Shown here one piece after another: positions 1 through 64,000 of a stretch of DNA of 64,000 nucleotides (positions within the stretch are counted from its first letter, which is position 1; each line of letters opens with the position of its first letter). A program made the translations under genes and the position numbers. The DNA is taken from the NCBI RefSeq assembly GCF_015558785.1, contig NZ_JADMOP010000013.1, positions 1 through 64,000 of the forward strand, in the 5' to 3' direction. The DNA comes from Collinsella aerofaciens (GTDB lineage Bacteria > Actinomycetota > Coriobacteriia > Coriobacteriales > Coriobacteriaceae). The notes beneath the pieces are model-generated. The model was given only the letters and a program-made list of their open reading frames with translations. It made no database searches and was not told the DNA's origin.

Positions 1-49
1 GCGCCTTTAGACGCGAGCCCGGGGCCCGTGGGTTATACCCTAAGAGCAA

Positions 50-75
50 ACCACCCTTTTTAAGGGTGGTTCTGA
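50..75 (+). terminator. Hairpin, probable terminator of an upstream gene
   Basis: A perfect 9-bp stem (50-58 with 62-70, ACCACCCTT/AAGGGTGGT) closes a TTT loop. The run after it is only partly T-rich, so termination is likely but not certain. The gene it would serve lies left of the window; bases 1-49 carry no recognisable feature. Confidence 0.5.
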
Positions 76-120
76 TTTCACTTCGCCGTTCGCCGATTTC
101 TACATGACTAAACCTTATCA

Positions 121-142
121 GTCTGATAATGAATTATCAGAC
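121..142. promoter_or_regulatory. Perfect 22-bp palindrome, candidate operator
   Basis: GTCTGATAAT and its exact reverse complement are separated by two bases. It lies about 340 bp before the first dehydratase-like gene and fits a dimeric repressor or activator site. No regulator gene is in the window, so the partner is unknown. Confidence 0.45.
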
Positions 143-475
143 AGCGAGATGCTCACATCCCAACGTTGTCGTACGCGTGTCGACGGTGTTCGTCTTGACG
201 ACAACCGTTGATATAGTTACCTTCGACGAGAAAAGGAGGGCGCGCCGATGCTGCAGAAGACATATTCGCGTCGCGTTGCCGCGCGCGCCCTGTATATGGC
301 TCGGAGCCGCATATGAGCAGGTATGTTCACGGCTCCGGGAGAGACGACGCACAACTAAATAATCGACCGCAAAGCGGGTTCCCCAAAATTCCGGGTTTGA
401 GCACGGCTGGGTTTTCGCCACCCACCGTGCAGCAATACCGTAGCTATTCATTTTTGATTCGAGAGGGGAACCGTC
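143..475 (+). other. Long structured leader region, no gene
   Basis: About 330 bases hold no credible coding region. Two strong hairpins are visible. CGGAGCCG at 302-309 pairs with 330-337. GCACGG plus TGGG at 401-411 pairs with 421-430 with one bulged C. A purine-rich ribosome site (GAGAGGGG) precedes the ATG at 476. A TTGACG box at 195-200 could be a -35, but no good -10 is spaced correctly. The layout suggests a long 5' leader for the reductase operon. Confidence 0.4.
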
Positions 476-1759
476 ATGGCTGAAGAATTTGATTTCCATC
501 CGATGTGGGAGAGCCTCGGCATGAATCTTGCCGACCACGACATGCTGCTGGGCGCCGTGGGCCAGATGTACGGCGATATGTTCCTGACGCAGAACAATCG
601 CCCCAAGTCCACGTCCTACCTGGATTTTGTCGCCACCAACATCCACAGCGGCCGTATTAAGGAGATGCTCGACAAGAAGGAGGCCGGCGAGGCCACCAAG
701 ATCGTCGGTTCGTTCTGTGTGTACGTGCCCGAGGAGATCGTACTTGCCTGTGACGGCATTCCCGTTGGTCTGTGCTCGGGTGCCGACTGGGCGACCGACA
801 AGGTCGAGGAGCATCTGCCGCGCAACACCTGCCCGCTCATCAAGAGCTTTGCCGGCTTTAAGCTGGGCGAGGTCTGCCCCTACATTGAGTCGAGTGACTT
901 GGTGGTAGGCGAGAACACCTGCGATGGCAAGAAGAAGGCCTACGAGTTCTTTGCCACGCAAAAGAACATGTACGTCATGGATATTCCCAACGTGCACGAC
1001 GAGTCGACGCTCGTGACCTGGAAGGCCGAGGTTAAAAAGCTTGCCGCCAAGATCGAGGAAGAGTGCGGCGTCACGATTACGCCTGAGCGCCTGAAGGCTG
1101 CCATCCACGCCGTCAACGAGAAGCGTCGCGCCCTGCAGCGTCTGGCTGCGACCCGCGCTGCCGATCCGGCGCCCATCAGCGGTCTCGACAGCCTGCTGAC
1201 CGTTCAGGCCGCCTTTATGGATGACACGCCGCGTCTGACCGGCGCCATCAACGAAATGGCGGCTGAGTGCGAGCAGCGCGTTGAGGCCGGCGAGGGTGTG
1301 GCGCCCAAGGGCACCAAGCGCATCCTGTACACCGGTACGCCCATGGCCGTGCCCAACTGGAAGCTGTTCAACCTCATCGAGAAGGCCGGCGGCGTCGTGG
1401 TGGGCGAGGAGTCCTGCACGGGCTCGCGCTACTACAAGGACCTGGTCGACGAGTCCGGTGAGACGGTTGACGAGATGCTCGACGCCATCGCCGAGCGCTA
1501 CTTTAAGATCAACTGCGCCGTCTTTACGCCCAACGACCAGCGTATGAAGGACATTGTCCAGATGGCCAAGGACCTGCATGCCGACGGCATCGTCGACGTG
1601 GCCTTGCAGTTCTGCACGCTCTACGAGATGGAGTCGTTTGCCGTGGAGAAGGCCGCCGAAGAGGCCGGCATCCCGTTTATGCACATCACGACCGACTACG
1701 CCGGCGAGGATGCAGGCCAACTGCAAACCAGGATTGAGGCTTTCTTGGAAACCATTTAG
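476..1759 (+). CDS. Double-cubane-cluster / 2-hydroxyacyl-CoA dehydratase family protein (copy 1)
   Basis: This 427-residue protein belongs to the HgdB/FldC-like family and resembles the YjiM or DCCP branch. The signature CDGKKK follows Cys149, and other family cysteines are Cys119, Cys314 and Cys380; these would bind an iron-sulfur (possibly double-cubane) cluster. Family members are low-potential reductases that receive electrons from an ATP-driven activase, and the activase gene at 3233 supplies that partner. The substrate cannot be read from sequence; DCCPs reduce small molecules, true dehydratases act on acyl-CoA thioesters. A good ribosome site supports the ATG at 476. A second paralogue follows at 1914, separated by a structured repeat. 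Confidence 0.85.
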
Positions 1760-1774
1760 GGCTATCCGGTCCAG

Positions 1775-1876
1775 CGGCTTCCCCAAGCACCCGATCTTGC
1801 CGTTCAAACCATCGCTTGCATACCAAAGTACGCGGCGCTCCTCTTTCACGGCAACCTCGGGCACCTGGGAAAGCCG
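1775..1876 (+). repeat. Structured intergenic element E, copy 1
   Basis: The outer arms 1775-1794 and 1857-1876 pair at about 16 of 20 positions. An inner hairpin sits around GCATAC/GTACGC. The interior is about 80% identical by eye to the element at 3079-3175, which also directly follows a dehydratase-like gene. No T-run follows the stem, so it is not a standard terminator. Confidence 0.6.
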
Positions 1877-1913
1877 TTTCCTTGGTTGGTTAAAAGGTTT
1901 GTTAAGGAGTTAT

Positions 1914-3077
1914 ATGTCGGACAATATTGAGCAGCCGTTGCCGTCCACGTTTGAGGAGTTCAACGAGCAACGCAAGGCGGCGTTTATTCGCGTCAAGGAT
2001 TATAAGCAGGCGGGTAATCGCCTGGTCGGTTTTCTGTGCAGCTACACGCCGCTCGAGATTATCGATGCCGCGGGGGCTGCGAGCGTGGCGCTGTGCGGCA
2101 CGTCCGACGAGGTGATTCCCGAGGCCGAGAAGGTGCTGCCGGCAAACCTGTGCCCGCTCATCAAGTCTACGTATGGTTTTGCCTATTCGCAAAAGTGCCC
2201 GTTTACGTACTTTAGCGACATGATCATCGGTGAGACCACCTGCGACGGCAAGAAGAAGATGTACGAGCTGCTCAACGAGCTCAAGCGCACGCACATTCTG
2301 CATCTTCCGCAGGGCCGCGATCGAGCCTACGAGCGCGAGGGCTGGTACGAGGAGTGCCGTCTGCTCAAGGAGGAGCTCGAGAACTTCTACGGCATCACGA
2401 TTACCGACGATGATCTGCGCGCTGCCGTCCGTCGTCGCAACCGCTTGCGTGCGGCCCAGCTCGAGATGTTTGCGCTGCAGGCCAACCAGCCGGCGGCCAT
2501 GAGCGGCGTCGACCTGATGAGCACCATGTTTGCCGGTACGTTTAGCTTTGATATCGAGGCCTATACGCAGCAGCTGGAGCAAAAGGTTGTCAAGCTGCGC
2601 GAGGCCTACGACGCGAGCGAGCGCCCGGTTGCGGCGGATGCCAAGCGCATTCTGATCACCGGCTGCCCGGTGGGCGGCGTGATCAACAAGATCGGTCGCA
2701 CCATCGAGTCCAACGGTGGTGTGGTCGTGTGCATGGACGACTGCTCGGGCGAGCGCACGGCGGCCATGATGATCGACCCGGAGGCTCCCGACATCTTGCG
2801 CGCCATCGCCGACCGCTACCTGGACATTAACTGCTCGGTCATGACGCCCAACGACGGTCGTATGGAAAACACGCTGGCCATGTGCGAGAAGTATCACGTC
2901 GATGGCGTAGTGGAGAGCGTGCTCCAGGCGTGCCACACCTTTAACGTGGAGAGTGCGCGCATGCAGGAGACTGTCGAGGGTGCGGGCATTCCGTACATGA
3001 AGATCGAGACCGACTACAGCAACGGCGACATGGGACAGATCGAGACCCGCATCGCCGCCTTCATCGAAACCCTCTAG
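1914..3077 (+). CDS. Double-cubane-cluster / 2-hydroxyacyl-CoA dehydratase family protein (copy 2)
   Basis: This 387-residue paralogue of the preceding gene has the usual YjiM/DCCP length. The family motif [11 protein letters not shown] includes Cys110; the other matching cysteines are Cys80, Cys277 and Cys340, in the same order as in copy 1. The ATG at 1914 has a clear AAGGAG ribosome site, and an upstream in-frame extension overlapping copy 1 is a shadow. It probably forms a reductase powered by the activase at 3233. It may be a homodimer (as DCCP is) or pair with copy 1 (as in HgdA/HgdB heterodimers); the sequence does not decide. Substrate unknown. Confidence 0.87.
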
Positions 3078-3078
3078 C

Positions 3079-3175
3079 TTCCTCAGGCACCGGATCTTGC
3101 TCCTCAAACCGTCGCTTGCGTACCCAATGTACGCTGCGCTCCTCTTTCGGGTCAATCTCCGGCACCTGAGAAACC
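3079..3175 (+). repeat. Structured intergenic element E, copy 2
   Basis: Outer arms CTCAGG-CA-CCGG (3082-3093) and CCGG-CA-CCTGAG (3159-3170) pair around a two-base internal loop. A perfect inner hairpin GCGTAC/GTACGC lies at 3118-3134. It is homologous to the element at 1775-1876 and again lies just after a dehydratase-like gene and before the next gene of the operon. Confidence 0.6.
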
Positions 3176-3232
3176 TAGAGCTAAGGCGCCTGAACGCGCC
3201 GCTACCTTTGATGTTTTGATTGGGAGAGAGCC

Positions 3233-3997
3233 ATGATAGGGATCGGGATCGATATCGGGTCTACGGCGGCTAAGGCTGCTGTGGTCGATGGAGGGGGTTC
3301 GGTGGCGTGGACGTGCGTGCAGCCAACCGGGTTCTCCTCGGTCGATGCGGCGGAGCGTCTGCGCGGCGAGCTTGCCGCGGCCGGCTATGACGTGGCTGCC
3401 GACGACGTGCGCGTGATCGCGACCGTCTACGGTCGTGTCGCCGTGCCCTATGCGCATAAGGTCGTGACTGAGATTACCTGCCACGGTACCGGTGCTGTGC
3501 GCCTGTTTGGCGACCACGGCACCGTGATCGACGTGGGCGGTCAGGACACCAAGGTCATTCAGATCAAGGGCGGTCGCGTGGCCAAATTTGCCATGAACGA
3601 CAAGTGCGCTGCCGGCACGGGGCGCTTTTTGGAGATCATGGCCGACCGTCTGGGTATTTCCCAACAGCAGATGGCCGACCTTGCGCGTTCCGGCGAACCC
3701 ACCAAGATCAGCAGCATGTGCACGGTGTTTGCCGAAAGCGAGGTCATCAGCCTGATCGGTCGCGGTGAGCCGCGCGAGAACATTGCGCGTGGCGTGATCG
3801 ACAGCGTGGTCTCGCGCGTGGCGACCATGGCTGGGCAGGCGGCGGGCGCCCCGTACTACCTGACGGGAGGCCTGTGCGAGAACGCATTCGTGGTGGAGCG
3901 GTTGGGCGAGCTACTGGGGTCGCCGGTGACCACCTCGCCCCAGGCTCGCTTTGCCGGAGCCATCGGCGCGGCGATTCGCGCACAGGCGCTCAATTAA
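3233..3997 (+). CDS. Acyl-CoA dehydratase activase family ATPase (HgdC / DCCA / YjiL type)
   Basis: This 254-residue ASKHA-fold ATPase opens with the phosphate-binding motif GIDIGSTAAKAAV. Cys125 (NDKCAAGTG) and Cys163 (SSMCTVFAESE) are the ligands that bridge one [4Fe-4S] cluster across the homodimer in this family. ATP hydrolysis lowers the cluster potential and pushes an electron into the partner reductase, here most likely the products at 476 and 1914. The ATG at 3233 follows GGGAGAG. The length equals E. coli YjiL. It is followed by selD, which places this redox pair next to selenium genes. Confidence 0.9.
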   Translation: MIGIGIDIGSTAAKAAVVDGGGSVAWTCVQPTGFSSVDAAERLRGELAAAGYDVAADDVRVIATVYGRVAVPYAHKVVTEITCHGTGAVRLFGDHGTVIDVGGQDTKVIQIKGGRVAKFAMNDKCAAGTGRFLEIMADRLGISQQQMADLARSGEPTKISSMCTVFAESEVISLIGRGEPRENIARGVIDSVVSRVATMAGQAAGAPYYLTGGLCENAFVVERLGELLGSPVTTSPQARFAGAIGAAIRAQALN

Positions 3998-4026
3998 TGC
4001 ATCCGCCGTAGGCTCGCATTCATGCG

Positions 4027-4032
4027 TATACT
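4027..4032 (+). promoter_or_regulatory. Possible -10 element (TATACT) before selD
   Basis: TATACT lies 36 bases before the selD start with no clear -35. It would give selD its own promoter in addition to read-through from the activase gene. The purine-rich sequence GAGAGGAGG at 4054-4062 is the ribosome site. Confidence 0.3.
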
Positions 4033-4067
4033 GGGAGGAAATGATTGACCGATGAGAGGAGGTATCG

Positions 4068-5117
4068 ATGGCTGACGATCAGATTAAGCTCACGTCCATG
4101 ACGGCCGCGAGCGGTTGAGCCGCTAAGTTGGCCCCCGGAGCCCTCGCCCAGGTCCTGGGCGATTTACCCAATGTGCATAACGACAACTTGCTCGTGGGGT
4201 TCGATACCTCCGACGATGCGAGCGTCTTCCGCGTAGGGGAGAACCTGGGACTCGTGCAGTCCATCGACTTCTTCCCACCGATGGTCGACGACCCGTTTCT
4301 GTTTGGCCAGATCGCCGCGGCCAACTCGCTGTCGGACATCTACGCCATGGGCGGGCGGCCGAGCCATGCCATGAACTTGCTGTGCATCCCGAGCTGCCTG
4401 GGCGTTGAGGTTGCCGGTCAGATTCTGGCGGGCGGCGCCGACAAGTGCGTCGAGGCCGGCTGCTCCATCGCGGGCGGTCACACCATCAACGACGACGAGC
4501 CCAAGTACGGCCTGTCCGTGAGCGGTTTTGTCGCGCTTGACCGTATGCTCGCCAACAGCGGCGCGCGCGTGGGCGATGTTCTGCTGCTGACCAAGGCCAT
4601 CGGCTCGGGCATTATCACCACGGCCATTAAGGGCGAGCTCATCGAGCAGGACGAGGCCGCAGCCATGTTTGACTCGATGCGAACCCTCAACGAGGCACCG
4701 ATTCGTCTGGCCGAGGGACTTGAGCTTCACGGCTGCACCGACATTACGGGCTTTGGTCTGATCGGGCACGCGTGCGAGATGGCCGAGGGCTCGGGCGTGC
4801 AGGTTGAGCTTGCATCGGGGGCGGTGCCGCTCTTTGACCAGGTGCTCGACATGGCGCGTCTGGGCATTATCCCCGCGGGCTCCTACCGCAACCAGGACTT
4901 CTTTGGCCCGCGCGTGGCGGCCGACGAGGACCTGGAGCCGGGCATGCTGGATGCGCTGTACGATCCGCAGACCTCGGGCGGTTTGCTTATTGCGGCGCCC
5001 GCGGCGGATGTGGATGAGCTTGCGCGTCGTCTGCATGCCGAGGGGCGCGTTGCCGCCGTCGTCGGTCGCGTTTGCGAGGCGGAGCCGGGCGGTCCTGCCG
5101 TCCGCGTTGTCCGTTAA
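4068..5117 (+). CDS. selD: Selenide, water dikinase (selenophosphate synthetase), selenoprotein
   Basis: This enzyme makes selenophosphate from selenide and ATP for tRNA-Sec charging. The reading frame starts at ATG 4068 behind a strong ribosome site and crosses an in-frame TGA at 4116-4118, which is codon 17. The local sequence TAASG-U-AAKLAPG puts selenocysteine where E. coli SelD has catalytic Cys17, with the essential Lys20 retained. Reading through gives 349 residues, normal for the family. A caller that stops at TGA would start falsely at TTG 4128 and lose the active site. A hairpin with a GGUC apex at 4146-4160 is the likely insertion element. The downstream neighbours yedF, DUF3343 and cysteine desulfurase complete a selenium-supply operon. 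Confidence 0.93.
4146..4160 (+). promoter_or_regulatory. Candidate bacterial SECIS element in selD
   Basis: GCCCAG/CTGGGC forms a 6-bp stem around a GTC apex, so the top reads CAGGUCCUG, close to the SelB-binding apex of E. coli fdhF (CAGGUCUG). It starts 27 bases after the UGA at 4116-4118, with the apex about 33 bases away. That is farther than in fdhF but within the range I recall for bacterial SECIS models. Confidence 0.55.
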
Positions 5118-5175
5118 CGGTTTGTTTATTCAACTATCTATCGTTCTTGATTGATTCATTCGAAAGGAATTTACT

Positions 5176-5802
5176 ATGTCTACCAAAATTGAAGTCAATG
5201 CCATGGGCGATGCCTGCCCGCTGCCCGTCGTCAAGACGCTTAAGGCACTCAAACAGCTTGACGGCGAGGGCGCCGTGGTGACCTCGGTCGACAACGAGAC
5301 CGCCGTCAAGAACATCTCCAAGATGGCGCAGGAGAAGGGCTGCACGGCCTCGGTCGAGAAGATCTCGGACGCCGAGTGGCACGTGACCGTCGCGACTTCT
5401 GGCGCCGTTGCCGTGGCCGATCCCGAGCAGGATGGCGCTGCCTTCTGTGGTGCCAGCGCCAGCAAGGGCAAACTCGTCATTTCCGTCTACACCGATTGTA
5501 TGGGCCGTGGCGACGACGAGCTGGGCCACAAGCTCATGAAGGCCTTCATCTTTGCCGTGACGCAGCAGGAGGAGCTGCCCGCGACCATGCTGTTCTACAA
5601 CGGCGGCGCCAAGCTCACCGTCGAGGGCTCTCCGGTGCTCGATGATCTGAAGGGCCTGGCCGAGCAGGGTGTCGAGATTCTCACCTGCGGTACCTGCCTC
5701 GACCACTATGGCATTAAAGACCAGTTTGCGGTGGGCGAGGTCACCAACATGTACGTGATCGTGGAGAAGATGGAGCAGGCCGTGCGCGTCGTGCGCCCGT
5801 AG
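5176..5802 (+). CDS. yedF: Selenium-metabolism sulfurtransferase-like protein YedF
   Basis: This is a 208-residue two-domain protein. The N-terminal TusA/SirA-like domain carries the CPxP motif (GDACPLP, Cys14). The C-terminal DsrE-like domain contains TDCMGRGDDELG and LTCGTCLDHYG. The fusion is typical of the YedF family that co-occurs with selD, and it probably binds or relays selenium or persulfide. It lies 58 bases after selD with a GAAAGGA ribosome site before ATG 5176. Its biochemical role is inferred from the family and from context. Confidence 0.9.
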   Translation: MSTKIEVNAMGDACPLPVVKTLKALKQLDGEGAVVTSVDNETAVKNISKMAQEKGCTASVEKISDAEWHVTVATSGAVAVADPEQDGAAFCGASASKGKLVISVYTDCMGRGDDELGHKLMKAFIFAVTQQEELPATMLFYNGGAKLTVEGSPVLDDLKGLAEQGVEILTCGTCLDHYGIKDQFAVGEVTNMYVIVEKMEQAVRVVRP

Positions 5803-5821
5803 CATATTGGTTGGAGTTGTC

Positions 5822-6073
5822 ATGAGGGAGAAGCGCCCGGCGCTTGTCATCACGTTTCCCACCACGGCGGCCGCCATGGGCTGCGAGTCCCTATGCATCG
5901 AGCGCGGCCTTCCTGGGCGAACGATTCCCGTGCCCGGGGAGGTCGCTGCCGGCTGCGGTCTGGCGTGGAAGGCGTTGCCTGCCGATGAGGAGCTGCTGCG
6001 CGGCGAACTCGCCGCGGCGGGCGTTCCCACCGAGGGCTATACCGTGATCGATATGTGGGAGGTCGTGCGATGA
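5822..6073 (+). CDS. DUF3343 domain protein, putative selenium-trafficking partner
   Basis: This is an 83-residue single-domain protein with the DUF3343 pattern: a TTAAAMGCESLC segment, then GRTIPVPGEVAAGCGLAWK. Cysteines at MGCESLC and AGCGL are candidates for binding selenium or sulfur. Its stop overlaps the start of the cysteine desulfurase (ATGA at 6070-6073), implying translational coupling. The family is repeatedly linked to selD and yedF, and a second copy with a cysteine-rich extension lies at 33630. ATG 5822 is preferred to an upstream in-frame GTG because GGAG precedes it. Confidence 0.8.
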   Translation: MREKRPALVITFPTTAAAMGCESLCIERGLPGRTIPVPGEVAAGCGLAWKALPADEELLRGELAAAGVPTEGYTVIDMWEVVR

Positions 6074-7209
6074 TCTATCTGGATAACGCGGCGACGACCA
6101 TGCACAAGCCGCAGGCGGTCATCGATGCCGTGACGCAGGCGATGTGCTCGCTCGGCAATGCCGGGCGCGGTGCCACGTCGGGTGCGCTTGACGCCGCGCG
6201 TACCATCCACGGCTGCCGCGCCAAGCTTGCGCGCCTTTTTGGTTGCCCGAGGGCGGACCATGTGTGTTTTACGCCCAACTCCACCGCGGCGCTCAACACC
6301 GCTATCAATGGCGTGGTGCGCCCCGGCGACCGTGTGGTCACGACGGTGCTTGAGCACAACTCCGTGCTGCGTCCGCTCAATCGCTTGGCGACGGAGCAGG
6401 GTGTGACGGTTGAGCATGCGGGCTGCGACGCGAACGGCGCGCTCGACTACGACGAGCTCGAGCGGTTGGTCACGCCCGGTACGCGTGCCGTGGTGGTGAC
6501 GCACGCTTCCAATGTGACCGGCAACGCGGTCGACGTTTCGCGTGTGGCTGCCATCGCCCATGCGGCCGGTGCGCTGGTGATCGTCGATGCCTCTCAGTCT
6601 GCCGGTACGGCGCATATCGATATGCAAACCATGGGGCTCGACATTGTGTGCTTTACCGGCCACAAGGGGTTCATGGGTCCGCAGGGGACCGGCGGCCTGG
6701 CCGTGGCGGAGGGCGTCGATGTGGCTCCGTGGGCCATGGGCGGCACGGGCGTGCACAGCTTCGATGCTCTGCAGCCGCTTGGGTGGCCCACGCGCCTTGA
6801 GGCGGGCACGCTCAACGGCCACGGCATCGCGGGACTTTCCGCAGGTCTCGACTTTATCGAGGCGCAAGGCGGAGTCGAGGCGATCGCGGCGCATGAGCGA
6901 GCACTGGCGGATCGCTTTCTCGCTGGCGTGCGCGAAATCCCGGAGATCAAGCTCTACGGCGCCTTTGACCAGCCGTCGCGCTCGGCGATCGTCTCACTCA
7001 ACGTGGGTGATATCGACTCTGCTGAGATCTCGGACGCGCTCATGCAAGGGTGGGGGATTGCGACGCGCCCCGGCGCCCATTGCGCTCCGCTCATGCACCG
7101 CGCACTCGAGACCGAGCGCCAGGGTATCGTTCGCTTCTCGTTTGGGTATTTCAACACGGACGAGGAAGTCGATACCGCGATTGACGCTTTGCGCGATTTA
7201 GCCTGCTAG
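6070..7209 (+). CDS. Class V aminotransferase: cysteine desulfurase / selenocysteine lyase-like
   Basis: This 379-residue PLP enzyme begins MIYLDNAATT, the standard start of the family. The PLP lysine is Lys199 (TGHKGF). The catalytic cysteine is probably Cys338 in RPGAHCAPL, a loop typical of the group II (SufS/CsdB-like) branch. It would release sulfur or selenium from cysteine or selenocysteine. Its place after selD, yedF and DUF3343 favours selenium delivery to SelD, but substrate preference is not decidable here. The start overlaps the previous stop. A strong terminator follows. Confidence 0.88.
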   Translation: MIYLDNAATTMHKPQAVIDAVTQAMCSLGNAGRGATSGALDAARTIHGCRAKLARLFGCPRADHVCFTPNSTAALNTAINGVVRPGDRVVTTVLEHNSVLRPLNRLATEQGVTVEHAGCDANGALDYDELERLVTPGTRAVVVTHASNVTGNAVDVSRVAAIAHAAGALVIVDASQSAGTAHIDMQTMGLDIVCFTGHKGFMGPQGTGGLAVAEGVDVAPWAMGGTGVHSFDALQPLGWPTRLEAGTLNGHGIAGLSAGLDFIEAQGGVEAIAAHERALADRFLAGVREIPEIKLYGAFDQPSRSAIVSLNVGDIDSAEISDALMQGWGIATRPGAHCAPLMHRALETERQGIVRFSFGYFNTDEEVDTAIDALRDLAC

Positions 7210-7223
7210 AGCGTATATACTTG

Positions 7224-7254
7224 CGGGACGGGTGTTTTTGCCCGTCCCGTTTTT
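7224..7254 (+). terminator. Rho-independent terminator of the selenium-supply operon
   Basis: A 9-bp stem, CGGGACGGG (7224-7232) with CCCGTCCCG (7241-7249), is followed by TTTTT. Confidence 0.88.
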
Positions 7255-7277
7255 GTTTCGACCCGAAAGGTGTGCAT

Positions 7278-8636
7278 ATGGCCTCATCCGCTCCGCGCGG
7301 TTTGCGCTCCGACCATGTCGTTACCGTCGGCATTGCGCTGTTCTCGATGCTCTTTGGCGCCGGCAACCTCATTATTCCGCCGCTGCTGGCACTGCAGGCA
7401 GGTTCTGCCACGCCGGTCGCCATGCTCGGCTTTCTGATTGCCGCCATCGGCCTGCCCGTCATGGGTTTTATCGCCGTGGCACTTGCCGGAACGGCGCGCG
7501 AGCTTGCCGGCCGCGTGCACCCCAAGTTTGGTGAGTTCTTTGTCGCGGCGGTGTATCTGGCCATCGGCCCGTGCCTGGCCATTCCGCGCACGAGCTCCAC
7601 GGCCTTCGAGATGCTGGTGCCGCTGCTGCCCGAGGGTGTTTCACTCGGCACGGCGCGCCTGGTGTTTGCCGTTGGCTTCTTTGTCGTCGCGTTTGCGCTC
7701 ACGCTGCGTCCGGGCGTCATCACGCGCGTGCTCGGTCGCATTACGGGCCCCGCGCTCATTGCGCTCATCGTGCTGGTCGTGGGTGCCGCCGTGATCTCGC
7801 CGCTGGGACCGGCTGCCGCGCCTCAGGCTCCCTACGATGCCGGTGCTGCTGTGCAGGGCTTTCTGACCGGCTACCAGACCATGGACCTGCTCGCGTCGCT
7901 CGCCTTTGGAATTATCATCGCCGAGACCATCCACGAGCTGGGCGTTACCGATGACAAGCGCGTGGCCTTCGAGATTTCGCGCTCCGGCGTGATCGCCGGC
8001 GCGCTCATGGCCATCATCTACTGCGGCCTGGCGCTTGCCGGCACGCAGCTCAGCACCGTGATGTCCGATGCCACCAATGGCGCCGCCATCCTTGCCCGCT
8101 CTGCCTCCATGCACTTTGGCCTTGTCGGCACGGTCGTGGTCTTTGCGATCTTTTTCCTCGCCTGCATGAACGTGTGCATCGGCCTCATCAGCTGCTGCTC
8201 GCGTTACTTCTGCGAGACGTATGTGGTCGAAGGGGGAGCGGAGGCCTCCGAGGAGGCTATGCGTCGTCCCTTTGCGGTTCTTGCCTTTGTGTTCGCAGCG
8301 TTTTCGTGCGTGCTCTCCAACGTGGGCCTCGACGTGATCCTTATGTTCTCGGTGCCCATGCTCAATGCCTTGTACCCCGTCGCCATTGTGCTGGTTCTTA
8401 TGGGCCTGGTGCACGGTTTTTGCGACGCGCATCCGCAGGTGTGGGTTTGGGTCGGCGGCGTTGTCGCGGTGCAGAGCGTGATCACCTCGGTTCGTGACGC
8501 GTTCTTTGCGAGCGCGTGGCTGCCGTTCGACGCGCTGCCGCTGGCGGACATTGGGGCCGCGTGGGCGCCGGTCGCCGTGGTGGCGTTTGTGATAGGCCTG
8601 CTCCATCGTCGTTTTGTTGCACATTCGAGGAGCTAA
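7278..8636 (+). CDS. brnQ: Branched-chain amino acid carrier (BrnQ/LIVCS family)
   Basis: This 452-residue, very hydrophobic protein has about 12 membrane segments. It opens with the family pattern GIALFSMLFGAGNLIIPPLLALQAG and later shows PRTSSTAFEM and GYQTMDLLASLAFG, matching LIVCS carriers. It would import leucine, isoleucine and valine with Na+ or H+. ATG 7278 is chosen because CGAAAGG lies seven bases upstream. It is a single gene between a terminator and the tRNA promoter and has no visible link to the selenium genes. Confidence 0.92.
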   Translation: MASSAPRGLRSDHVVTVGIALFSMLFGAGNLIIPPLLALQAGSATPVAMLGFLIAAIGLPVMGFIAVALAGTARELAGRVHPKFGEFFVAAVYLAIGPCLAIPRTSSTAFEMLVPLLPEGVSLGTARLVFAVGFFVVAFALTLRPGVITRVLGRITGPALIALIVLVVGAAVISPLGPAAAPQAPYDAGAAVQGFLTGYQTMDLLASLAFGIIIAETIHELGVTDDKRVAFEISRSGVIAGALMAIIYCGLALAGTQLSTVMSDATNGAAILARSASMHFGLVGTVVVFAIFFLACMNVCIGLISCCSRYFCETYVVEGGAEASEEAMRRPFAVLAFVFAAFSCVLSNVGLDVILMFSVPMLNALYPVAIVLVLMGLVHGFCDAHPQVWVWVGGVVAVQSVITSVRDAFFASAWLPFDALPLADIGAAWAPVAVVAFVIGLLHRRFVAHSRS

Positions 8637-8647
8637 GGCATCAATGC

Positions 8648-8676
8648 TTGCACAGGCGGGGAGTCTCCCCTATAAT
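8648..8676 (+). promoter_or_regulatory. Promoter of the tRNA-Pro / tRNA-Gly unit
   Basis: TTGCAC (8648-8653) and a consensus TATAAT (8671-8676) are separated by 17 bases. This is the best sigma-70-type promoter in the window. Confidence 0.85.
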
Positions 8677-8727
8677 TTCCTTCGCTTTGGGACACGCAAG
8701 GTTTAGACCTTAGCTGCTCAACACCTT

Positions 8728-8804
8728 CGGGACGTGGCGCAGTTTGGTAGCGCGCCTGCTTTGGGAGCAGGATGTCGCAGGTTCAAATCCTGTCGTCCCG
8801 ACCA
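8728..8804 (+). tRNA. tRNA-Pro (UGG)
   Basis: The acceptor CGGGACG (8728-8734) pairs with CGTCCCG (8794-8800). The anticodon loop TTTGGGA carries TGG. The T arm GCAGG-TTCAAAT-CCTGT is regular. CCA is encoded. Confidence 0.95.
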
Positions 8805-8810
8805 TATCTT

Positions 8811-8884
8811 GCGGGCGTAGTTCAATGGTAGAACCCCAGCCTTCCAAGCTGATGACGCGGGTTCGATTCCCGTCGCCCGCTCCA
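8811..8884 (+). tRNA. tRNA-Gly (UCC)
   Basis: The acceptor GCGGGCG pairs with CGCCCGC. The anticodon loop CTTCCAA gives TCC. The T loop is TTCGATT. CCA is encoded. It sits six bases after tRNA-Pro and is probably cotranscribed. Confidence 0.95.
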
Positions 8885-8898
8885 TAAGATAGATGAAC

Positions 8899-8932
8899 GG
8901 CTCTGATTCCTTTTGGGACCAGAGCCATTTTC
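8899..8932 (+). terminator. Terminator of the tRNA unit
   Basis: GGCTCTG (8899-8905) pairs with CAGAGCC (8920-8926), followed by ATTTTC. Confidence 0.7.
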
Positions 8933-8964
8933 ATATACATGCCGGGACCCCACATCCCCTCCTA

Positions 8965-9031
8965 AGTTGCGGTGAAATACGGACTGTTTTTCGGCTTTTA
9001 TGGCCCATGTAGTCCGTATTTCACCGCAACT
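8965..9031. repeat. Dispersed palindrome family A, copy 1
   Basis: Perfect 21-bp arms (8965-8985 and 9011-9031; arm core TTGCGGTGAAATACGGACT) enclose a 25-base centre. Other copies are at 10247, 35734 and 47985, with a diverged one at 49753. There is no coding region here. Confidence 0.85.
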
Positions 9032-9179
9032 ATTTGTAAGGTTGGATTTTGATGCCGTTGGGAGGATCGTAGCGACCGTCTACCGAGAGTGGAAATATTT
9101 TTTGAAGCTCTGACCTGCGACGTCAAGCTTTTGGTCAGCTTTTGGCAAGGCCTGCGGACGGAAGCATGCGATAGCGTAA

Positions 9180-9188
9180 TGGTATTCT
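9180..9188 (+). promoter_or_regulatory. Extended -10 element before the nuclease-like gene
   Basis: TGGTATTCT matches the extended -10 form seen before several genes in the window. Initiation about seven bases later would fall on the GTG (9196) or ATG (9199), suggesting a leaderless transcript. Confidence 0.45.
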
Positions 9189-9198
9189 CTCCGCCGTG

Positions 9199-10218
9199 AT
9201 GGTTATGGGGTTGGCCATGCTCGATAAAGGCAAACATTTTCCGCAGTCCTATGCAAGGATGCTATTCTCGGCCGTTGGAATTCATCAAGATGGACAGCTG
9301 CTTATAACAATTGATCCTTGGGATGAACGCCGTGCGCGCGAGCTTATGCAGGAAGAGCTCATGCTTCGTCTTTACAACCATGTATATGCGGATCCGGTCT
9401 ATTGGAATAATCTTGGGGTTGAAGATCGTATCTTTCAGCTGGCATCCGCTATTGCGGTCGTTGAACCGGATGCTGTGTTTTGCGGAGCGACAGCAGCGCT
9501 GCTCTACGGCATCGGCTCGGCGTATACGCTTCTGGATAAAGTGCAAGTACTGCTGCCACGGTCTACAAGGCGTGATAAGTATGAGTTCGTTGAATACAAG
9601 CGCTGGCGGGCGGGCGAAGTGTGGCGGCTAGGTCTGTTTACACTGACGGATCCGTGTCGAACGGTTGTTGATATCGCTCGAACGAGCGCCTTTCGCTATG
9701 CGCTGGGCTATGTCGATGGCTTGGCCCGTGAGTACGATGTCGAACGCGAAGAGCTGCGAGCATATGCCCAGGCAAATTGCCGAGGGTTGCATGGCATCGC
9801 GCGTGCTTTTGACGTTTTTGAGTATATGGACGGCAGGTCAGACAATGGCGGCGAGTCTGAGGCGAGAGCAGCGATGATTCTCGCTGGGGTTGCCGCGCCC
9901 GAGCTTCAAGTTGAGATAACGCGACCGGGAAACGCTGGCTATTATCTAGCAGATTATGGCTGGCAGATGCCAGACGGCTCATGGACGCTGGCAGAGCTGC
10001 ATGGGCTAGGCAAGTTTGAAGACGAGGCTCAAAATGATCCAGAGCGGGCGGCGGCAAAAATGTATCGAGCGGCCCTCATGCGCGACGCGAACCTTCGCTC
10101 CATGGGCCACAACGTCATTCATTTCAAACTCTCGGACACCTACGACGTAGAATCGTTCGGTGCCATGATTCGCGGCTACGGCATTCCGACAACAAAACCC
10201 TACGCCGAATCCCGATAG
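9199..10218 (+). CDS. Predicted AbiEi-like N domain plus Vsr/DUF559-like PD-(D/E)XK C domain
   Basis: This protein has about 339 residues. The N-terminal half resembles actinobacterial AbiEi-type proteins (a CGATAALLYGI segment, then DPCRTVVDIART). The C-terminal half matches the DUF559/Vsr layout: ESEARAAMILAGV, LQVEITRPG, then ADYGW and AELHGLGKF. The Asp, Glu and Lys of the latter two segments are the expected PD-(D/E)XK catalytic set, so the nuclease site may be intact. Start choice is open (GTG 9196, ATG 9199, 9205 or 9217); no good ribosome site is present, but an extended -10 sits just upstream. Family-A palindromes lie on both sides. It could be an orphan antitoxin, a defence protein or a DNA-repair nuclease; function is unproven. 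Confidence 0.65.
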   Translation: MVMGLAMLDKGKHFPQSYARMLFSAVGIHQDGQLLITIDPWDERRARELMQEELMLRLYNHVYADPVYWNNLGVEDRIFQLASAIAVVEPDAVFCGATAALLYGIGSAYTLLDKVQVLLPRSTRRDKYEFVEYKRWRAGEVWRLGLFTLTDPCRTVVDIARTSAFRYALGYVDGLAREYDVEREELRAYAQANCRGLHGIARAFDVFEYMDGRSDNGGESEARAAMILAGVAAPELQVEITRPGNAGYYLADYGWQMPDGSWTLAELHGLGKFEDEAQNDPERAAAKMYRAALMRDANLRSMGHNVIHFKLSDTYDVESFGAMIRGYGIPTTKPYAESR

Positions 10219-10246
10219 CGAAATCGTTCGCGGTCCACCTTCAATA

Positions 10247-10313
10247 AGTTGCGGTGAAATGCGGACTGTTGAGGCCTTTAAAGGCATAAAACAGTCCGTA
10301 TTTCACCGCAACT
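10247..10313. repeat. Dispersed palindrome family A, copy 2
   Basis: Arms 10247-10267 and 10293-10313 differ at one position and enclose a 25-base centre that itself contains the palindrome GCCTTTAAAGGC. It lies between two convergent genes and could act as a two-way transcription stop. Confidence 0.85.
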
Positions 10314-10328
10314 TAGGTGGGGATGGGG

Positions 10329-10805
10329 TTAGCTGCGGGGGCGGTGGCGGAGCTTGTCGATGGTGGAGTCGGTGCTTCGGCTGCGGGCTTCGGCGGCGCG
10401 GTCGCGGGCGTCGGCGGCGGTTTGGCGCTTGCGGCGGCAATCGATCATGCCTTGGATGATGGGCTTGCCAAAGCTCACGACGTCGTCGTTATAGATGGCG
10501 GTTCGGGCTGCGAGGAGGCAGTCGGTAAAGTCCATATGGGTCTTGCCAAAGAGCTTGACGGCAAGGGCGACAACGGTGGGCTCGTCGACCATGACGTCAT
10601 CGAGCAGCCTTTTCATGGCCGCAGCAATCTCAACGCGGGGAACCTTATAGACGTCGCGCAGCGTGACCACGACGCGCGTGATGATTTTGGGATAGACACG
10701 AGCGGTGCGCGTGGCGATGACCTTGGCGGCGCGCGGTGACAGGACTTCGTCGTCGTCAAGCAGGTAGCGTAGGATGACGGTCTCGTCGATGATGGTGCTA
10801 CTCAT
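10329..10805 (-). CDS. PIN-domain toxin (VapC-like)
   Basis: This 158-residue protein has a PIN-like acidic layout: IDETVILRYLLDDDE near the start, a middle region with conserved Glu and Asp, then HMDFTDCLLAARTAIYNDDVVSFGK. PIN toxins are metal-dependent RNases that cleave tRNA or mRNA. The C-terminal tail from about residue 125 is rich in Arg and Lys and is not part of the domain. The start overlaps the antitoxin stop by 8 bases (ATGAGTAG), a typical toxin-antitoxin coupling. Target RNA unknown. Confidence 0.75.
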   Translation of the reverse strand: MSSTIIDETVILRYLLDDDEVLSPRAAKVIATRTARVYPKIITRVVVTLRDVYKVPRVEIAAAMKRLLDDVMVDEPTVVALAVKLFGKTHMDFTDCLLAARTAIYNDDVVSFGKPIIQGMIDCRRKRQTAADARDRAAEARSRSTDSTIDKLRHRPRS

Positions 10806-11121
10806 GGATATCTACTTCCTCGGGACCCAAAATCGAATCGTCGCTTTCTGTGGCAAGGTATTCAATCCAGGCATTGCGCTCCTCGGAGCGGCGATTGGGG
10901 TCACCGTATGCTTTGAGCGATCCATAGGCGGCGGTGCCGTCCTTTGAGCGCACGGCGACCGGCTGAAAGGGGAGCTTGCGCATCAAAATGCTCTGCGCGA
11001 CAAATAGACGGACGGCCTCGGCGAGCGATGTGCCCATGGCGTCGTAGAGATGTTCGGCATGCTGCTTGTCTTCCTCGCGAATGCGCACCTGCAGGATGGC
11101 TCGTTTTTGAGTCGATGACAT
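10798..11121 (-). CDS. RelB/DinJ-family antitoxin
   Basis: This is a 107-residue protein. The N-terminal KRAILQVRIREEDKQHAEHLYDAMGTSL is a ribbon-helix-helix segment of the RelB/DinJ type. The C-terminal part would wrap the toxin. The ATG at 11121 has an AGGGGG ribosome site on the minus strand; a 22-residue upstream extension is not supported. It probably represses its own operon, since the promoter lies inside an inverted repeat at 11177-11218. A RelB-type antitoxin with a PIN toxin is a mixed pairing. Confidence 0.78.
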   Translation of the reverse strand: MSSTQKRAILQVRIREEDKQHAEHLYDAMGTSLAEAVRLFVAQSILMRKLPFQPVAVRSKDGTAAYGSLKAYGDPNRRSEERNAWIEYLATESDDSILGPEEVDIHE

Positions 11122-11176
11122 CACTGGCCCCCTTAATGAGCGTGCAATATAGTCGGTCAAATGCGGCATGTGCCGA

Positions 11177-11218
11177 TACTTGAGCATCTTATAACGATTA
11201 CTTTATTTCGCTCAAGTA
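11177..11218 (-). promoter_or_regulatory. Promoter and operator of the toxin-antitoxin operon
   Basis: Read on the minus strand: TTGAGC (11215-11210), 16 bases, then TATAAG (11193-11188). The whole promoter is enclosed by a 9-bp inverted repeat TACTTGAGC/GCTCAAGTA (11177-11185 and 11210-11218), so an antitoxin bound there would block RNA polymerase. This is the main content of the gap between 11122 and 11340. Confidence 0.6.
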
Positions 11219-11344
11219 AATAACCATTAACTTGAATACAAGCGTAGTACATCTAAAATGAGAGCGCGTAAAAATCTCTGAGGCGTACGCATGTAATACA
11301 CTCACCTTTATAGCTTCTAGAGAATAATTCCAACCTGCCAAAAC

Positions 11345-11370
11345 CCCTGCAATACACCCGTATTGCAGGG
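11345..11370 (+). other. Stable hairpin upstream of the formate hydrogenlyase operon
   Basis: A perfect 11-bp stem (11345-11355 with 11360-11370) has a 4-base loop. No T-run follows on the + strand. It could be an operator, an insulator or an RNA element. Confidence 0.5.
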
Positions 11371-11469
11371 CCTATGCTCAAGTTTGCCCCCTGCAACTGC
11401 GTATATTTAACCTGTATATCGTTGGAGGAATTCTATCGAAGTGCCTGTTTCGCCGCATGCACTCGATAC

Positions 11470-11524
11470 GCCGATGCCGGACCACGGGCGGTCCGGGGCA
11501 ACGTCGGCAGGGTCTCTCCGGCAT
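11470..11524 (+). promoter_or_regulatory. Leader RNA with mutually exclusive pairings before hydN
   Basis: CCGGACC (11477-11483) pairs with GGTCCGG (11490-11496), extended by GCCGA/TCGGC (11470-11474 with 11504-11508). Alternatively ATGCCGG (11474-11480) pairs with CCGGCAT (11518-11524), just before the AGGAGGG ribosome site. The two folds share bases and cannot coexist. Switch-like behaviour is an inference. Confidence 0.4.
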
Positions 11525-11548
11525 GGGATTCAGGAGGGAGTGAACAAC

Positions 11549-12067
11549 ATGGGCAATAAACGAGTCGTGGCTGATTCTTCACGCTGCATTGGGTGCCAAA
11601 CCTGTATGGCGGCGTGCATCGAGGCACACGATATTCCCGGCAACATCGCCGCACCTCGCTTGCGCGTAACGCGCACCTACGAGATTTCCGCGCCGGTGGC
11701 ATGTCACCACTGCGAGGACGCTCCGTGCGCCAAGGCCTGCCCCACGGGTGCCTTGTTCTTTGATCCAAAGAACCATCGCATCGGCGTCAACGAGGACAAC
11801 TGCATCGGCTGCAAGAGCTGCGTCATGGCCTGCCCCTTTGGCGCCGTGAGTGTGGCGACCACGCAGGTCCCCGTCTTGATGGGCGACGTGCGCGTGGGTT
11901 CGCAGACCAAGAGCTTCGTGCTCAAGTGCGACCTGTGCGTGGACCGTCCCGGCGGTCCGGCGTGTGCCGAGGCGTGCCCGACCAAGGGCCTCACCTTGGT
12001 AGACGAGGAGCGCCTGGCAGAACTGACTGCCGAGCGTGCCCGCGCCACCATCGAAAACGAGGCGTAG
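11549..12067 (+). CDS. hydN: HydN/HycB-like polyferredoxin
   Basis: This 172-residue protein has the cysteine clusters of a four-[4Fe-4S] ferredoxin: CIGCQTCMAACIEAH, CHHCEDAPCAKACP, CIGCKSCVMACP and CDLCVDRPGGPACAEACP. It would carry electrons from formate dehydrogenase H towards the hydrogenase. A near-perfect AGGAGGG ribosome site sets ATG 11549; the upstream in-frame stretch is leader. It is the first gene of the formate hydrogenlyase locus, 76 bases before fdhF, and the arrangement resembles hydN-fdhF in enterobacteria. Confidence 0.9.
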   Translation: MGNKRVVADSSRCIGCQTCMAACIEAHDIPGNIAAPRLRVTRTYEISAPVACHHCEDAPCAKACPTGALFFDPKNHRIGVNEDNCIGCKSCVMACPFGAVSVATTQVPVLMGDVRVGSQTKSFVLKCDLCVDRPGGPACAEACPTKGLTLVDEERLAELTAERARATIENEA

Positions 12068-12143
12068 CCGGGCGGCCATACAGGCCCAACGATTGTCAAA
12101 TACGTACCGATTAATCGGTAGCAGAGAAAGGAAGGAGGGTGTC

Positions 12144-14366
12144 ATGGAGAAGCATAAAGTGATCTGCCCGTACTGCGGCGCCGGTTGCCAGTTTAACCTC
12201 CTGGTCCAAAACGGCCAGGTCGTGGGCACCGAACCGCTCAACGGCATCACCAACCAGAGCGAGCTGTGCCTTAAGGGCATGAGCGGCTACGACTTCATCA
12301 ACGACACCAAGATCTTGACTCCTCGCGTACTGCACCCGATGATCCGCCGCACTAAGGGCGCGGATCTTGAGCGCGTAAGCTGGGACGAGGCACTGGATTT
12401 CACCGCATCTAAGATGCAGGCCATAATTGACGAATATGGTCCTAACGCTGTCATGACCACCGGCTCTTCGCGAGGCGGCGGCAATGAGGCGAACTACGTC
12501 ATGCAGAAGTTTACGCGTGCGTGCATCGGCACCCACAGCGTGGACAACTGCGCCCGTACTTGACACGGCCCTACTGTCCTCGGTCTGATGGACACGGTTG
12601 GTTCAGGTTGCATGTCATGCTCCATCCCCGGTATGGAGGATGCGGGCTGCATTTTCCTCTTCGGCTATAACCCTGCCGATTCGCACCCCATCGTCGCAAG
12701 GCGTATCGTGCGAGCCAAAGAAAAGGGTTGCAAGATCATCGTCGCCGATCCGCGCCATATCGAAACCGCGCGTATCGCCGATCTCTACCTTCCGATCAAG
12801 AACGGTTGCAACGTTGCGTTCCTCAACGCCTTTGCCAACTGCTTGGTCAACGATGGCCTCTACGACAAGGAATTCGTCGCCGAGCACACGAACGGCTTTG
12901 ACGAGTGGTGGGAGACCATCAAGAACTACACTCCCGAATCCGTACAGGACATCACGGGTGTCGAGCCCGCGTTGATCCACCAAGCTGCCGAGATGTACGC
13001 CACGGCGAAGCCCTCTGCCATCATTGGCTGGGGCATGGGCGTATGCCAGCAGAAGCAGAACCTGAAGACGGTGCACACCATCGCCTCCATCGCCTGCGTT
13101 GCCGGCCAGATCGGCAAACCCAATTCCGGCCTCGCGCCCGTGCGTGGTCAGAACAACGTCCAGGGCTCCTGCGATATGGGCATGCTGCCCAACCTGTACC
13201 CTGGCTACCAGAAGGTCACCGACCCGGCTGTGCGTGCCAAGTTTGCCAAGGCTTGGGGCGTGCCCGAGGAAAAGCTCCCGCTCGAGGAGGGCTACAAGCT
13301 CACCGACCTGGGCCACCTGGTCGACGAGGGCAAGGTGCACTGCTTCTACAACTACGGCGAGGACCCGGTGCAGACCGAGCCCGATTCGGCCGGTATGCGC
13401 AAGACGCTCTCCGAGCTGGATCTGTTCATTTGCCAGGACATCTTTATGACGCAGACGACCATGCTCGCCGACGTCATCCTGCCTGCCACCTCTTGGGGCG
13501 AGCACGAGGGTGTCTTTACCGCATCCGACCGTAGCTTCCAGCACTTTGACGCGGCCGTTCCGCCCAAGGGCGAGTGCCGTCACGACTGGGAGATCTTCGC
13601 GGACCTGTCTACGCGTATGGGTTACCCCATGCACTACGACAACACCGAGCAGATCTGGAACGAGTGCATCAGCCTGTGCCCCAACTTTGTGGGCGCAACC
13701 TACGAGAAGATGGCTCCCGAGGGCGGTTACGCCCAGTGGCCGGTCAAGAGCACCGATGTGAACGACCACGGTACGCCCGACATGTTCGCTGGTGGCAAGT
13801 TCACCACCAAGGACGGCCGCGCCAACCTGATGGCGCACGACTGGGAGGCGCCCTCCGAGCTTCCCGACGATGAGTACCCGCTCATTCTGTGCACCGTTCG
13901 CGAGGTCGGTCACTACAGCTGCCGCTCGATGACTGGCAACTGCAAGACGCTGGCGCTGCTCGCCGACGAGCCCGGCTTTGTCCGCATGAATCCCGCGGAC
14001 GCCGAGGCACGCGGCATCAAGAACGGCGACATCGTCTCGATTCACAGCCGCCGTGGCCAGGTATACAGCCGCGCCGACGTGAGCGACCGCATCAACAAGG
14101 GCACGGTCTATATGACCTACCAGTGGTGGATCGGCAAGTGCAACGAGCTGACCATTCACAAGGTCGACCCGGTCTCGCATACGCCCGAGGACAAGTTCTC
14201 CGCCTGCCAGGTCGACGCTATCGCCGACCAGGTCTGGGCTGAGGGCGAGGTGGAGCGTCAGTACACCGAGCTCAAGCAGGCTCTGGTGGACGCCGCCGCT
14301 CCCCAGGACGTTGAGCCCGGCGCCGCCAAGTTCGATGACGAGACGCACGTGAACCAAATCGTGTAG
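12144..14366 (+). CDS. fdhF: Formate dehydrogenase H, selenocysteine-containing
   Basis: This Mo/W-bis-MGD enzyme oxidises formate to CO2 as the entry subunit of formate hydrogenlyase. The frame runs from ATG 12144 (AGGAGGG ribosome site) through an in-frame TGA at 12561-12563, which is codon 140, the same Sec position as E. coli FdhF. The flank NCART-U-HGPTVLGL matches the enterobacterial site. Read-through gives 740 residues. The N-terminal CPYCGAGC plus CLKG binds a [4Fe-4S] cluster; a C-terminal molybdopterin-dinucleotide-binding domain follows. A SECIS hairpin lies at 12575-12594. Without Sec decoding the gene splits into two false ORFs. The window also encodes selA, selB, selD and tRNA-Sec. 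Confidence 0.96.
12575..12594 (+). promoter_or_regulatory. bSECIS element of fdhF
   Basis: The stem TGTCC-TC / GA-(T)-GGACA, with one bulged T, is capped by GGTCT (12582-12586). The apex sequence equals that of the E. coli fdhF SECIS, and it begins 19 bases after the UGA. Confidence 0.85.
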
Positions 14367-14387
14367 TCCCGTTCTCGTTGGCTTTTT

Positions 14388-14428
14388 GGGCCGGGCGTCC
14401 CGTACGTTCGGGAGCCCGGCCCGTTATT
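14388..14428 (+). terminator. Strong hairpin between fdhF and hyfA (attenuator or processing site)
   Basis: The stem 14388-14396 plus 14398-14402 pairs with 14409-14422 (14 bp, one bulged G, 6-base loop), followed by GTTATTTT. The T-run is imperfect, so partial termination or mRNA processing between the dehydrogenase and hydrogenase genes is more likely than a full stop. Confidence 0.6.
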
Positions 14429-14444
14429 TTGAAAGGAAGTGGGG

Positions 14445-15062
14445 ATGAACCGCTTCATCGACATCAACCCGGAGAGGTGCATCGGCTGCGGAACATGCCA
14501 GTCCGCCTGTGCCGACGCCCACCGGATGCAGGGTCTTCAGGATACACCGCGCTTGGCGCTCGTGAAGACCGGCGGTATTTCGGCCGCCCTTGCCTGCCAC
14601 CATTGCGAGGGTGCCCCCTGCGCCGAGGTTTGCCCGGTGAATGCCATCGAGCACGATGGCGATCGCATCCACGTCAAGGAGCAGGAGTGCATCGGGTGCA
14701 GGCTGTGCGCCATCGCGTGCCCCTTCGGAGCCATCCATCCCGATGGCACGTCTATCGCCGGTGTCGCAGGCATGTGCGACCCGACGCCTTCGTATCCTAA
14801 GTCCCTGAGCAGCCTGCTTACGTGGGCTCCTGGTCAGTACACCTGCGCTGTCAAGTGCGACCTGTGCGCATTCGATCCGGACGGCCCGCATTGTGTGGCG
14901 GCGTGCCCTACCAAGGCGCTGACCGTCATGGGTGGCGCGGCCGATCGCGAGCTCGACGAGGCCAAGCGCCTGCGCTCGATCGAAAACGGTCCGGTCGTCG
15001 ACGTTACCGCTGTGGCCCAGGGCCTGTCCGAGAAAGCAGAAGGGAGCGTAAACAATGGATAG
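14445..15062 (+). CDS. hyfA: Hydrogenase-4 ferredoxin-like subunit A
   Basis: This 205-residue polyferredoxin has cysteine clusters CIGCGTCQSACADAH, CHHCEGAPCAEVCP, CIGCRLCAIACP and CDLCAFDPDGPHCVAACP, enough for four [4Fe-4S] clusters. It resembles HyfA/HycB, linking FdhF to the membrane hydrogenase. ATG 14445 follows GAAAGGA; the in-frame GTG two codons earlier is less likely. The last 8 bases overlap hyfB, showing tight coupling. It is also related to hydN, so the two may have diverged from one ferredoxin. Confidence 0.88.
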   Translation: MNRFIDINPERCIGCGTCQSACADAHRMQGLQDTPRLALVKTGGISAALACHHCEGAPCAEVCPVNAIEHDGDRIHVKEQECIGCRLCAIACPFGAIHPDGTSIAGVAGMCDPTPSYPKSLSSLLTWAPGQYTCAVKCDLCAFDPDGPHCVAACPTKALTVMGGAADRELDEAKRLRSIENGPVVDVTAVAQGLSEKAEGSVNNG

Positions 15063-17073
15063 CATGACGCTGTTTATCGCATCGCTTGCCGTCTCGTGCA
15101 TCGGTGCGCTCGCCTCGGTTCTGCTGATCAAGGCCGATAACGCCGCCAAGACCGCCGGCTGCCTAATCGGCGCCGTCGCCGCGGTGCTTTCGTTTGTGGC
15201 CGGTATCCAGGCCGTGCTGGGCGATGTCACGTCGGTCGACACCATCGTGTTCTTCCCGTTTGCCCATTTCCAGCTGCTGCTCAACCAGCTGTCCGGCCTG
15301 TTCGTGGCGCTCATCTCGGTGCTCGCGTTTGCCGGCTCGATCTACGGTCTCAACTACTTTGATGAGTACCCGGGCAAAAAGGGCCGCGCCGGCTTCTTCT
15401 TTAACACCTTTGTGGCGTCCATGATGCTCGTCATCACCGCCGACAACGTGTTTTGGTTCCTGGTCGCCTTTGAGCTCATGTCGCTGACCTCGTACTTCCT
15501 GGTCGTGATCGAGGAGAACGAGAACTCCATCCATGGCGGTTGGCTCTACTTTGTGATCGCGCACGTGGGCTTTGTGCTCATCATGGCGAGCTTCCTCACC
15601 ATGACCAACTTCGCCGGTGGCTCGTTTGCCTTTGCGGATTTCCGCGCTACGCAGTTTAGCCCCGCGGTCGCATCCGTGTGCTTTGTGCTCGCCTTCTTTG
15701 GCTTTGGCGCCAAGGCCGGTATCATCCCGCTGCACGGCTGGCTGCCCAAGGCGCATCCCGAGGCGCCGTCCAACGTGTCGGCCCTCATGTCCGGCGGCAT
15801 GATCAAGATCGGTATCTTCGGCATCCTCAAGGTGGGCCTCGACCTGCTCTCCGCCTCGGGCGTTCAGGTCTGGTGGGGCCTTATGGTCATGGTCTTCGGT
15901 GCGATCACGTCGGTCCTCGGCGTGGCCTTCGCCCTGCAGGAGCATGACATCAAGCGCCTGCTGGCCTATCACTCCGTCGAGAACATCGGCATCATTCTGC
16001 TCGGCGTCGGCGCCTCCATGGCCGCTATGGCGCTCAACTCGGTCGGCATCGCCGTCCTGGCTCTGATGGCCGCCCTCTACCACACGTTTAACCACGCGAT
16101 GTTTAAGGGCGAGCTGTTCTTGGGCGCCGGTGCGCTGCTGTACTCCACGGGTACGCGCAATATGGAGAAGATGGGCGGCCTGTTCCGTCGTATGCCGGCT
16201 ACGGCCATCTGCTTCCTTATTGGCGCGCTTGCCATCTCGGCCATCCCGCCCTTCAACGGCTTTGTGTCCGAGTGGTTTACCTACCAGTCGCTCTTTAACG
16301 CTGCCATGCAGGGCGACAAGGCCGTCATGATCGTGGCCGTGTTCGCTGCCGTCGCGCTTGCCATTACCGGCGCGCTGGCTGTCACATGCTTCGTCAAGGC
16401 CTATGGCGTCTCCTTTGCCTCCGCGCCCCGCTCCGAGGCCGCGGCCAATGCCAAGGAGGTTCCCGCCCCCATGGTGTTTGCGCAGGGCCTGCTCGCGGCC
16501 ATCTGCGTCGTGCTGGGCATTGGCGCTCCCGTGATCGCGCCCGTGCTGGTCGATGTCGCTGCGTCCGTGCTGCATCCGTACGGTGGCGTGTTTGCCGCCG
16601 AGGGCATGGAGCTCATGAACCAGTACTCCGGCGCTGCCACCTCCACGCCCGCGATCGCTATTGCGCTCGTGGTGCTCGTCGGCCTTGCCTGCGGTTATCG
16701 CAAGCTCAAGACCGTCGGCAAGGTGCAGAAGTCCCAGCCGTGGGCATGCGGCTATGCTCCCAACGAGCATATGCCCGTCGTGGCCACGACCTTTGCCTCC
16801 GAGGTGTCCTGGTTTATGCAGCCGCTCTACACGCTGCGCGACCGCTGCACGGCCGTCTGCTGGTCCATCGCGCACTTCTTCCAGAAGCTCACCGGTGTGG
16901 CCGAGGCTGTGGAGCCCGTACCCGACAAGGTTCTCGTCGATGCCCCGCATAAGGGTGTCGAGAAGCTCGCCGACCTCGCGACTAAGCTCGAGGGCGGCAA
17001 CTACAGCATCTATATCTGCTACATCGTCGCGGCACTCGTGGTGTTCCTCGTGCTCGCCGTGCAAATGGGTTAA
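15055..17073 (+). CDS. hyfB: Hydrogenase-4 membrane subunit B (antiporter-like)
   Basis: This 672-residue polytopic protein is equal in length to E. coli HyfB. It contains the NuoL/Mrp antiporter core: FELMSLTSYFLV, then GFGAKAGIIPLHGWLPKAHPEAPSNVSALMSG, and the lysine/histidine-lined channel motifs, with a hydrophobic C-terminal extension. It is one of three antiporter-like subunits here (with HyfD and HyfF), so the complex probably pumps H+ or Na+ while making H2. It overlaps hyfA. Confidence 0.92.
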   Translation: MDSMTLFIASLAVSCIGALASVLLIKADNAAKTAGCLIGAVAAVLSFVAGIQAVLGDVTSVDTIVFFPFAHFQLLLNQLSGLFVALISVLAFAGSIYGLNYFDEYPGKKGRAGFFFNTFVASMMLVITADNVFWFLVAFELMSLTSYFLVVIEENENSIHGGWLYFVIAHVGFVLIMASFLTMTNFAGGSFAFADFRATQFSPAVASVCFVLAFFGFGAKAGIIPLHGWLPKAHPEAPSNVSALMSGGMIKIGIFGILKVGLDLLSASGVQVWWGLMVMVFGAITSVLGVAFALQEHDIKRLLAYHSVENIGIILLGVGASMAAMALNSVGIAVLALMAALYHTFNHAMFKGELFLGAGALLYSTGTRNMEKMGGLFRRMPATAICFLIGALAISAIPPFNGFVSEWFTYQSLFNAAMQGDKAVMIVAVFAAVALAITGALAVTCFVKAYGVSFASAPRSEAAANAKEVPAPMVFAQGLLAAICVVLGIGAPVIAPVLVDVAASVLHPYGGVFAAEGMELMNQYSGAATSTPAIAIALVVLVGLACGYRKLKTVGKVQKSQPWACGYAPNEHMPVVATTFASEVSWFMQPLYTLRDRCTAVCWSIAHFFQKLTGVAEAVEPVPDKVLVDAPHKGVEKLADLATKLEGGNYSIYICYIVAALVVFLVLAVQMG

Positions 17074-17085
17074 GGAGGGGAGAGC

Positions 17086-18012
17086 ATGAACAACATCGTA
17101 CTTGCCGTTCTGCAGGGCGTGGTCGTTATGGCCGTCGCGCCGTTCTTCTCCGGTCTCGGCCGCGTGATCCGCGCCAAGATGCACAACCGTCGCGGCCCCA
17201 GCATCATGCAGGACTACCGCGACCTGGCCAAGCTCTTTGCGCGCCCCGAGTCCCAGAGCGAGGATGCGAGCTTTGCGCTGCGCATCATGCCGCCGCTGTT
17301 CTTCGCCGTCGCCTTTATGCTCGCGATGGGTCTGCCGCTCTTTACGGCACAAAGCCCCATCCCGGTCTTTGGTGACGCCATCACCATCATGTATAGCCTG
17401 GCGCTCGCCCGCTTCTTCTTCGCCCTCTGCGGTGTGGATTCGTCCAACGCCTACGCCGGTATCGGCGGCGTCCGCGAGCTGCTCATGAGCGTGCTCATCG
17501 AGCCGTCCATGCTGCTGGCGCTGTTTGCCGCCGCCCTGGTGTGCGGCTCCACCGACATCGCCACCATGGGCCAGCACATCATGACGGGCGCCATCGACGC
17601 GCCGGTCGCTGTGATCCTCGCCGGCATCGCCTTTGCGATTGCCTGCTACATGGAACTCGGCAAGCTGCCGTTTGATCAGGCCGAGGCCGAGCAGGAGCTC
17701 CAGGAAGGTCCGCTCGCTGAGCTTTCCGGCCCGTCGCTTGCGATGGCCAAGCTCGCCATGTCCATGAAGCAGGTCCTGGTCGTCGCCTGGTTCTGCGCGA
17801 TCTTCGTCCCCTGGGGCGAGCCCGCGGCCGTGGGTATCGCGGCCGTTCTGGGCGCGGTCATCTTCCTTGTTAAGTGCCTGATCGACTTTGTCGTATGCGG
17901 CGTGATCGAGAACTCCTGCTCGCGCTCGCGTTTTAAGGTGCTTGGCAATCAGACCTGGGCCGTCGTGGGCATCGCCGTTCTGGCGTTTGTCTTCGTGGTC
18001 GTCGGCGTGTAG
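17086..18012 (+). CDS. hyfC: Hydrogenase-4 membrane subunit C (NuoH-like)
   Basis: This 308-residue integral membrane protein of the NuoH/HycD family has about eight segments. The signature GRVIRAKMHNRRGPSIMQDYRDLAKL near residues 25-50 and the acidic loop ELGKLPFDQAEAEQELQEGPLAEL are characteristic. It anchors the soluble hydrogenase arm and may form the entrance of the ion path. It lies 12 bases after hyfB, with a GGAGGGGAG ribosome site. Confidence 0.93.
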   Translation: MNNIVLAVLQGVVVMAVAPFFSGLGRVIRAKMHNRRGPSIMQDYRDLAKLFARPESQSEDASFALRIMPPLFFAVAFMLAMGLPLFTAQSPIPVFGDAITIMYSLALARFFFALCGVDSSNAYAGIGGVRELLMSVLIEPSMLLALFAAALVCGSTDIATMGQHIMTGAIDAPVAVILAGIAFAIACYMELGKLPFDQAEAEQELQEGPLAELSGPSLAMAKLAMSMKQVLVVAWFCAIFVPWGEPAAVGIAAVLGAVIFLVKCLIDFVVCGVIENSCSRSRFKVLGNQTWAVVGIAVLAFVFVVVGV

Positions 18013-18027
18013 GAGAAGGGAGAAACA

Positions 18028-19485
18028 ATGTCATTTGCAGTCAGTCTGTCCCTTCTCGGCTTGGTCGCTATCGCGGCCCCGATGGTGGCCTCGGTGCTCG
18101 TCGCCCTGTTCCCCCGTCCGTACGCCAAGTGGTTCAGCGTTTTGGGTGCCGCCGTCTCGACGGTCTGCACCATCGCCCTCGCCGCGAATTTCGCTGGCGC
18201 CGGCATGCCCGACACGCAGGTCCCCCTGATCTCGTTTGGGCAGACCCTCGTCATGGGATTCACCTTCGATCGCATGAGCACGCTGCTCGCGCCCGCCTTT
18301 GTGGGTATCGGCCTGCTTGTCGTGATCTATTCGATTCCCTATATGAGCGAGAATAACCGTGAGCATCCCGACGCACCGCGTCGTCGCTTCTACGCGTACC
18401 TCGCGACCTTCATCGGCGCCATGGCCGGTCTTGTGTACAGCTCGACCCTTTTGGGCCAGCTCGTGTTCTTTGAGATCACGGGTGCGTGCTCTTGGGGCCT
18501 CATTAGCTACTACATGACGCCTACGGCCAAGAAGGCCGGCATGAAGGCTCTGATCATTACGCATATCGGTGCGCTTGGCCTGTATCTGGGCGCCGCCATC
18601 GTGTTTGCCCATACCGGTACCTTCGCCATTACCGCGATTGCCGGCCTCGACGCCAAGCTCAAGGCTATCGTTCTTTTGCTCGTGCTGTTTGCGGCCTGGG
18701 CCAAGTCCGCACAGGTTCCCATGTACATGTGGCTGCCTTCGGCCATGGAGGCGCCGACGCCTGTTTCGGCCTACCTGCATGGCGCCTCGATGGTTAAGGT
18801 CGGCGTGTGCGTGTTCGCGCGTGCACTCGTCTCTGCCGGCGAGATCCCCGAGATCGTGGGTTGGGTCGCCATTATCGACGCCATGGTCACCATGCTCTTT
18901 GGCTTCCTTATGTACCTGCCGCAAAAGGACATGAAGCGTCTGCTGGCCTTTTCCACGATCGCCCAGCTCTCCTATGTGTTCTTTGGTCTGGGCCTTTCGG
19001 TCTTTGGCAGCCAGCTGGCCTTCGATGGCGCCGTCTGCCACATCTTTAACCACGCTTTCGCCAAGACGCTGTTCTTCCTGATCGCCAGTTCGTTCTCCTT
19101 TACGCTCGGCACGCGTATGCTGCCCAAGCTTCGCGGCATCGTAAAGAAGTACCCGATCTCGGGCGTGGGCTTCGGTGTCGCCGCGCTCGCTATTGCCGGC
19201 GTGCCGCCCATGAACACGTTCTTCTCGAAGTTCCAGATTATCGCCGGCGGCTTCTCTGTGGGTGCCGGCAACGTCGCGATCCTGGTGCTCGTGTGCATCA
19301 TGGTCGCCGAGACCGTCGCCACCTTCGCCTGGTTCCTCAAGTGGATGGGCTATTGCCTGCCCGGCGAGCCGAGCGACGAGGTCGCTGCGGGAGCCCCGCT
19401 TCCCCGCGCGATGGCGTTCGTGTTCATCGTGCTCATCATCATGGTCATCGTCAGCGGCCCGCTTTCGGCCAGCTGGATCGGTTAG
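18028..19485 (+). CDS. hyfD: Hydrogenase-4 membrane subunit D (antiporter-like)
   Basis: This 485-residue antiporter-like protein of the NuoL/M/N family has about 14 membrane segments. Recognisable motifs are FFEITGACSWGLISYYMT, WAKSAQVPMYMWLPSAMEAPTPVSAYLHGASMVK and a conserved HIFNHAFAKTLFF. HyfD is present in the FHL-2 type and absent from the simpler FHL-1 (Hyc), so it helps to class this locus. It is 15 bases after hyfC. Confidence 0.9.
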   Translation: MSFAVSLSLLGLVAIAAPMVASVLVALFPRPYAKWFSVLGAAVSTVCTIALAANFAGAGMPDTQVPLISFGQTLVMGFTFDRMSTLLAPAFVGIGLLVVIYSIPYMSENNREHPDAPRRRFYAYLATFIGAMAGLVYSSTLLGQLVFFEITGACSWGLISYYMTPTAKKAGMKALIITHIGALGLYLGAAIVFAHTGTFAITAIAGLDAKLKAIVLLLVLFAAWAKSAQVPMYMWLPSAMEAPTPVSAYLHGASMVKVGVCVFARALVSAGEIPEIVGWVAIIDAMVTMLFGFLMYLPQKDMKRLLAFSTIAQLSYVFFGLGLSVFGSQLAFDGAVCHIFNHAFAKTLFFLIASSFSFTLGTRMLPKLRGIVKKYPISGVGFGVAALAIAGVPPMNTFFSKFQIIAGGFSVGAGNVAILVLVCIMVAETVATFAWFLKWMGYCLPGEPSDEVAAGAPLPRAMAFVFIVLIIMVIVSGPLSASWIG

Positions 19486-19498
19486 GAGGTAGAACGAC

Positions 19499-20152
19499 AT
19501 GGGTTATTCGATCGTCAACATCCTTGGCGGCCTTCTGATCGTCACGTCCACCATGGTGGTCGTCTCCAAGAACATCAAGCACGCCATTCGCTGGTATGCG
19601 GTGCAGTCGCTGGTGCTCGTGGGACTGCTCGCTACGCTCGGTGCTACTACCGGTGCGCAGGAGCTGCTTATGTGGGCCGGATCTGCCTTTATCACTAAGG
19701 TCGTCCTGGTCCCTTACATCCTCAACCGCGCATACAAGAAGATGGGCGAGCCGAGCGACGCATCGCTCAAGGCCGGCCTTAAGCCCGCGTGGGCCATCTG
19801 CATCATCGCCGTCGAGGTCGCGATCTGCTTTGCCGTTGTGACGCAGATCAGCCTGCCCACGGCCGAGGTCGCAACGCCTGCGCTCGCTATTAGCTTCGCT
19901 CACTTCTTCGTGGGCCTCACCTGCATCATCTCGCAGCGCAACATCATGAAGCAGATCTTTGGATACTGCCTTATGGAAAACGGCAGCCACGTGACGCTCG
20001 CGCTTTTGGCCCCCACCGCTCCCGAGATCATCGAGATCGGTATCGTCACCGACGCCATCTTTGCCGTCATCATCATGTCCATCGTCGTGCGTCGCATTTG
20101 GGACGACTCCCACTCGCTCGATGCGCGCGACCTGTCCGAGCTGAGGGGGTAG
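19499..20152 (+). CDS. hyfE: Hydrogenase-4 membrane subunit E
   Basis: This 217-residue membrane protein is about the length of E. coli HyfE (216). It has several hydrophobic segments, a central KMGEPSDASLKAGLKPAW loop and a C-terminal region with NuoK-like features (FFVGLTCIISQRNIMKQIFGYCLMENG). It probably contributes to the ion-conducting membrane arm. The ATG is 13 bases after hyfD, behind TTAGGAGG. Confidence 0.88.
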   Translation: MGYSIVNILGGLLIVTSTMVVVSKNIKHAIRWYAVQSLVLVGLLATLGATTGAQELLMWAGSAFITKVVLVPYILNRAYKKMGEPSDASLKAGLKPAWAICIIAVEVAICFAVVTQISLPTAEVATPALAISFAHFFVGLTCIISQRNIMKQIFGYCLMENGSHVTLALLAPTAPEIIEIGIVTDAIFAVIIMSIVVRRIWDDSHSLDARDLSELRG

Positions 20153-20155
20153 TCC

Positions 20156-21715
20156 ATGGAAACGTTGATTCTCGCCCTGCTCGCGACTCCTTTGGTGTTC
20201 TCGCTGGTCATGGCGTTTTTGCCCAAGAACACGTCCTATAACGTGTTTGCCGGTCTCAACCTGGTCTCCGTCGCAGCCGTCCTGGTGCTGTCGATTATGA
20301 CGGCCGGCGACGTCCTTATGAGCGGCGAAACCGCGAGCGCTCTTGGCCTGTGGTTCCACCTCGATTCGCTGGGCGCCATCTTTGTGCTGCTCATCGGCTT
20401 TATCGGTTTTCTTACGGGGCTGTTCTCGCTGCCCTATGTAAAGGCCGATATCGAGGAGGGCTCCATGCCCGCCGAGCGCGCCAAGCAGTATTTTGCGCTG
20501 TTTAGCCTGTTTGTGTTCACCATGCTGCTCGCGTGCCTGTCCAACAACATGATCCTCACGTGGGCCGCCGTGGAGGCAACCACGCTTTCCACTGTGTTCC
20601 TGGTGGGTATCTACAAGACCAAGACGGCCCTCGAGGCTTCTTGGAAGTATGCGATGGTCTGTACCGCCGGCGTGGCATTTGGCCTGTTCGGTACGCTGCT
20701 GATCTACGCCAACGCCGCCGACGTGATTCCCAACGCCCACGAGGCCGCATTCCTGTCGTGCGTGCTGCCGTATGCCGACCAGTTCGACCCGACGCTCATG
20801 CGCCTCGCCTTTGCGTTTATCGTGATCGGCTTTGGCACCAAGGCTGGCCTGTTCCCCATGCACACTTGGCTGCCCGATGCCCACTCTCAGGCTCCGAGTC
20901 CTGTCTCGGCCCTGCTCTCGGGTGTTCTGCTTAAGTGTGCCATGCTTGTGATCATGCGCTTCTACGGCTTTACCATCCAGGCCGTGGGTGCCGAGTATCC
21001 GCAACTTCTGCTGTTGATCGTCGGCACGCTGTCCATTTTGGTGGCGGCACTCTCGATGTTTCGCCAGGACGACCTCAAGCGCCGCTTTGCGTACTCGTCT
21101 GTGGAGAACGTGGGCGTTATCGCCCTGTGCCTGGGTATCGGTGGCCCGCTGGGTATCGCCGCGGCCCTGCTGCACTGCGTGTTCCACGGCTTTACCAAGA
21201 CGCTTGCCTTCTGCGTGTCCGGCAACATCCAGCACGCCTTTGGCACGCGTAGCCTGGCCAAGATCCAGGGCGTCGTCGAGGTTGCGCCCGCAACCGCCGC
21301 GCTCGCCATCCTGGCGCTGCTCGGCCTTGCCGCCTTCCCGCCCTTTGGCATGTTCATCTCTGAGTTCCTGACTTTTGTCGCCGGTGTTACCGCCGGTCCC
21401 ATGTGGCTGGTCGTCGTGGTCGCCCTCGGTCTTACCGTGGCCATCTCCGCGCTCACCCGTATCGCACTCAAGTCGGTATTCGGCCATGCGCCCCAGGGCA
21501 TGGGCAAGCATGAGGCCCCGGCGCTCATGCTTATCCCCGAAATCATCCTGGCTGTCATGATCTTGTGGTTTGGCATTGCCACCCCGCTGCCCCTCGTGCA
21601 CGGTGTGGAGACCGCTACTGGCATCGTGCTCGAGCAGAGCACCGAGGAACTTCACGCGACGCCGATGTACCGCGCTGTGTTCGGTACCGAGACCGCTCAG
21701 AGCGAGGTGGAGTAA
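20156..21715 (+). CDS. hyfF: Hydrogenase-4 membrane subunit F (antiporter-like)
   Basis: This 519-residue antiporter-like protein is the third of its kind in the operon. It contains WAAVEATTLSTVFLVGIY, the channel motif GFGTKAGLFPMHTWLPDAHSQAPSPVSALLSG and HCVFHGFTKTLAF. E. coli HyfF is 526 residues. It starts 3 bases after hyfE, behind GAGGGGG. Confidence 0.92.
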   Translation: METLILALLATPLVFSLVMAFLPKNTSYNVFAGLNLVSVAAVLVLSIMTAGDVLMSGETASALGLWFHLDSLGAIFVLLIGFIGFLTGLFSLPYVKADIEEGSMPAERAKQYFALFSLFVFTMLLACLSNNMILTWAAVEATTLSTVFLVGIYKTKTALEASWKYAMVCTAGVAFGLFGTLLIYANAADVIPNAHEAAFLSCVLPYADQFDPTLMRLAFAFIVIGFGTKAGLFPMHTWLPDAHSQAPSPVSALLSGVLLKCAMLVIMRFYGFTIQAVGAEYPQLLLLIVGTLSILVAALSMFRQDDLKRRFAYSSVENVGVIALCLGIGGPLGIAAALLHCVFHGFTKTLAFCVSGNIQHAFGTRSLAKIQGVVEVAPATAALAILALLGLAAFPPFGMFISEFLTFVAGVTAGPMWLVVVVALGLTVAISALTRIALKSVFGHAPQGMGKHEAPALMLIPEIILAVMILWFGIATPLPLVHGVETATGIVLEQSTEELHATPMYRAVFGTETAQSEVE

Positions 21716-21718
21716 CGA

Positions 21719-23491
21719 ATGATTGAAACTGAGAACAAGGTGTATGCCCGTCGCTGCGAGAGCCATGTCGAGGCCCTGCGCCGCGCCGTTCCGGGCTGCA
21801 TCGAGAAGGTCGAGTGGCAGTGCGAGGACCAGCTGACGATCACCGTCAAGCAGGACAAGCTGCCCGAGGCCGTCCACTACCTGTACTACGAACGCCACGG
21901 CTGGATCCCCGTGATCATCGGCAACGACGAGCGCAGCCTGTGCGGCCGTTATGCCGTGTACTACGTCATCTCCATGGAGGGGGAGGACCCCGGCTGGGTG
22001 ACCGTGCGTGCCGAGGTCGATCCCGCCAAGATGACGTTCCCGTCCGTGACGCCGTTCGTTCCCGCCTGCGTGTGGGGCGAGCGCGAGCTGCGCGATATGT
22101 TCGGCCTGATCCCCGAGGGTCTGCCCGATCGTCGTCGCCTGGTGCTGCCCGACGATTGGCCCAGCGGCCTGTACCCGCTGCGCAAGGACTCCATGGACTA
22201 CCGCTTCCGTCCCGCTCCCGCGAGCGACATGGAAAACTACGAGTTCTTGGCCGATACCAAGGGCAAGGAGACGACGCTCGTTCCCATGGGCCCGTTGCAC
22301 ATTACCTCCGACGAGCCTGGCCACTTCCGCCTGTTCGTTGAGGGCGAGACGATCGTCGACGCCGACTACCGTCTGTTCTACGTGCACCGCGGCATGGAGA
22401 AGGTTGCCGAGACGCGCCTGAACTATGACGCCGTGACGTTCCTCGCCGACCGCATCTGCGGCATCTGCGGCTGCGCCCACTCGGTGGCCTACGCCGAGGC
22501 CGTCGAGCGCGCTCAGGGCATCCATGTCCCGCCGCGCGCCCAGTACATCCGCGCCATCATGCTCGAGGTTGAGCGCCTGCACTCGCATCTGCTCAACATT
22601 GGCCTGGCGTCGCACTACACGGGCTTCGACTCCGGCTTCCAGCAGTTCTTCCGCGTCCGCGAGAAGTCCATGGACCTGGCCGAGAAGCTCTCCGGTCACC
22701 GCAAGACCTACGGCCTCAACGTGATTGGCGGCGTGCGTCGCGACATTTTGGCTGAGCAGAAGCTCTCCACGCTCACGACCATCCACCAGCTGCGCTCCGA
22801 GGTTCAGGAGCTCGTCGACGTGCTGCTCTCCACGCCCAACTTTATTGAGCGTACGAGCGGTATCGGCATCTTGGACCGCAAGATTGCACGCGACTTCTCG
22901 CCGGTCGGCCCGCTCATGCGTGGCTCGGGCTATGCCCGCGACGTGCGCTTTGACCATCCCTTCGACGGCTACGCCGATCCGGACGTCCAAAAGATGCACG
23001 CCGCCACGGCCGACACCTGCGACGCCTTCGGCCGTACCGCCGTCCGCATCCAGGAGGTCTACGATTCGATCGACATGATCGAGACCATGCTCGAGAACTG
23101 CCCGTCGGGCCCCATCCTCACCACGGATTGGGAGTACACCCCGCACAAGTACGCCATCGGCGCCACCGAGGCGCCGCGCGGCGAGGACGTGCACTGGGCC
23201 ATGCTCGGCAATAACCAGAAGTGCTACCGCTGGCGCGCCAAGGCCGCCACGTACAGCAACTGGCCGGTCCTGCGCTACATGTTCCGCGGCAACACCGTGG
23301 GCGACGCGGCGCTGATCGTCGGCTCGCTCGACCCGTGCTACTCCTGCACCGATCGCGTGACGGTGACCGATGTCGCCGCCAAGCGCGACCACGTGCTCGA
23401 CAAGGAGCAGTTCGAGAACGTCTGGCGCGACAAGTCGCCGCTTGCGGGCGAGGGCACCTTGGCCGCTCCGCTCGATGAGGAGGCGCTCTAA
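21719..23491 (+). CDS. hyfG: [NiFe] hydrogenase-4 large subunit (NuoC-NuoD fusion)
   Basis: This 590-residue catalytic subunit has an N-terminal NuoC-like domain (about 1-170) followed by the NuoD/large-subunit domain. Nickel ligands are Cys247 and Cys250 in RICGICGCAH and Cys540 and Cys543 in DPCYSCTDR. The sequence after Arg546 reads VTVTDV, matching the E. coli HycE cleavage site, so HycI should remove the last 44 residues after nickel insertion. It makes H2 from protons with electrons from formate. It is three bases after hyfF. Confidence 0.95.
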   Translation: MIETENKVYARRCESHVEALRRAVPGCIEKVEWQCEDQLTITVKQDKLPEAVHYLYYERHGWIPVIIGNDERSLCGRYAVYYVISMEGEDPGWVTVRAEVDPAKMTFPSVTPFVPACVWGERELRDMFGLIPEGLPDRRRLVLPDDWPSGLYPLRKDSMDYRFRPAPASDMENYEFLADTKGKETTLVPMGPLHITSDEPGHFRLFVEGETIVDADYRLFYVHRGMEKVAETRLNYDAVTFLADRICGICGCAHSVAYAEAVERAQGIHVPPRAQYIRAIMLEVERLHSHLLNIGLASHYTGFDSGFQQFFRVREKSMDLAEKLSGHRKTYGLNVIGGVRRDILAEQKLSTLTTIHQLRSEVQELVDVLLSTPNFIERTSGIGILDRKIARDFSPVGPLMRGSGYARDVRFDHPFDGYADPDVQKMHAATADTCDAFGRTAVRIQEVYDSIDMIETMLENCPSGPILTTDWEYTPHKYAIGATEAPRGEDVHWAMLGNNQKCYRWRAKAATYSNWPVLRYMFRGNTVGDAALIVGSLDPCYSCTDRVTVTDVAAKRDHVLDKEQFENVWRDKSPLAGEGTLAAPLDEEAL

Positions 23492-23492
23492 T

Positions 23493-24209
23493 ATGCTGAA
23501 GCTTTGGAAGGTTAACGCCAAGGCCGGCGACGCGACGGTCAAGTACCCGTTTGCGCCGTTCCCCACCAATAAGGACATGCGCGGCAAGCCCGAGCACAAT
23601 GCCGAGCTCTGCATCGCCTGCGGTGCCTGCGGCGTGGCGTGCCCGGCCGATGCCATTCGCATGGACACCGACCTTGCGGCCGATACCATTACCTGGTCGA
23701 TCGACTACGGCCGCTGCATCTTTTGCGGCCGCTGCGAGGAAGCCTGCCCCATGGAGGCCATCAAGCTCACCGAGGAGTTTGAGCTTGCCGTCATGAGCAA
23801 GGACGACCTCACCAGCAAGAGCGTCTATACGCTCGAGCACTGCTCGCGCTGCGGCAAGCCGTTTGCCCCGCACAAGGAGATCGACTACGCAAAGCGCCTG
23901 CTGCAAAAGGCCGGCGGCATGGAGGCCGAGCAGGCTGCCCGTACCGTCGGTATGTGCCAGGAGTGCAAGCGCGAGCTCGACGCCCTGCGCGCCGCCTCGG
24001 CCGTAAAGACCGGCAACGCTGCCGGCATGGCTGCCAACGAGACGCTTGCGTCCGGTGAGCCCCAGGGCCCCGGCATGGAGTATCTGGGCGGCCACGGCGT
24101 GAACCCGGAGTATATCGACCGCGAGCTCAACCCCGATGCGCCCGAGATTCCCGCCGGTCCGGCGCCGGTCGAGGGCATCATCATGGATTTTGAAACGAAG
24201 GAGGAGTAA
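23493..24209 (+). CDS. hyfH: Hydrogenase-4 subunit H (NuoI-like ferredoxin)
   Basis: This 238-residue protein has two 4Fe-4S motifs (CIACGACGVACP and CIFCGRCEEACP), typical of NuoI/HycF. After them comes an extra pair, CSRCGK and CQECK, which could bind zinc or iron, followed by a low-complexity tail. It relays electrons to the small subunit. ATG 23493 directly follows the hyfG stop; the longer upstream frame overlaps hyfG and is rejected. The tail beyond residue 160 makes it longer than HycF. Confidence 0.9.
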   Translation: MLKLWKVNAKAGDATVKYPFAPFPTNKDMRGKPEHNAELCIACGACGVACPADAIRMDTDLAADTITWSIDYGRCIFCGRCEEACPMEAIKLTEEFELAVMSKDDLTSKSVYTLEHCSRCGKPFAPHKEIDYAKRLLQKAGGMEAEQAARTVGMCQECKRELDALRAASAVKTGNAAGMAANETLASGEPQGPGMEYLGGHGVNPEYIDRELNPDAPEIPAGPAPVEGIIMDFETKEE

Positions 24210-24211
24210 CC

Positions 24212-24994
24212 ATGGCCGAACCCACGCTTTTGCCCGAGCGGCTCCAGTACCGCCCGACCAAGATCGAGCTCGACGAGAGCATCGAGAAGGCCAAGGCGAC
24301 CCTTCTTAAGAAGATCAAGCGCTCGGTGTACGTCTACCGTGTTGACTGCGGCGGCTGCAACGGCTGCGAGATCGAGATCTTCGGTTCCATCACGCCCGTC
24401 TTCGACGTCGAGCGCTTTGGCATCAAGGTCGTGCCCTCGCCCCGTCACGCCGATGTGCTGCTGTACACCGGCGCCGTAACGCGTGCCATGCGCATGCCGG
24501 CCCTGCGCGCCTTTGAGGCCGCACCCGATCCCAAGATCGTGGTGTCCTATGGCGCGTGCGGCTGCACCGGCGGCATCTTCTACGACAACTACTGCGTCTG
24601 GGGTGGCACGGACAAGATCTTGCCGGTCGATGTCTATATCCCCGGCTGCCCGCCCAGCCCCGCGCAGACCATCTACGGCTTTGCCATGGCACTTGGCCTG
24701 CTGGACCAAAAGCTCCATGCCGAGACCACGGTGGAGGCCGCCGGCGAGCAGGCCGATATCCTGCACCCCGGCGTGCCGTACAAGCTGCGCGTTGCCATCG
24801 AGCGCGAGGCTCGCGCCATGAGCGGCTACCGTTACGGCCGCGACTTGGCCAACGAGTTTATGGATACGCTCGAGGGCGCGCCCAAGGGCGATATCCGCGG
24901 TGCCATGGCGCTGCTCATCGACAAGCAGGATGATCCTCGCCGCGTTGAGGTGTACTCGGCGTTACAGGATCTGGTACTGGCCGGAGGTCGCTAG
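24212..24994 (+). CDS. hyfI: [NiFe] hydrogenase-4 small subunit (NuoB-like)
   Basis: This 260-residue subunit carries the proximal [4Fe-4S] cluster. Cysteines in CGGCNGCEIE (around residue 46), GACGCTGG and PGCPPSP match the NuoB/HycG ligand set. It sits next to HyfG and hands electrons to the nickel site. The start is two bases after hyfH, with AAGGAGGAG overlapping the previous stop. Confidence 0.94.
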   Translation: MAEPTLLPERLQYRPTKIELDESIEKAKATLLKKIKRSVYVYRVDCGGCNGCEIEIFGSITPVFDVERFGIKVVPSPRHADVLLYTGAVTRAMRMPALRAFEAAPDPKIVVSYGACGCTGGIFYDNYCVWGGTDKILPVDVYIPGCPPSPAQTIYGFAMALGLLDQKLHAETTVEAAGEQADILHPGVPYKLRVAIEREARAMSGYRYGRDLANEFMDTLEGAPKGDIRGAMALLIDKQDDPRRVEVYSALQDLVLAGGR

Positions 24995-25576
24995 ATGGAG
25001 CTCACGGACCGCTCTGGTTACTTTGCGGGCCCCGGCATGCTCGGCGGCTCTTTTGGCGATGCCTCGCGCGCAAGCGACGAGGCCGCCGAGGGCGTCGCCG
25101 ACCCCTGCCTGGGCCATACGCCCGACCAGGTGGTCTTCTATGAGCTCACGCGTAAGTTTGTGGAGACCGAGGAAGACGTTCCCCAGGAGGCCTGCGACGT
25201 GCTGTACTACACGCTCGCCGTGGGCCACCACACCGGTGTGCTCGACTGCTTTGAGCCGCGCCTGTCGGTGCCGGTGAACGTGTTCTATACGCTTATCGAC
25301 GCGCTGCCGGAGGGGGAGGCCAAGACCAAGTTCGAGGCCATCCGCTCCTTTGGCGAGTGCCAGCTTGACAAGGCGGCGGTGCCGTCGCTGCTCGAGGCCT
25401 GTGACACGCTGCTCGACGATCGCGGTTTTCGCGGTTCGGCCAAGGCCGGCATCTCGGTGTTCGATGACGACTTTGGCCTGCATGCCCAGCAGGTTGCGTT
25501 CTTAATGAAGTTTCGCGATCTGGTTGAGCGCGTGCGCGATGTGTCGGGCGTGTATCTGACGGGGAGGTTGCAGTAA
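24995..25576 (+). CDS. hycH: Formate hydrogenlyase maturation protein HycH/HyfJ
   Basis: This 193-residue protein resembles HycH: the blocks VVFYELTRKFVETEEDVPQ, VLYYTLAVGHHTGVLDCF and SLLEACDTLLDDRGFRGSAKAGI fit the family. HycH is needed to mature the large subunit, but its mechanism is unknown. It begins immediately after the hyfI stop, and its own stop shares a base with the next start. Confidence 0.85.
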   Translation: MELTDRSGYFAGPGMLGGSFGDASRASDEAAEGVADPCLGHTPDQVVFYELTRKFVETEEDVPQEACDVLYYTLAVGHHTGVLDCFEPRLSVPVNVFYTLIDALPEGEAKTKFEAIRSFGECQLDKAAVPSLLEACDTLLDDRGFRGSAKAGISVFDDDFGLHAQQVAFLMKFRDLVERVRDVSGVYLTGRLQ

Positions 25577-26079
25577 TGGGTCGCGTTGTGGATGGCCGTG
25601 TGAACGACGCCCCGTTTGCGGGCATTGTGCTCACGGCGGGAAGCGTGCTGCGCGCCGACGATGCCGCTGGCCCCGTGCTCTCCAAAAAGATGGAGGACAC
25701 GCCCATCGCCGGTTGGTACACCATCGACGGCGGGCAAACGCCCGAGGATGACATCATCGAGGTCAAGCGCGAGCGTCCGCCGCGTTTGGTTTTGGTCGAT
25801 GCCGCCGACATGGCGCTGCCCGTCGGCGCCATCCGCTTGCTCGACAAACGTGACGTGGCCCGCAAGTCGATGTTCACCACGCATTCGCTCCCTTTGTCGA
25901 TTCTGATCGAGGAAATCGAGCAATCGTGCGAAGATATCGTCTTCATAGGGATTCAGCCGGGCGATACGGAGTTTTACAACCCTATGTCCCCGGAGGTCTT
26001 TGACGCCGTCGACGCCGTGTACGACGCCGTAGCCGCCAACGACTTTTCCCACTTTGTCCGCTTGGGACAAGAGCAATAG
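25576..26079 (+). CDS. hycI: Hydrogenase maturation endopeptidase HycI
   Basis: This 167-residue protein is of the HycI/HybD peptidase type. The metal-site region is GSVLRADDAAGP (usual form GNxLxxDDGxG), followed by LVLVDAADMALPVGAIRLL and FIGIQPGDTEFYNPMSPEV. It would cleave HyfG after Arg546 once nickel is in place. Overlap with hycH by one base (TAATG) supports the start and coupling. Confidence 0.9.
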   Translation: MGRVVDGRVNDAPFAGIVLTAGSVLRADDAAGPVLSKKMEDTPIAGWYTIDGGQTPEDDIIEVKRERPPRLVLVDAADMALPVGAIRLLDKRDVARKSMFTTHSLPLSILIEEIEQSCEDIVFIGIQPGDTEFYNPMSPEVFDAVDAVYDAVAANDFSHFVRLGQEQ

Positions 26080-26118
26080 GAGCGCTTGTCCCTGCTGATT
26101 AGGAAAGAAGTGATTGAC

Positions 26119-26958
26119 ATGGCAGATTCCAAGGCGGAGTACCCCGCTCCCGATTGCCTGGCGCCCGCCGCGATCGAGGCCAAGACCGAGGCCGCCGGCG
26201 TGACCAAGGCTAACCTGCCGGTCGCAAAGGCCTTTGTTTTGGCGATGTTCGCCGGCGCGTTCATTGCCTTCGGCGGCCTGTTCTTTACCGTGTTCTTGAG
26301 CGATAGCACGCTGGGCTGGGGCGCCCAGCGCGTCGTGGGCGGCCTGTGCTTTTGCCTGGGCCTGGTGCTGGTGCTGGTGTGCGGCGCCGAGCTGTTTACT
26401 GGCAATTCGCTTATGGTCTGCGCACTCAAGAGCAAAAAGATCACCCTGGTCCAGATGCTCAAGGCTTGGGTCGTCGTATGGGTCGGTAACTTTGTCGGTG
26501 CCCTGTTCATCGTCTTTTTGGTGTACATGGCCGGCATTTACAAGCTCAACGGCGAGGCGGTCGCCAATTCCATGGTGAGCGTCGCCGCCGGCAAGGTGAC
26601 GATCGACTGGGTGACGATCTTCTTCCGCGGCATCCTGTGCAACATCTTTGTGTGCCTGGCCGTGTGGATCGGTACCGCCGGCAAGACCGTGGTCGATAAG
26701 GTTGTGGGCATTCTGCTGCCCATCGCCGCCTTTGTGGCCTGCGGTTTTGAGCACTGCGTCGCCAACATGTACTTTTTGCCCATGGGTGCCGTGATGCATG
26801 CATGCGGCTACGGTGCCGACGTCGCCGGCGCCGATGCACTCAACGCTGCGGGCATTGCGTTTAGCCTGTCCGCCGCCACGTTGGGCAACATCGTGGGCGG
26901 CGCGGCTCTGGTCGCGCTCGGCTACTGGTTTATCTACGCCAAGAAGTCCGAGGCGTAA
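26119..26958 (+). CDS. focA: Formate/nitrite transporter (FocA family)
   Basis: This 279-residue membrane protein has six expected helices and FNT motifs (MFAGAFIAFGGLFF, GAELFTGNSLMVC, GTAGKTVVDKVVGILLPIAAFVACGFEHCVANMYFLP). It moves formate across the membrane and would supply FdhF or export excess formate. ATG 26119 follows AGGAAAG; an alternative TTG at 26086 is less likely. It is the last gene of the formate hydrogenlyase operon and is followed by a strong terminator. Confidence 0.93.
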   Translation: MADSKAEYPAPDCLAPAAIEAKTEAAGVTKANLPVAKAFVLAMFAGAFIAFGGLFFTVFLSDSTLGWGAQRVVGGLCFCLGLVLVLVCGAELFTGNSLMVCALKSKKITLVQMLKAWVVVWVGNFVGALFIVFLVYMAGIYKLNGEAVANSMVSVAAGKVTIDWVTIFFRGILCNIFVCLAVWIGTAGKTVVDKVVGILLPIAAFVACGFEHCVANMYFLPMGAVMHACGYGADVAGADALNAAGIAFSLSAATLGNIVGGAALVALGYWFIYAKKSEA

Positions 26959-26980
26959 GATACCGTCTGTTTGACGTTGG

Positions 26981-27016
26981 GCCTCCCGCGGGGCGTTGCC
27001 GTGCGGGAGGCTTTTT
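26981..27016 (+). terminator. Terminator of the formate hydrogenlyase operon
   Basis: GCCTCCCGC (26981-26989) pairs with GCGGGAGGC (27003-27011), then TTTTT. Confidence 0.9.
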
Positions 27017-27080
27017 GGGTCTGGGGCTCGTTGCCGGGCTGTTGGCCTGTTGTGTTTGGCTTGTGAAAGGGGTAATCGAG

Positions 27081-29197
27081 ATGGCATCTGCTGTGAAGCG
27101 TGACGGTCGCGCCGTGGTGACCACATGCGGGGGATGCTATGCCGATTGCGCCTTTGCGGCACGAGTTGAGGACGGTCGCGTGGCGGCCGAGTTGCCGGTG
27201 CCAGGGCATCCGTGCGCGGCGCGTGCCCTGTGTGCCCGCGGACGGCATCGCCTGGCAATGCCGTTTGACGAGCGCGACCGCATTGTGCACCCCATGCGCC
27301 GAAGAGCTGATGGCTCGGGGTTCGATGTGATTTCGTGGGACGAGGCGTTTGCTCAGATTGCCGAGTGCCTTTTGGGGATTGTTGACGGGCATGGTCCGCG
27401 CGCGCTGGGCATGACGCTCGGCGTGCCCTCGTTCGACCGTTACTGGGCGTATCGTTTTATGCATGCGCTGGGCTCGCCCAACGTATACGGTGCCGACGGT
27501 GCCTGCGAGGTAAGCAGACTTACCGGCTGGGAGCACAGTCTGGGCTACAGCCCCGCCTCCGACCTGGCGCATACCGATTGCATCATGTATCTGGGGCGCT
27601 CCATTGTCGATTCGTCGACGATGGGGGCCGTTGATGCGCTCAACGATGCCCGTCGACGTGGGGCTAAGATTATCGTGGTTGACCCCCGGCGCAGTGGCTC
27701 GGCTGCGCTTGCCGACCGCTGGTTGCGCGTACGTCCTGGATGCGATCTGGCGTTGCTGTTGGGTATCGCACATGTGCTGGTAGCCGAGGACCTGTACGAT
27801 CACGAGTTCGTGGACCGCTACGCCACAGGCTTTGACGAGCTGGCGCAGGCGGCCAGTGCTTGGACACCCGAGTGGGCCGAATCGATGTGCGACGTGCCGG
27901 CCGCAGAGATTGTCGCCACGGCGCGCGATCTCGCTGCCGCCGCGCCTGCCGCTGTGGTGGATGCGGGTTTTCATGGTGGCATCGGCATCGCGTATGCCAA
28001 TAGCACCCAGACCGCACGCGCTATCTGCTTGGTCGATGTGCTGCTGGGCTGTATTGGACATGCGGGTGGCGCGCTCAATCCGCCCACACCGCTTTCACTG
28101 GGCGACCTCGATCCCACTCGCTTTGCGACGCCGCCGGTGCCGCGCGAGCCCAAGCTGGGGTCCGAGCGCTATCCACTGGTCGATCCGGTGCGAGGGCTGT
28201 GCACGACCATCGGTCAGTCGATTCTTGCCGGCGATTTGCGTGGGCTCATCGTCTATGCCAGTAACCCCGGTGCGGGCTATGGCAATGCGCAGCTTGGTTG
28301 GGTATTTTGCAGCAGCTCGACTTGCTTGTGACGATTGATATTCGTTGGTCCGAGACGGCGCGTGCTTCTGACTTCGTGCTGCCCGACGTGACGTATCTGG
28401 AGGCCGACCGCGGTGTGGGCACAGTCGTGGGCGCCAACGATTCGCGTGTGTTCTACCGCAACGCCGTGCTGCCCGTGCAGCATGACGGCACACGTCCCGG
28501 TCGGGAGATTTTTGCCGGTCTGGCGCAGGCGTGTGGCGTGGGCGAGTATTTCCAGTTTACGTCTGACGATCTGGCGGCTGTCCAGGTGGCGCCTTTTGGG
28601 ATCGATCTGGACGAGCTCAAGGAGCGCGGCTGGGCCGATACGGGCGTGGCGCTGCCGTCGCGCACGGGTGAGCCGGTGATTCCGCTTGCCGGCGGCAAAA
28701 TTGCGCTGGCAAGCGACGTATGGGAACGAGTCGGCATGGGTCGTGTGCCCAACTGGATTGCGCCCATGGTGGAGCCCGGCCCGGGGATGTTTCGCCTTAT
28801 TAGCGGCAACCGTCCCTTTGAGTCGCACACCTCGCGCAGGCTTGCGGCTCAAGGTGCCGCCGAGGCTGGATCGGACCTGGATGCCGTGCAGATGAATGCC
28901 GATGCTGCTGCGCACATGGGCATCGCCGACGGCGAGATCGTCGAGCTCGTGAGCGATATGGGCCGCGACCGCGTGCGCGTGGAGACGACGCCGTATCTGC
29001 ATCCGGCGTGTATCTTTACGTCGGCCGCCCCCGGCGGACGTTCGTTTGGCGCCGATGCCGGCGGCGCTCAAGCCTTGGGCGTCGGCCCGCTCGACCATAC
29101 ACCGTTGCGTTGGGACCCGTTGACGGGCGCCGCGCTCACTCAGGAAAACGCCGTTCGCGTGGAAAAGATCGCGGCGCGCGAGGATAATAGCGATTGA
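27081..29197 (+). pseudogene. Molybdopterin-dependent oxidoreductase, frameshifted
   Basis: Two overlapping frames together make one protein of about 700 residues. Frame 1 (27081 to stop 28331) has an N-terminal [4Fe-4S] region (CGGCYADC, HPCAARALC), a substrate region with GACEVSRLTGWEHSLGY, and IIVVDPRRSGSA. Homology breaks just after NPGAGYGNAQ. The continuation ILQQLDLLVTIDIRWSETARASDFVLPDVTYLE is in the -1 frame, from about 28298 to 29197, and ends with the molybdopterin-binding domain. One base appears to be missing near 28293-28298. No classical slippery heptamer is visible. This is a recent inactivation or a sequencing error. Substrate unknown; it lies between focA and selA. GAAAGGGG precedes ATG 27081. 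Confidence 0.75.
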
Positions 29198-29273
29198 TTG
29201 ACTCAGCCGATCGAATTGGCTGATAGTTTGACGTTCGAACGATTGATTCACCTTTAGTTTTGAAAGGCCGCAC

Positions 29274-30731
29274 ATGAGCGATAGCCAGAACATGTCCGAT
29301 GAGGTACGCGCCCGCCTTCGCGCTATTCCTTCCGTCAACGAGCTGCTTGCCGAGTGGCCGGTGGTGAAGGCGGCGGGGGAGACCTGCGACGCGGTGGTCC
29401 ATGCTGCCGTGACGGCCGAGCTCGACGAGGAGCGCGCTGCGATTCGTGCCGGTGCCGCCCCGCGTTCCAAGCGCGACCTGGCCTCGGCCATCGAGTGGCG
29501 TGCGCATCGCTCTGCGCTGCCGAGCCTGCGCCCAGCAGTTAATGCCACGGGTGTGGTCATCCATACCAACTTGGGCCGCGCCCCGCTCGCGGAGTCGGCG
29601 GCAAAGGCCGTGGCCGAGGTCGCGCGCGGGTACAGCACGCTCGAGTACAGTGTGGACACCTGCTCGCGTGGGTCGCGCAAGGAACATGCCGCGCAGCTCA
29701 TCCGCTCGCTTACCGGTGCCGAGGATGCGCTGGTCGTCAACAATAACGCGGCCGCCGTGCTGCTGGTGCTGGCGACCCATGCCGCAGGCAAAGAGGTTAT
29801 CGTCAGCCGCGGCGAGCTTGTCGAGATTGGCGGCAGCTTCCGCATCCCCGATGTCATGGCGGCTTCGGGCGCCAAACTCGTCGAGGTCGGCGCCACCAAC
29901 CGCACGCACTTGGGCGACTACGAGCGCGCCATCACGCCCGATACGGCGATGATCCTTAAGGTCCATCCTTCCAACTATCGCATCGAGGGTTTTTACGAGG
30001 AGGTGGGCTCTCGGGAGCTTGCCGCTCTGGCCCACAAGCATGGCCTGCTGTTCTACGAGGACCAGGGGTCGGGCGCGCTGTTGCCCGATGACATCCTGGT
30101 GCGCGGCGGCGAAGAAACCACGCCGGCTTCGGTAGCGGCGGGGCTCGATCTGGTGTCGTGCTCGGGCGATAAGCTGCTCGGTGCCGCACAGGCGGGCATT
30201 ATCATGGGCCGTCGCGATCTGGTCCAGGCCTGCGGGTCGCATCCGCTTATGCGTGCCCTGCGCCCGGGCAAACTGGCTCTGTCGGCGCTCGAGGCCACGC
30301 TGCGTATCTACATGGACGGCGCCGATGTTGCCCATCGCGATATTCCGGTGCTCAGCATGCTTACGCTACCGCAGGCCCATTTGGAACGACGTGCCCGCAA
30401 GCTGCGCGATCGTATGGTCGCCGGGCTCGATAAGGCGGGTTGCCCGTGCGCCGTGCAGGTGGAGATCGTCGAGGAGTCCTCAACGCCCGGTGGCGGCTCG
30501 TTGCCTACCGTGGAACTGCCGACGATGTGCGTTGCCGTGCGTCTTGTTGACAAGCGCCTGACGGTCGACGCGCTCAAGCGCTCGCTTGTCCAGGACTTCG
30601 ACACGCCGGTCGTCACGCGAACCTCGCACGATCGCATTTTGTTTGACGTCCGTACGCTTGTGGGCGACCGCGATATCGAGACGGCGGCGTCGACGCTTGC
30701 CGCATGCGTTGAGAAGGCGATTGCTCGATGA
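29274..30731 (+). CDS. selA: L-seryl-tRNA(Sec) selenium transferase
   Basis: This 485-residue PLP enzyme converts Ser-tRNA-Sec to Sec-tRNA-Sec using selenophosphate. The N-terminal tRNA-binding part begins RLRAIPSVNELLAEW. The fold-type-I core has TNLGRAPL, NNNAAAVLL and the PLP lysine Lys300 in SGDKLLGAAQAG. ATG 29274 follows GAAAGG. Its end overlaps selB by four bases (ATGA). Confidence 0.96.
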   Translation: MSDSQNMSDEVRARLRAIPSVNELLAEWPVVKAAGETCDAVVHAAVTAELDEERAAIRAGAAPRSKRDLASAIEWRAHRSALPSLRPAVNATGVVIHTNLGRAPLAESAAKAVAEVARGYSTLEYSVDTCSRGSRKEHAAQLIRSLTGAEDALVVNNNAAAVLLVLATHAAGKEVIVSRGELVEIGGSFRIPDVMAASGAKLVEVGATNRTHLGDYERAITPDTAMILKVHPSNYRIEGFYEEVGSRELAALAHKHGLLFYEDQGSGALLPDDILVRGGEETTPASVAAGLDLVSCSGDKLLGAAQAGIIMGRRDLVQACGSHPLMRALRPGKLALSALEATLRIYMDGADVAHRDIPVLSMLTLPQAHLERRARKLRDRMVAGLDKAGCPCAVQVEIVEESSTPGGGSLPTVELPTMCVAVRLVDKRLTVDALKRSLVQDFDTPVVTRTSHDRILFDVRTLVGDRDIETAASTLAACVEKAIAR

Positions 30732-32695
30732 GTGAGGTTCAAGCGCTGGTGGAGTGTCCCGTTATCGTTGGCACGGCGGGTCACGTTGACCACGGTAAGT
30801 CGGCACTGATCGAGGCGCTGACCGGCAAGAATCCCGACCGTCTGGAGGTTGAGCGTCGCCGGGGCATGACGGTGGAGCTGGGCTTTGGCGAACTGGCACT
30901 GCCGAGCGGCAAGATCGTTGGCCTTGTCGACGTGCCGGGCCACGCGCATTACCTGCGCGCTATGGTGCAGGGTGCGACAGGCATCGACGTTGCCGTGCTG
31001 GTGGTCTCTGCCGTTGAGGGCGTAATGCCGCAGACCCGCGAGCACGTGCATGTGCTGGAGCTGTTGGGCGTTACGCATATGGTGGTCGCGCTGACGATGT
31101 GCGACCTGGCCGACGCCGAGATGACCGAGCTTGCCGAGCTCGATGTCGATGACTTTTTGTCGGGTACTGTGTTTGCGGGCGCGCCAATTGTGCCCGTGTC
31201 GTCTAAGACGGGCGAGGGGATTGACGGGCTGCTTGCGGTGCTCGACGAGCAGGTGGGTGTCTGCTGGGATACCTGTCGCGAGCGTGCCGAGCGGAGCGAT
31301 GCCGCGCCGCGCCTGCCGATTGACCGCTGCTTTACGATCAAGGGCGCCGGCACCGTCGTGACGGGAACGCTGCACGATGCGCCGGTTGCGGTGGGCGACG
31401 AGCTGATGGCTTTGCCGTCGCGTACGGTCTGCCGTGTCCGCGGGATTCAGGTGCATGGCGATACGCCGCGCGCGCTGCCTGGGCAACGCGTGGCGCTCAA
31501 CCTGGTTGGTGACGGTGTCGCGGCGCTTGACCGTGGCGAGATGCTGGGCGTGGCGGACCGCTTTGGTCAGACGTTGCGCTTTATGATGACGTTCACCTAC
31601 CTGGGCCGCGAGGGCGCCAAGCCGCGCGTGCTTGAGTCGGGCGCGCGCGTGCATGTGATGGCGGGTACGGCCGAGGTTGTCGGCCGCATCATGCTTATGG
31701 AGGGCGAGGCCCCCATGGCGGTGGGCGAGACCCGTACCGTGCAGGTGCGCTTGGAGGAGCCGCTGCCGCTGCGAGCCGGAGACCATGCTGTGGTGCTGTC
31801 GTATTCGCCCGTTATGCTCATTGGCGGCGGGCGTGTGCTGCTTTCGCGTTGCCGTCGTTCGCGCGAGCTTACTGAGGGGGAGCGCGCGCTGTATGCGGCG
31901 CTTGAGGCCGGAGATATTGCGGGCGCGGTGGGTGCGTGGCTGGCGCTGCAAGCGCTGCCGGTTGCGGCTGCCGATGTTACCGCGGCGCTCGATCTTGTTG
32001 CCGGCAAGGCTGAGACAGCGTTGCGCGAGTTGGTGGCGAAGGGCGCTGCTTGCGCGCTTGCTGGCTCGGATGGCTCGCTGTATGCAGATGCTTCCGCGCT
32101 CGATGCCGCGATGGGCACGCTGGCGGCGACCCTGTCAGCTATGCATGCGGCGGCTCCCAAGGAAACGGGCTTTACGCCCGGCGCCGTTGCCCATGCTGCT
32201 TGGCCTACCGCTGACGATGCAATTGCCGCAGCCCTGATTTCCGAGGGCTGCTTGCGCGGCGTGTGCGCCTCTGAGGGCGCCGAGGTGTTCGATCCGCACT
32301 CCGCTGCCGCCGCGGCGCGCGTGGTGCGCGAGGCCTGCGAACGCATCGTTGCCTTGCTGGACGAGGCCGGACTCGATGCGCCGACGTTGCCTGAGGTGGG
32401 CGAGCAGTTGCAGCTCGATCGCGACACCATGACGCGCGCCCTGCGCGAGCTTTCGCTCAACCGTTCCATCGTGAAGGTCGAGCGCGACGTGGCCCTGTCC
32501 GCTGCCGCCGAGGCCCATGCGCGTGAGCTCGTCGCAGCTGCCATTGAGGCGGCCGGTGGCGCAGCCACAACGAGCGTGCTGCGCGAGGCCCTGGGCGTGT
32601 CGCGTAAACGCGCCATCAGCATCTTGGAGCACCTGGATGCCGTGCGCTTTACGGTGCTCGACAAGGAGGCCGGCGGCCTGCGCTCCCTGCGCTAG
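30728..32695 (+). CDS. selB: Selenocysteine-specific elongation factor SelB
   Basis: This 655-residue GTPase has G1 GTAGHVDHGKS, G3 DVPGH and the EF-Tu-like domains 2 and 3 in the first 370 residues. The C-terminal part is a series of winged-helix domains that bind the SECIS hairpin, ending with SVLREALGVSRKRAISILEHLDAVRFT. It carries Sec-tRNA to the UGA codons of fdhF and selD. The start overlaps selA. tRNA-Sec follows 36 bases after the stop, so the entire insertion apparatus is linked. Confidence 0.95.
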   Translation: MSEVQALVECPVIVGTAGHVDHGKSALIEALTGKNPDRLEVERRRGMTVELGFGELALPSGKIVGLVDVPGHAHYLRAMVQGATGIDVAVLVVSAVEGVMPQTREHVHVLELLGVTHMVVALTMCDLADAEMTELAELDVDDFLSGTVFAGAPIVPVSSKTGEGIDGLLAVLDEQVGVCWDTCRERAERSDAAPRLPIDRCFTIKGAGTVVTGTLHDAPVAVGDELMALPSRTVCRVRGIQVHGDTPRALPGQRVALNLVGDGVAALDRGEMLGVADRFGQTLRFMMTFTYLGREGAKPRVLESGARVHVMAGTAEVVGRIMLMEGEAPMAVGETRTVQVRLEEPLPLRAGDHAVVLSYSPVMLIGGGRVLLSRCRRSRELTEGERALYAALEAGDIAGAVGAWLALQALPVAAADVTAALDLVAGKAETALRELVAKGAACALAGSDGSLYADASALDAAMGTLAATLSAMHAAAPKETGFTPGAVAHAAWPTADDAIAAALISEGCLRGVCASEGAEVFDPHSAAAAARVVREACERIVALLDEAGLDAPTLPEVGEQLQLDRDTMTRALRELSLNRSIVKVERDVALSAAAEAHARELVAAAIEAAGGAATTSVLREALGVSRKRAISILEHLDAVRFTVLDKEAGGLRSLR

Positions 32696-32710
32696 ATTGG
32701 CTGCTTGGTT

Positions 32711-32719
32711 TGGTAAAAT
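32711..32719 (+). promoter_or_regulatory. Extended -10 promoter of tRNA-Sec
   Basis: TGGTAAAAT lies 13 bases before the mature tRNA and matches the TGGTAnAnT form used elsewhere in the window. Confidence 0.55.
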
Positions 32720-32731
32720 ACCTCCGCACTT

Positions 32732-32828
32732 GGGAACGGATGGGCTCCGGTGGGCTCCGCGGTCCTCAAAACCGTTGCGAGGCGTGCAAAACGTCTTGGA
32801 TGTGTTCGATTCACATACGTTCCCGCCA
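32732..32828 (+). tRNA. selC: tRNA-Sec (UCA)
   Basis: This RNA is 97 bases with encoded CCA. The acceptor GGGAACG pairs with CGTTCCC, and an eighth G/A pair is non-canonical. The D stem has six pairs (GGGCTC with GGGCTC, two G-U) around a 4-base CGGT loop. The anticodon loop is CCTCAAA, giving UCA, with C instead of U at position 33. The long variable arm is GAGGCGT/ACGTCTT. The T arm is ATGTG-TTCGATT-CACAT. The discriminator is G. The long D stem and variable arm are diagnostic of selC. Confidence 0.93.
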
Positions 32829-32982
32829 TACGCTACCAGCGCTTTTGTGCTCGCGGTCTTGCTGCGTGCCGCAAAGGCGCTGTTTTGTTTTTGCACGAGC
32901 TTTTCATAGCGCTGCTATTTCGGTGGCTGTATTTAGCTTCGTGCACCGGGTTTCGAGCATGCCGATGGAGGTGTTTTGCCGT

Positions 32983-33615
32983 ATGACTACCGTAAGACGT
33001 GCCGATCTTTCTTGTGTCGTCCAAGCGGGTGGGCTGTCCTCGCGCATGGGCTGTGATAAGGCTCGCATGGCGTTTTGCGGCGAGCCGCTCATCGAACGCG
33101 TGCTGGGTCGGCTGGCGCCAGTTGCCGGCGAGTTGGTCGTGACGACTTCGCGTCCCAGCGAGCTTGCCTACCTTGAGGAGCGCGCGTTTGGCGGCCTGGT
33201 GCCGCGAATAGTGTCGGACCTTGAGGGGCCGGCGGGCGCCATGCGCGGCATCGCGAGTTCGCTGACTGCGGCCCGGCTGCCTCTCGTTGCTATCGTCGCC
33301 TGTGATATGCCGTTTGTCTCTTCGGAGCTAATCGGTGCCCTTGCTGGCTGTGTTGAGGCCGAGGCGCTCGACGTGTGCGTGCCGCGCGAGGAGCGGGGAA
33401 TTGAGCCGCTTTGCGCCGTCTGGCGCCGTGACGCGTGTGCGCCGGTTGCCCAAGAGCTGCTCTCCTGCGACCGACAGCGCATTCGCTGCCTGATCAATCG
33501 CGTTCAGGCCGGTTATATGGATGAGCCGCAGATCGTTAAGGCCGCGGACTCGACGCTCTGCTTCGAGAACGTCAATACGCCCGAGGAGTTTGCGGCGGCC
33601 GAGTTGCTCGCCTAG
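32983..33615 (+). CDS. mobA: Molybdenum cofactor guanylyltransferase (MobA-like)
   Basis: This 210-residue protein has the nucleotidyltransferase signature QAGGLSSRMGCDKARMAFCG at residues 9-28 and DMPFVSSELI in the middle. It attaches GMP (or CMP in relatives) to molybdopterin; FdhF and the frameshifted oxidoreductase need bis-MGD. ATG 32983 is chosen because GGAGG lies 11 bases upstream; in-frame ATGs at 32959 and 32965 are possible. It neighbours the selenium genes and a DUF3343 gene, so a MocA-like role in the xanthine-dehydrogenase-type enzyme is an alternative. Confidence 0.85.
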   Translation: MTTVRRADLSCVVQAGGLSSRMGCDKARMAFCGEPLIERVLGRLAPVAGELVVTTSRPSELAYLEERAFGGLVPRIVSDLEGPAGAMRGIASSLTAARLPLVAIVACDMPFVSSELIGALAGCVEAEALDVCVPREERGIEPLCAVWRRDACAPVAQELLSCDRQRIRCLINRVQAGYMDEPQIVKAADSTLCFENVNTPEEFAAAELLA

Positions 33616-33629
33616 ATCTGCACACATCA

Positions 33630-34040
33630 ATGACGGGAGATGCCGTGTCACATGATATTTGCCCCGATACTGGGGAACCTTGCACTTGCGATGGGTCCGA
33701 GCCTTGCACCTGCGGCTGTGGCAGCTGTGGACATACGGCCGAGGAAGAGGCAGCGGCGGCTGCGTATCGCGAGTCGCACCGCGAGGCCTCGTTCGGCGAT
33801 GCCTCTGATCACGAACGCAAGATCATCGTTTCGTTCGATAGCACCTTCGATGTGATGGAATGCGAACAGCTGTGTCTTGCCGCCGGTGTGCCCGGGCGCA
33901 TCATGCCGCTGCCCGGCTCCATTACCGCCGGCTGCGGGCTGTGCTGGGCCATGCCGTTCTCGGGCGATGCGCTCGCGGCCTTCCGCGCTGCCACCGAAGG
34001 CCGCGTAACCCCCGCCGACTATCATCAGCTCGTCCTCTAA
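33630..34040 (+). CDS. DUF3343 domain protein with cysteine-rich N-terminal extension
   Basis: This protein has up to 136 residues. The C-terminal part (about 60-136) is the DUF3343 domain: FDVMECEQLCLAAGVPGRIMPLPGSITAGCGLCWAMP, close to the protein at 5822. The N-terminal 40 residues are packed with cysteines (CPDTGEPCTCDGSEPCTCGCGSCGH), resembling a metal- or chalcogen-binding tail. It lies 14 bases after mobA and may be cotranscribed. ATG 33630 has no strong ribosome site; GTG 33645 behind GGGAG is a credible alternative that keeps most cysteines. A role in selenium or molybdenum-enzyme sulfuration is inference. Confidence 0.72.
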   Translation: MTGDAVSHDICPDTGEPCTCDGSEPCTCGCGSCGHTAEEEAAAAAYRESHREASFGDASDHERKIIVSFDSTFDVMECEQLCLAAGVPGRIMPLPGSITAGCGLCWAMPFSGDALAAFRAATEGRVTPADYHQLVL

Positions 34041-34050
34041 CCACCAACAT

Positions 34051-34081
34051 CACCACAAAGGTGCCTGTCCCCAATGTGGTG
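34051..34081 (+). repeat. Hairpin with GGTGCCTGTCCCC centre
   Basis: CACCACA (34051-34057) pairs with TGTGGTG (34075-34081) around AAGGTGCCTGTCCCCAA. Sequences of this type (GTGCCTGTCCCC flanked by complementary ends) are dispersed in many bacterial genomes. The rest of 34041-34297 holds no gene and forms the gdhA leader. Confidence 0.5.
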
Positions 34082-34237
34082 GTTTGGAACATGTGGACGA
34101 AACAGCTTCGAAACACGCGATTTGCGCGTTGGGCACTCAAAAACGCTTCTACCTGCATCGTAATCAAAACGAAACATCTGCTCGTCGGCTTATGCGAAAC
34201 TTTGCTGCAACAGTGCGATATTATCCATACTCGATAA

Positions 34238-35653
<1,416 letters not shown>

Positions 35654-35680
35654 TTCTTCGCTCGACATAGCATGTGATGA

Positions 35681-35711
35681 GGCTCCCAGCTATCCGGCTG
35701 GGAGCCTTTTT
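35681..35711 (+). terminator. Terminator of gdhA
   Basis: GGCTCCCAGC (35681-35690) pairs with GCTGGGAGCC (35697-35706), then TTTTT. Confidence 0.92.
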
Positions 35712-35730
35712 CTATCCGGGAGGACTCCTC

Positions 35731-35803
35731 ATAACTTGCGGTGAAATACGGACTGTTTAGCGCCCCAGAACGGCTAATCAGTCCGTATATCACCGCAAGT
35801 TAT
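35731..35803. repeat. Dispersed palindrome family A, copy 3
   Basis: Arms 35734-35754 and 35780-35800, with one mismatch, enclose a 25-base centre; pairing extends outward to ATAACTTGC/GCAAGTTAT at 35731-35803. Confidence 0.85.
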
Positions 35804-35850
35804 GTATGGGTGGGTGGATTTTGTCCTAAAACGGTGTGCGGCCCCTCGTT

Positions 35851-35859
35851 TGGTACACT
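35851..35859 (+). promoter_or_regulatory. Extended -10 promoter of the molybdenum hydroxylase genes
   Basis: TGGTACACT lies 24 bases before the first start codon of the operon and has no clear -35. Confidence 0.45.
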
Positions 35860-35883
35860 TAAACGTACTGGACAAGTGGAGAG

Positions 35884-36798
35884 ATGGGGGAGAACGTGCT
35901 CAAGTTCGGTACCTACGTCCGTGTTGGAAACGCGGCCGAAGCCTATGAGCTCTTACAGAAGAACCGCAACAACAAGATTGTGGGCGGCGGCATCTGGATG
36001 CGCCTTGGTTCGCGTCGCGTGGCGACGGCGATTGACCTTTCGGCCTGCGGACTCGATCAGATCGAGGAGACCGAGACCGAGTTTCGCATCGGTGCCATGT
36101 GTACCCTGCGCCAGCTCGAGCGCCATGCCGAGCTCAACGCGCTTGTCAACCATGTCTTTGAGTTCGCCGTCCACGATATCGTGGGCGTGCAGCTGCGCAA
36201 TACCGCCACGGTGGGCGGCAGCATCTACGGTCGCTTTGGCTTCTCGGACGTCCTCTCCGCCTTTCTCGCGCTCGATTCCTATGTTGAGCTGACGGGCGCC
36301 GGCCGCGTGCCGCTCGCGGAGTTCGTGGACATGGGCTACGTGCGTGACGTGATCGAGCACGTCGTAGTCGTCAAGCACGATTACCGTGCGAGCTACGAGG
36401 CCGTGCGCAAGGCCGCGACGGACTTCCCCTCGCTGAACGTCACCGCCGCCTGGTGGGACAACAGCTGGCATGTCACCGTGGGCGCCCGCCCGCTGCGCGC
36501 GACCTTGCTGCAGGGCGAGTCGTGTGGCCTGGTGAACGAGCGGCCTTCCGAGGACGAGCTTCGCGCCCTGGCCGCGTCCGTACGCGCACTGAGCTATGGC
36601 ACCAACCTGTGGGGCTCGGCTGACTACCGCCGCCGCATCTCGGCACCGTTGGCGATTCAGGCCGTGCGCCGCGCCGCCGGCATCGAGCTTTCTGCCGCGC
36701 TTGCCCGCGAGCTCGAGACCGTGCAGATCCCTAAGTTCGCCACGGACGAGTATTCCTGCCGCCGCGTGCCCGGCGTCGATTCTAGCGAGGTGCGCTAA
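35884..36798 (+). CDS. FAD-binding subunit of a molybdenum hydroxylase (XdhB/CoxM-like)
   Basis: This 304-residue protein of the CO dehydrogenase medium-chain family has NNKIVGGGIWMRLG in the FAD region, VHDIVGVQLRNTATVGGSIYGRFGFSDVLSAFLALD as the second FAD motif, and a C-terminal domain ending at about residue 290. It passes electrons between the Fe-S centres and FAD/NAD. ATG 35884 has only a very close GGAG; GTG 35896 behind GGGGGAG is an alternative. Its stop overlaps the next ATG (TAATG). Confidence 0.86.
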   Translation: MGENVLKFGTYVRVGNAAEAYELLQKNRNNKIVGGGIWMRLGSRRVATAIDLSACGLDQIEETETEFRIGAMCTLRQLERHAELNALVNHVFEFAVHDIVGVQLRNTATVGGSIYGRFGFSDVLSAFLALDSYVELTGAGRVPLAEFVDMGYVRDVIEHVVVVKHDYRASYEAVRKAATDFPSLNVTAAWWDNSWHVTVGARPLRATLLQGESCGLVNERPSEDELRALAASVRALSYGTNLWGSADYRRRISAPLAIQAVRRAAGIELSAALARELETVQIPKFATDEYSCRRVPGVDSSEVR

Positions 36799-39629
36799 TG
36801 GCTGCCAAACTCATCGATCTTTCCTTTACGCTCAACGGCCGTAAGGTCAAGGTTCAGATTGCCCCCGACACCATGCTCTTTGCGCTGTTGCGCGAGCAGG
36901 GTTGCGCGTCGGTGCGCTGCGCCTGCGAGACCACCAACTGCGGCCTGTGCACGGTGTGGCTCGACGGCGACCCGGTGCTGAGCTGCTCGGTTCCCGCCGC
37001 CCGTGTTGAGGGCCGCTCCATCACCACACTCGAGGGTCTCAAGGCCGAGTCTGAGGCGCTGACCCGCGCAATGGCTGCCGAAGGCGCCGAGCAGTGCGGT
37101 TTTTGCGCTCCCGGCCTCATCATGAACGTGCTGGCGCTTGCCCGCGCTGCCAAGGAGGACCCGAGCCTCGTCGCCACGCGCGAGGAGCTCTCGCGCCAGC
37201 TCGCCGGCAACCTCTGCCGTTGCAGCGGCTACGAGAGCCAGCTGCGCGCCATCGTGCGCTTCCTCAACGAGTCCGGCGTGCAGGTGGGCTTTGAGATGCC
37301 CGAGCTGCCGGTCAACGACACCAGTTCTGACGGCGTCTCCTATAAGCAGATCACTCATAAGCAGCCCAAGAAGGACTCGAAGGCCCTGCTCGAGGGGCGT
37401 CCCGTCTACACGGGCGACCTGGTGCCCGCCGGCGCCCTGATCGTCAAGCTCAAGCGCAGCCCCTATGCCCGCGCCAAGATCCGCTCCATCGATACGTCGC
37501 GCGCCCTGAAGGTGCCCGGCGTCGTGGGCGTCTACACCTACGAGGACGTGCCCAAGCGCCGCTTTACCATCGCCGGCCAGAGCTATCCGCAGCCTTCGCC
37601 TTACGACCGCCTGATTCTCGAGAACCTCGTCCGTTACCAAAACGAGGAGGTGGCGATCGTCGCCGCCGAGACCGAGGAGGCCGCCGACAAGGCGCTCAAG
37701 CTCATCAAGGTCGACTATGAGGTGCTTGAGCCGCTGCTCGACTTTACCCAGGCGCTCGATAACGACATCGTGGTCCACCCCGAGGGCGACGTGACCTTTA
37801 TGTTCCCGCAGGGCGGCGACGTTGCTCGCAACCTGGTGTGCAGCGGTACCAGCGATTATGGCGATCTGGACGAGGCCTTCGCCCAGAGCGACATCGTCTT
37901 CACCCGCACCTACACCAGCCAGGCCACGCAGACCTCGCCCATGGAAACTTTCCGCGCCTTCGCGACGACCGACGCGTTTGGGCGTATCTCGGTGACTACC
38001 TCCACGCAGGTGCCCTTCCACGTGCGCCGCATGGTCGCTCAGTCGCTCGATATCCCGCAGTCGCAGGTGCAGGTCATTAAGCCGCGCATCGGCGGCGGCT
38101 TTGGCTCCAAGCAGACGGGCTGCTGCGAGATCTTTGTGGCGTTCGTGACCCAGCAGACCGGCCGTCCGAGCTACTGCTGCTACACGCGCGAGGAGACCAT
38201 CACCGCCGGCAACTCGCGCCACCAGATGCAGATGACCGTTAAGCTGGGCGCCATGAACGACGGCACCATCACGGCCATCGACCTGCATACGCTGTCCAAC
38301 GCCGGCGCCTATGGCGAGCATGCCACCACGACGATCGGCCTCTCGGGCCACAAGAGCCTGCCCATCTACAACCATGTGAAGGCGAGCCGCTTTAGCTGGG
38401 ACGCCGTCTACACCAACACCAACCGCGGCGGCGCGTATCGCGGCTACGGTGCCACCCAGGGCCAGTTTGCCGTGGAGAGCGCCGTTAACGAGCTCGCCGA
38501 CATGCTGCACATGGACCCCGCCGACCTGCGCCTTAAGAACATCGTGCGCGAGGGCGAGACCATGCCGCAGTACTACAACGAGAAGCTCAACGCCTGCGCG
38601 CTCGACCGCTGCCTGCTGCGCGCGATGGACATGATCGGTTGGCGCGACAAGCCGCTGGCCGTGGACCTTGGCGACCGCGTGCGCGCCCTGGGCTGCGCGC
38701 TCACCATGCAGGGCTCGGGCATCTCCAACGTGGACATCGCCGGCATCGACATGCGCCTGGAAGAGGACGGCTTCATTACCATCGGCACCGGCGCCACCGA
38801 TAACGGCATGGGCGTCGACACGATCCTGGCGCAGATTGCCGCTGAGGAGCTGGGCGTGGAGAGCTCGTTGATCGTGGTGCGCGGCGTGGACACCGACGTG
38901 TCGCCGTTCGATGCCGGCTCGTACGCGAGCTCGGGCACGTACGTGACGGGCCTTGCCGCCAAGAACGCCGCGACCGAGCTGCGTGAGAAGATCTGCGCCA
39001 AGGCCGCCCAGATGTGGGACGTGGACGCCGCCGATGTGGTCTTCGATGGCCAGTACGTGCGCCTGTCCGACGAACGTGCCGCGCGCGAGCAGAACCGCTA
39101 CCTCACGCTGCGCGACTTTGCCAACCTGTGCGTTAAGAACATTGCGGGCGGCGACGCGCTCACCTCGCATGCCTCTGCCTGCCTGCCCGTTTCGCCCCCG
39201 CCGTTTATGGCCGGCATTGCCGAGGTCGAGGTCGACAAGGCTACCGGCAAGGTGACCGTGGTGGACTACGCGGCGGCTGTGGACTGCGGCACCGTGATCA
39301 ACGAGGCACTCGCGCGCGTCCAGGCCGAGGGCGGCATTGCCCAGGGTATCGGCCACGCGCTCTACGAGATCGTCGAGCACGACGACCGCGGTCGCCTGCG
39401 CACCGGCAACTTTATGAGTTACAAGCTGCCCACGCGCCTGGATATCGGCAGCATTCGCGTGGCCTTTGAGCCGAGCTACGAGCCGACGGGTCCGTTTGGT
39501 GCCAAGTCGATCGGCGAGGTCGTCATCAACACGCCGCTCGCCGCCGTTGCCTCGGCCGTGGCACACGCTACCGGACATCAGGTTCGCTCGCTGCCGATCA
39601 CGCCCGAGAAGGCCCTGCTGGGGGAGTAG
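36798..39629 (+). CDS. Xanthine-dehydrogenase-type molybdenum hydroxylase, Fe-S and Mo domains fused
   Basis: This is a 943-residue fusion. Residues 1-80 are a plant-type [2Fe-2S] domain (CASVRCACETTNCGLC), about 85-160 the second [2Fe-2S] domain (CGFCAPG, CRCSGYE). The rest is the molybdopterin-binding large subunit with GGGFGSKQ, RGYGATQGQFAVE and the catalytic glutamate in GAKSIGE. Purines or other heterocycles are likely substrates; specificity is not readable. It forms an operon with the FAD subunit. Proximity to selD-type genes and mobA raises the possibility of a labile-selenium hydroxylase. A terminator follows. Confidence 0.9.
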   Translation: MAAKLIDLSFTLNGRKVKVQIAPDTMLFALLREQGCASVRCACETTNCGLCTVWLDGDPVLSCSVPAARVEGRSITTLEGLKAESEALTRAMAAEGAEQCGFCAPGLIMNVLALARAAKEDPSLVATREELSRQLAGNLCRCSGYESQLRAIVRFLNESGVQVGFEMPELPVNDTSSDGVSYKQITHKQPKKDSKALLEGRPVYTGDLVPAGALIVKLKRSPYARAKIRSIDTSRALKVPGVVGVYTYEDVPKRRFTIAGQSYPQPSPYDRLILENLVRYQNEEVAIVAAETEEAADKALKLIKVDYEVLEPLLDFTQALDNDIVVHPEGDVTFMFPQGGDVARNLVCSGTSDYGDLDEAFAQSDIVFTRTYTSQATQTSPMETFRAFATTDAFGRISVTTSTQVPFHVRRMVAQSLDIPQSQVQVIKPRIGGGFGSKQTGCCEIFVAFVTQQTGRPSYCCYTREETITAGNSRHQMQMTVKLGAMNDGTITAIDLHTLSNAGAYGEHATTTIGLSGHKSLPIYNHVKASRFSWDAVYTNTNRGGAYRGYGATQGQFAVESAVNELADMLHMDPADLRLKNIVREGETMPQYYNEKLNACALDRCLLRAMDMIGWRDKPLAVDLGDRVRALGCALTMQGSGISNVDIAGIDMRLEEDGFITIGTGATDNGMGVDTILAQIAAEELGVESSLIVVRGVDTDVSPFDAGSYASSGTYVTGLAAKNAATELREKICAKAAQMWDVDAADVVFDGQYVRLSDERAAREQNRYLTLRDFANLCVKNIAGGDALTSHASACLPVSPPPFMAGIAEVEVDKATGKVTVVDYAAAVDCGTVINEALARVQAEGGIAQGIGHALYEIVEHDDRGRLRTGNFMSYKLPTRLDIGSIRVAFEPSYEPTGPFGAKSIGEVVINTPLAAVASAVAHATGHQVRSLPITPEKALLGE

Positions 39630-39653
39630 CGGGTCGGCGAACAAGTCGTAATG

Positions 39654-39683
39654 GGCGGGGCGGGGCAACTCGTCCCGCCTTTT
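39654..39683 (+). terminator. Terminator of the molybdenum hydroxylase operon
   Basis: GGCGGGGCG (39654-39662) pairs with CGTCCCGCC (39671-39679, one G-U), then TTTT. Confidence 0.8.
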
Positions 39684-39741
39684 GCACTCGTGGTGAGGTC
39701 GTGAGTCTGTAAAACGTGTGCGTGCGCTTGTCGCTCGTATC

Positions 39742-39750
39742 TGCTATCAT
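39742..39750 (+). promoter_or_regulatory. Extended -10 promoter of tRNA-Leu
   Basis: TGCTATCAT lies 20 bases before the mature tRNA; no clear -35. Confidence 0.45.
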
Positions 39751-39769
39751 TCCTAATCTGTGCGCTCAT

Positions 39770-39853
39770 GCGGGCGTGGCGGAATTGGTAGACGCGCCAG
39801 ATTTAGGTTCTGGTGGGATTCCCGTGAAGGTTCGAGTCCTTTCGCCCGCACCA
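39770..39853 (+). tRNA. tRNA-Leu (UAG)
   Basis: The acceptor GCGGGCG pairs with CGCCCGC. The anticodon loop TTTAGGT gives TAG. A class II variable arm (GTGGGATTCCCGT) and T loop TTCGAGT are present. CCA is encoded. Confidence 0.95.
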
Positions 39854-39944
39854 TCGCACCTGCGTCGGCCTTGGCCGTCGCGACACTTTGTTGCATAAAG
39901 GTACCAGCACCTCAGATAAGCTGGGCAGTATGAGGAGGAACGTG

Positions 39945-41243
39945 TTGAACATCACCGCTTCTGACGTCAAGGACGCCAAGCTCACCGCTACGGTCACCAT
40001 CCCGGCCGCCGACGTCGACGCCGCGATCAAGAAGGCCTACAAGGACACCGCCAAGAAGTACCGCTTCCCGGGCTTCCGTGCCGGTAAGGCTCCCCGTCCG
40101 GTCATCGATTCCGCTCTTGGCGCCGAGGCTACCCTCGCTCAGGCCACCAACGACCTGATCGCCGCCAACGAGCCCGCCGTCCTCAACGAGCTGGACATCG
40201 TCCCCACCAAGAACGGTGACTACAAGGAGCTCGACCTCGCCAAGGATCACGAGGACTACACCTACACCGTCGAGTTCTCCCTGCGTCCCGCTGCCGAGCT
40301 CTCCTCCTTCGACGCTGTCGAGATCGAGATGCCCCCTGCGGAGGTCACCGAGTCCGAGATCAACAACCAGGTTGAGATGCTCCTCAACTACCGTGCCACC
40401 TTCGAGGACGTCGAGGGTCGTGCCGTCGAGGCCGAGGACTACGTCACCGTCGACCTCAAGGCCGTCGAGAACGCCGACAACTTTGCCGCCGAGGGCCGCA
40501 TGCTCATCGCCGGTAGCGACAGCAACCCCAAGGAGTTCAACGAGGCCCTGATCGGTGCCAACGTTGAAGACGTCAAGACCGTCACCTGGACCGACGAGGT
40601 CGAGGAGGGCGAGGAGGCCGAGACCCACACCGTCGAGGTCACCGTCAAGGGCATCAAGGTCCGCAACACCCCCGAGCTCACCGACGAGCTCGTCAAGTCC
40701 GACTTTGGCTTTGACAGCATCGACGCTATGCGCGACGCCATCAAGATCGAGATCGAGCAGGACAAGGCTTCCCGCCTGCCGGCCGAGAAGGAGAACCGTT
40801 GCGTCTCCGCTCTCGCCGAGCGCCTGCAGCTCGACGAGATGGACGCCGACTACGAGCAGTCCGTCTTTGAGGAGCTTGGCCAGAACTTCCTGTCCAACCT
40901 CGCTGCTCGCGGCATGACGCTCGACACCTGGCTGCCCGCTTCCGGCCTGACCATGGAGCAGTTCATCGGCGACCTGCACAAGCAGGCCAACGACGTTGCC
41001 CGCGAGTCCCTGGCTCTGGACGCCCTCGCCCGTGAGCTCAAGATCGAGGTCACCGAGGACGACGTCAACGCGGAGTTCGAGAAGGCCGGCGTCAAGGACG
41101 TCGAGGCTTCCAAGGCCGAGTTCATCGCTGATGGCCGCATCCCTGCTGTCCGCGAGTCCATCCGTCGCTCCAAGGCCGTCGACCACCTGGTCGAGAACGC
41201 CAAGGTGACCGAGGTCGACGAGACCGCCAAGGACGCCGAGTAA
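39945..41243 (+). CDS. tig: Trigger factor (ribosome-associated chaperone, prolyl isomerase)
   Basis: This protein has about 432 residues in the usual three domains. The ribosome-binding tail has GFRAGKAPRPVID (signature FRxGKxP) at about residues 43-56. The central FKBP domain (about 150-250) carries an acidic loop (EVEEGEEAE). The C-terminal chaperone domain follows. The best start is TTG 39945, six bases after AGGAGG, giving MNITASDVKD; GTG 39942 and ATG 39930 are in frame. It acts on nascent chains at the tunnel exit. It is followed by clpP and clpX, the common bacterial order. Confidence 0.93.
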   Translation: MNITASDVKDAKLTATVTIPAADVDAAIKKAYKDTAKKYRFPGFRAGKAPRPVIDSALGAEATLAQATNDLIAANEPAVLNELDIVPTKNGDYKELDLAKDHEDYTYTVEFSLRPAAELSSFDAVEIEMPPAEVTESEINNQVEMLLNYRATFEDVEGRAVEAEDYVTVDLKAVENADNFAAEGRMLIAGSDSNPKEFNEALIGANVEDVKTVTWTDEVEEGEEAETHTVEVTVKGIKVRNTPELTDELVKSDFGFDSIDAMRDAIKIEIEQDKASRLPAEKENRCVSALAERLQLDEMDADYEQSVFEELGQNFLSNLAARGMTLDTWLPASGLTMEQFIGDLHKQANDVARESLALDALARELKIEVTEDDVNAEFEKAGVKDVEASKAEFIADGRIPAVRESIRRSKAVDHLVENAKVTEVDETAKDAE

Positions 41244-41319
41244 TTCTCGCCACCTTGCCCGCGAGCGCATGCGTGCGCCCGTGATGGGGTAAAGTTATAC
41301 ACCGGTTATCCGGTTGCTT

Positions 41320-41365
41320 CGTACGGTGCCAGCCAATGCATAGCATGCGGGCACCGTACGTTTAT
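41320..41365 (+). terminator. Terminator between tig and clpP
   Basis: An 11-bp stem (41320-41330 with 41350-41360) with a 19-base loop is followed by TTTAT. The T-run is short, so some read-through is likely. Confidence 0.65.
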
Positions 41366-41406
41366 CTAGAACCAATTTGGTCCGCAAGAGAGAAATGGAG
41401 ATGCGT

Positions 41407-42027
41407 ATGATCGCTAAGTTCGATTCCGCCCTCGTGCCATACGTTATCGAGCAGACGCCGCGCGGCGAGCGCAGCTACGATATCTATTCGCGCCTGCTCA
41501 ACGACCGCATCATCTTTTTGGGCGAGGAGATCAACTCCGTCAGCGCCAACCTGGTCGTTGCCCAACTGCTGCATCTTGAGAGCCAGGATGCCGAGAAGGA
41601 TATCTCGCTCTACATCAATTCGCCCGGTGGCGAGGTTTACTCCGGCCTGGCGATTCTTGACACCATGAACTTCATCAAGCCGCAGGTCTCCACCATCTGC
41701 GTCGGTATGGCCGCGTCCATGGCTGCCGTGCTGCTTTCGGCCGGCGCTAAGGGCAAGCGCTTCTGCCTGCCGCACTCCAAGGTCATGATTCACCAGCCCA
41801 GCGGCGGTGCCCAGGGTCAGCAAACCGAGATTGAGATCGTTGCCGAGGAGATCAAGAAGACTCGCCGCGAGCTCAACCAGATCCTGTCCGACGCCTCGGG
41901 CCAGCCCATCGAGAAGGTCCAGGCCGACACCGAGCGCGACAATTACCTGACCGCTTCCGAGGCCCTCGACTACGGCCTGATCGACCGTATCGTCACCTCG
42001 CGCGACCTCGCCGCGAAGGACGCCTAG
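41407..42027 (+). CDS. clpP: ATP-dependent Clp protease proteolytic subunit
   Basis: This serine protease of about 206 residues has the catalytic serine in [11 protein letters not shown], the histidine in [10 protein letters not shown] and the aspartate in SDASGQ. It forms the barrel that degrades substrates fed by ClpX. Three in-frame ATGs (41395, 41401, 41407) compete; GGAG six bases before 41407 favours the last. The stop is followed after one base by clpX. Confidence 0.95.
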
Positions 42028-42028
42028 G

Positions 42029-43438
42029 ATGGCAGGTAACATGCAGGACAACTTTGACGAGAACGGCAACCCCATCCGCTGCTCCTTCTGCGGAAAAGAG
42101 CAGGGCCAGGTCCGTCGCCTCGTAAAGGGCCCGACCAACATCTTTATCTGTGACGAGTGCGTCGCCGCCTGCTCCGAGATTCTGGAGGAGTCGCTTGCTT
42201 CGGACTTTATGGACGCCGCCCGCAACGGCAAGCTGCCGGGCTTCCTCAACGACCACGGCCAGACTGCATCCCAGCCCGCCGTGGATCCCGAGACCGAGGG
42301 CTTTGAGCTCGAGGACGACGCCCGCCAGGTCATTACGCATGTGCCGACGCCGCACGAGATCTATGACGAGCTTTCGGCCTATGTTATGGGCCAGGAGGAC
42401 GCCAAGCGTGCCATGTCGGTTGCCGTGTACAACCATTACCGCCGCGTGATCGAGGGTGGCGCTGCGCTTTCGGCCTTTGACGACGGCTTGGACTCGCAGC
42501 TCGACAATGATATGGACGAGGTAGAGCTCGCCAAGTCCAACATTTTGCTGCTCGGTCCCACCGGTACCGGTAAGACGCTGCTCGCCCAGACGCTCGCACG
42601 TATCCTCGAGGTGCCGTTTGCCATCGCCGACGCCACCGCGCTCACCGAGGCCGGTTACGTGGGCGAGGATGTGGAGAACATCCTGCTCAAGCTCATCAAT
42701 GCCGCCGATGGCGATATTGAGCGCGCGCAGGTCGGCATTATCTACGTGGACGAGATCGACAAGATCGCCCGCAAGGCCGAGAACCTCTCCATCACCCGCG
42801 ATGTTTCGGGCGAGGGCGTTCAGCAGGCGCTGCTTAAGATTCTTGAAGGTACGGTGGCAAGCGTTCCGCCCACCGGCGGCCGCAAGCATCCCCAGCAGGA
42901 GCTGCTGCAGATCGATACGACCAACATCCTGTTTATCTGCGGCGGTGCCTTTGTGGGTCTGGACAAGATCATCGCCGACCGCGTGGGCAACAAGGGCGTG
43001 GGCTTTAACTCCGAGATCGCCGGCCCCACCTCGGTCGACGAGAACGACCTGCTGCGCCAGGTGCTCCCGCAGGACCTCAACGCCTTTGGCATGATCCCCG
43101 AGTTTGTGGGACGTACGCCCGTCGTCACCCAGACGCAGGCGCTCGACGAGGACGACCTGGTGTCGATCCTGACCGAGCCCAAGAACGCCGTGGTGCGTCA
43201 GTACCGCAAGATGTTCCAGCTCGAGGACGTTGAGCTCGAGTTTGAGGATGCCGCCCTGCACGAGATCGCCCGCATGGCGCTCGCCCGCAAGACCGGCGCC
43301 CGCGGCCTGCGTTCCATCTGCGAGGACGTGTTGCAGCAGACGATGTTCGACCTGCCCAGCGAGGAGGGCGTTTCCAAGGTCATCGTGACCGAAGCCTCCG
43401 TAAAGGGCGAAGAACAGCCCCAGCGCATCTACGGCTAA
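42029..43438 (+). CDS. clpX: ATP-dependent Clp protease ATP-binding subunit ClpX
   Basis: This 469-residue AAA+ unfoldase has an N-terminal zinc domain (CSFCGKEQ with CDECV), Walker [11 protein letters not shown], Walker [11 protein letters not shown], pore loop GYVGEDVE and a sensor-2 region ([11 protein letters not shown]). It feeds substrates into ClpP. The linker between residues 60 and 130, including an insert around [16 protein letters not shown], makes it longer than E. coli ClpX (424). Confidence 0.96.
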
Positions 43439-43460
43439 ACCAGCCAAAAACGTGCTTGCA

Positions 43461-43500
43461 AATAGCCTCCGACCACCCGCGGTCGGAGGCTATTTTATAT
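43461..43500 (+). terminator. Terminator of the clp operon
   Basis: A perfect 14-bp stem (43461-43474 with 43481-43494) is followed by TTATAT; symmetric A and T ends could let it work both ways. Confidence 0.85.
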
Positions 43501-43589
43501 ATACGCGATAACCCCAACTACCTGTGTTATTCTGTGTGTTTGTTTAAGCCTCAGCGAAGTCATATCAGACTGAAGGAATCGATACCTAA

Positions 43590-43629
43590 GGGGAGGAATG
43601 TAGGCCCTGGCGGGCCTACATTCCTCCCC
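43590..43629 (+). promoter_or_regulatory. Perfect 18-bp hairpin in the valS leader
   Basis: Stem 43590-43607 pairs without mismatch to 43612-43629 around TGGC. It ends 20 bases before the valS ATG, just before the GGGAGAG ribosome site, and has no T-run. No T-box consensus is present. Confidence 0.6.
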
Positions 43630-43649
43630 GGCGGGACAGGGAGAGATAT

Positions 43650-46346
43650 ATGGAAGAGATGCCCAAGAACTACGATCCGTCGACCAACGAGCCGGCGATC
43701 CTGCAGAAGTGGCTCGACGGCGGCTACTACAAGCGCCGTGAAGGCGTGGGCGACTGCACCGTCACCATTCCGCCTCCCAACGTGACTGGCAAGCTCCACA
43801 TGGGCCACGCCACCGATGACTCCATCCAGGATGCCATTGTCCGTATGGCCCGCATGCGCGGCAAGTCCACGCGCTGGGTGCTGGGCACCGACCACGCCGG
43901 TATCGCCACGCAGACCAAGGTCGACAAGAAGCTCAAGAGTGAGGGCATCAGCCGCCTGGAGATCGGTCGCGACAAGTTTGTCGACGCCTGCTGGGACTGG
44001 ACCCACGAGTACGGCGGCATCATCGTCGAGCAGATCAAGCGCATGGGCTGCTCCGTCGACTTCGACAACGAGCGCTTCACCATGGACGAGGATTACGCAC
44101 AGGCCGTGCGCAAGGTCTTCTGCGATTGGTACCACGACGGCCTGATCTACCGTGGCAAGCGTATCGTTAACTGGTGCCCCAACTGCACCACCGCCATCTC
44201 GGACGACGAGGCCGAATATAAGGACGAGAAGGGCCACCTGTGGCACCTGCGCTACCCGCTGACCGAGCCGGTCAACGGCCAGGATTACATCGTCGTCGCC
44301 ACCACGCGCCCCGAGACCATGCTCGGCGACACGGGCGTCGCCGTCTCCCCGAAGGACCCCGAGAAGGCCGCTTTTGTGGGTAAGACCGTCAAGCTCCCCA
44401 TCGTGGACCGCGAGATCCCCATCTTTGAGGATTGGCACGTCGATGCCAACTTTGGCTCCGGCTTCGTCAAGGTCACCCCGGCTCACGACCCCAACGATTA
44501 CGCCATGGGTCAGGCCCACGACCTGCCTCAGATTAATATCTTCGATGAGCACGCGGTGGTCGTCGAGGGCTACGGCGAGTTCACCGGCATGACCCGCGAG
44601 GAGTGCCGCGAGGCCGTCATCAAGTGGTTCGAGGAGCACGACCTGCTCGACCACGTCGAGGACCTCGATCACTCCGTCATGCACTGCTACCGTTGCGACG
44701 CCGCGCTGGAGCCGTGGCTGTCCGAGCAGTGGTTCGTCGCCGTCGATAAGCTCAAGGGGCCGGCGCTCGACGCCGTCAACTCTGGCAAGGTCACCTTCCA
44801 CCCCGCGCGCTGGACGCAGACCTACACCACCTGGATGGAGAACCTCAAGGACTGGTGCATCTCGCGCCAGCTTTGGTGGGGCCACCGTATCCCCGTGTTC
44901 TACTGCGAGGATTGCGGCTGGGAGGACGCCCTTACCGAGGACACCGATGTGTGCCCCAAGTGCGGCGGTCATCACGTGCACCAGGACGAGAACGTGCTGG
45001 ACACTTGGTTCAGCTCGCAGCTGTGGACCTTCGCCACGCAGGGCTGGCCGCAAAAGCCGGAGCTGCTCGAGGGCCATCACCCCACGACGGCGCTGGTCAC
45101 CGCGCGCGACATCATCGCGCTGTGGGTCGCCCGCATGGTCATGAGCTCGCTGTACTTCCTGGACGAGGTGCCGTTTAAGGACGTCGTCATCTACCCGACG
45201 ATTCTGGCCAAGGACGGCAGCCGCATGTCCAAGTCCAAGGGCAACGGCGTTGACCCCATGGACCTCATTGGCATGTACGGCGCCGACGCCATGCGCTACA
45301 ACCTGCTTACGCTGTGCACCAACAACCAGGATGTTAAGTTCGACGCGAACATCGACAAGAAGACCAAGAAGCTTATCGACAGCCCGCGTACCGAGCAGGC
45401 CAAGTCGTTTGTGACCAAGATCTGGAACGCTAGCCGCTTCCTGCTCATGAACATGGAGGGCTACACGCCCGGCGAGCCTGCCGTGGAGACGCCGGCCGAC
45501 GCTTGGATGTTCAGCCGCTTGGCCAAGGCCGTGAAGATGGTCACCGAGGGCATTGAGAACTACACCTTTGGCGACATGGCCCGCGGCGTGCAGCAGTTCT
45601 TCTGGAACGAGGTCTGCGACTGGTACGTCGAGGTCACCAAGGCCCGCCTGAAGGGCGAGGGCCGTCTGCAGGCGCAGCGCAACCTGATCTTTGTGCTCGA
45701 CACCTCCATTCGCCTGATGCACCCGCTTATGCCGTTTGTCACCGAGGAGATCTGGGACAACATGCCGGCGAGCGTGCTCGATCTGGACGCCGAGGGCAAC
45801 GTTGACCGCGCCGAGGCGCTCATGATCGCCAAGTGGCCTGAGTCCGCCGACTACGCCAAGTATGTCGATGAGCCCGCCGAGCGCGCATTTGAGCTGTGCC
45901 GCACTGTCGTTTCCGCCGCCCGCGCCACGCGTTCGCGTTACCGCTTGAGCCCCAAGGCCGAGCTCGACGTGGTCGTGCGCGCCGGTGCCGAGGACATCGA
46001 GAAGCTCGAGAGCCTGCGCTCGACGATTGAGCCGCTGGCTAACACCGCCTCGCTGGTCATGGGTACCGACGTTGAGAAGCCTGCCGCGAGCATCGCCGTG
46101 GTCGACAGCGGCGTCGAGGTCTTTGTGGTGCTCGAGGGCAAGGTTGATCTTTCGGCCGAGAAGGCGCGTCTGGAGAAGGAGATCGCCGCGGCCCAGAAGG
46201 AGCTCGCCGGCTGCGAGAAGACGCTGGCCAATGAGGGTTTTGTGGCCAAGGCTGCGCCCGCGGTGGTCCAGAAGAAGAGGGACCGTGCAGCTGAGCTCAA
46301 GGAGATCCTGGCGGCGCTGAACTCGCAGGTTGCTGACTTCTCGTAG
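43650..46346 (+). CDS. valS: Valyl-tRNA synthetase
   Basis: This 898-residue class I synthetase has the HIGH-type motif PPNVTGKLHMGHA near residue 35, editing domain TTRPETMLGDT, and MSKSKGNGVDP as KMSKS motif. A zinc-like CEDCGW/CPKCGG pair is inserted near the KMSKS half. The C-terminal coiled coil (about 830-898) binds tRNA. ATG 43650 follows GGGAGAG. Confidence 0.97.
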   Translation: MEEMPKNYDPSTNEPAILQKWLDGGYYKRREGVGDCTVTIPPPNVTGKLHMGHATDDSIQDAIVRMARMRGKSTRWVLGTDHAGIATQTKVDKKLKSEGISRLEIGRDKFVDACWDWTHEYGGIIVEQIKRMGCSVDFDNERFTMDEDYAQAVRKVFCDWYHDGLIYRGKRIVNWCPNCTTAISDDEAEYKDEKGHLWHLRYPLTEPVNGQDYIVVATTRPETMLGDTGVAVSPKDPEKAAFVGKTVKLPIVDREIPIFEDWHVDANFGSGFVKVTPAHDPNDYAMGQAHDLPQINIFDEHAVVVEGYGEFTGMTREECREAVIKWFEEHDLLDHVEDLDHSVMHCYRCDAALEPWLSEQWFVAVDKLKGPALDAVNSGKVTFHPARWTQTYTTWMENLKDWCISRQLWWGHRIPVFYCEDCGWEDALTEDTDVCPKCGGHHVHQDENVLDTWFSSQLWTFATQGWPQKPELLEGHHPTTALVTARDIIALWVARMVMSSLYFLDEVPFKDVVIYPTILAKDGSRMSKSKGNGVDPMDLIGMYGADAMRYNLLTLCTNNQDVKFDANIDKKTKKLIDSPRTEQAKSFVTKIWNASRFLLMNMEGYTPGEPAVETPADAWMFSRLAKAVKMVTEGIENYTFGDMARGVQQFFWNEVCDWYVEVTKARLKGEGRLQAQRNLIFVLDTSIRLMHPLMPFVTEEIWDNMPASVLDLDAEGNVDRAEALMIAKWPESADYAKYVDEPAERAFELCRTVVSAARATRSRYRLSPKAELDVVVRAGAEDIEKLESLRSTIEPLANTASLVMGTDVEKPAASIAVVDSGVEVFVVLEGKVDLSAEKARLEKEIAAAQKELAGCEKTLANEGFVAKAAPAVVQKKRDRAAELKEILAALNSQVADFS

Positions 46347-46365
46347 GTCTAACTTGGGGGCGCGT

Positions 46366-46466
46366 CCCGATGCTTTGCTCTCCGCTGCGGACAGTCCTGC
46401 GCAAGACGGACAGCACATTAAGTGCTGTCCTTTGCGTGCGGAACTTGCGGCGAGCAAAGCATCGGG
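46366..46466 (+). other. Nested hairpin element downstream of valS
   Basis: An outer perfect 15-bp stem (46366-46380 with 46452-46466) encloses an inner perfect 9-bp hairpin GGACAGCAC/GTGCTGTCC (46408-46430) with loop ATTAA. No T-run follows. The rest of 46347-46573 holds no gene. Confidence 0.6.
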
Positions 46467-46573
46467 CCGCTCCTAGTTCGCTTACGTGGTTGTTTGCAAC
46501 TGGTAGGTTGGGGCCACCTGGTTGTGGCCTTGATCTTGCTGCAATCGGGTAAAGGCTGAAATTGTCAACGCGA

Positions 46574-46604
46574 GGGGCTCATTCTTTTTGATGAGCCTCT
46601 TTTT
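46574..46604 (+). terminator. Terminator before folC
   Basis: GGGGCTCAT (46574-46582) pairs with ATGAGCCTC (46591-46599, one G-U), then TTTTT. Confidence 0.8.
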
Positions 46605-46626
46605 CTATTATGGGGGACTTTGGGTT

Positions 46627-47970
46627 ATGGCTAAGCGTTCTGGGTCGTATGTCGTTCCTTTTTCGTTTGATTTGCTTTCGTTTGATGAGGCTGTGGGGTT
46701 GGCTGCTGATACGGGATGGATTTCTGGGGATGCTGGGCCTCTGCTTGAGACGGTTGTCGATATGCTCGATGAGCTGGGGCGTCCGGACGAGTACTTTGAT
46801 TGCATTCAGGTTGCCGGTACCAATGGCAAGACTTCGACCACGCGTTTTTCGGCCGCCATTCTTCGCGGCGAGGGGCTCAAGACCGCGCTGTATACGTCGC
46901 CGCAGCTGGTGCGCTATCCCGAGCGCATGGAGGTCGATGGGCGTGTTGTGAGCGATGAGGCGTTTGCCCGTGGCGTTTCGGCAGCTGTCGAGGCGGGGCG
47001 TCGCGTGAATGCGCACCGTGTGGCGGCGGGGGAGCGCGCCTATACTATTACGCCGTTTGACCTGCTGACGGCTGCCGCACTGGTGGTGTTTGCCGAGGCT
47101 CGCGTGGATGTTGCCGTGCTCGAGGTTGGTATGGGCGGGCGCTGGGACGCCACGAGTGCGACCGATCCCGTCGCCGTTGCCATTACGGGCATTGGGCTCG
47201 ATCACACACGTATTTTGGGTGATACGCTCGAGGCCATTGCGGGGGAGAAGGCTGCGGTTATTAAGCCTGGGCGCCTGGTTGTTTTGGGCGAGGGCACGCA
47301 CGAGGCGAGCGTTCAGCGCGTGATGGATGCCCGCTGCCGTGAGTGCGGTGTCGTGCCGCTCGTGGTGAGCCACGCCACGACTAAGGTGCCGGCGCGTGTG
47401 GGCGACACGGTTGAGTTTAGCTGCACCACGCCGCGTGCGATCTATACGACGAACATGGTTAAGCCGGCGTATCAGCCGCAGAATGCCGCATGCGCGATTA
47501 TGCTGTGCGAGGGGTATCTGGGTCGCGAGCTCGACCACGATGCGCTGGATGCATCGCTTATGGGCTGTCCCACGCCGGGTCGTTTTGATGTGCTGGGGAC
47601 CGATCCGCTCAAGCTGATTGATGCCTGCCATAACCCTCAGAGCTGCGAGAACTTTGTGAGCGCGCTGGACGAGATCGATCCGTGCGTGGAGAATCGCCCC
47701 ACGCTGCTGTGTGCCGCGCTGGCCGACAAGGACGTGGCGGGCATCGTTGACGTATTGATCCCTGCCTTTCCGCGCGTAGTCGTGACCCAGACCGATTCCG
47801 ATCGCGCCCTGCCGGCAGAGGAGCTTGCTGCCCTCGTTGATGCCGATAAGCTCACGGGAGTATATCCGAGTGTGTCCGAGGCCCTCGCTGCCTTCGATGT
47901 CGCAGACGAGCCTTTCGTAGCCGCCGGCACCATCACCCTAGCCGGCGAAGTAGCCGGTCTGCTCCGCTAA
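46627..47970 (+). CDS. folC: Folylpolyglutamate / dihydrofolate synthase
   Basis: This 447-residue Mur-ligase-like enzyme has the P-loop AGTNGKTST near residue 62, TALYTSPQLVRYPERM and VAVLEVGMGGRWDATS, all FolC signatures. It adds glutamate to folates and may make dihydrofolate. ATG 46627 is chosen as the first start after the preceding terminator; no ideal ribosome site is seen. The C-terminal domain has the family DACHNPQS. It converges on the M24 peptidase gene. Confidence 0.93.
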   Translation: MAKRSGSYVVPFSFDLLSFDEAVGLAADTGWISGDAGPLLETVVDMLDELGRPDEYFDCIQVAGTNGKTSTTRFSAAILRGEGLKTALYTSPQLVRYPERMEVDGRVVSDEAFARGVSAAVEAGRRVNAHRVAAGERAYTITPFDLLTAAALVVFAEARVDVAVLEVGMGGRWDATSATDPVAVAITGIGLDHTRILGDTLEAIAGEKAAVIKPGRLVVLGEGTHEASVQRVMDARCRECGVVPLVVSHATTKVPARVGDTVEFSCTTPRAIYTTNMVKPAYQPQNAACAIMLCEGYLGRELDHDALDASLMGCPTPGRFDVLGTDPLKLIDACHNPQSCENFVSALDEIDPCVENRPTLLCAALADKDVAGIVDVLIPAFPRVVVTQTDSDRALPAEELAALVDADKLTGVYPSVSEALAAFDVADEPFVAAGTITLAGEVAGLLR

Positions 47971-47984
47971 CCCATCCCCTCATC

Positions 47985-48051
47985 AGTTGCGGTGAAATAC
48001 GGACTGTTTTACAAGCCAGAAGCCTCAAACAATCCGTATATCACCGCAACT
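47985..48051. repeat. Dispersed palindrome family A, copy 4
   Basis: Arms 47985-48005 and 48031-48051 (two mismatches) enclose a 25-base centre, located between convergent folC and the M24 peptidase gene. Confidence 0.85.
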
Positions 48052-48063
48052 CAAAAGCAGCCA

Positions 48064-48089
48064 ATTTGGGACGGGGCTTTTTTAGCTGC
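48064..48089. repeat. Family C repeat, left arm only
   Basis: A 26-base arm (TTTGGGACGGGGCT core) nearly equals the left arm of the full copy at 49465. No convincing right arm follows. The T-run inside it may help terminate folC. Confidence 0.55.
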
Positions 48090-48124
48090 CCTGTACCCCG
48101 AGTTGACTCGCTTGTCACGAAATG

Positions 48125-48262
48125 GGCCTATCTACTACGTTTGACAGGTTACCCTCGACCACACGGAACATCGCGAAATTAAAACCGCAGGTAGACGGCT
48201 TGCGTATTTTGCGAAAACTCGGTTATGGTCGACCCATGCGGGTTAAACGTAGTAGATAGGCC
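48125..48262. repeat. Family D element, copy 1
   Basis: Perfect 18-bp outer arms (48125-48142 and 48245-48262) enclose a nested TCGACCA/TGGTCGA stem and a 26-base core (48176-48201, containing ACCGCAGGTAGACGGCTT) that is repeated exactly at 49613-49638. Confidence 0.75.
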
Positions 48263-48285
48263 GTTTTTGTGGCGCGACGTAATCG

Positions 48286-48320
48286 CAATGTGACAAAGGG
48301 GCTGTCCCTTTGTCACATTG
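48286..48320. repeat. Perfect 15-bp palindrome beside the M24 gene
   Basis: CAATGTGACAAAGGG (48286-48300) and its complement (48306-48320) enclose GCTGT and end one base before the stop codon of the minus-strand gene, so it is a probable transcription stop for that gene. Confidence 0.65.
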
Positions 48321-48321
48321 G

Positions 48322-49410
48322 CTAGTCTAGGCGGAGCGGATCGTGGGGGTAGGCGTTGAGAATCTCGACGCCGGTCTCGGTAACCAGGGCCAGGTCCTCG
48401 ATGCGGACGCCGGTGCGGCCGGGGAGGTATATGCCCGGCTCGATGGAGAACGTCATGCCCGGCTCTACGACCTGCTCGTTGACGAGTGAAACGTCGCCCG
48501 GCTCGTGGTCCTGCAGGCCGATCGAGTGACCCAGGCGATGCGTAAAGTACCGCCCATAGCCCGCGTCTTCAATCACATCGCGCGCGGCGCGGTCCAGGTC
48601 GCACATGCGCACACCCGGTGCGATGAGTGCCTCGGCGGCCTCGTTGGCGCGGCGCACGATGTCGTAGATGCGCGCCGTCTCCTCGTCCGGATCGCCCCAA
48701 AAGAACGTGCGCGTCATGTCCGAGCAGTAGTTGCGATGACGCCCGCCAATGTCGAACAGCACTACGTCGCCGCGCTTGAGCACGGTGTCGTCGGGCTCGT
48801 GGTGCGGGTCGCCGGCGTTAGCACCAAAGCTCACGATGGGCGGAAAGCTAAAGCCCTCGCAGCCGTGCTTGCGATACAGGCCGAGCATCTGGTCGGCAAT
48901 CTCGCGCTCCGTCACGCCTTCGTGGACGAGCTTGATGACGTCGGCCATCACGGCGTCGTTAGCGGCCGAGGACGCGCGCATGAGCGCCTGTTCGGCGTCA
49001 TCCTTGTGGGTGCGCGCGGCGGTGACGGCAAAGTCGCCCAGGAAAAACTCGCTGGCTGCGTGGCGCTCCATGAGTGGCATCAAAAAGCCGGAACGCATGA
49101 CGGTGTCGATGCCGAGCGGTTTGTTCGGATCGACCTCGCGAACGATGGCGTCGGCCACTACGTCAGTATCGGTGTGATAGGCCACGCGGGCATTGTCGTA
49201 CTCGGGTCGCTGATGCAGCGCGTTGACCAAGATCACAGGTTCGCTATCGCGTGCGAGCAGCACGCCGCAAAAACGCTCGAACATATCGGCATAAAAACCG
49301 GTCAGATAGTAAATCGACCACGGGTCGTTTACGAGCAGCTGTGCGCCGGGGTGCTGAGCCTCGAGCGCATCAAGCACGTGCGCCACACGCTGGTCATCGA
49401 CATGTGCCAT
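48322..49410 (-). CDS. M24-family aminopeptidase (Xaa-Pro type)
   Basis: This 362-residue protein has a creatinase-like N domain (1-130) and a pita-bread catalytic domain. Metal ligands are visible as Asp220 (VVLFDIGG), Asp231 (YCSDMTRTF), His in HRLGHSIG, and two Glu in FSIEPG and VRIEDL. It would remove N-terminal residues next to proline from peptides, consistent with proteolytic gut metabolism. ATG 49410 has GAAAGGAT upstream on the minus strand. It stands alone between repeat-filled gaps. Confidence 0.92.
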   Translation of the reverse strand: MAHVDDQRVAHVLDALEAQHPGAQLLVNDPWSIYYLTGFYADMFERFCGVLLARDSEPVILVNALHQRPEYDNARVAYHTDTDVVADAIVREVDPNKPLGIDTVMRSGFLMPLMERHAASEFFLGDFAVTAARTHKDDAEQALMRASSAANDAVMADVIKLVHEGVTEREIADQMLGLYRKHGCEGFSFPPIVSFGANAGDPHHEPDDTVLKRGDVVLFDIGGRHRNYCSDMTRTFFWGDPDEETARIYDIVRRANEAAEALIAPGVRMCDLDRAARDVIEDAGYGRYFTHRLGHSIGLQDHEPGDVSLVNEQVVEPGMTFSIEPGIYLPGRTGVRIEDLALVTETGVEILNAYPHDPLRLD

Positions 49411-49464
49411 GAAACATCCTTTCGCTAGGTTGCCACCATGGTATCCCCAATGCCAGGGTAGTCA

Positions 49465-49543
49465 ATTTGGGACGGGGCTATTTTAGCTGCGTCAAACTTG
49501 CGGGCTAATAGGTAAAAGTAGCTAAAAGAGGCCCGTTCCAAAT
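49465..49543. repeat. Family C repeat, full copy
   Basis: Arms 49465-49490 and 49518-49543 match at 22 of 26 positions and enclose a 27-base centre. Arm core TTTGGGACGGGGCT. Related half-copies are at 48064 and 49844. Confidence 0.7.
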
Positions 49544-49551
49544 GGGCTGGT

Positions 49552-49709
49552 TTCAAAAGTATGGCGGATTACGGGGCTGGACCTGTATTACTTGACCATG
49601 GGAAAAATCACTAAATTAAAACCGCAGGTAGACGGCTTATCAAAAATCGAAAATTGCCGGTATGGATGGGGGTCTCCGAATTAGCCCCGTAATCCGGCAT
49701 AGTTTTGAA
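49552..49709. repeat. Family D element, copy 2
   Basis: Outer arms 49552-49578 and 49683-49709 match at 25 of 27 positions but are unrelated to the arms of copy 1. The inner 26-base core (49613-49638) is identical to copy 1. Confidence 0.75.
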
Positions 49710-49752
49710 TTGGTACTAAAGTAGGCACAAGCTAAATACCGATTCCAAGGAT

Positions 49753-49818
49753 GGTTGCGGTGGAATAGTTCCTGGATGCCGGGGTTTGGCGGAAATCAGG
49801 AACTATTTCACCGCAATT
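49753..49818. repeat. Family A palindrome, diverged copy 5
   Basis: Arms 49753-49773 and 49798-49818 enclose 24 bases. TTGCGGTG is kept at the outer end, but the inner arm halves differ from the other copies while remaining complementary to each other. Confidence 0.65.
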
Positions 49819-49843
49819 GAGGAGGGGCGGGGTGGATGGTGGG

Positions 49844-49869
49844 GTAGCTACAAGAGCCCCGTCCCAAAT
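49844..49869. repeat. Family C repeat, right arm only
   Basis: A 26-base sequence close to the right arm of the copy at 49465 (GTAGCTACAAGAGCCCCGT core), just after the DUF1667 stop codon in its transcription sense. Confidence 0.55.
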
Positions 49870-49876
49870 GAGCTAC

Positions 49877-50275
49877 TTAGGCAGGGTCGATGTCCATGCT
49901 GGCGATGAGGTCGATATTGGTATTGAGGAGGTTCTCTAGCACGACGTCGCCCATGCGGATGGGGGCGTTGACGACTAGGCCTCGGATGAGGTTCATGGCT
50001 TGGGCGTGGAGTGCCAGCGGGATGGCCTCAGCCGTGCGCACAGGCAGCAGCGTCTCGTCGCCGCCGGAGACGGCCACGGTCGTCGTGAGCACGCGCGTGG
50101 GACAGGTGAGCTCCTGATGCGCGAACTTATCGCCGCGTGGGCAGTTGTTGCCGGTCACGGAGTGCACCTCTACCAGGGCGCCGTCTGCGTCACGCTCCAC
50201 CTCTACGGTTAGGAGACACTCGGACGGGCAGGTGGTGCAGTTGAACTTGAGCTTTTCGATTGCGTTCGTGCTCAT
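49877..50275 (-). CDS. DUF1667 protein (small Cys-containing partner of FAD oxidoreductase)
   Basis: This 132-residue protein has NCTTCPSECLLTVEV near residue 10 and GNNCPRGDKFAHQEL near residue 41, four cysteines likely to bind an Fe-S cluster or zinc. The family regularly follows the two flavoprotein genes found here upstream. ATG 50275 is preferred over a longer frame that overlaps the upstream gene. It is the last gene of the minus-strand operon and probably an electron-transfer component. Confidence 0.85.
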   Translation of the reverse strand: MSTNAIEKLKFNCTTCPSECLLTVEVERDADGALVEVHSVTGNNCPRGDKFAHQELTCPTRVLTTTVAVSGGDETLLPVRTAEAIPLALHAQAMNLIRGLVVNAPIRMGDVVLENLLNTNIDLIASMDIDPA

Positions 50276-50279
50276 GACT

Positions 50280-51680
50280 CTACGCCTCCTTAACGGGTTC
50301 GACGGAAAGGATAATCTCGCTGGCACCCAGGTCGAGCGCTTGTTTGATGACCTTTGCCGGTAGCGGGAAACTCTCCATAACGCCCGGCTTAAACGCGCGG
50401 ACCTTGCCGGTGAACAGTTCCTCGCCGTCGGCCAAGATCCTCACGCGGGCGGCGTCGACGGGTCGGCGCACGCGGAAGTTCAGTTTGGTGAGCGCCACGG
50501 CCGTAATGCGTCCCGGCAGCGCGTATCCCGCAATGCTGGCAGGGGAGACCGTGAGCTGGCAACCCGCGCCTGGAGCGCCCGCCTCGGCATCCGCGCCGCC
50601 GCCCAGCGCGTACGCCGCCGCAGCCGCGCCGGCATGTTCGGACTCAGTTGTCACGTTGTCGGCCAGGTCGTGCACGTGCAGCACGTTGCCGCAGGCAAAG
50701 ATGCCTGGTACGCCCGTCTGCAGGCTCTGGTCCACCACGGCGCCGCGCGTGCGCGGGTCAAGTTCAACGCCCGCGCCCACCGAAAGCTCGTTCTCGGGAA
50801 TCAGACCCACCGAAAGCAGCAACGTGTCGCACGGAACAACGCGCTCGGTCCCCGGAATGGGTGCCAGGTGCTCGTCGACCTTACTCACCTCGACGGCCTC
50901 CACGCGGTCGTGTCCGATTACGCGTGTGACGGTAGTAGACAGGTGAAGCGGAATGCCAAAGTCGTCCAGGCAGTTCTTGACGTTGCGGCGCAGACCGTTG
51001 GCGTACGGCATGAGCTCGTACACGCCCTCGACCGAAATTCCCTCGAGCGTACAGCGGCGCGCCATGATCAGCCCGATGTCGCCCGAGCCCAAAATGACGG
51101 CGCGCGAGCCGGGCTTGAGGTTTTCGATATTGATGTATCGCTGCGCCAGGCCGGCCGTAAATACGCCGGCGGGGCGGCTGCCGGGGATCTTGATCTCGCT
51201 GCGCGTGCGCTCGCGGCACCCCATGGCAAGGACGACCGCGCGTCCGGTGAGCTGAAGCATGCCGGCGCGGCTCATGAGCGTGACGGTATGGACTGCGGTG
51301 GCTCCCGAGGCCTCGTCCACGCCCGACGCGCTCGCGCCCGCGCCCTCGCCCGAATCAATCCCAATCACCATACTGCCCAAGAACAGCGCAACGTCGGTTG
51401 CGCGCACCTGGTCGATAAAGCGTTGGGCGTACTCGGGGCCGGTGAGTTCCTGCTTAAAGTGCGAAAGGCCAAAACCGGGGTGGATGCACTGGCGCAGGAT
51501 GCCGCCCAGATGCTGCTCGCGCTCCACGATGGCCACGTGGGCGCCGGCATTATGTGCGGCAAGCGCAGCCGCCATGCCAGCAGGTCCGCCGCCGATGACG
51601 ACCACGTCGAAGGCCTTCGTCGACACCGACGCTACAGCTCCGGCTTTCGCGCGTCCGTCGCGCATATCCAACGTCGCCAT
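50280..51680 (-). CDS. FAD-dependent pyridine nucleotide-disulfide oxidoreductase-like protein
   Basis: This 466-residue flavoprotein has an N-terminal FAD motif VVVIGGGPAGMAAALAAHNAGA near residue 27, a redox-type HLGGILRQCIHPGFG segment and a second nucleotide-binding motif VILGSGDIGLIMARR. A glycine/alanine-rich insert (ALGGGADAEAGAPGAG) lies near residue 360. With the GlpA-like gene upstream and DUF1667 downstream it forms the trio often linked to glycerol-3-phosphate oxidation. It starts one base after the upstream stop. Confidence 0.87.
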   Translation of the reverse strand: MATLDMRDGRAKAGAVASVSTKAFDVVVIGGGPAGMAAALAAHNAGAHVAIVEREQHLGGILRQCIHPGFGLSHFKQELTGPEYAQRFIDQVRATDVALFLGSMVIGIDSGEGAGASASGVDEASGATAVHTVTLMSRAGMLQLTGRAVVLAMGCRERTRSEIKIPGSRPAGVFTAGLAQRYINIENLKPGSRAVILGSGDIGLIMARRCTLEGISVEGVYELMPYANGLRRNVKNCLDDFGIPLHLSTTVTRVIGHDRVEAVEVSKVDEHLAPIPGTERVVPCDTLLLSVGLIPENELSVGAGVELDPRTRGAVVDQSLQTGVPGIFACGNVLHVHDLADNVTTESEHAGAAAAAYALGGGADAEAGAPGAGCQLTVSPASIAGYALPGRITAVALTKLNFRVRRPVDAARVRILADGEELFTGKVRAFKPGVMESFPLPAKVIKQALDLGASEIILSVEPVKEA

Positions 51681-51681
51681 C

Positions 51682-53136
51682 CTAGCGCACCCCCTTCAGC
51701 GGTCCCTCGACCAGCCAGGATCCGGCATCCTCCAACAGCACTTCGCTGGGGTCGCAGCCCAGCTCGCGGGCAAGGATCGCCACCACGCGGCTCTGGCAAA
51801 AGCCACTCTGACACCGACCCATGCCGGCACGACAGCGGCGCTTGACGCCTTCGACCGAAACCGCACCCGGGCGGCGTCGGATCGCGGCCACGATCTCGGC
51901 CTCGGGTACCGTCTCGCAGCGGCAGACAATCTGCCCCCACGCGGGGTCGGACTCAATGAGCTCTTCCTTGCGCACAAGCGGGGCGCGGTCAAAGTCATCC
52001 GGCGCGCGGCGTATCGGGTCCCAATCGTTCCGTTCGCGCAGGACCACGCCGGCATCGCGCAGCACCTGCTCCATGCGCTCGGCAATGGCTGGCGCGCTCG
52101 CCACACCCGGCGACTGAATGCCCGCCGCCTGAAACAGCCCCGGCACCACGGCCGACTGCCCAATAAAGAAGTCGTTAGTCCCCTGAATGACCGGACGCCC
52201 GCCGGCAAACGCGCGCACCACGCGGCGCGTGTCCAGATCGGGAACCAGCTTGCGCGCGCCCGTCAGCAGCGCGTTCACATCGCTTGCATAGGTCTGCGTG
52301 TCGCCTGGCTCGCGCACAGCGGCGGTCGCGGTAATCACGGTGTTGCCGTGGACCGTGCCCGTGACGATAACGCCCTTGGAAACCGGCGTGGGCACGGGGT
52401 AGAGCGGCATGAGCGCGCGCGGCTCCTTGTCCAGTACCACAATGTTTCCCTGGCGCCAGACCATCTGGAACTCCTCGGCGCCGGTCACATGCGAGATGTC
52501 CGCGGCGCCGTTGCCCGCGGCGTTGATCAGGTAGCGGCAGCGCACGTTGCCAGCGGGGGTCGCCAGCGTAAAGTGCGCGTTGTCGCCCGAGCCCGCGACT
52601 TCAATTGCTTCCACCGACGCGGACCGCATAAACGTCACCCCGTTGGCCACGGCGTTCTCCAACGCGGCGATGGCAACCTCAAACGGGTCGACAAACCCAG
52701 TCGAGGGGCACCACAACGCGCACGTTGCATCGGCACTGGCGCGCGGCTCTAATTCGTGGATGCGATCGGGTCCGATGATCGACAGCTCGGGCACACCGTT
52801 GACATGACCGTTGCACCGCAGCTTTTCCAGTTGCGCGCGGTCCTCATCGTTAAATCCCAGCACCATCGACCCGGTGCGGCAGAACAGAAAGCCCAGCTCC
52901 TGCGCCCACTTACCGTACAACTCGCAGCCACGGGCGTTGACCTGCGCCTTAACCGTGCCCGGTGCCGGATCGTAACCGGCGTGCACCAGGCCGCCGTTGG
53001 CCTTCGACGCGCCCAGCGCAATATCGTTAGCCGCCTCGACCACGCAAATGGACAGGTCAAACCGCGCGAGCTGCCGTGCGATGGCGCATCCGGTGATGCC
53101 CGCGCCGACAATCGCGATATCAAACGTTTCTGCCAC
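51682..53136 (-). CDS. GlpA-like FAD-dependent dehydrogenase with BFD-type [2Fe-2S] domain
   Basis: This 484-residue protein begins with FAD motif IAIVGAGITGCAIARQLAR. The DAO fold (1-360) contains GALSKANGG-like ALGASKANGGLVHAG. The C-terminal domain has IVCRCETV and CRAGMGRCQSGFC, a BFD-like [2Fe-2S] site. It resembles anaerobic glycerol-3-phosphate dehydrogenase subunit A or an L-2-hydroxyglutarate dehydrogenase-like enzyme; substrate not certain. It uses a GTG start (53136) behind GGAGG. A palindrome at 53154-53168 may regulate the operon. Confidence 0.87.
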   Translation of the reverse strand: MAETFDIAIVGAGITGCAIARQLARFDLSICVVEAANDIALGASKANGGLVHAGYDPAPGTVKAQVNARGCELYGKWAQELGFLFCRTGSMVLGFNDEDRAQLEKLRCNGHVNGVPELSIIGPDRIHELEPRASADATCALWCPSTGFVDPFEVAIAALENAVANGVTFMRSASVEAIEVAGSGDNAHFTLATPAGNVRCRYLINAAGNGAADISHVTGAEEFQMVWRQGNIVVLDKEPRALMPLYPVPTPVSKGVIVTGTVHGNTVITATAAVREPGDTQTYASDVNALLTGARKLVPDLDTRRVVRAFAGGRPVIQGTNDFFIGQSAVVPGLFQAAGIQSPGVASAPAIAERMEQVLRDAGVVLRERNDWDPIRRAPDDFDRAPLVRKEELIESDPAWGQIVCRCETVPEAEIVAAIRRRPGAVSVEGVKRRCRAGMGRCQSGFCQSRVVAILARELGCDPSEVLLEDAGSWLVEGPLKGVR

Positions 53137-53153
53137 GGTGCCTCCAAGACAAG

Positions 53154-53168
53154 TTGACAGGATGTCAA
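53154..53168 (-). promoter_or_regulatory. Candidate operator of the GlpA-like operon
   Basis: The perfect palindrome TTGACA-GGA-TGTCAA lies 18 bases upstream of the GTG start on the minus strand, next to the ribosome site, where a repressor would block transcription. Confidence 0.45.
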
Positions 53169-53305
53169 TAAGACTATCCTACGGTCTGCACACCCCCAAC
53201 GCGGCGGCAATGCGGCGAACAGCCCCGCAACACCCGCCAACGGCAGACGAGGGGAGACCCGGCAACGTCGGCAACCTCGTATGCCACCTTCGGTGTCGGA
53301 GATTT

Positions 53306-53603
53306 GTCTCAATCTGTAACATCTGGGACTGTTTTTGCCGAGTTACTGTTACAGATTGAGACATTCGGTGCGGACGGCTTTCTTTGTCTCAATCTGTAAC
53401 AGTTAGCTGATGATTTGGGTTCTAGATGTTACAGATCAAGACGAACCTTCCGGCGGATTTTGGATGTCTCGATCTGTAACAGTTAGACGAGGATTTGGGT
53501 CCCAGATGTTACAGATTGAGACGTTAGTCTGACTGGTAATCCGTTCGTCTCGATCTGTAACATCTAGACCCGGTTTCCGCTTCCACCTGTTACAGATTGA
53601 GAT
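53306..53603. repeat. Four-unit array of palindromes, 80-bp period (family B)
   Basis: Units are 53306-53362, 53386-53442, 53466-53522 and 53547-53603, each exactly 57 bases. Each has 16-base arms (GTCTCAATCTGTAACA and complement) and a 25-base centre. Spacers are 23, 23 and 24 bases. The centres of units 2 and 3 resemble each other; units 1 and 4 resemble them in reverse orientation. It occupies the gap between divergent genes (53137-53702). No Cas genes are nearby, and the spacing is unlike CRISPR. Confidence 0.9.
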
Positions 53604-53658
53604 GTTTGTGTCCGCGCCAGCCCCGTACCCAGCCGTAGTCCCATAAAAACAAACCCCG

Positions 53659-53667
53659 TGGTAAACT
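53659..53667 (+). promoter_or_regulatory. Extended -10 promoter of the zinc-ribbon gene
   Basis: TGGTAAACT lies 35 bases before ATG 53703; the ribosome site GAAAGG follows it. Confidence 0.5.
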
Positions 53668-53702
53668 TGACCGGACTGTTAATATTCCGAAAGGTACCCG
53701 TA

Positions 53703-54134
53703 ATGTCCAAGTACATCTCCGAGCTCATGTCGCCGCAGCTTATGGGCGTCGTCTATGCCTTCGTTGGTTTTATCATCGCCCTGTATGTGCTGTCGGTCGT
53801 CTATGTGTTCATCGACGCTCGCCGCCGCGGTGCCAGCGCCTACGTGGCATGGGGCATCATCGCCCTCATCCCGTTTGTAGGCCTCATTGCCTACCTGGTC
53901 CTGCGCCCGCACTCTTACGCGTCCGACCGCGAGGAGCAGGAGTTGGACATGGCCCTGCGCGAGCGCCAGCTTGCGCAGTACGGCACCTGCCCGCAGTGCG
54001 GCGCGCCCATCGAGAAGGACTTCGTCGTCTGCCCGGTGTGCGATACCCAGGTTCGCAATGTCTGCCCCAGCTGCCATCGCCCGCTCGATGCGCACTGGAA
54101 GGTCTGCCCGTACTGCCGAACTCGCATTCAGTAA
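53703..54134 (+). CDS. Membrane protein with PLDc_N-like segment and double zinc ribbon
   Basis: This 143-residue protein has two membrane segments (about 12-37 and 48-66), resembling the small PLD-nuclease N-terminal domain found in bacterial membrane proteins. The soluble C-terminal half has CPQCG and CPVC, then CPSC and CPYC, a double zinc ribbon. ATG 53703 is behind GAAAGG. Function is unknown; it may sense or scaffold at the membrane. It stands between the repeat array and thrS. Confidence 0.75.
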   Translation: MSKYISELMSPQLMGVVYAFVGFIIALYVLSVVYVFIDARRRGASAYVAWGIIALIPFVGLIAYLVLRPHSYASDREEQELDMALRERQLAQYGTCPQCGAPIEKDFVVCPVCDTQVRNVCPSCHRPLDAHWKVCPYCRTRIQ

Positions 54135-54211
54135 CGCATCCATCGCCGGGCCGGCCGCAAGCCATGCGCGCCCCACACCCCGCCCCACACGATGAAGCAT
54201 GCGTAGAAAAT

Positions 54212-54246
54212 CGCCCGCCGTGCCATTAAGGTGCGGCGGGCGCTTG
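54212..54246 (+). terminator. Hairpin between the zinc-ribbon gene and thrS
   Basis: CGCCCGCCG (54212-54220) pairs with CGGCGGGCG (54234-54242). Only CTTGT follows, so termination may be weak. Confidence 0.6.
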
Positions 54247-54341
54247 TATACCAAGGCAACCTGCCTATAATGATGCAAGTCAAAAACGCCGAGCGCATCG
54301 CACGCACTTGCATCAGGCATCCGAGAGGAGAAAACATACCC

Positions 54342-56105
54342 ATGAAGGCACTCTACAATGACGGTTCGGTGGCCGAGCTCCCGCAGGACGAGGTCACGCA
54401 CGTCATCCGCCACTCCGCCGCGCACATCATGGCGCAGGCCATCAAGCGCCTCTATCCCGAGGCCGACTTTGCCTACGGCCCCGCAACCGACAACGGCTTT
54501 TACTACGACGTCGACCTGCCCGAGGGCGTCAAGATCAGCGAGGACGACTTCCCCGCGATCGAGGCCGAGATGAAGAAGATCGTCAAGGAGAACCTCAAGT
54601 TCTCCGTGTACGAGAAGCCCCGCGCCGAGGCCATCGCCCTTATGGAGGAACGCGGCGAGAAGTACAAGGTCGAGCACATCGGCGACCTGGACGATGACGC
54701 CCGCATCACCTTCTACCAGCAGGGCGACTACATCGACATGTGCGTCGGCCCCCACATCTGCTACACCAAGGCGCTGAAGGCCTTTAAGCTCACCGGCGTC
54801 TCGGGCGCTTACTGGAAGGGCGACAAGGACAACAAGATGCTCACCCGCATCAACGGTGTCGCCTTTGCCACCAAGGAAGAGCTCGACGAACACATGCACA
54901 TGCTGGAGGAGGCCAAGAAGCGCGACCACCGCAAGATCGGCCGCGAGATGGACCTCTTTATGATGCGCGACGAGGCCCCCGGCTTCCCGTTCTTCCTGCC
55001 CAACGGCATGATCCTTAAGAACACGCTGCTGGACTACTGGCGCGAGATCCACCACAAGGCCGGCTACGTGGAGATCTCCACGCCGCTCATCATGAACAAG
55101 CAGCTGTGGAAGACCTCGGGCCACTGGGACCACTACAAGGACAACATGTACTCCACCGTCATCGACGACGAAGAGTACTGCATTAAGCCCATGAACTGCC
55201 CGGGTGGCGTGCTGGTGTATGCCTCCAAGCCGCACTCCTATCGCGAGCTGCCCATCCGCGCCGGCGAGATTGGTCTGGTGCACCGTCACGAGCTGCGTGG
55301 CGCCCTGCACGGCCTGTTCCGCGTGCGCTGCTTTAACCAGGACGACGCCCACCTGTTTGTGCGTCCCGACCAGCTGACCGACGAGATCGTGGGCGTGGTC
55401 AACCTCATCGACTCCGTGTACCAGAAGTTTGGCTTTAAGTACCACGTCGAGCTTTCCACCCGCCCCGAGGACTCTATGGGCTCCGACGAGGATTGGGCGC
55501 GCGCCGAGGAGGGCCTGCGCACTGCTCTGGAGAAGCTGGGCATGGACTACGAGGTCAACGAGGGCGACGGCGCCTTCTACGGCCCCAAGATCGACTTCCA
55601 CCTGGAGGACTCGCTCGGCCGCACTTGGCAGTGCGGTACCGTCCAGCTCGACTTCCAGATGCCGCTCAACTTTGATCTGGAGTACGTGGACGCCGACGGC
55701 ACCAAGAAGCGCCCCATCATGCTGCATCGCGTGTGCTTTGGCTCCATCGAGCGCTTCATCGGCATTCTGATTGAGCATTTTGCGGGCAAGTTCCCCACTT
55801 GGTTGGCCCCCGTGCAGGTCAAGGCACTTCCGGTTTCCGAGAAGAGCCGCGATTACGCCCACGAGGTGTGCGCCAAGCTGGAGGAGGCCGGCATCCGCGT
55901 GGTCTGCGACGACCGCGACGAGAAGATCGGCTACAAGATCCGCGAGGCCCGCTCCATTGACCGCGTGCCCTACATGCTCATTCTGGGCGAGAAGGAGGTC
56001 GAGGCCGGCAACATCTCCGTCCGCGATCGCTCCAACGAGACCGTTCAGATGAGCGTTGACGAGTTTGTTGCCAAGGTGACCGAGGAGATCAAGACCCGCG
56101 CCTAA
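54342..56105 (+). CDS. thrS: Threonyl-tRNA synthetase, TGS-less form
   Basis: This 587-residue class II synthetase starts almost directly at the editing domain (HSAAHIMAQAIKRLYP near residue 28; later a CVGPH loop). The catalytic core has zinc-ligand KPMNCPGG and motif 2 HRHELRGALHGLFRVR. The anticodon domain ends the protein. It is about 55 residues shorter than E. coli ThrS, having only a short remnant of the N-terminal TGS domain. ATG 54342 has GAGGAG upstream. Confidence 0.96.
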   Translation: MKALYNDGSVAELPQDEVTHVIRHSAAHIMAQAIKRLYPEADFAYGPATDNGFYYDVDLPEGVKISEDDFPAIEAEMKKIVKENLKFSVYEKPRAEAIALMEERGEKYKVEHIGDLDDDARITFYQQGDYIDMCVGPHICYTKALKAFKLTGVSGAYWKGDKDNKMLTRINGVAFATKEELDEHMHMLEEAKKRDHRKIGREMDLFMMRDEAPGFPFFLPNGMILKNTLLDYWREIHHKAGYVEISTPLIMNKQLWKTSGHWDHYKDNMYSTVIDDEEYCIKPMNCPGGVLVYASKPHSYRELPIRAGEIGLVHRHELRGALHGLFRVRCFNQDDAHLFVRPDQLTDEIVGVVNLIDSVYQKFGFKYHVELSTRPEDSMGSDEDWARAEEGLRTALEKLGMDYEVNEGDGAFYGPKIDFHLEDSLGRTWQCGTVQLDFQMPLNFDLEYVDADGTKKRPIMLHRVCFGSIERFIGILIEHFAGKFPTWLAPVQVKALPVSEKSRDYAHEVCAKLEEAGIRVVCDDRDEKIGYKIREARSIDRVPYMLILGEKEVEAGNISVRDRSNETVQMSVDEFVAKVTEEIKTRA

Positions 56106-56127
56106 GGCAAACTTTACAACAATTAAC

Positions 56128-56163
56128 AAAGGCGACCGTCTACACAGGGCGGTCGCCTTTTTT
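56128..56163 (+). terminator. Terminator of thrS
   Basis: AAAGGCGACCG (56128-56138) pairs with CGGTCGCCTTT (56150-56160), with TTT continuing. Confidence 0.92.
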
Positions 56164-56179
56164 CATGCCGAAATAAGAA

Positions 56180-56205
56180 AAGCCGCTGGTTGAGCGGCTT
56201 TTTTT
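56180..56205 (+). terminator. Second terminator, isolating the polysaccharide locus
   Basis: AAGCCGCT (56180-56187) pairs with AGCGGCTT (56193-56200), then TTTTT. It lies directly before the left inverted repeat of the next promoter. Confidence 0.85.
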
Positions 56206-56218
56206 GTTGCACAAAAAG

Positions 56219-56340
56219 GTACAGGTTTTTATAGAGGGGTATGGAGATGCACCTAATGGCAGTACATTTTGCGCAATCTGGGCAAACGCTGATTAATTTC
56301 TGGTATAATGTCATCTGTTGAACGATACAAAAACCTGTAC
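56219..56340 (+). promoter_or_regulatory. Promoter of the polysaccharide operon bracketed by inverted repeats
   Basis: An extended -10, TGGTATAAT (56301-56309), points towards the NusG-like gene. GTACAGGTTTTT at 56219-56230 and AAAAACCTGTAC at 56329-56340 are exact inverted repeats, with imperfect extension outward (CAAAA) and inward (TA). About 98 bases lie between them and contain the promoter. This layout suits either an invertible promoter or a two-site operator. The rest of 56206-56431 is leader without a gene. Confidence 0.5.
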
Positions 56341-56431
56341 TTTTGCGACTGCGCCTAGCTGCGAGCGAGAAGCCTGTTCTAAACGCCCCTGCATTTGCGT
56401 GCATCGCAAAGCCAAAAGAGGGGGCGAGGAC

Positions 56432-57022
56432 ATGGAACAGACGGCACGGCGCCAAGAGAAGCTGCCAGGCGCATTTAACGGCGTCACCACCAACAGCCAG
56501 CACGGCCGTGTCCGCTGGTATCTGGTTCACACCCCCAATGGAAAAGAGCGCGAGACCTGCGAAAGGGTTCGCTGCATTATCCCGCACGAGCTGATGCAGG
56601 ACGCTTTTGTGATGCAAAAGGAGTTCTGGTTTAAGCGGGATGGCGCCTGGTCGCTCCAAACCAAACCCATGTACAAGGAATATTTCTTCGTCGCCACGCA
56701 CGATGCCGCCGCGCTCGATAGGGCTTTGGCCCAGTTGAGCTTTGGCTGTCGCATCGCCGGCAGCAGGGAGCGGGCGTACATGCCCATGCCGGACGATGCG
56801 CAGGATTGGTACCGCAGCGTTCTGGACGACGACGGCGTGGTGCGCAACAGCGTTGCGCGCATAGAAGACGGCGTGTTGCACATAGAACAGGGTCCCTTGG
56901 TGGGGCAAGAGGCCAGCGTTAAAAAGATCGACCGTCATAAACGCTGGTGCCTGGTAGACGTGGGCGAGGGTGACTCCACATTTAGGGAGCTGCTACCGCT
57001 TGACGTTCCCAGCAAAACGTAA
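56432..57022 (+). CDS. NusG-family specialised antiterminator (LoaP/UpxY-like)
   Basis: This 196-residue protein has an N-terminal NGN domain (WYLVHTPNGKERETCERVR near residue 30, then KPMYKEYFFV) and a C-terminal KOW-type domain (GPLVGQEASVKKIDRHKRWCLVDV). Paralogues of this type travel with RNA polymerase through long polysaccharide operons and suppress termination. It is the first gene of such a cluster. ATG 56432 follows GGGGCGAGGA; an upstream TTG frame is rejected because it would begin inside the right inverted repeat. A small hairpin around 57012-57033 could be a recruitment site. Confidence 0.88.
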   Translation: MEQTARRQEKLPGAFNGVTTNSQHGRVRWYLVHTPNGKERETCERVRCIIPHELMQDAFVMQKEFWFKRDGAWSLQTKPMYKEYFFVATHDAAALDRALAQLSFGCRIAGSRERAYMPMPDDAQDWYRSVLDDDGVVRNSVARIEDGVLHIEQGPLVGQEASVKKIDRHKRWCLVDVGEGDSTFRELLPLDVPSKT

Positions 57023-57100
57023 GGGAGACGTTGCACCAGCTATTCGTTCGCATTTTTGAATTTACCGATTGGGGGATCCCTGGGGAACGGGGACGTAAGT

Positions 57101-57808
57101 TTGACTGTGGCTGCTAAAGAAGTAAGAGAGAACTGTGCATCAATGGAGGGTGCACTGGCTATCGATCAGATAAAACCGAGTGGTACGCTTGGCTATCGCT
57201 TTCTTAAGAGGCTGTTCGACCTAGCCTTCAGTCTTTTGATGAGTGTTCTGCTGCTTATTCCTCTTGCTGTAGTGTGTGCGCTCATTAGCCTTGAATCACC
57301 CGGCAGCCCTATGTATACGCAAGAGCGCGTCGGCAAGGGCGGAAAGACCATCAAGATCTTCAAGCTTCGTAGCATGGTTGCCGATGCGGGTGATGTGCAG
57401 AAGTATTTGAGTCCTGAGCAGCTACATCAGTGGGAAGTCGAACGCAAAGTCAACGATGATCCCCGCATTACCAAGATTGGTCAATTCATTCGTAAATGTT
57501 CCATCGATGAGATGCCTCAGTTTCTCAATGTGCTGAACGGCGATCTTTCAGTCATTGGTCCCCGTCCCATTACAAGGGATGAGCTTGAACAGCATTTTTC
57601 GGATGAAGAAAAGGCTGAGCTGCTCTCAGTTCAGCCTGGAATTACTGGTCTTTGGCAAGCGACTGATCGTAATGAAGCGACCTTTGAGAGTGGTCGGAGG
57701 CAAAAGATAGAACTTCGCTACGTTCAGAACCGCTGCTTCCGCATGGATTTGAAGTGCTTTACCGGCACCTTCGGTGCCATGTTCGGCAAGAAGAGAACGG
57801 GGCGATAG
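57101..57808 (+). CDS. Initiating sugar transferase (WcaJ/WbaP family)
   Basis: This polyprenyl-phosphate sugar-1-phosphate transferase has about 235 residues. One N-terminal membrane segment (LFDLAFSLLMSVLLLIPLAVVCALISL) is followed by YTQERVGKGGKTIKIFKLRSM, DDPRITKIGQFIRKCSIDEMPQFLNVLNGDLSVIGPRP and PGITGLWQ, all family blocks. It loads the first sugar on undecaprenyl phosphate. The start is uncertain: TTG 57101 behind GGGGA, TTG 57056 or ATG 57143. It is directly followed by a glycosyltransferase gene. Confidence 0.9.
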   Translation: MTVAAKEVRENCASMEGALAIDQIKPSGTLGYRFLKRLFDLAFSLLMSVLLLIPLAVVCALISLESPGSPMYTQERVGKGGKTIKIFKLRSMVADAGDVQKYLSPEQLHQWEVERKVNDDPRITKIGQFIRKCSIDEMPQFLNVLNGDLSVIGPRPITRDELEQHFSDEEKAELLSVQPGITGLWQATDRNEATFESGRRQKIELRYVQNRCFRMDLKCFTGTFGAMFGKKRTGR

Positions 57809-58642
57809 ATGCAGACAAACCTTACTTCTTCTTATAGTGTGTTGATGAGCATTTACAAAAAAGAAAATCCTGCCTATTTAATTCAGGCTTTAGACAGCGT
57901 GCTGAATCAAACGGTTTCTCCTGCTGAGATCGTCATGGTCAAGGATGGCCCGCTTACGCATGAGCTTGAAGACGTGCTCCAAGATTATGACTCCCTGCAT
58001 CCTGGACTGTTCAATTTTGTTTCGTATGAAAAAAACCATGGACTTGGGTATGCATTGCGCCAAGGCATGCTTGCTTGCTCTAACGAAATTGTTGCACGCA
58101 TGGACACTGATGATATAGCTCGTCCGGATCGTATGGAGAAACAGCTTGCCGCTATTGATGGCGGGCTCGATATGGTCGGAAGCGATGTTATCGAATTCGT
58201 CACGTCTCCCAATGAACCTGTTGCGGCCACGGACCTTCCCAAGGGCATCGATGCTATACGTTCTTATTCCAAAAGGCGAAATCCCTTCCGTCATCCTCCC
58301 ATGACGTTTAAAAAGTCGAAAGTTATGGAGGCTGGTAACTACAGTTCCGACTTTCTCTACTTTGAGGATTGGGATCTTTTTAACAGGATGCTCGCATGTG
58401 GCTGCAAGGCGGATAACCTGAAGGAACCGCTTGTTGCGATGCGCGTTAGTGAGGATTTCTATGCTCGTAGGGGCGGCTCGCAGTATCTTAAGTACGCTAA
58501 AGCATTTAAGCAGGCTCAAGTTGAGCGTGGCTATTTCACAAAACGTGATTATATCTGTTCTTATTTGCCGCATGCCGCTGTCTGTCTGATGCCAAATTCC
58601 GTTAGAGCGTTGATATATCGTTATTTACTCAGGAGGTCCTAG
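57809..58642 (+). CDS. Family 2 glycosyltransferase
   Basis: This 277-residue GT-A fold enzyme begins SSYSVLMSIYKKENPAYLIQALDSVLNQ. The metal-binding DxD-type site is ARMDTDDIARPDRM. It begins at the base after the previous stop. Its sequence resembles transferases that extend the lipid-linked oligosaccharide; the sugar is unknown. No membrane segment is evident. The base composition falls below that of upstream genes. Confidence 0.88.
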   Translation: MQTNLTSSYSVLMSIYKKENPAYLIQALDSVLNQTVSPAEIVMVKDGPLTHELEDVLQDYDSLHPGLFNFVSYEKNHGLGYALRQGMLACSNEIVARMDTDDIARPDRMEKQLAAIDGGLDMVGSDVIEFVTSPNEPVAATDLPKGIDAIRSYSKRRNPFRHPPMTFKKSKVMEAGNYSSDFLYFEDWDLFNRMLACGCKADNLKEPLVAMRVSEDFYARRGGSQYLKYAKAFKQAQVERGYFTKRDYICSYLPHAAVCLMPNSVRALIYRYLLRRS

Positions 58643-58646
58643 ATAT

Positions 58647-59639
58647 ATGGCTTCTGATGTTGATAAACCTCTGGTTAGTGTCATTGTCCCCATGTACAAC
58701 GTGGGTATGTTCGCGCTTCCTTGCGTAAACTCATTGCTTGGTCAGACTTATTCGAATATCGAATATATTATCGTGGATGATGGATGTACTGATAATACTA
58801 TCGATCTTATTGAAGATGCCGTTGGGTCAGACACGCGATTTAAGATTTTGCATAAGGAGAACGGCGGTCTTTCTTCTGCGCGTAACTTTGGTACTCAAAG
58901 GTGCCACGGTGATTATGTCATGTATGTTGATGGGGACGATTTGATTGATTCGCGAACTGTTGAGTTGATGGTCGAAGCGGCTGACAAATATCAAGTTTCG
59001 CTCGTTATCGGCTCCTTTGCGAAGACGCCTGTTCTTGATAGCTATAAGATGGGGCAGAATGTAGAATTCCATGTTGAGTCTGGAATTGAGCATTTTCGAA
59101 AACTACTTTTATTAAGCGGTGAGAATGGCTCTGCGTGCGGGAAGCTCTTTGAACGATCTCTTATTAGCGACCTTGTCTTTCCTGAGGGGCAGCTCTTTGA
59201 AGACATGGGCGTAATCGCTAACATTTGTTCCAAAATTAAAAAGGTTGTATTTTCTGATGCGTGCTTCTATGCATACGTGACGAGACCTGGTTCCATTACA
59301 ACGCTCAGGAAGCAGGGTTCCAAGCATGCTAAAGACATGGACAGGACTATTGAGACTGTTCGACAATTTGCCTGGCCTGAATTTCAGGGCGAGTTTGAGT
59401 GCTTCCAGTCATTCTGTACGCTTCGCGTTGCAATGAGGGTTGATCCGGACGGATTTGATGATCAGGCTGAAGCCCAGAATTATTTGAGGAAGGCTCGAGG
59501 GCTTGCCTGGAGGGCATCGAAGAACCCATATGCTTGTTCAAAATGGAGGCTACGCTGTGCTCTCTTTTCTATCTCTCCTAGGGTTCATAATGCTTTCTAT
59601 GCGTTATATGCTGCAATTTCTGGTAAGGCAATCGGGTAA
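58647..59639 (+). CDS. Family 2 glycosyltransferase
   Basis: This 330-residue protein has VSVIVPMYNVGMFALPCVNSLLGQTYSNIEYIIVDDG at the N terminus and YVMYVDGDDLIDSRT as the DxD region. The C-terminal 100 residues are variable. It follows the previous gene by four bases, behind AGGAGG. Acceptor and donor sugars are not readable. Confidence 0.88.
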   Translation: MASDVDKPLVSVIVPMYNVGMFALPCVNSLLGQTYSNIEYIIVDDGCTDNTIDLIEDAVGSDTRFKILHKENGGLSSARNFGTQRCHGDYVMYVDGDDLIDSRTVELMVEAADKYQVSLVIGSFAKTPVLDSYKMGQNVEFHVESGIEHFRKLLLLSGENGSACGKLFERSLISDLVFPEGQLFEDMGVIANICSKIKKVVFSDACFYAYVTRPGSITTLRKQGSKHAKDMDRTIETVRQFAWPEFQGEFECFQSFCTLRVAMRVDPDGFDDQAEAQNYLRKARGLAWRASKNPYACSKWRLRCALFSISPRVHNAFYALYAAISGKAIG

Positions 59640-59663
59640 CCCCCATGATAAAAGGTTGATAAG

Positions 59664-59831
59664 GTGAGTTTTTCAATTAGCGCACATCTGTTTAACGTTA
59701 CTGAATGCAGCGGCGGCTTTTTGTATAAGATCTATTTTCTAGAAGGCTTTAACTGCTATGTAGGTGTTTTCGACACGGTTTCGGCCGGAGAAAAATCAAC
59801 GGTTTACAAACGATATGCAAAGCAGGTGTAG
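59664..59831 (+). CDS. Small ORF, 55 residues, unknown
   Basis: A GTG-start frame of 55 codons fills the gap between a glycosyltransferase and the EpsG-like gene, and its stop is two bases before the next ATG. A GGTTGATAAG stretch lies upstream as a weak ribosome site. The product begins MSFSISAHLFNVTECSGG and ends in a basic KSTVYKRYAKQV. No family is recognised. It could be a small protein, a translational coupler or the end of a decayed gene. Confidence 0.4.
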   Translation: MSFSISAHLFNVTECSGGFLYKIYFLEGFNCYVGVFDTVSAGEKSTVYKRYAKQV

Positions 59832-59833
59832 AG

Positions 59834-60949
59834 ATGCCAATCTACTTCATTGCCTTTGTGTCCCATATTGTATTGCTATATTTCTCAGTAAAGATAACTA
59901 ATAAGCGCGTCAGTTTTCTTCTCGCGGTTATCTCGATTCTTCCCCTTTGCTTGGTGGCAGGGCTGCGCGATGCATCTGTCGGTACCGATACCTCTGCATA
60001 TCCCCTCAGGTGTTTTTACGCCTCGCAGTATTATTCGCTCACAGGTGCTATGGGTGCTTGCTCAGATCAAGAGCCGCTATTCGTGATTCTCTTCTGGATC
60101 CTGGGGAGACTGACTAGCGATTTCCACGCTGTTCTTTTTCTTTGTGAAGCCATCGTTCTCCTTCCCTATATTTTAGTTGTTAGGAAGTTGTATCCTCGCG
60201 GGTATCCTATCGTAGGTTTCTTTCTTTGTTTCGTTGTGTTTGGTTATACGTTAAACATAATTAGGCAATGTCTTGCTACTAGCATGCTCGTCATGATGGT
60301 TTATGAGCTGTTCCGCGAGAAGCGCGTCTCCGCTATTGTTTATTTGGTTCTTGCAGTTGGCTTCCACAAGATGTCTGTCATGGGACTTTTTATTTGGATT
60401 ATTTATATTTCATGCTTCAATCGCAGGCACGAACGTTCGTACAAGACCGTTGCACTTCTTGCATGTGTTGGCGTTATCATTTTTGCCATTTGCGTGATTA
60501 TGATTGGCCCGGATGTAATGGAGTTCGTATCTCAATTTACGTCGTCATATAGCTTTCAGATCAAACACGCTGGTTTGGGTTCATTTAATACCACAATGCT
60601 TATTTATTTTCTGTTTTGCCTTGCTATATGGATGCTGGGTAGTAAGGGTTTGAACACGAGCATTGATCGATGGACGCTAAATTTCTATACGACCAACGGT
60701 ATAATTTCTTCCTTGTTCGCTCAATTTGCGAGCATCAGTCCTGAGCTAATTCGACTCAGTTTCCCTTTTCTTTTCATTTCAGGTTTTGTTTACCCCTTTT
60801 TGTCTGAAAACCTTGGCAGAGAGCGGTTCCTAACCGGGGTTCTGGGTGTCTTGTTTTTCATGTTTTATTTTGTCATTACGTTTGTATATGGCGGCAGTTG
60901 TGATCTTTTTCCGTATTCGTCGGCACTATTAGGAGTTATTTATGCATGA
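59834..60949 (+). CDS. EpsG/Wzy-like polysaccharide polymerase
   Basis: This 371-residue protein has about ten membrane segments. The family signature GLRDASVGTDTSAYPLR lies near residue 45, and DQEPLFVILFWIL follows. EpsG proteins polymerise repeat units outside the membrane. It follows the small ORF by two bases and its last 8 bases overlap the next glycosyltransferase. Confidence 0.85.
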   Translation: MPIYFIAFVSHIVLLYFSVKITNKRVSFLLAVISILPLCLVAGLRDASVGTDTSAYPLRCFYASQYYSLTGAMGACSDQEPLFVILFWILGRLTSDFHAVLFLCEAIVLLPYILVVRKLYPRGYPIVGFFLCFVVFGYTLNIIRQCLATSMLVMMVYELFREKRVSAIVYLVLAVGFHKMSVMGLFIWIIYISCFNRRHERSYKTVALLACVGVIIFAICVIMIGPDVMEFVSQFTSSYSFQIKHAGLGSFNTTMLIYFLFCLAIWMLGSKGLNTSIDRWTLNFYTTNGIISSLFAQFASISPELIRLSFPFLFISGFVYPFLSENLGRERFLTGVLGVLFFMFYFVITFVYGGSCDLFPYSSALLGVIYA

Positions 60950-61937
60950 CGAAACGCCTGACATCAGTATTGTTGTACCGGTATATAACACCGAGCGTTT
61001 TCTCCCCGCTTGTCTGGAATCTATTGATATTCAAGGAACCGGTTCTTTTGAGGTAATTCTTGTGGATGATGGTTCCACCGATGGATCTCCTGATATTTGC
61101 GATGCTTATTGCGATAAGCGTGAGAGAGCCTTCGTTATTCATAAGGACAACGAAGGTCTTCTCGCTGCACGGCGAGACGGTCTTCGCGAGGCGAGCGGGC
61201 GTTATATTCTTTCGCTCGACTCCGATGACGCTCTTCTTGAAGGTTGCATCAAAAAGGTATGCGATGTAATTGCCTCGACTGGTGCTGATATCATTTCATT
61301 TGATTTCACTATGGGATTGATGCCTATTAAACCCTCGCTAAAAGTTGATATCTGTTCTGGTATGCACACGGGTGAATCTTTTGATGCCGTTAAAAGCCTG
61401 TTGTGCGGATGCGATTTCAATAGCGTTTGGAATAAAGTCATTCGGAGAGATTTATTTGCCAGTGACGAGTGGTATTCGAAACGAGTTGGTCTTATGCATG
61501 GTGAGGATCTCTGTCAACTTCTTCCTGTTTTCGATATTGCAAAGAGTTTATTTCACATTGACGAACCGCTTTACTACTATCGTCAGCATGACACTAATAG
61601 TACGAAGCAGTTTAAAGAGGATCAGATAACTGATTGGAGCTTTGTAAGCGACGAATTGATTCGCTATGCGAGTGAATGGTCGAGTGATTCAGTCAAAAAT
61701 GCCAATAGGGGTATCTGTCGACATTATTGTGATCTTGATGAAGTTCTTTGGCATTGTGAAGCGGATAAAGAGGTGAAAAGACAATTTGATAAAACAATAA
61801 AAAGCGAGTATCGGAGGCGAATCAGCAATTGTCCGGACTTAGTTCATAGTCTTGTTTTGTCAAATTTCAGTATTGTTTCTTTTGCTGCTCGGCACATACT
61901 GAGCTGCTTTAAATGCCTTCGTCGTCTCTTTGTATAA
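60942..61937 (+). CDS. Family 2 glycosyltransferase
   Basis: This 331-residue GT-A protein has DISIVVPVYNTERFLPACLESIDIQGTGSFEVILVDDGSTDGS at its start and YILSLDSDDALLEGC as DxD. It overlaps the polymerase by 8 bases. A C-terminal helix-rich region from about residue 230 is typical of EPS transferases. It is followed by a gap of about 400 bases. Confidence 0.88.
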   Translation: MHDETPDISIVVPVYNTERFLPACLESIDIQGTGSFEVILVDDGSTDGSPDICDAYCDKRERAFVIHKDNEGLLAARRDGLREASGRYILSLDSDDALLEGCIKKVCDVIASTGADIISFDFTMGLMPIKPSLKVDICSGMHTGESFDAVKSLLCGCDFNSVWNKVIRRDLFASDEWYSKRVGLMHGEDLCQLLPVFDIAKSLFHIDEPLYYYRQHDTNSTKQFKEDQITDWSFVSDELIRYASEWSSDSVKNANRGICRHYCDLDEVLWHCEADKEVKRQFDKTIKSEYRRRISNCPDLVHSLVLSNFSIVSFAARHILSCFKCLRRLFV

Positions 61938-62335
61938 TGTGGGTCATTATTGCTTTTTCTAATATGTTTAGATGGAGCATTATTCTTCTTGACCGAGCCT
62001 GCCTTAGCTTTCGGCTAAGTGGCGAGCATTTACGATTGAACCGACATCGAGGATCTGGTCCTGTCGCGCGGTATATTCATTCCTAGGGCTTTTGTTATTT
62101 CGGTTGATGCTTAGAAGCTGCTCTTTGCACGTTATTTCAAAGAAAATCTCCAACGTCCCTATGTTTTGGGTGAGGCAATAGACGCTTACGTTTGTGATTT
62201 TTTGTTTGTAGCCTATTCCTCTAGGGGGTTCTGTCTGCGATTGGTCTTGTTGATTGCATGATAGGGCATCATGACTTAAATATTCGAATCGATGGAAGCG
62301 CATATTTATTCGACTTTAAAGATAGGAGGAGTCAA
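61938..62335. other. Gap without a supported gene in the polysaccharide cluster
   Basis: About 400 A/T-rich bases contain only short interrupted frames on both strands. A 99-codon frame on the minus strand (62004-62303) shows no recognisable family or ribosome site. The sequence may be a decayed gene. A strong ribosome site TAGGAGG (62323-62329) at its end serves the next gene. Confidence 0.5.
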
Positions 62336-63499
62336 TTGTTGCAGATTCTTAATTTAATTAAGAAAGCTATAAAACTTATACTTTCCAGCCCTATTTATGA
62401 TGGCTTACTCAGGTTAAGTCGTCGTTCCGATGCTATATCCTATGCGTCTAAGGCGAAGCTGGGTATGGTTTCCAAGAGACCATCCAATATGTTCATGCCT
62501 ATTGTTTTTAATGAAGGCGTATCTTACGACATTTCTATTATTGTGCCTGTATATAACGTTGAAAAATACCTTAAACCCTGCCTAGAATCCATTGTGACTC
62601 AGAAGTTTTCTGGCAAGTTTGAGGTTATTATTGTCGATGATGGGTCTAAAGATGATTCTGGTGCAATAGCCGATTCGTATGGACTAATGCCCAATGTTCT
62701 TGTAATTCACCAGGTAAACGGCGGCCTTTCCGCAGCGCGCAATGCGGGTCTTAGGGTTTCTCGCGGTAAGTACATCATGTTCGTGGATTCTGATGACATG
62801 ATCGGGCCAGGGTATCTTGAGGCTATGTGGAGCAGACTCGATCAAACATCTGCGGATTTCGTTACATCGACTTTTAGATATATGTCTGATGATGGTTTGG
62901 TTGGCGAGATAGAGAACGATAGAGCTAGTTGGATGGTGCCGTGGGGCAGACTATATCGTCGTGAAGTCTGGAATCGACTAGGTTTTCCCGTAGGTGCATG
63001 GTATGAGGATTTGATCCATCCGTTATGGATAGATTGTCGCTTTAACGATGAACCTTGTTATGATTTGAGTGGCTATTATTACCGAATCCGTCCTGGGTCC
63101 ATTATGCAGTCTACCCCTACGAATGTTAAAGGGCTTGATTCGTATTGGGTTCTCGATGAATTGATTTCTTATCGTTCGAAGCTTGGAATTTCTTACTCTC
63201 AGGAAGACTTCGATCGTATTTTTCCTCTGTTCGGGCCGCTTTTGCTTGGGAGAACCGTTGCCTTGGACAACGGCGCACGTAAAACTATGTTTACTTGTTG
63301 TTGCGACACGTTCAATTCAATTGATGAGTTCAGTATGGTGAGTACTTCGATGAACGGTAGATGGAAGGATATCGAGAGGGCTCTGCGTACTTCGGATTAC
63401 AGCCGCTATCTTCTCGCATCGCTTTCTCTAGCTGCTGATGGGGTAACTGGACTTAGCCTTTCAGATGCAATCCATATTTGGGTGAACAGGAACAGATAA
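62336..63499 (+). CDS. Family 2 glycosyltransferase with N-terminal extension
   Basis: This 387-residue protein starts with about 60 residues of basic and hydrophobic sequence (LQILNLIKKAIKLILSS). The GT-A domain then has YDISIIVPVYNVEKYLKPCLESIV and YIMFVDSDDMIGPGYLE. TTG 62336 is preferred because TAGGAGG lies six bases upstream; longer in-frame starts lack a ribosome site. The extension may bind the membrane. Sugar unknown. Confidence 0.85.
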   Translation: MLQILNLIKKAIKLILSSPIYDGLLRLSRRSDAISYASKAKLGMVSKRPSNMFMPIVFNEGVSYDISIIVPVYNVEKYLKPCLESIVTQKFSGKFEVIIVDDGSKDDSGAIADSYGLMPNVLVIHQVNGGLSAARNAGLRVSRGKYIMFVDSDDMIGPGYLEAMWSRLDQTSADFVTSTFRYMSDDGLVGEIENDRASWMVPWGRLYRREVWNRLGFPVGAWYEDLIHPLWIDCRFNDEPCYDLSGYYYRIRPGSIMQSTPTNVKGLDSYWVLDELISYRSKLGISYSQEDFDRIFPLFGPLLLGRTVALDNGARKTMFTCCCDTFNSIDEFSMVSTSMNGRWKDIERALRTSDYSRYLLASLSLAADGVTGLSLSDAIHIWVNRNR

Positions 63500-63502
63500 A
63501 TA

Positions 63503-64000
63503 ATGAAGATTGGAACGATTACTTTCCACGGTGCTTTAAATTTCGGGTCTGCACTCCAGTCTTATGCGCTTCAAGAAGTCTTGAAAGGTATGGGGCATGA
63601 GGTGCGAATAATTGACTATCGCTCTCGCGATTATGAGCAATATAGGTTATTCCAACCTCGCCACCCGAAGATGACGCTGCGTGCAATGCGCTGTTGGCGT
63701 AAGCGGTTGTCTAGAAAGACTGCATTTACGGAATTTTCTAAAAAGTATTTCAGGCTGACGAAGAGACCGTATTTCTGGAAAAAAGAAAGTGATATGTGCG
63801 AACTCGCAGAGCTGTTTGATTGTTTTATTTGCGGAAGCGATCAAATTTGGAATCTCGATTGCACACAAGGTGTTGTTGGCCCCTATTTCCTTTCATTTGC
63901 CGGAGATAGTCGACGAGTTGCTTACGCCCCCAGCCTTGCTCACACTTTCTTTAGACCGGAGAATTTTGATGAGCAGCTTGTATCCGATTTACTTTCAAGG
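63503..64000 (+). CDS. Polysaccharide pyruvyl transferase family protein, truncated by window end
   Basis: An open frame runs from ATG 63503 beyond the window (166 residues seen). It begins MKIGTITFHGALNFGSALQSYALQEVLKGMGHEV, the usual opening of polysaccharide pyruvyl transferases, and continues CFICGSDQIWN, another family block. These enzymes add pyruvate ketals to sugars, giving the polymer negative charge. It is three bases after the previous stop. Confidence 0.85.
   Translation, partial: MKIGTITFHGALNFGSALQSYALQEVLKGMGHEVRIIDYRSRDYEQYRLFQPRHPKMTLRAMRCWRKRLSRKTAFTEFSKKYFRLTKRPYFWKKESDMCELAELFDCFICGSDQIWNLDCTQGVVGPYFLSFAGDSRRVAYAPSLAHTFFRPENFDEQLVSDLLSR

Follow-up and report, generated by a model that had tools for sequence, protein, structure and literature searches.

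A regular intergenic array of inverted repeats in Collinsella aerofaciens as a probable member of a clade-specific family of recombination junctions

Collinsella aerofaciens is a common human gut species. A 64,000-nucleotide stretch of DNA from this species, here called the window, contains between two divergent genes a block of short inverted repeats with a strikingly uniform period, and the question that this locus raises is what such an array is and what it does. The block (53306-53603) is composed of four units, each consisting of a 16-nt arm, a 25-nt centre and the inverted 16-nt arm, and it separates the gene of an FAD-dependent oxidoreductase from that of a small Cys-rich protein upstream of threonyl-tRNA synthetase:

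51682..53136, minus strand: left neighbour gene (context, outside the array), FAD-dependent oxidoreductase with a BFD-like [2Fe-2S] domain (DAO + Fer2_BFD)
53306..53362, no strand: Unit 1; arm 53306-53321, exact; centre TCTGGGACTGTTTTTGCCGAGTTAC; inverted arm 53347-53362, exact
53363..53385, no strand: Spacer 1, 23 nt
53386..53442, no strand: Unit 2; arm 53386-53401; centre GTTAGCTGATGATTTGGGTTCTAGA; inverted arm 53427-53442, which reads TGTTACAGATCAAGAC
53443..53465, no strand: Spacer 2, 23 nt
53466..53522, no strand: Unit 3; arm 53466-53481; centre GTTAGACGAGGATTTGGGTCCCAGA; inverted arm 53507-53522
53523..53546, no strand: Spacer 3, 24 nt
53547..53603, no strand: Unit 4; arm 53547-53562; centre TCTAGACCCGGTTTCCGCTTCCACC; inverted arm 53588-53603
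53702..54134, plus strand: right neighbour gene (context, outside the array), small protein with a hydrophobic N-terminus and a Cys-rich tail
54342-56105, plus strand: threonyl-tRNA synthetase gene, after the small Cys-rich gene

The small Cys-rich protein (53702..54134) has no Pfam match. Elsewhere in the window, positions 32732-32828 are a tRNA-Sec gene.

The layout given by the initial annotation, four 57-nt units with 25-nt centres and spacers of 23, 23 and 24 nt, is correct to the base. Its count of eight arm copies is slightly loose, since GTCTCAATCTGTAACA is exact in four of the eight arms, has one mismatch in three and two mismatches in one. The suggestion that units 1 and 4 are flipped versions of units 2 and 3 holds weakly at best: the centres of 1 and flipped 3, and of 4 and flipped 2, agree at 14 of 25 positions, against a background mean of 10.7, but centres 3 and 4 reach the same 14/25 in both orientations, and centres 1 and 4 are at background with 11/25.

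The window array is one of many. At up to two mismatches, the arm 16-mer occurs 99 times in the genome of the window and a reversed control pattern not once, which is far beyond chance and identifies a dispersed family of about 19 arrays of one to six units each. C. aerofaciens and its close relatives have approximately 15-20 intergenic array spots per genome. Among 45 genomes of the genus Collinsella, 24 are array-rich, with 24-63 units each, and the remaining 21 carry zero or one; a single unit is found in two of these array-poor genomes, and a looser pattern adds one unit in a third (G017; G-numbers are labels of compared genomes, L-numbers of compared loci or records). The other matches among 397 genomes of the order come singly or in pairs, look like chance and are comparable to the control. 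Among the matches listed by a GTDB scan, every record is Collinsella, mostly C. aerofaciens. The sole match in plasmid records is a C. aerofaciens replicon deposited as a plasmid, the whole-array query had no match in phage records, and of the matches to viral contigs, L163 is a Collinsella prophage contig beside an array and L164 a chance match. The array family is confined to the Collinsella aerofaciens clade, and a literature search found no published description of the arm motif or of Collinsella repeats of this kind.

The geometry of the family was established from 256 arrays with 501 distinct units. The centre is 25 nt long in 674 of 685 units, so that the fixed centre length noticed in the window is a true constraint of the whole family, and spacers are 23 nt (254 cases), 24 nt (164), 22 nt (10) or 21 nt (1). 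Random arm spacing in relatives, which the initial annotation had named as grounds for rejecting a structured array, was not what tabulation revealed: regular arms and spacing recur instead. Each half-site follows the consensus WWY-RTCTCRATCTGTAACA-NN-TAG; beyond the TAG the sequence is free until the middle of the centre, which is A/T. When oriented by its short A/T tract, which lies on one strand, the centre is asymmetric, with G/C-rich sides, and the orientation of the tract is mixed along arrays. The arms evolve more slowly than the centres and the intergenic flank, with 0.062 changes per site compared with 0.166 in matched centres and 0.104 in the adjacent right intergenic flank. A solitary half-unit, consisting of an arm and a centre with the second arm absent, is conserved at one locus in four genomes, and in the annotated record NZ_OY725717.1 it lies less than 200 bp from an IS200/IS605 tnpA gene:

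L020, 11058: solitary half-unit
L196, 23700: solitary half-unit
L237, 19059: solitary half-unit
L252, 10247: solitary half-unit

The arrays are intergenic and indifferent to gene orientation. Statements about orientation rest on the annotated record NZ_OY725717.1, since the strands given by an ORF caller are unreliable in this GC-rich genome. There, 13 of 13 arrays lie between protein genes, of which five pairs are convergent, three divergent and five tandem. At the window locus the array is kept in 23 array-rich genomes with one to eight units, and seven array-poor genomes have none. The differences at this locus are whole 80-nt steps between units that are common by descent, and Unit 4 is the unit that adjoins the right flank in most relatives. 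Of the earlier idea of a tandemly amplified small mobile palindrome, the whole-unit steps bear out the amplification, not a mobility of the unit. In G000, two near-identical three-unit arrays lie 1.95 kb apart upstream of a clpB-like gene (L010 4330-4547 and 6281-6498), a place that holds two different arrays in G001 and one in G002. At another locus (L033) the 25-nt centre of one unit is the exact reverse complement of the centre that relatives with the same neighbours possess (L084 and L146); this is the single instance observed of a centre being inverted between its arms.

What happens at the arrays is most apparent when G001 and G002 are compared in 20-kb blocks. In one case the outer flanks of two G002 arrays, 27 kb apart, meet at a single G001 array; in G000 the same two arrays are separated by about 3.5 kb. 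A second G001 array unites flanks between which G002 has 1.1 kb; here the left unit is whole and the right flank starts just after the last arm, which places the crossover in the arm. Conversely, the two sides of a 5-kb block of the lactose PTS region in G001 are brought together at a G002 array. The fused arrays retain both outer flanks intact to the array edge, and no inversion between arrays was seen in the G001 and G002 blocks. At one position, two arrays of G001 enclose 7.2 kb with Fic, PTS and GntR genes, G002 has a single unit, and G000 has a block that encodes a DUF2326 protein together with a C5 methyltransferase and an EcoRII-type endonuclease. Two other arrays are directly adjoined by a GmrSD-type gene and an Fe-alcohol dehydrogenase gene. 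Islands of defence-type and sugar-uptake genes are found between or beside arrays.

The association was quantified by comparing all loci through 400-bp flanks and scoring a break where the neighbour on the other side was missing in the other genome. Counts were pooled over related strains, so the comparisons are not independent, and the loci were chosen for carrying an array; with these limits, the neighbour is lost in 39.3% of the array comparisons, compared with 16.9% for the remaining intergenic gaps of the same loci and 6.7% for random points. Any break at all was found at 144 of 175 arrays, 44 of 128 intergenic gaps and 50 of 242 random points (arrays versus intergenic gaps, Fisher p ~2e-17). 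In 872 of the 986 broken comparisons (88%), the junction of the second genome carries an array as well. It could be that arrays accumulate where rearrangement is tolerated. From the compared genomes, the arrays appear to be recombination junctions where blocks of genes are swapped, gained and lost.

The arms of the window's array have also served a mobile element. The orthologous array is split in G003, G025 and G005 by an element of 4.3-4.5 kb that encodes an XRE-type regulator, a RhuM-family or DUF3800 gene and a tyrosine integrase, the latter with a PF00589 match just below the Pfam cut-off and interrupted by stops in G005. In G025 the integrase is encoded at C1:1715527-1716564. In G003 and G025 the junctions read TGTTACAG|element and element...AGTGGCAG|ATCAAGAC, and in G005 TGTGGCAG|element and element...AGTGGCAG|ATTTAGAT, which puts both insertions mid-arm, in separate units; that of the 4.3-kb element in G003 and G025 corresponds to window position 53434/53435 in the inverted arm of Unit 2. 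Two independent insertions are thereby shown to have used the middle of an arm of the window's array as an attachment site. The element integrase is present in five of 24 array-rich genomes and at a different site in two of them, and it therefore cannot maintain the family. The arms are used by the element integrase and yet are unexplained by it. A related integrase, in G001, G007 and the L163 prophage, has the site TGTGGCARTATTAAGAT, about 70 bp from the place of another array in relatives. On the L163 prophage contig (IMGVR_UViG_2857861838) the tyrosine integrase is encoded at 1162-2289, and the attachment site is not in an arm but some 70 bp beyond the array, which lies at a GDSL-hydrolase gene. 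The RhuM-family (L308 2494-3492) and DUF3800 (L310 3038-3874) cargo of the arm-inserted elements matches the PADLOC candidate defence models PDC-S05 and PDC-M04A.

Array-poor genomes offer a view of how units may be carried. The clpB gene, named from its translation, has a single unit preceding it in G039, where the clpB region is 89% identical to that of the array clade; in G017 the unit is beside a 270-bp clpB-region fragment of 92% identity, far from the native clpB (83%), and other array-poor genomes have 73-84% identity over the clpB region. The single units of G017 and G039 thus lie at the edge of what is, by its identity, array-clade-like DNA. The unit of G038 precedes clade-like DNA with a tRNA-Met-like gene, recognised by eye. 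Empty sites exist as well. Upstream of a release factor 3-like gene, identified from its translated start, an array is present in G000, G001 and G008 and absent from five relatives, and there is no obvious target duplication. At two further sites the array, where present, has a REP on each side (REP-array-REP), and where it is absent a lone REP (AAACCACCACAAAGGGGACAGGCACCTTTGTGGTGGTTT, in either orientation) is left. Recombination between REPs would produce this pattern, and such recombination between AAACCACCACAAAGGGGACAGGCACCTTTGTGGTGGTTT copies explains two array losses or gains. This second dispersed palindromic repeat may point either way at a given site, depending on the genome, and its copies can flank arrays; just three of them are closer than 500 bp to an array of G000. 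A further dispersed repeat of about 97 nt, with approximately 75-91% identity between copies, occurs many times per genome. Regarding a MITE-like origin, no gene-carrying element with arms as its ends was found among the G000 arm matches.

Window 34051-34071: REP AAACCACCACAAAGGGGACAGGCACCTTTGTGGTGGTTT
L245, 8950-9200: REP AAACCACCACAAAGGGGACAGGCACCTTTGTGGTGGTTT
L258, 9700-10100: REP AAACCACCACAAAGGGGACAGGCACCTTTGTGGTGGTTT
Window 3077-3175 and 1777-1872: the ~97-nt repeat
L258, 8919-9016: the ~97-nt repeat

The symmetry of the units invites explanations at the level of RNA or of known palindromic repeats. The initial annotation proposed a series of RNA hairpins, which would make the array a structured RNA, a small RNA or a set of bidirectional terminators. 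Each strand indeed folds very stably (z about -13 and -15), as any inverted repeat would; the low folding energies come from the inverted repeats themselves and are uninformative. Arm-arm agreement at variable positions, observed and expected, is 0.463 and 0.526 at position 0, 0.695 and 0.698 at position 4 and 0.511 and 0.495 at position 5, so that agreement is at or below the level of independent draws and the arms show no covariation. Hairpin pairing is consequently not what is conserved, and the arms behave as independent recognition sites. Rfam yielded no match above gathering score, only sub-threshold microRNA matches, and a promoter and terminator scan found no U-tract terminator within the window array. 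Together with the lack of orientation bias relative to genes, this disfavours the hairpin proposal, which we regard as very improbable. A BIME/REPIN-type element copied by a RAYT (REP-associated tyrosine transposase) is hardly more credible, even though the regular alternation of orientation is the textbook BIME look (PMC2817692) and the Collinsella repeats are likewise regularly spaced, extragenic, variable in unit number and clade-specific. REPs are imperfect palindromes with compensatory changes and have a cognate RAYT (PMC2817692, PMC3116915), whereas the Collinsella arm is not self-palindromic and lacks compensatory changes, and no RAYT was found as its cognate. Y1_Tnp genes exist in all 24 array-rich genomes but also in 15 of 21 array-poor genomes, and the single Y1_Tnp gene of G000, the genome in which flanks were looked at, is on a contig without arrays and has no arm within the surrounding 4-kb stretch. 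This distribution and the non-palindromic arm argue against BIME membership despite the alternating layout. The array shares with CRISPR its regular short repeats and variable segments of equal length, and the earlier judgement that it is not a normal CRISPR is upheld: the repeats alternate in orientation, there is no phage match, no cas annotation is found beside the 13 arrays of NZ_OY725717.1, the centres are common by descent, being inherited across species rather than newly acquired, and a genome has about 15-20 small arrays.

A closer parallel is found in Neisseria. Neisserial intergenic mosaic elements (NIMEs) with dRS3 repeats are intergenic arrays credited with promoting recombination and exchange at adjacent loci, and dRS3 also serves as the integration site for a mobile element (PMC3898611, PMC9778887). 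The dRS3 repeat is a 20-bp palindrome, ATTCCC(N8)GGGAAT, and the RS segments are 30-160 bp long (PMC3898611). The Collinsella arrays resemble them in being intergenic, in having short inverted repeats around variable segments, in an arm that is the integration site for an element integrase in two independent insertions, and in their link to rearrangement and exchange of adjacent genes. They differ in the arm, whose consensus RTCTCRATCTGTAACA is 16 nt and not self-palindromic, with no dRS3, in segments fixed at 25 and 23/24 nt, and in phylum, with no sequence relation seen. Since repeat sequence and segment lengths differ, the array is outside the NIME class, and we see in the Collinsella arrays, by analogy, a functional counterpart of the Neisseria NIME/dRS3 system that is new and unusually regular.

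We therefore regard the window array as probably a copy of a clade-specific family of intergenic mosaic repeats that act as recombination junctions in a NIME/dRS3-like manner; the role in exchange is supported by the genome comparison. The building block would be a putative recognition site of about 20-23 bp, made of RTCTCRATCTGTAACA with A/T-rich sequence just outside and TAG two bases inside, and these putative sites alternate in orientation at a rigid pitch of 41 and 39-40 bp. Genome comparison indicates that arrays grow and shrink by whole units and persist for long at the same locus, and that they apparently recombine with each other, with loss, gain or replacement of the DNA that two arrays enclose or that adjoins a single one. 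Most exchange may be homologous recombination in which the arms supply the shared sequence, either between arrays of one chromosome or between an array and incoming DNA, and occasional events may be site-specific and due to arm-using integrases. A sequence-specific protein that binds the arms in pairs may keep the spacing fixed.

The preferred reading has to be weighed against three others. Attachment sites of tyrosine recombinases include phage att, integron attC and shufflon sites, and the arrays may be landing pads of such sites that drive cassette exchange across the clade through element-borne or resident recombinases. The arm with its inner TAG would then be a core attachment site with two binding elements around an 8-nt crossover region, CTGTAACA. 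The mid-arm insertion of a tyrosine-integrase element on two independent occasions is a likeness to these sites, but the related recombinase gene was not found in most array-rich genomes (five of 24 have it) and a centre is inverted between the arms of a unit in one case only, and we consider landing pads unlikely. A protein-binding array is possible for the window's repeat. Here a dimer or filament of a nucleoid or regulatory protein would bind the arms at the 41/39-40 bp pitch, the role would be chromosome organisation or insulation of transcription, and recombination would be a side effect of the repeats. Conserved arms separated by centres and spacers that are free in sequence and fixed in length, the A/T tract on one strand of the centre between G/C-rich sides, the absence of arm covariation and the stable loci all agree with such an array, which we rate as a tenable explanation a little short of even. 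It accounts poorly for arrays that favour neither a particular gene orientation nor a gene function, a binding protein was not found, and the range of one to eight units at one locus with absence from otherwise conserved sites suggests no locus-specific dose requirement. The arrays may lastly be neutral debris in permissive intergenic regions, with rearrangement caused by IS, the second REP family and tRNA genes. Some arrays do lie beside REP copies, two empty sites are explained by REP-REP recombination and one array is beside a tRNA-Met gene. We find this rather doubtful, as breaks exceed those at the intergenic controls of the same loci, fused arrays have both outer flanks intact as far as the array edge, and REP copies are so few near the G000 arrays.

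The extreme length constraint on free sequence raises the testable question of what reads the 41/39-40 bp pitch. If the arrays are indeed the joints for exchange of restriction-modification, GmrSD, Fic and sugar-transport blocks, the entry points of accessory genes would be predictable, and the arrays would provide markers for strain typing and fixed sites for genome engineering. They would also represent a second, independently evolved NIME-type solution outside Neisseria.
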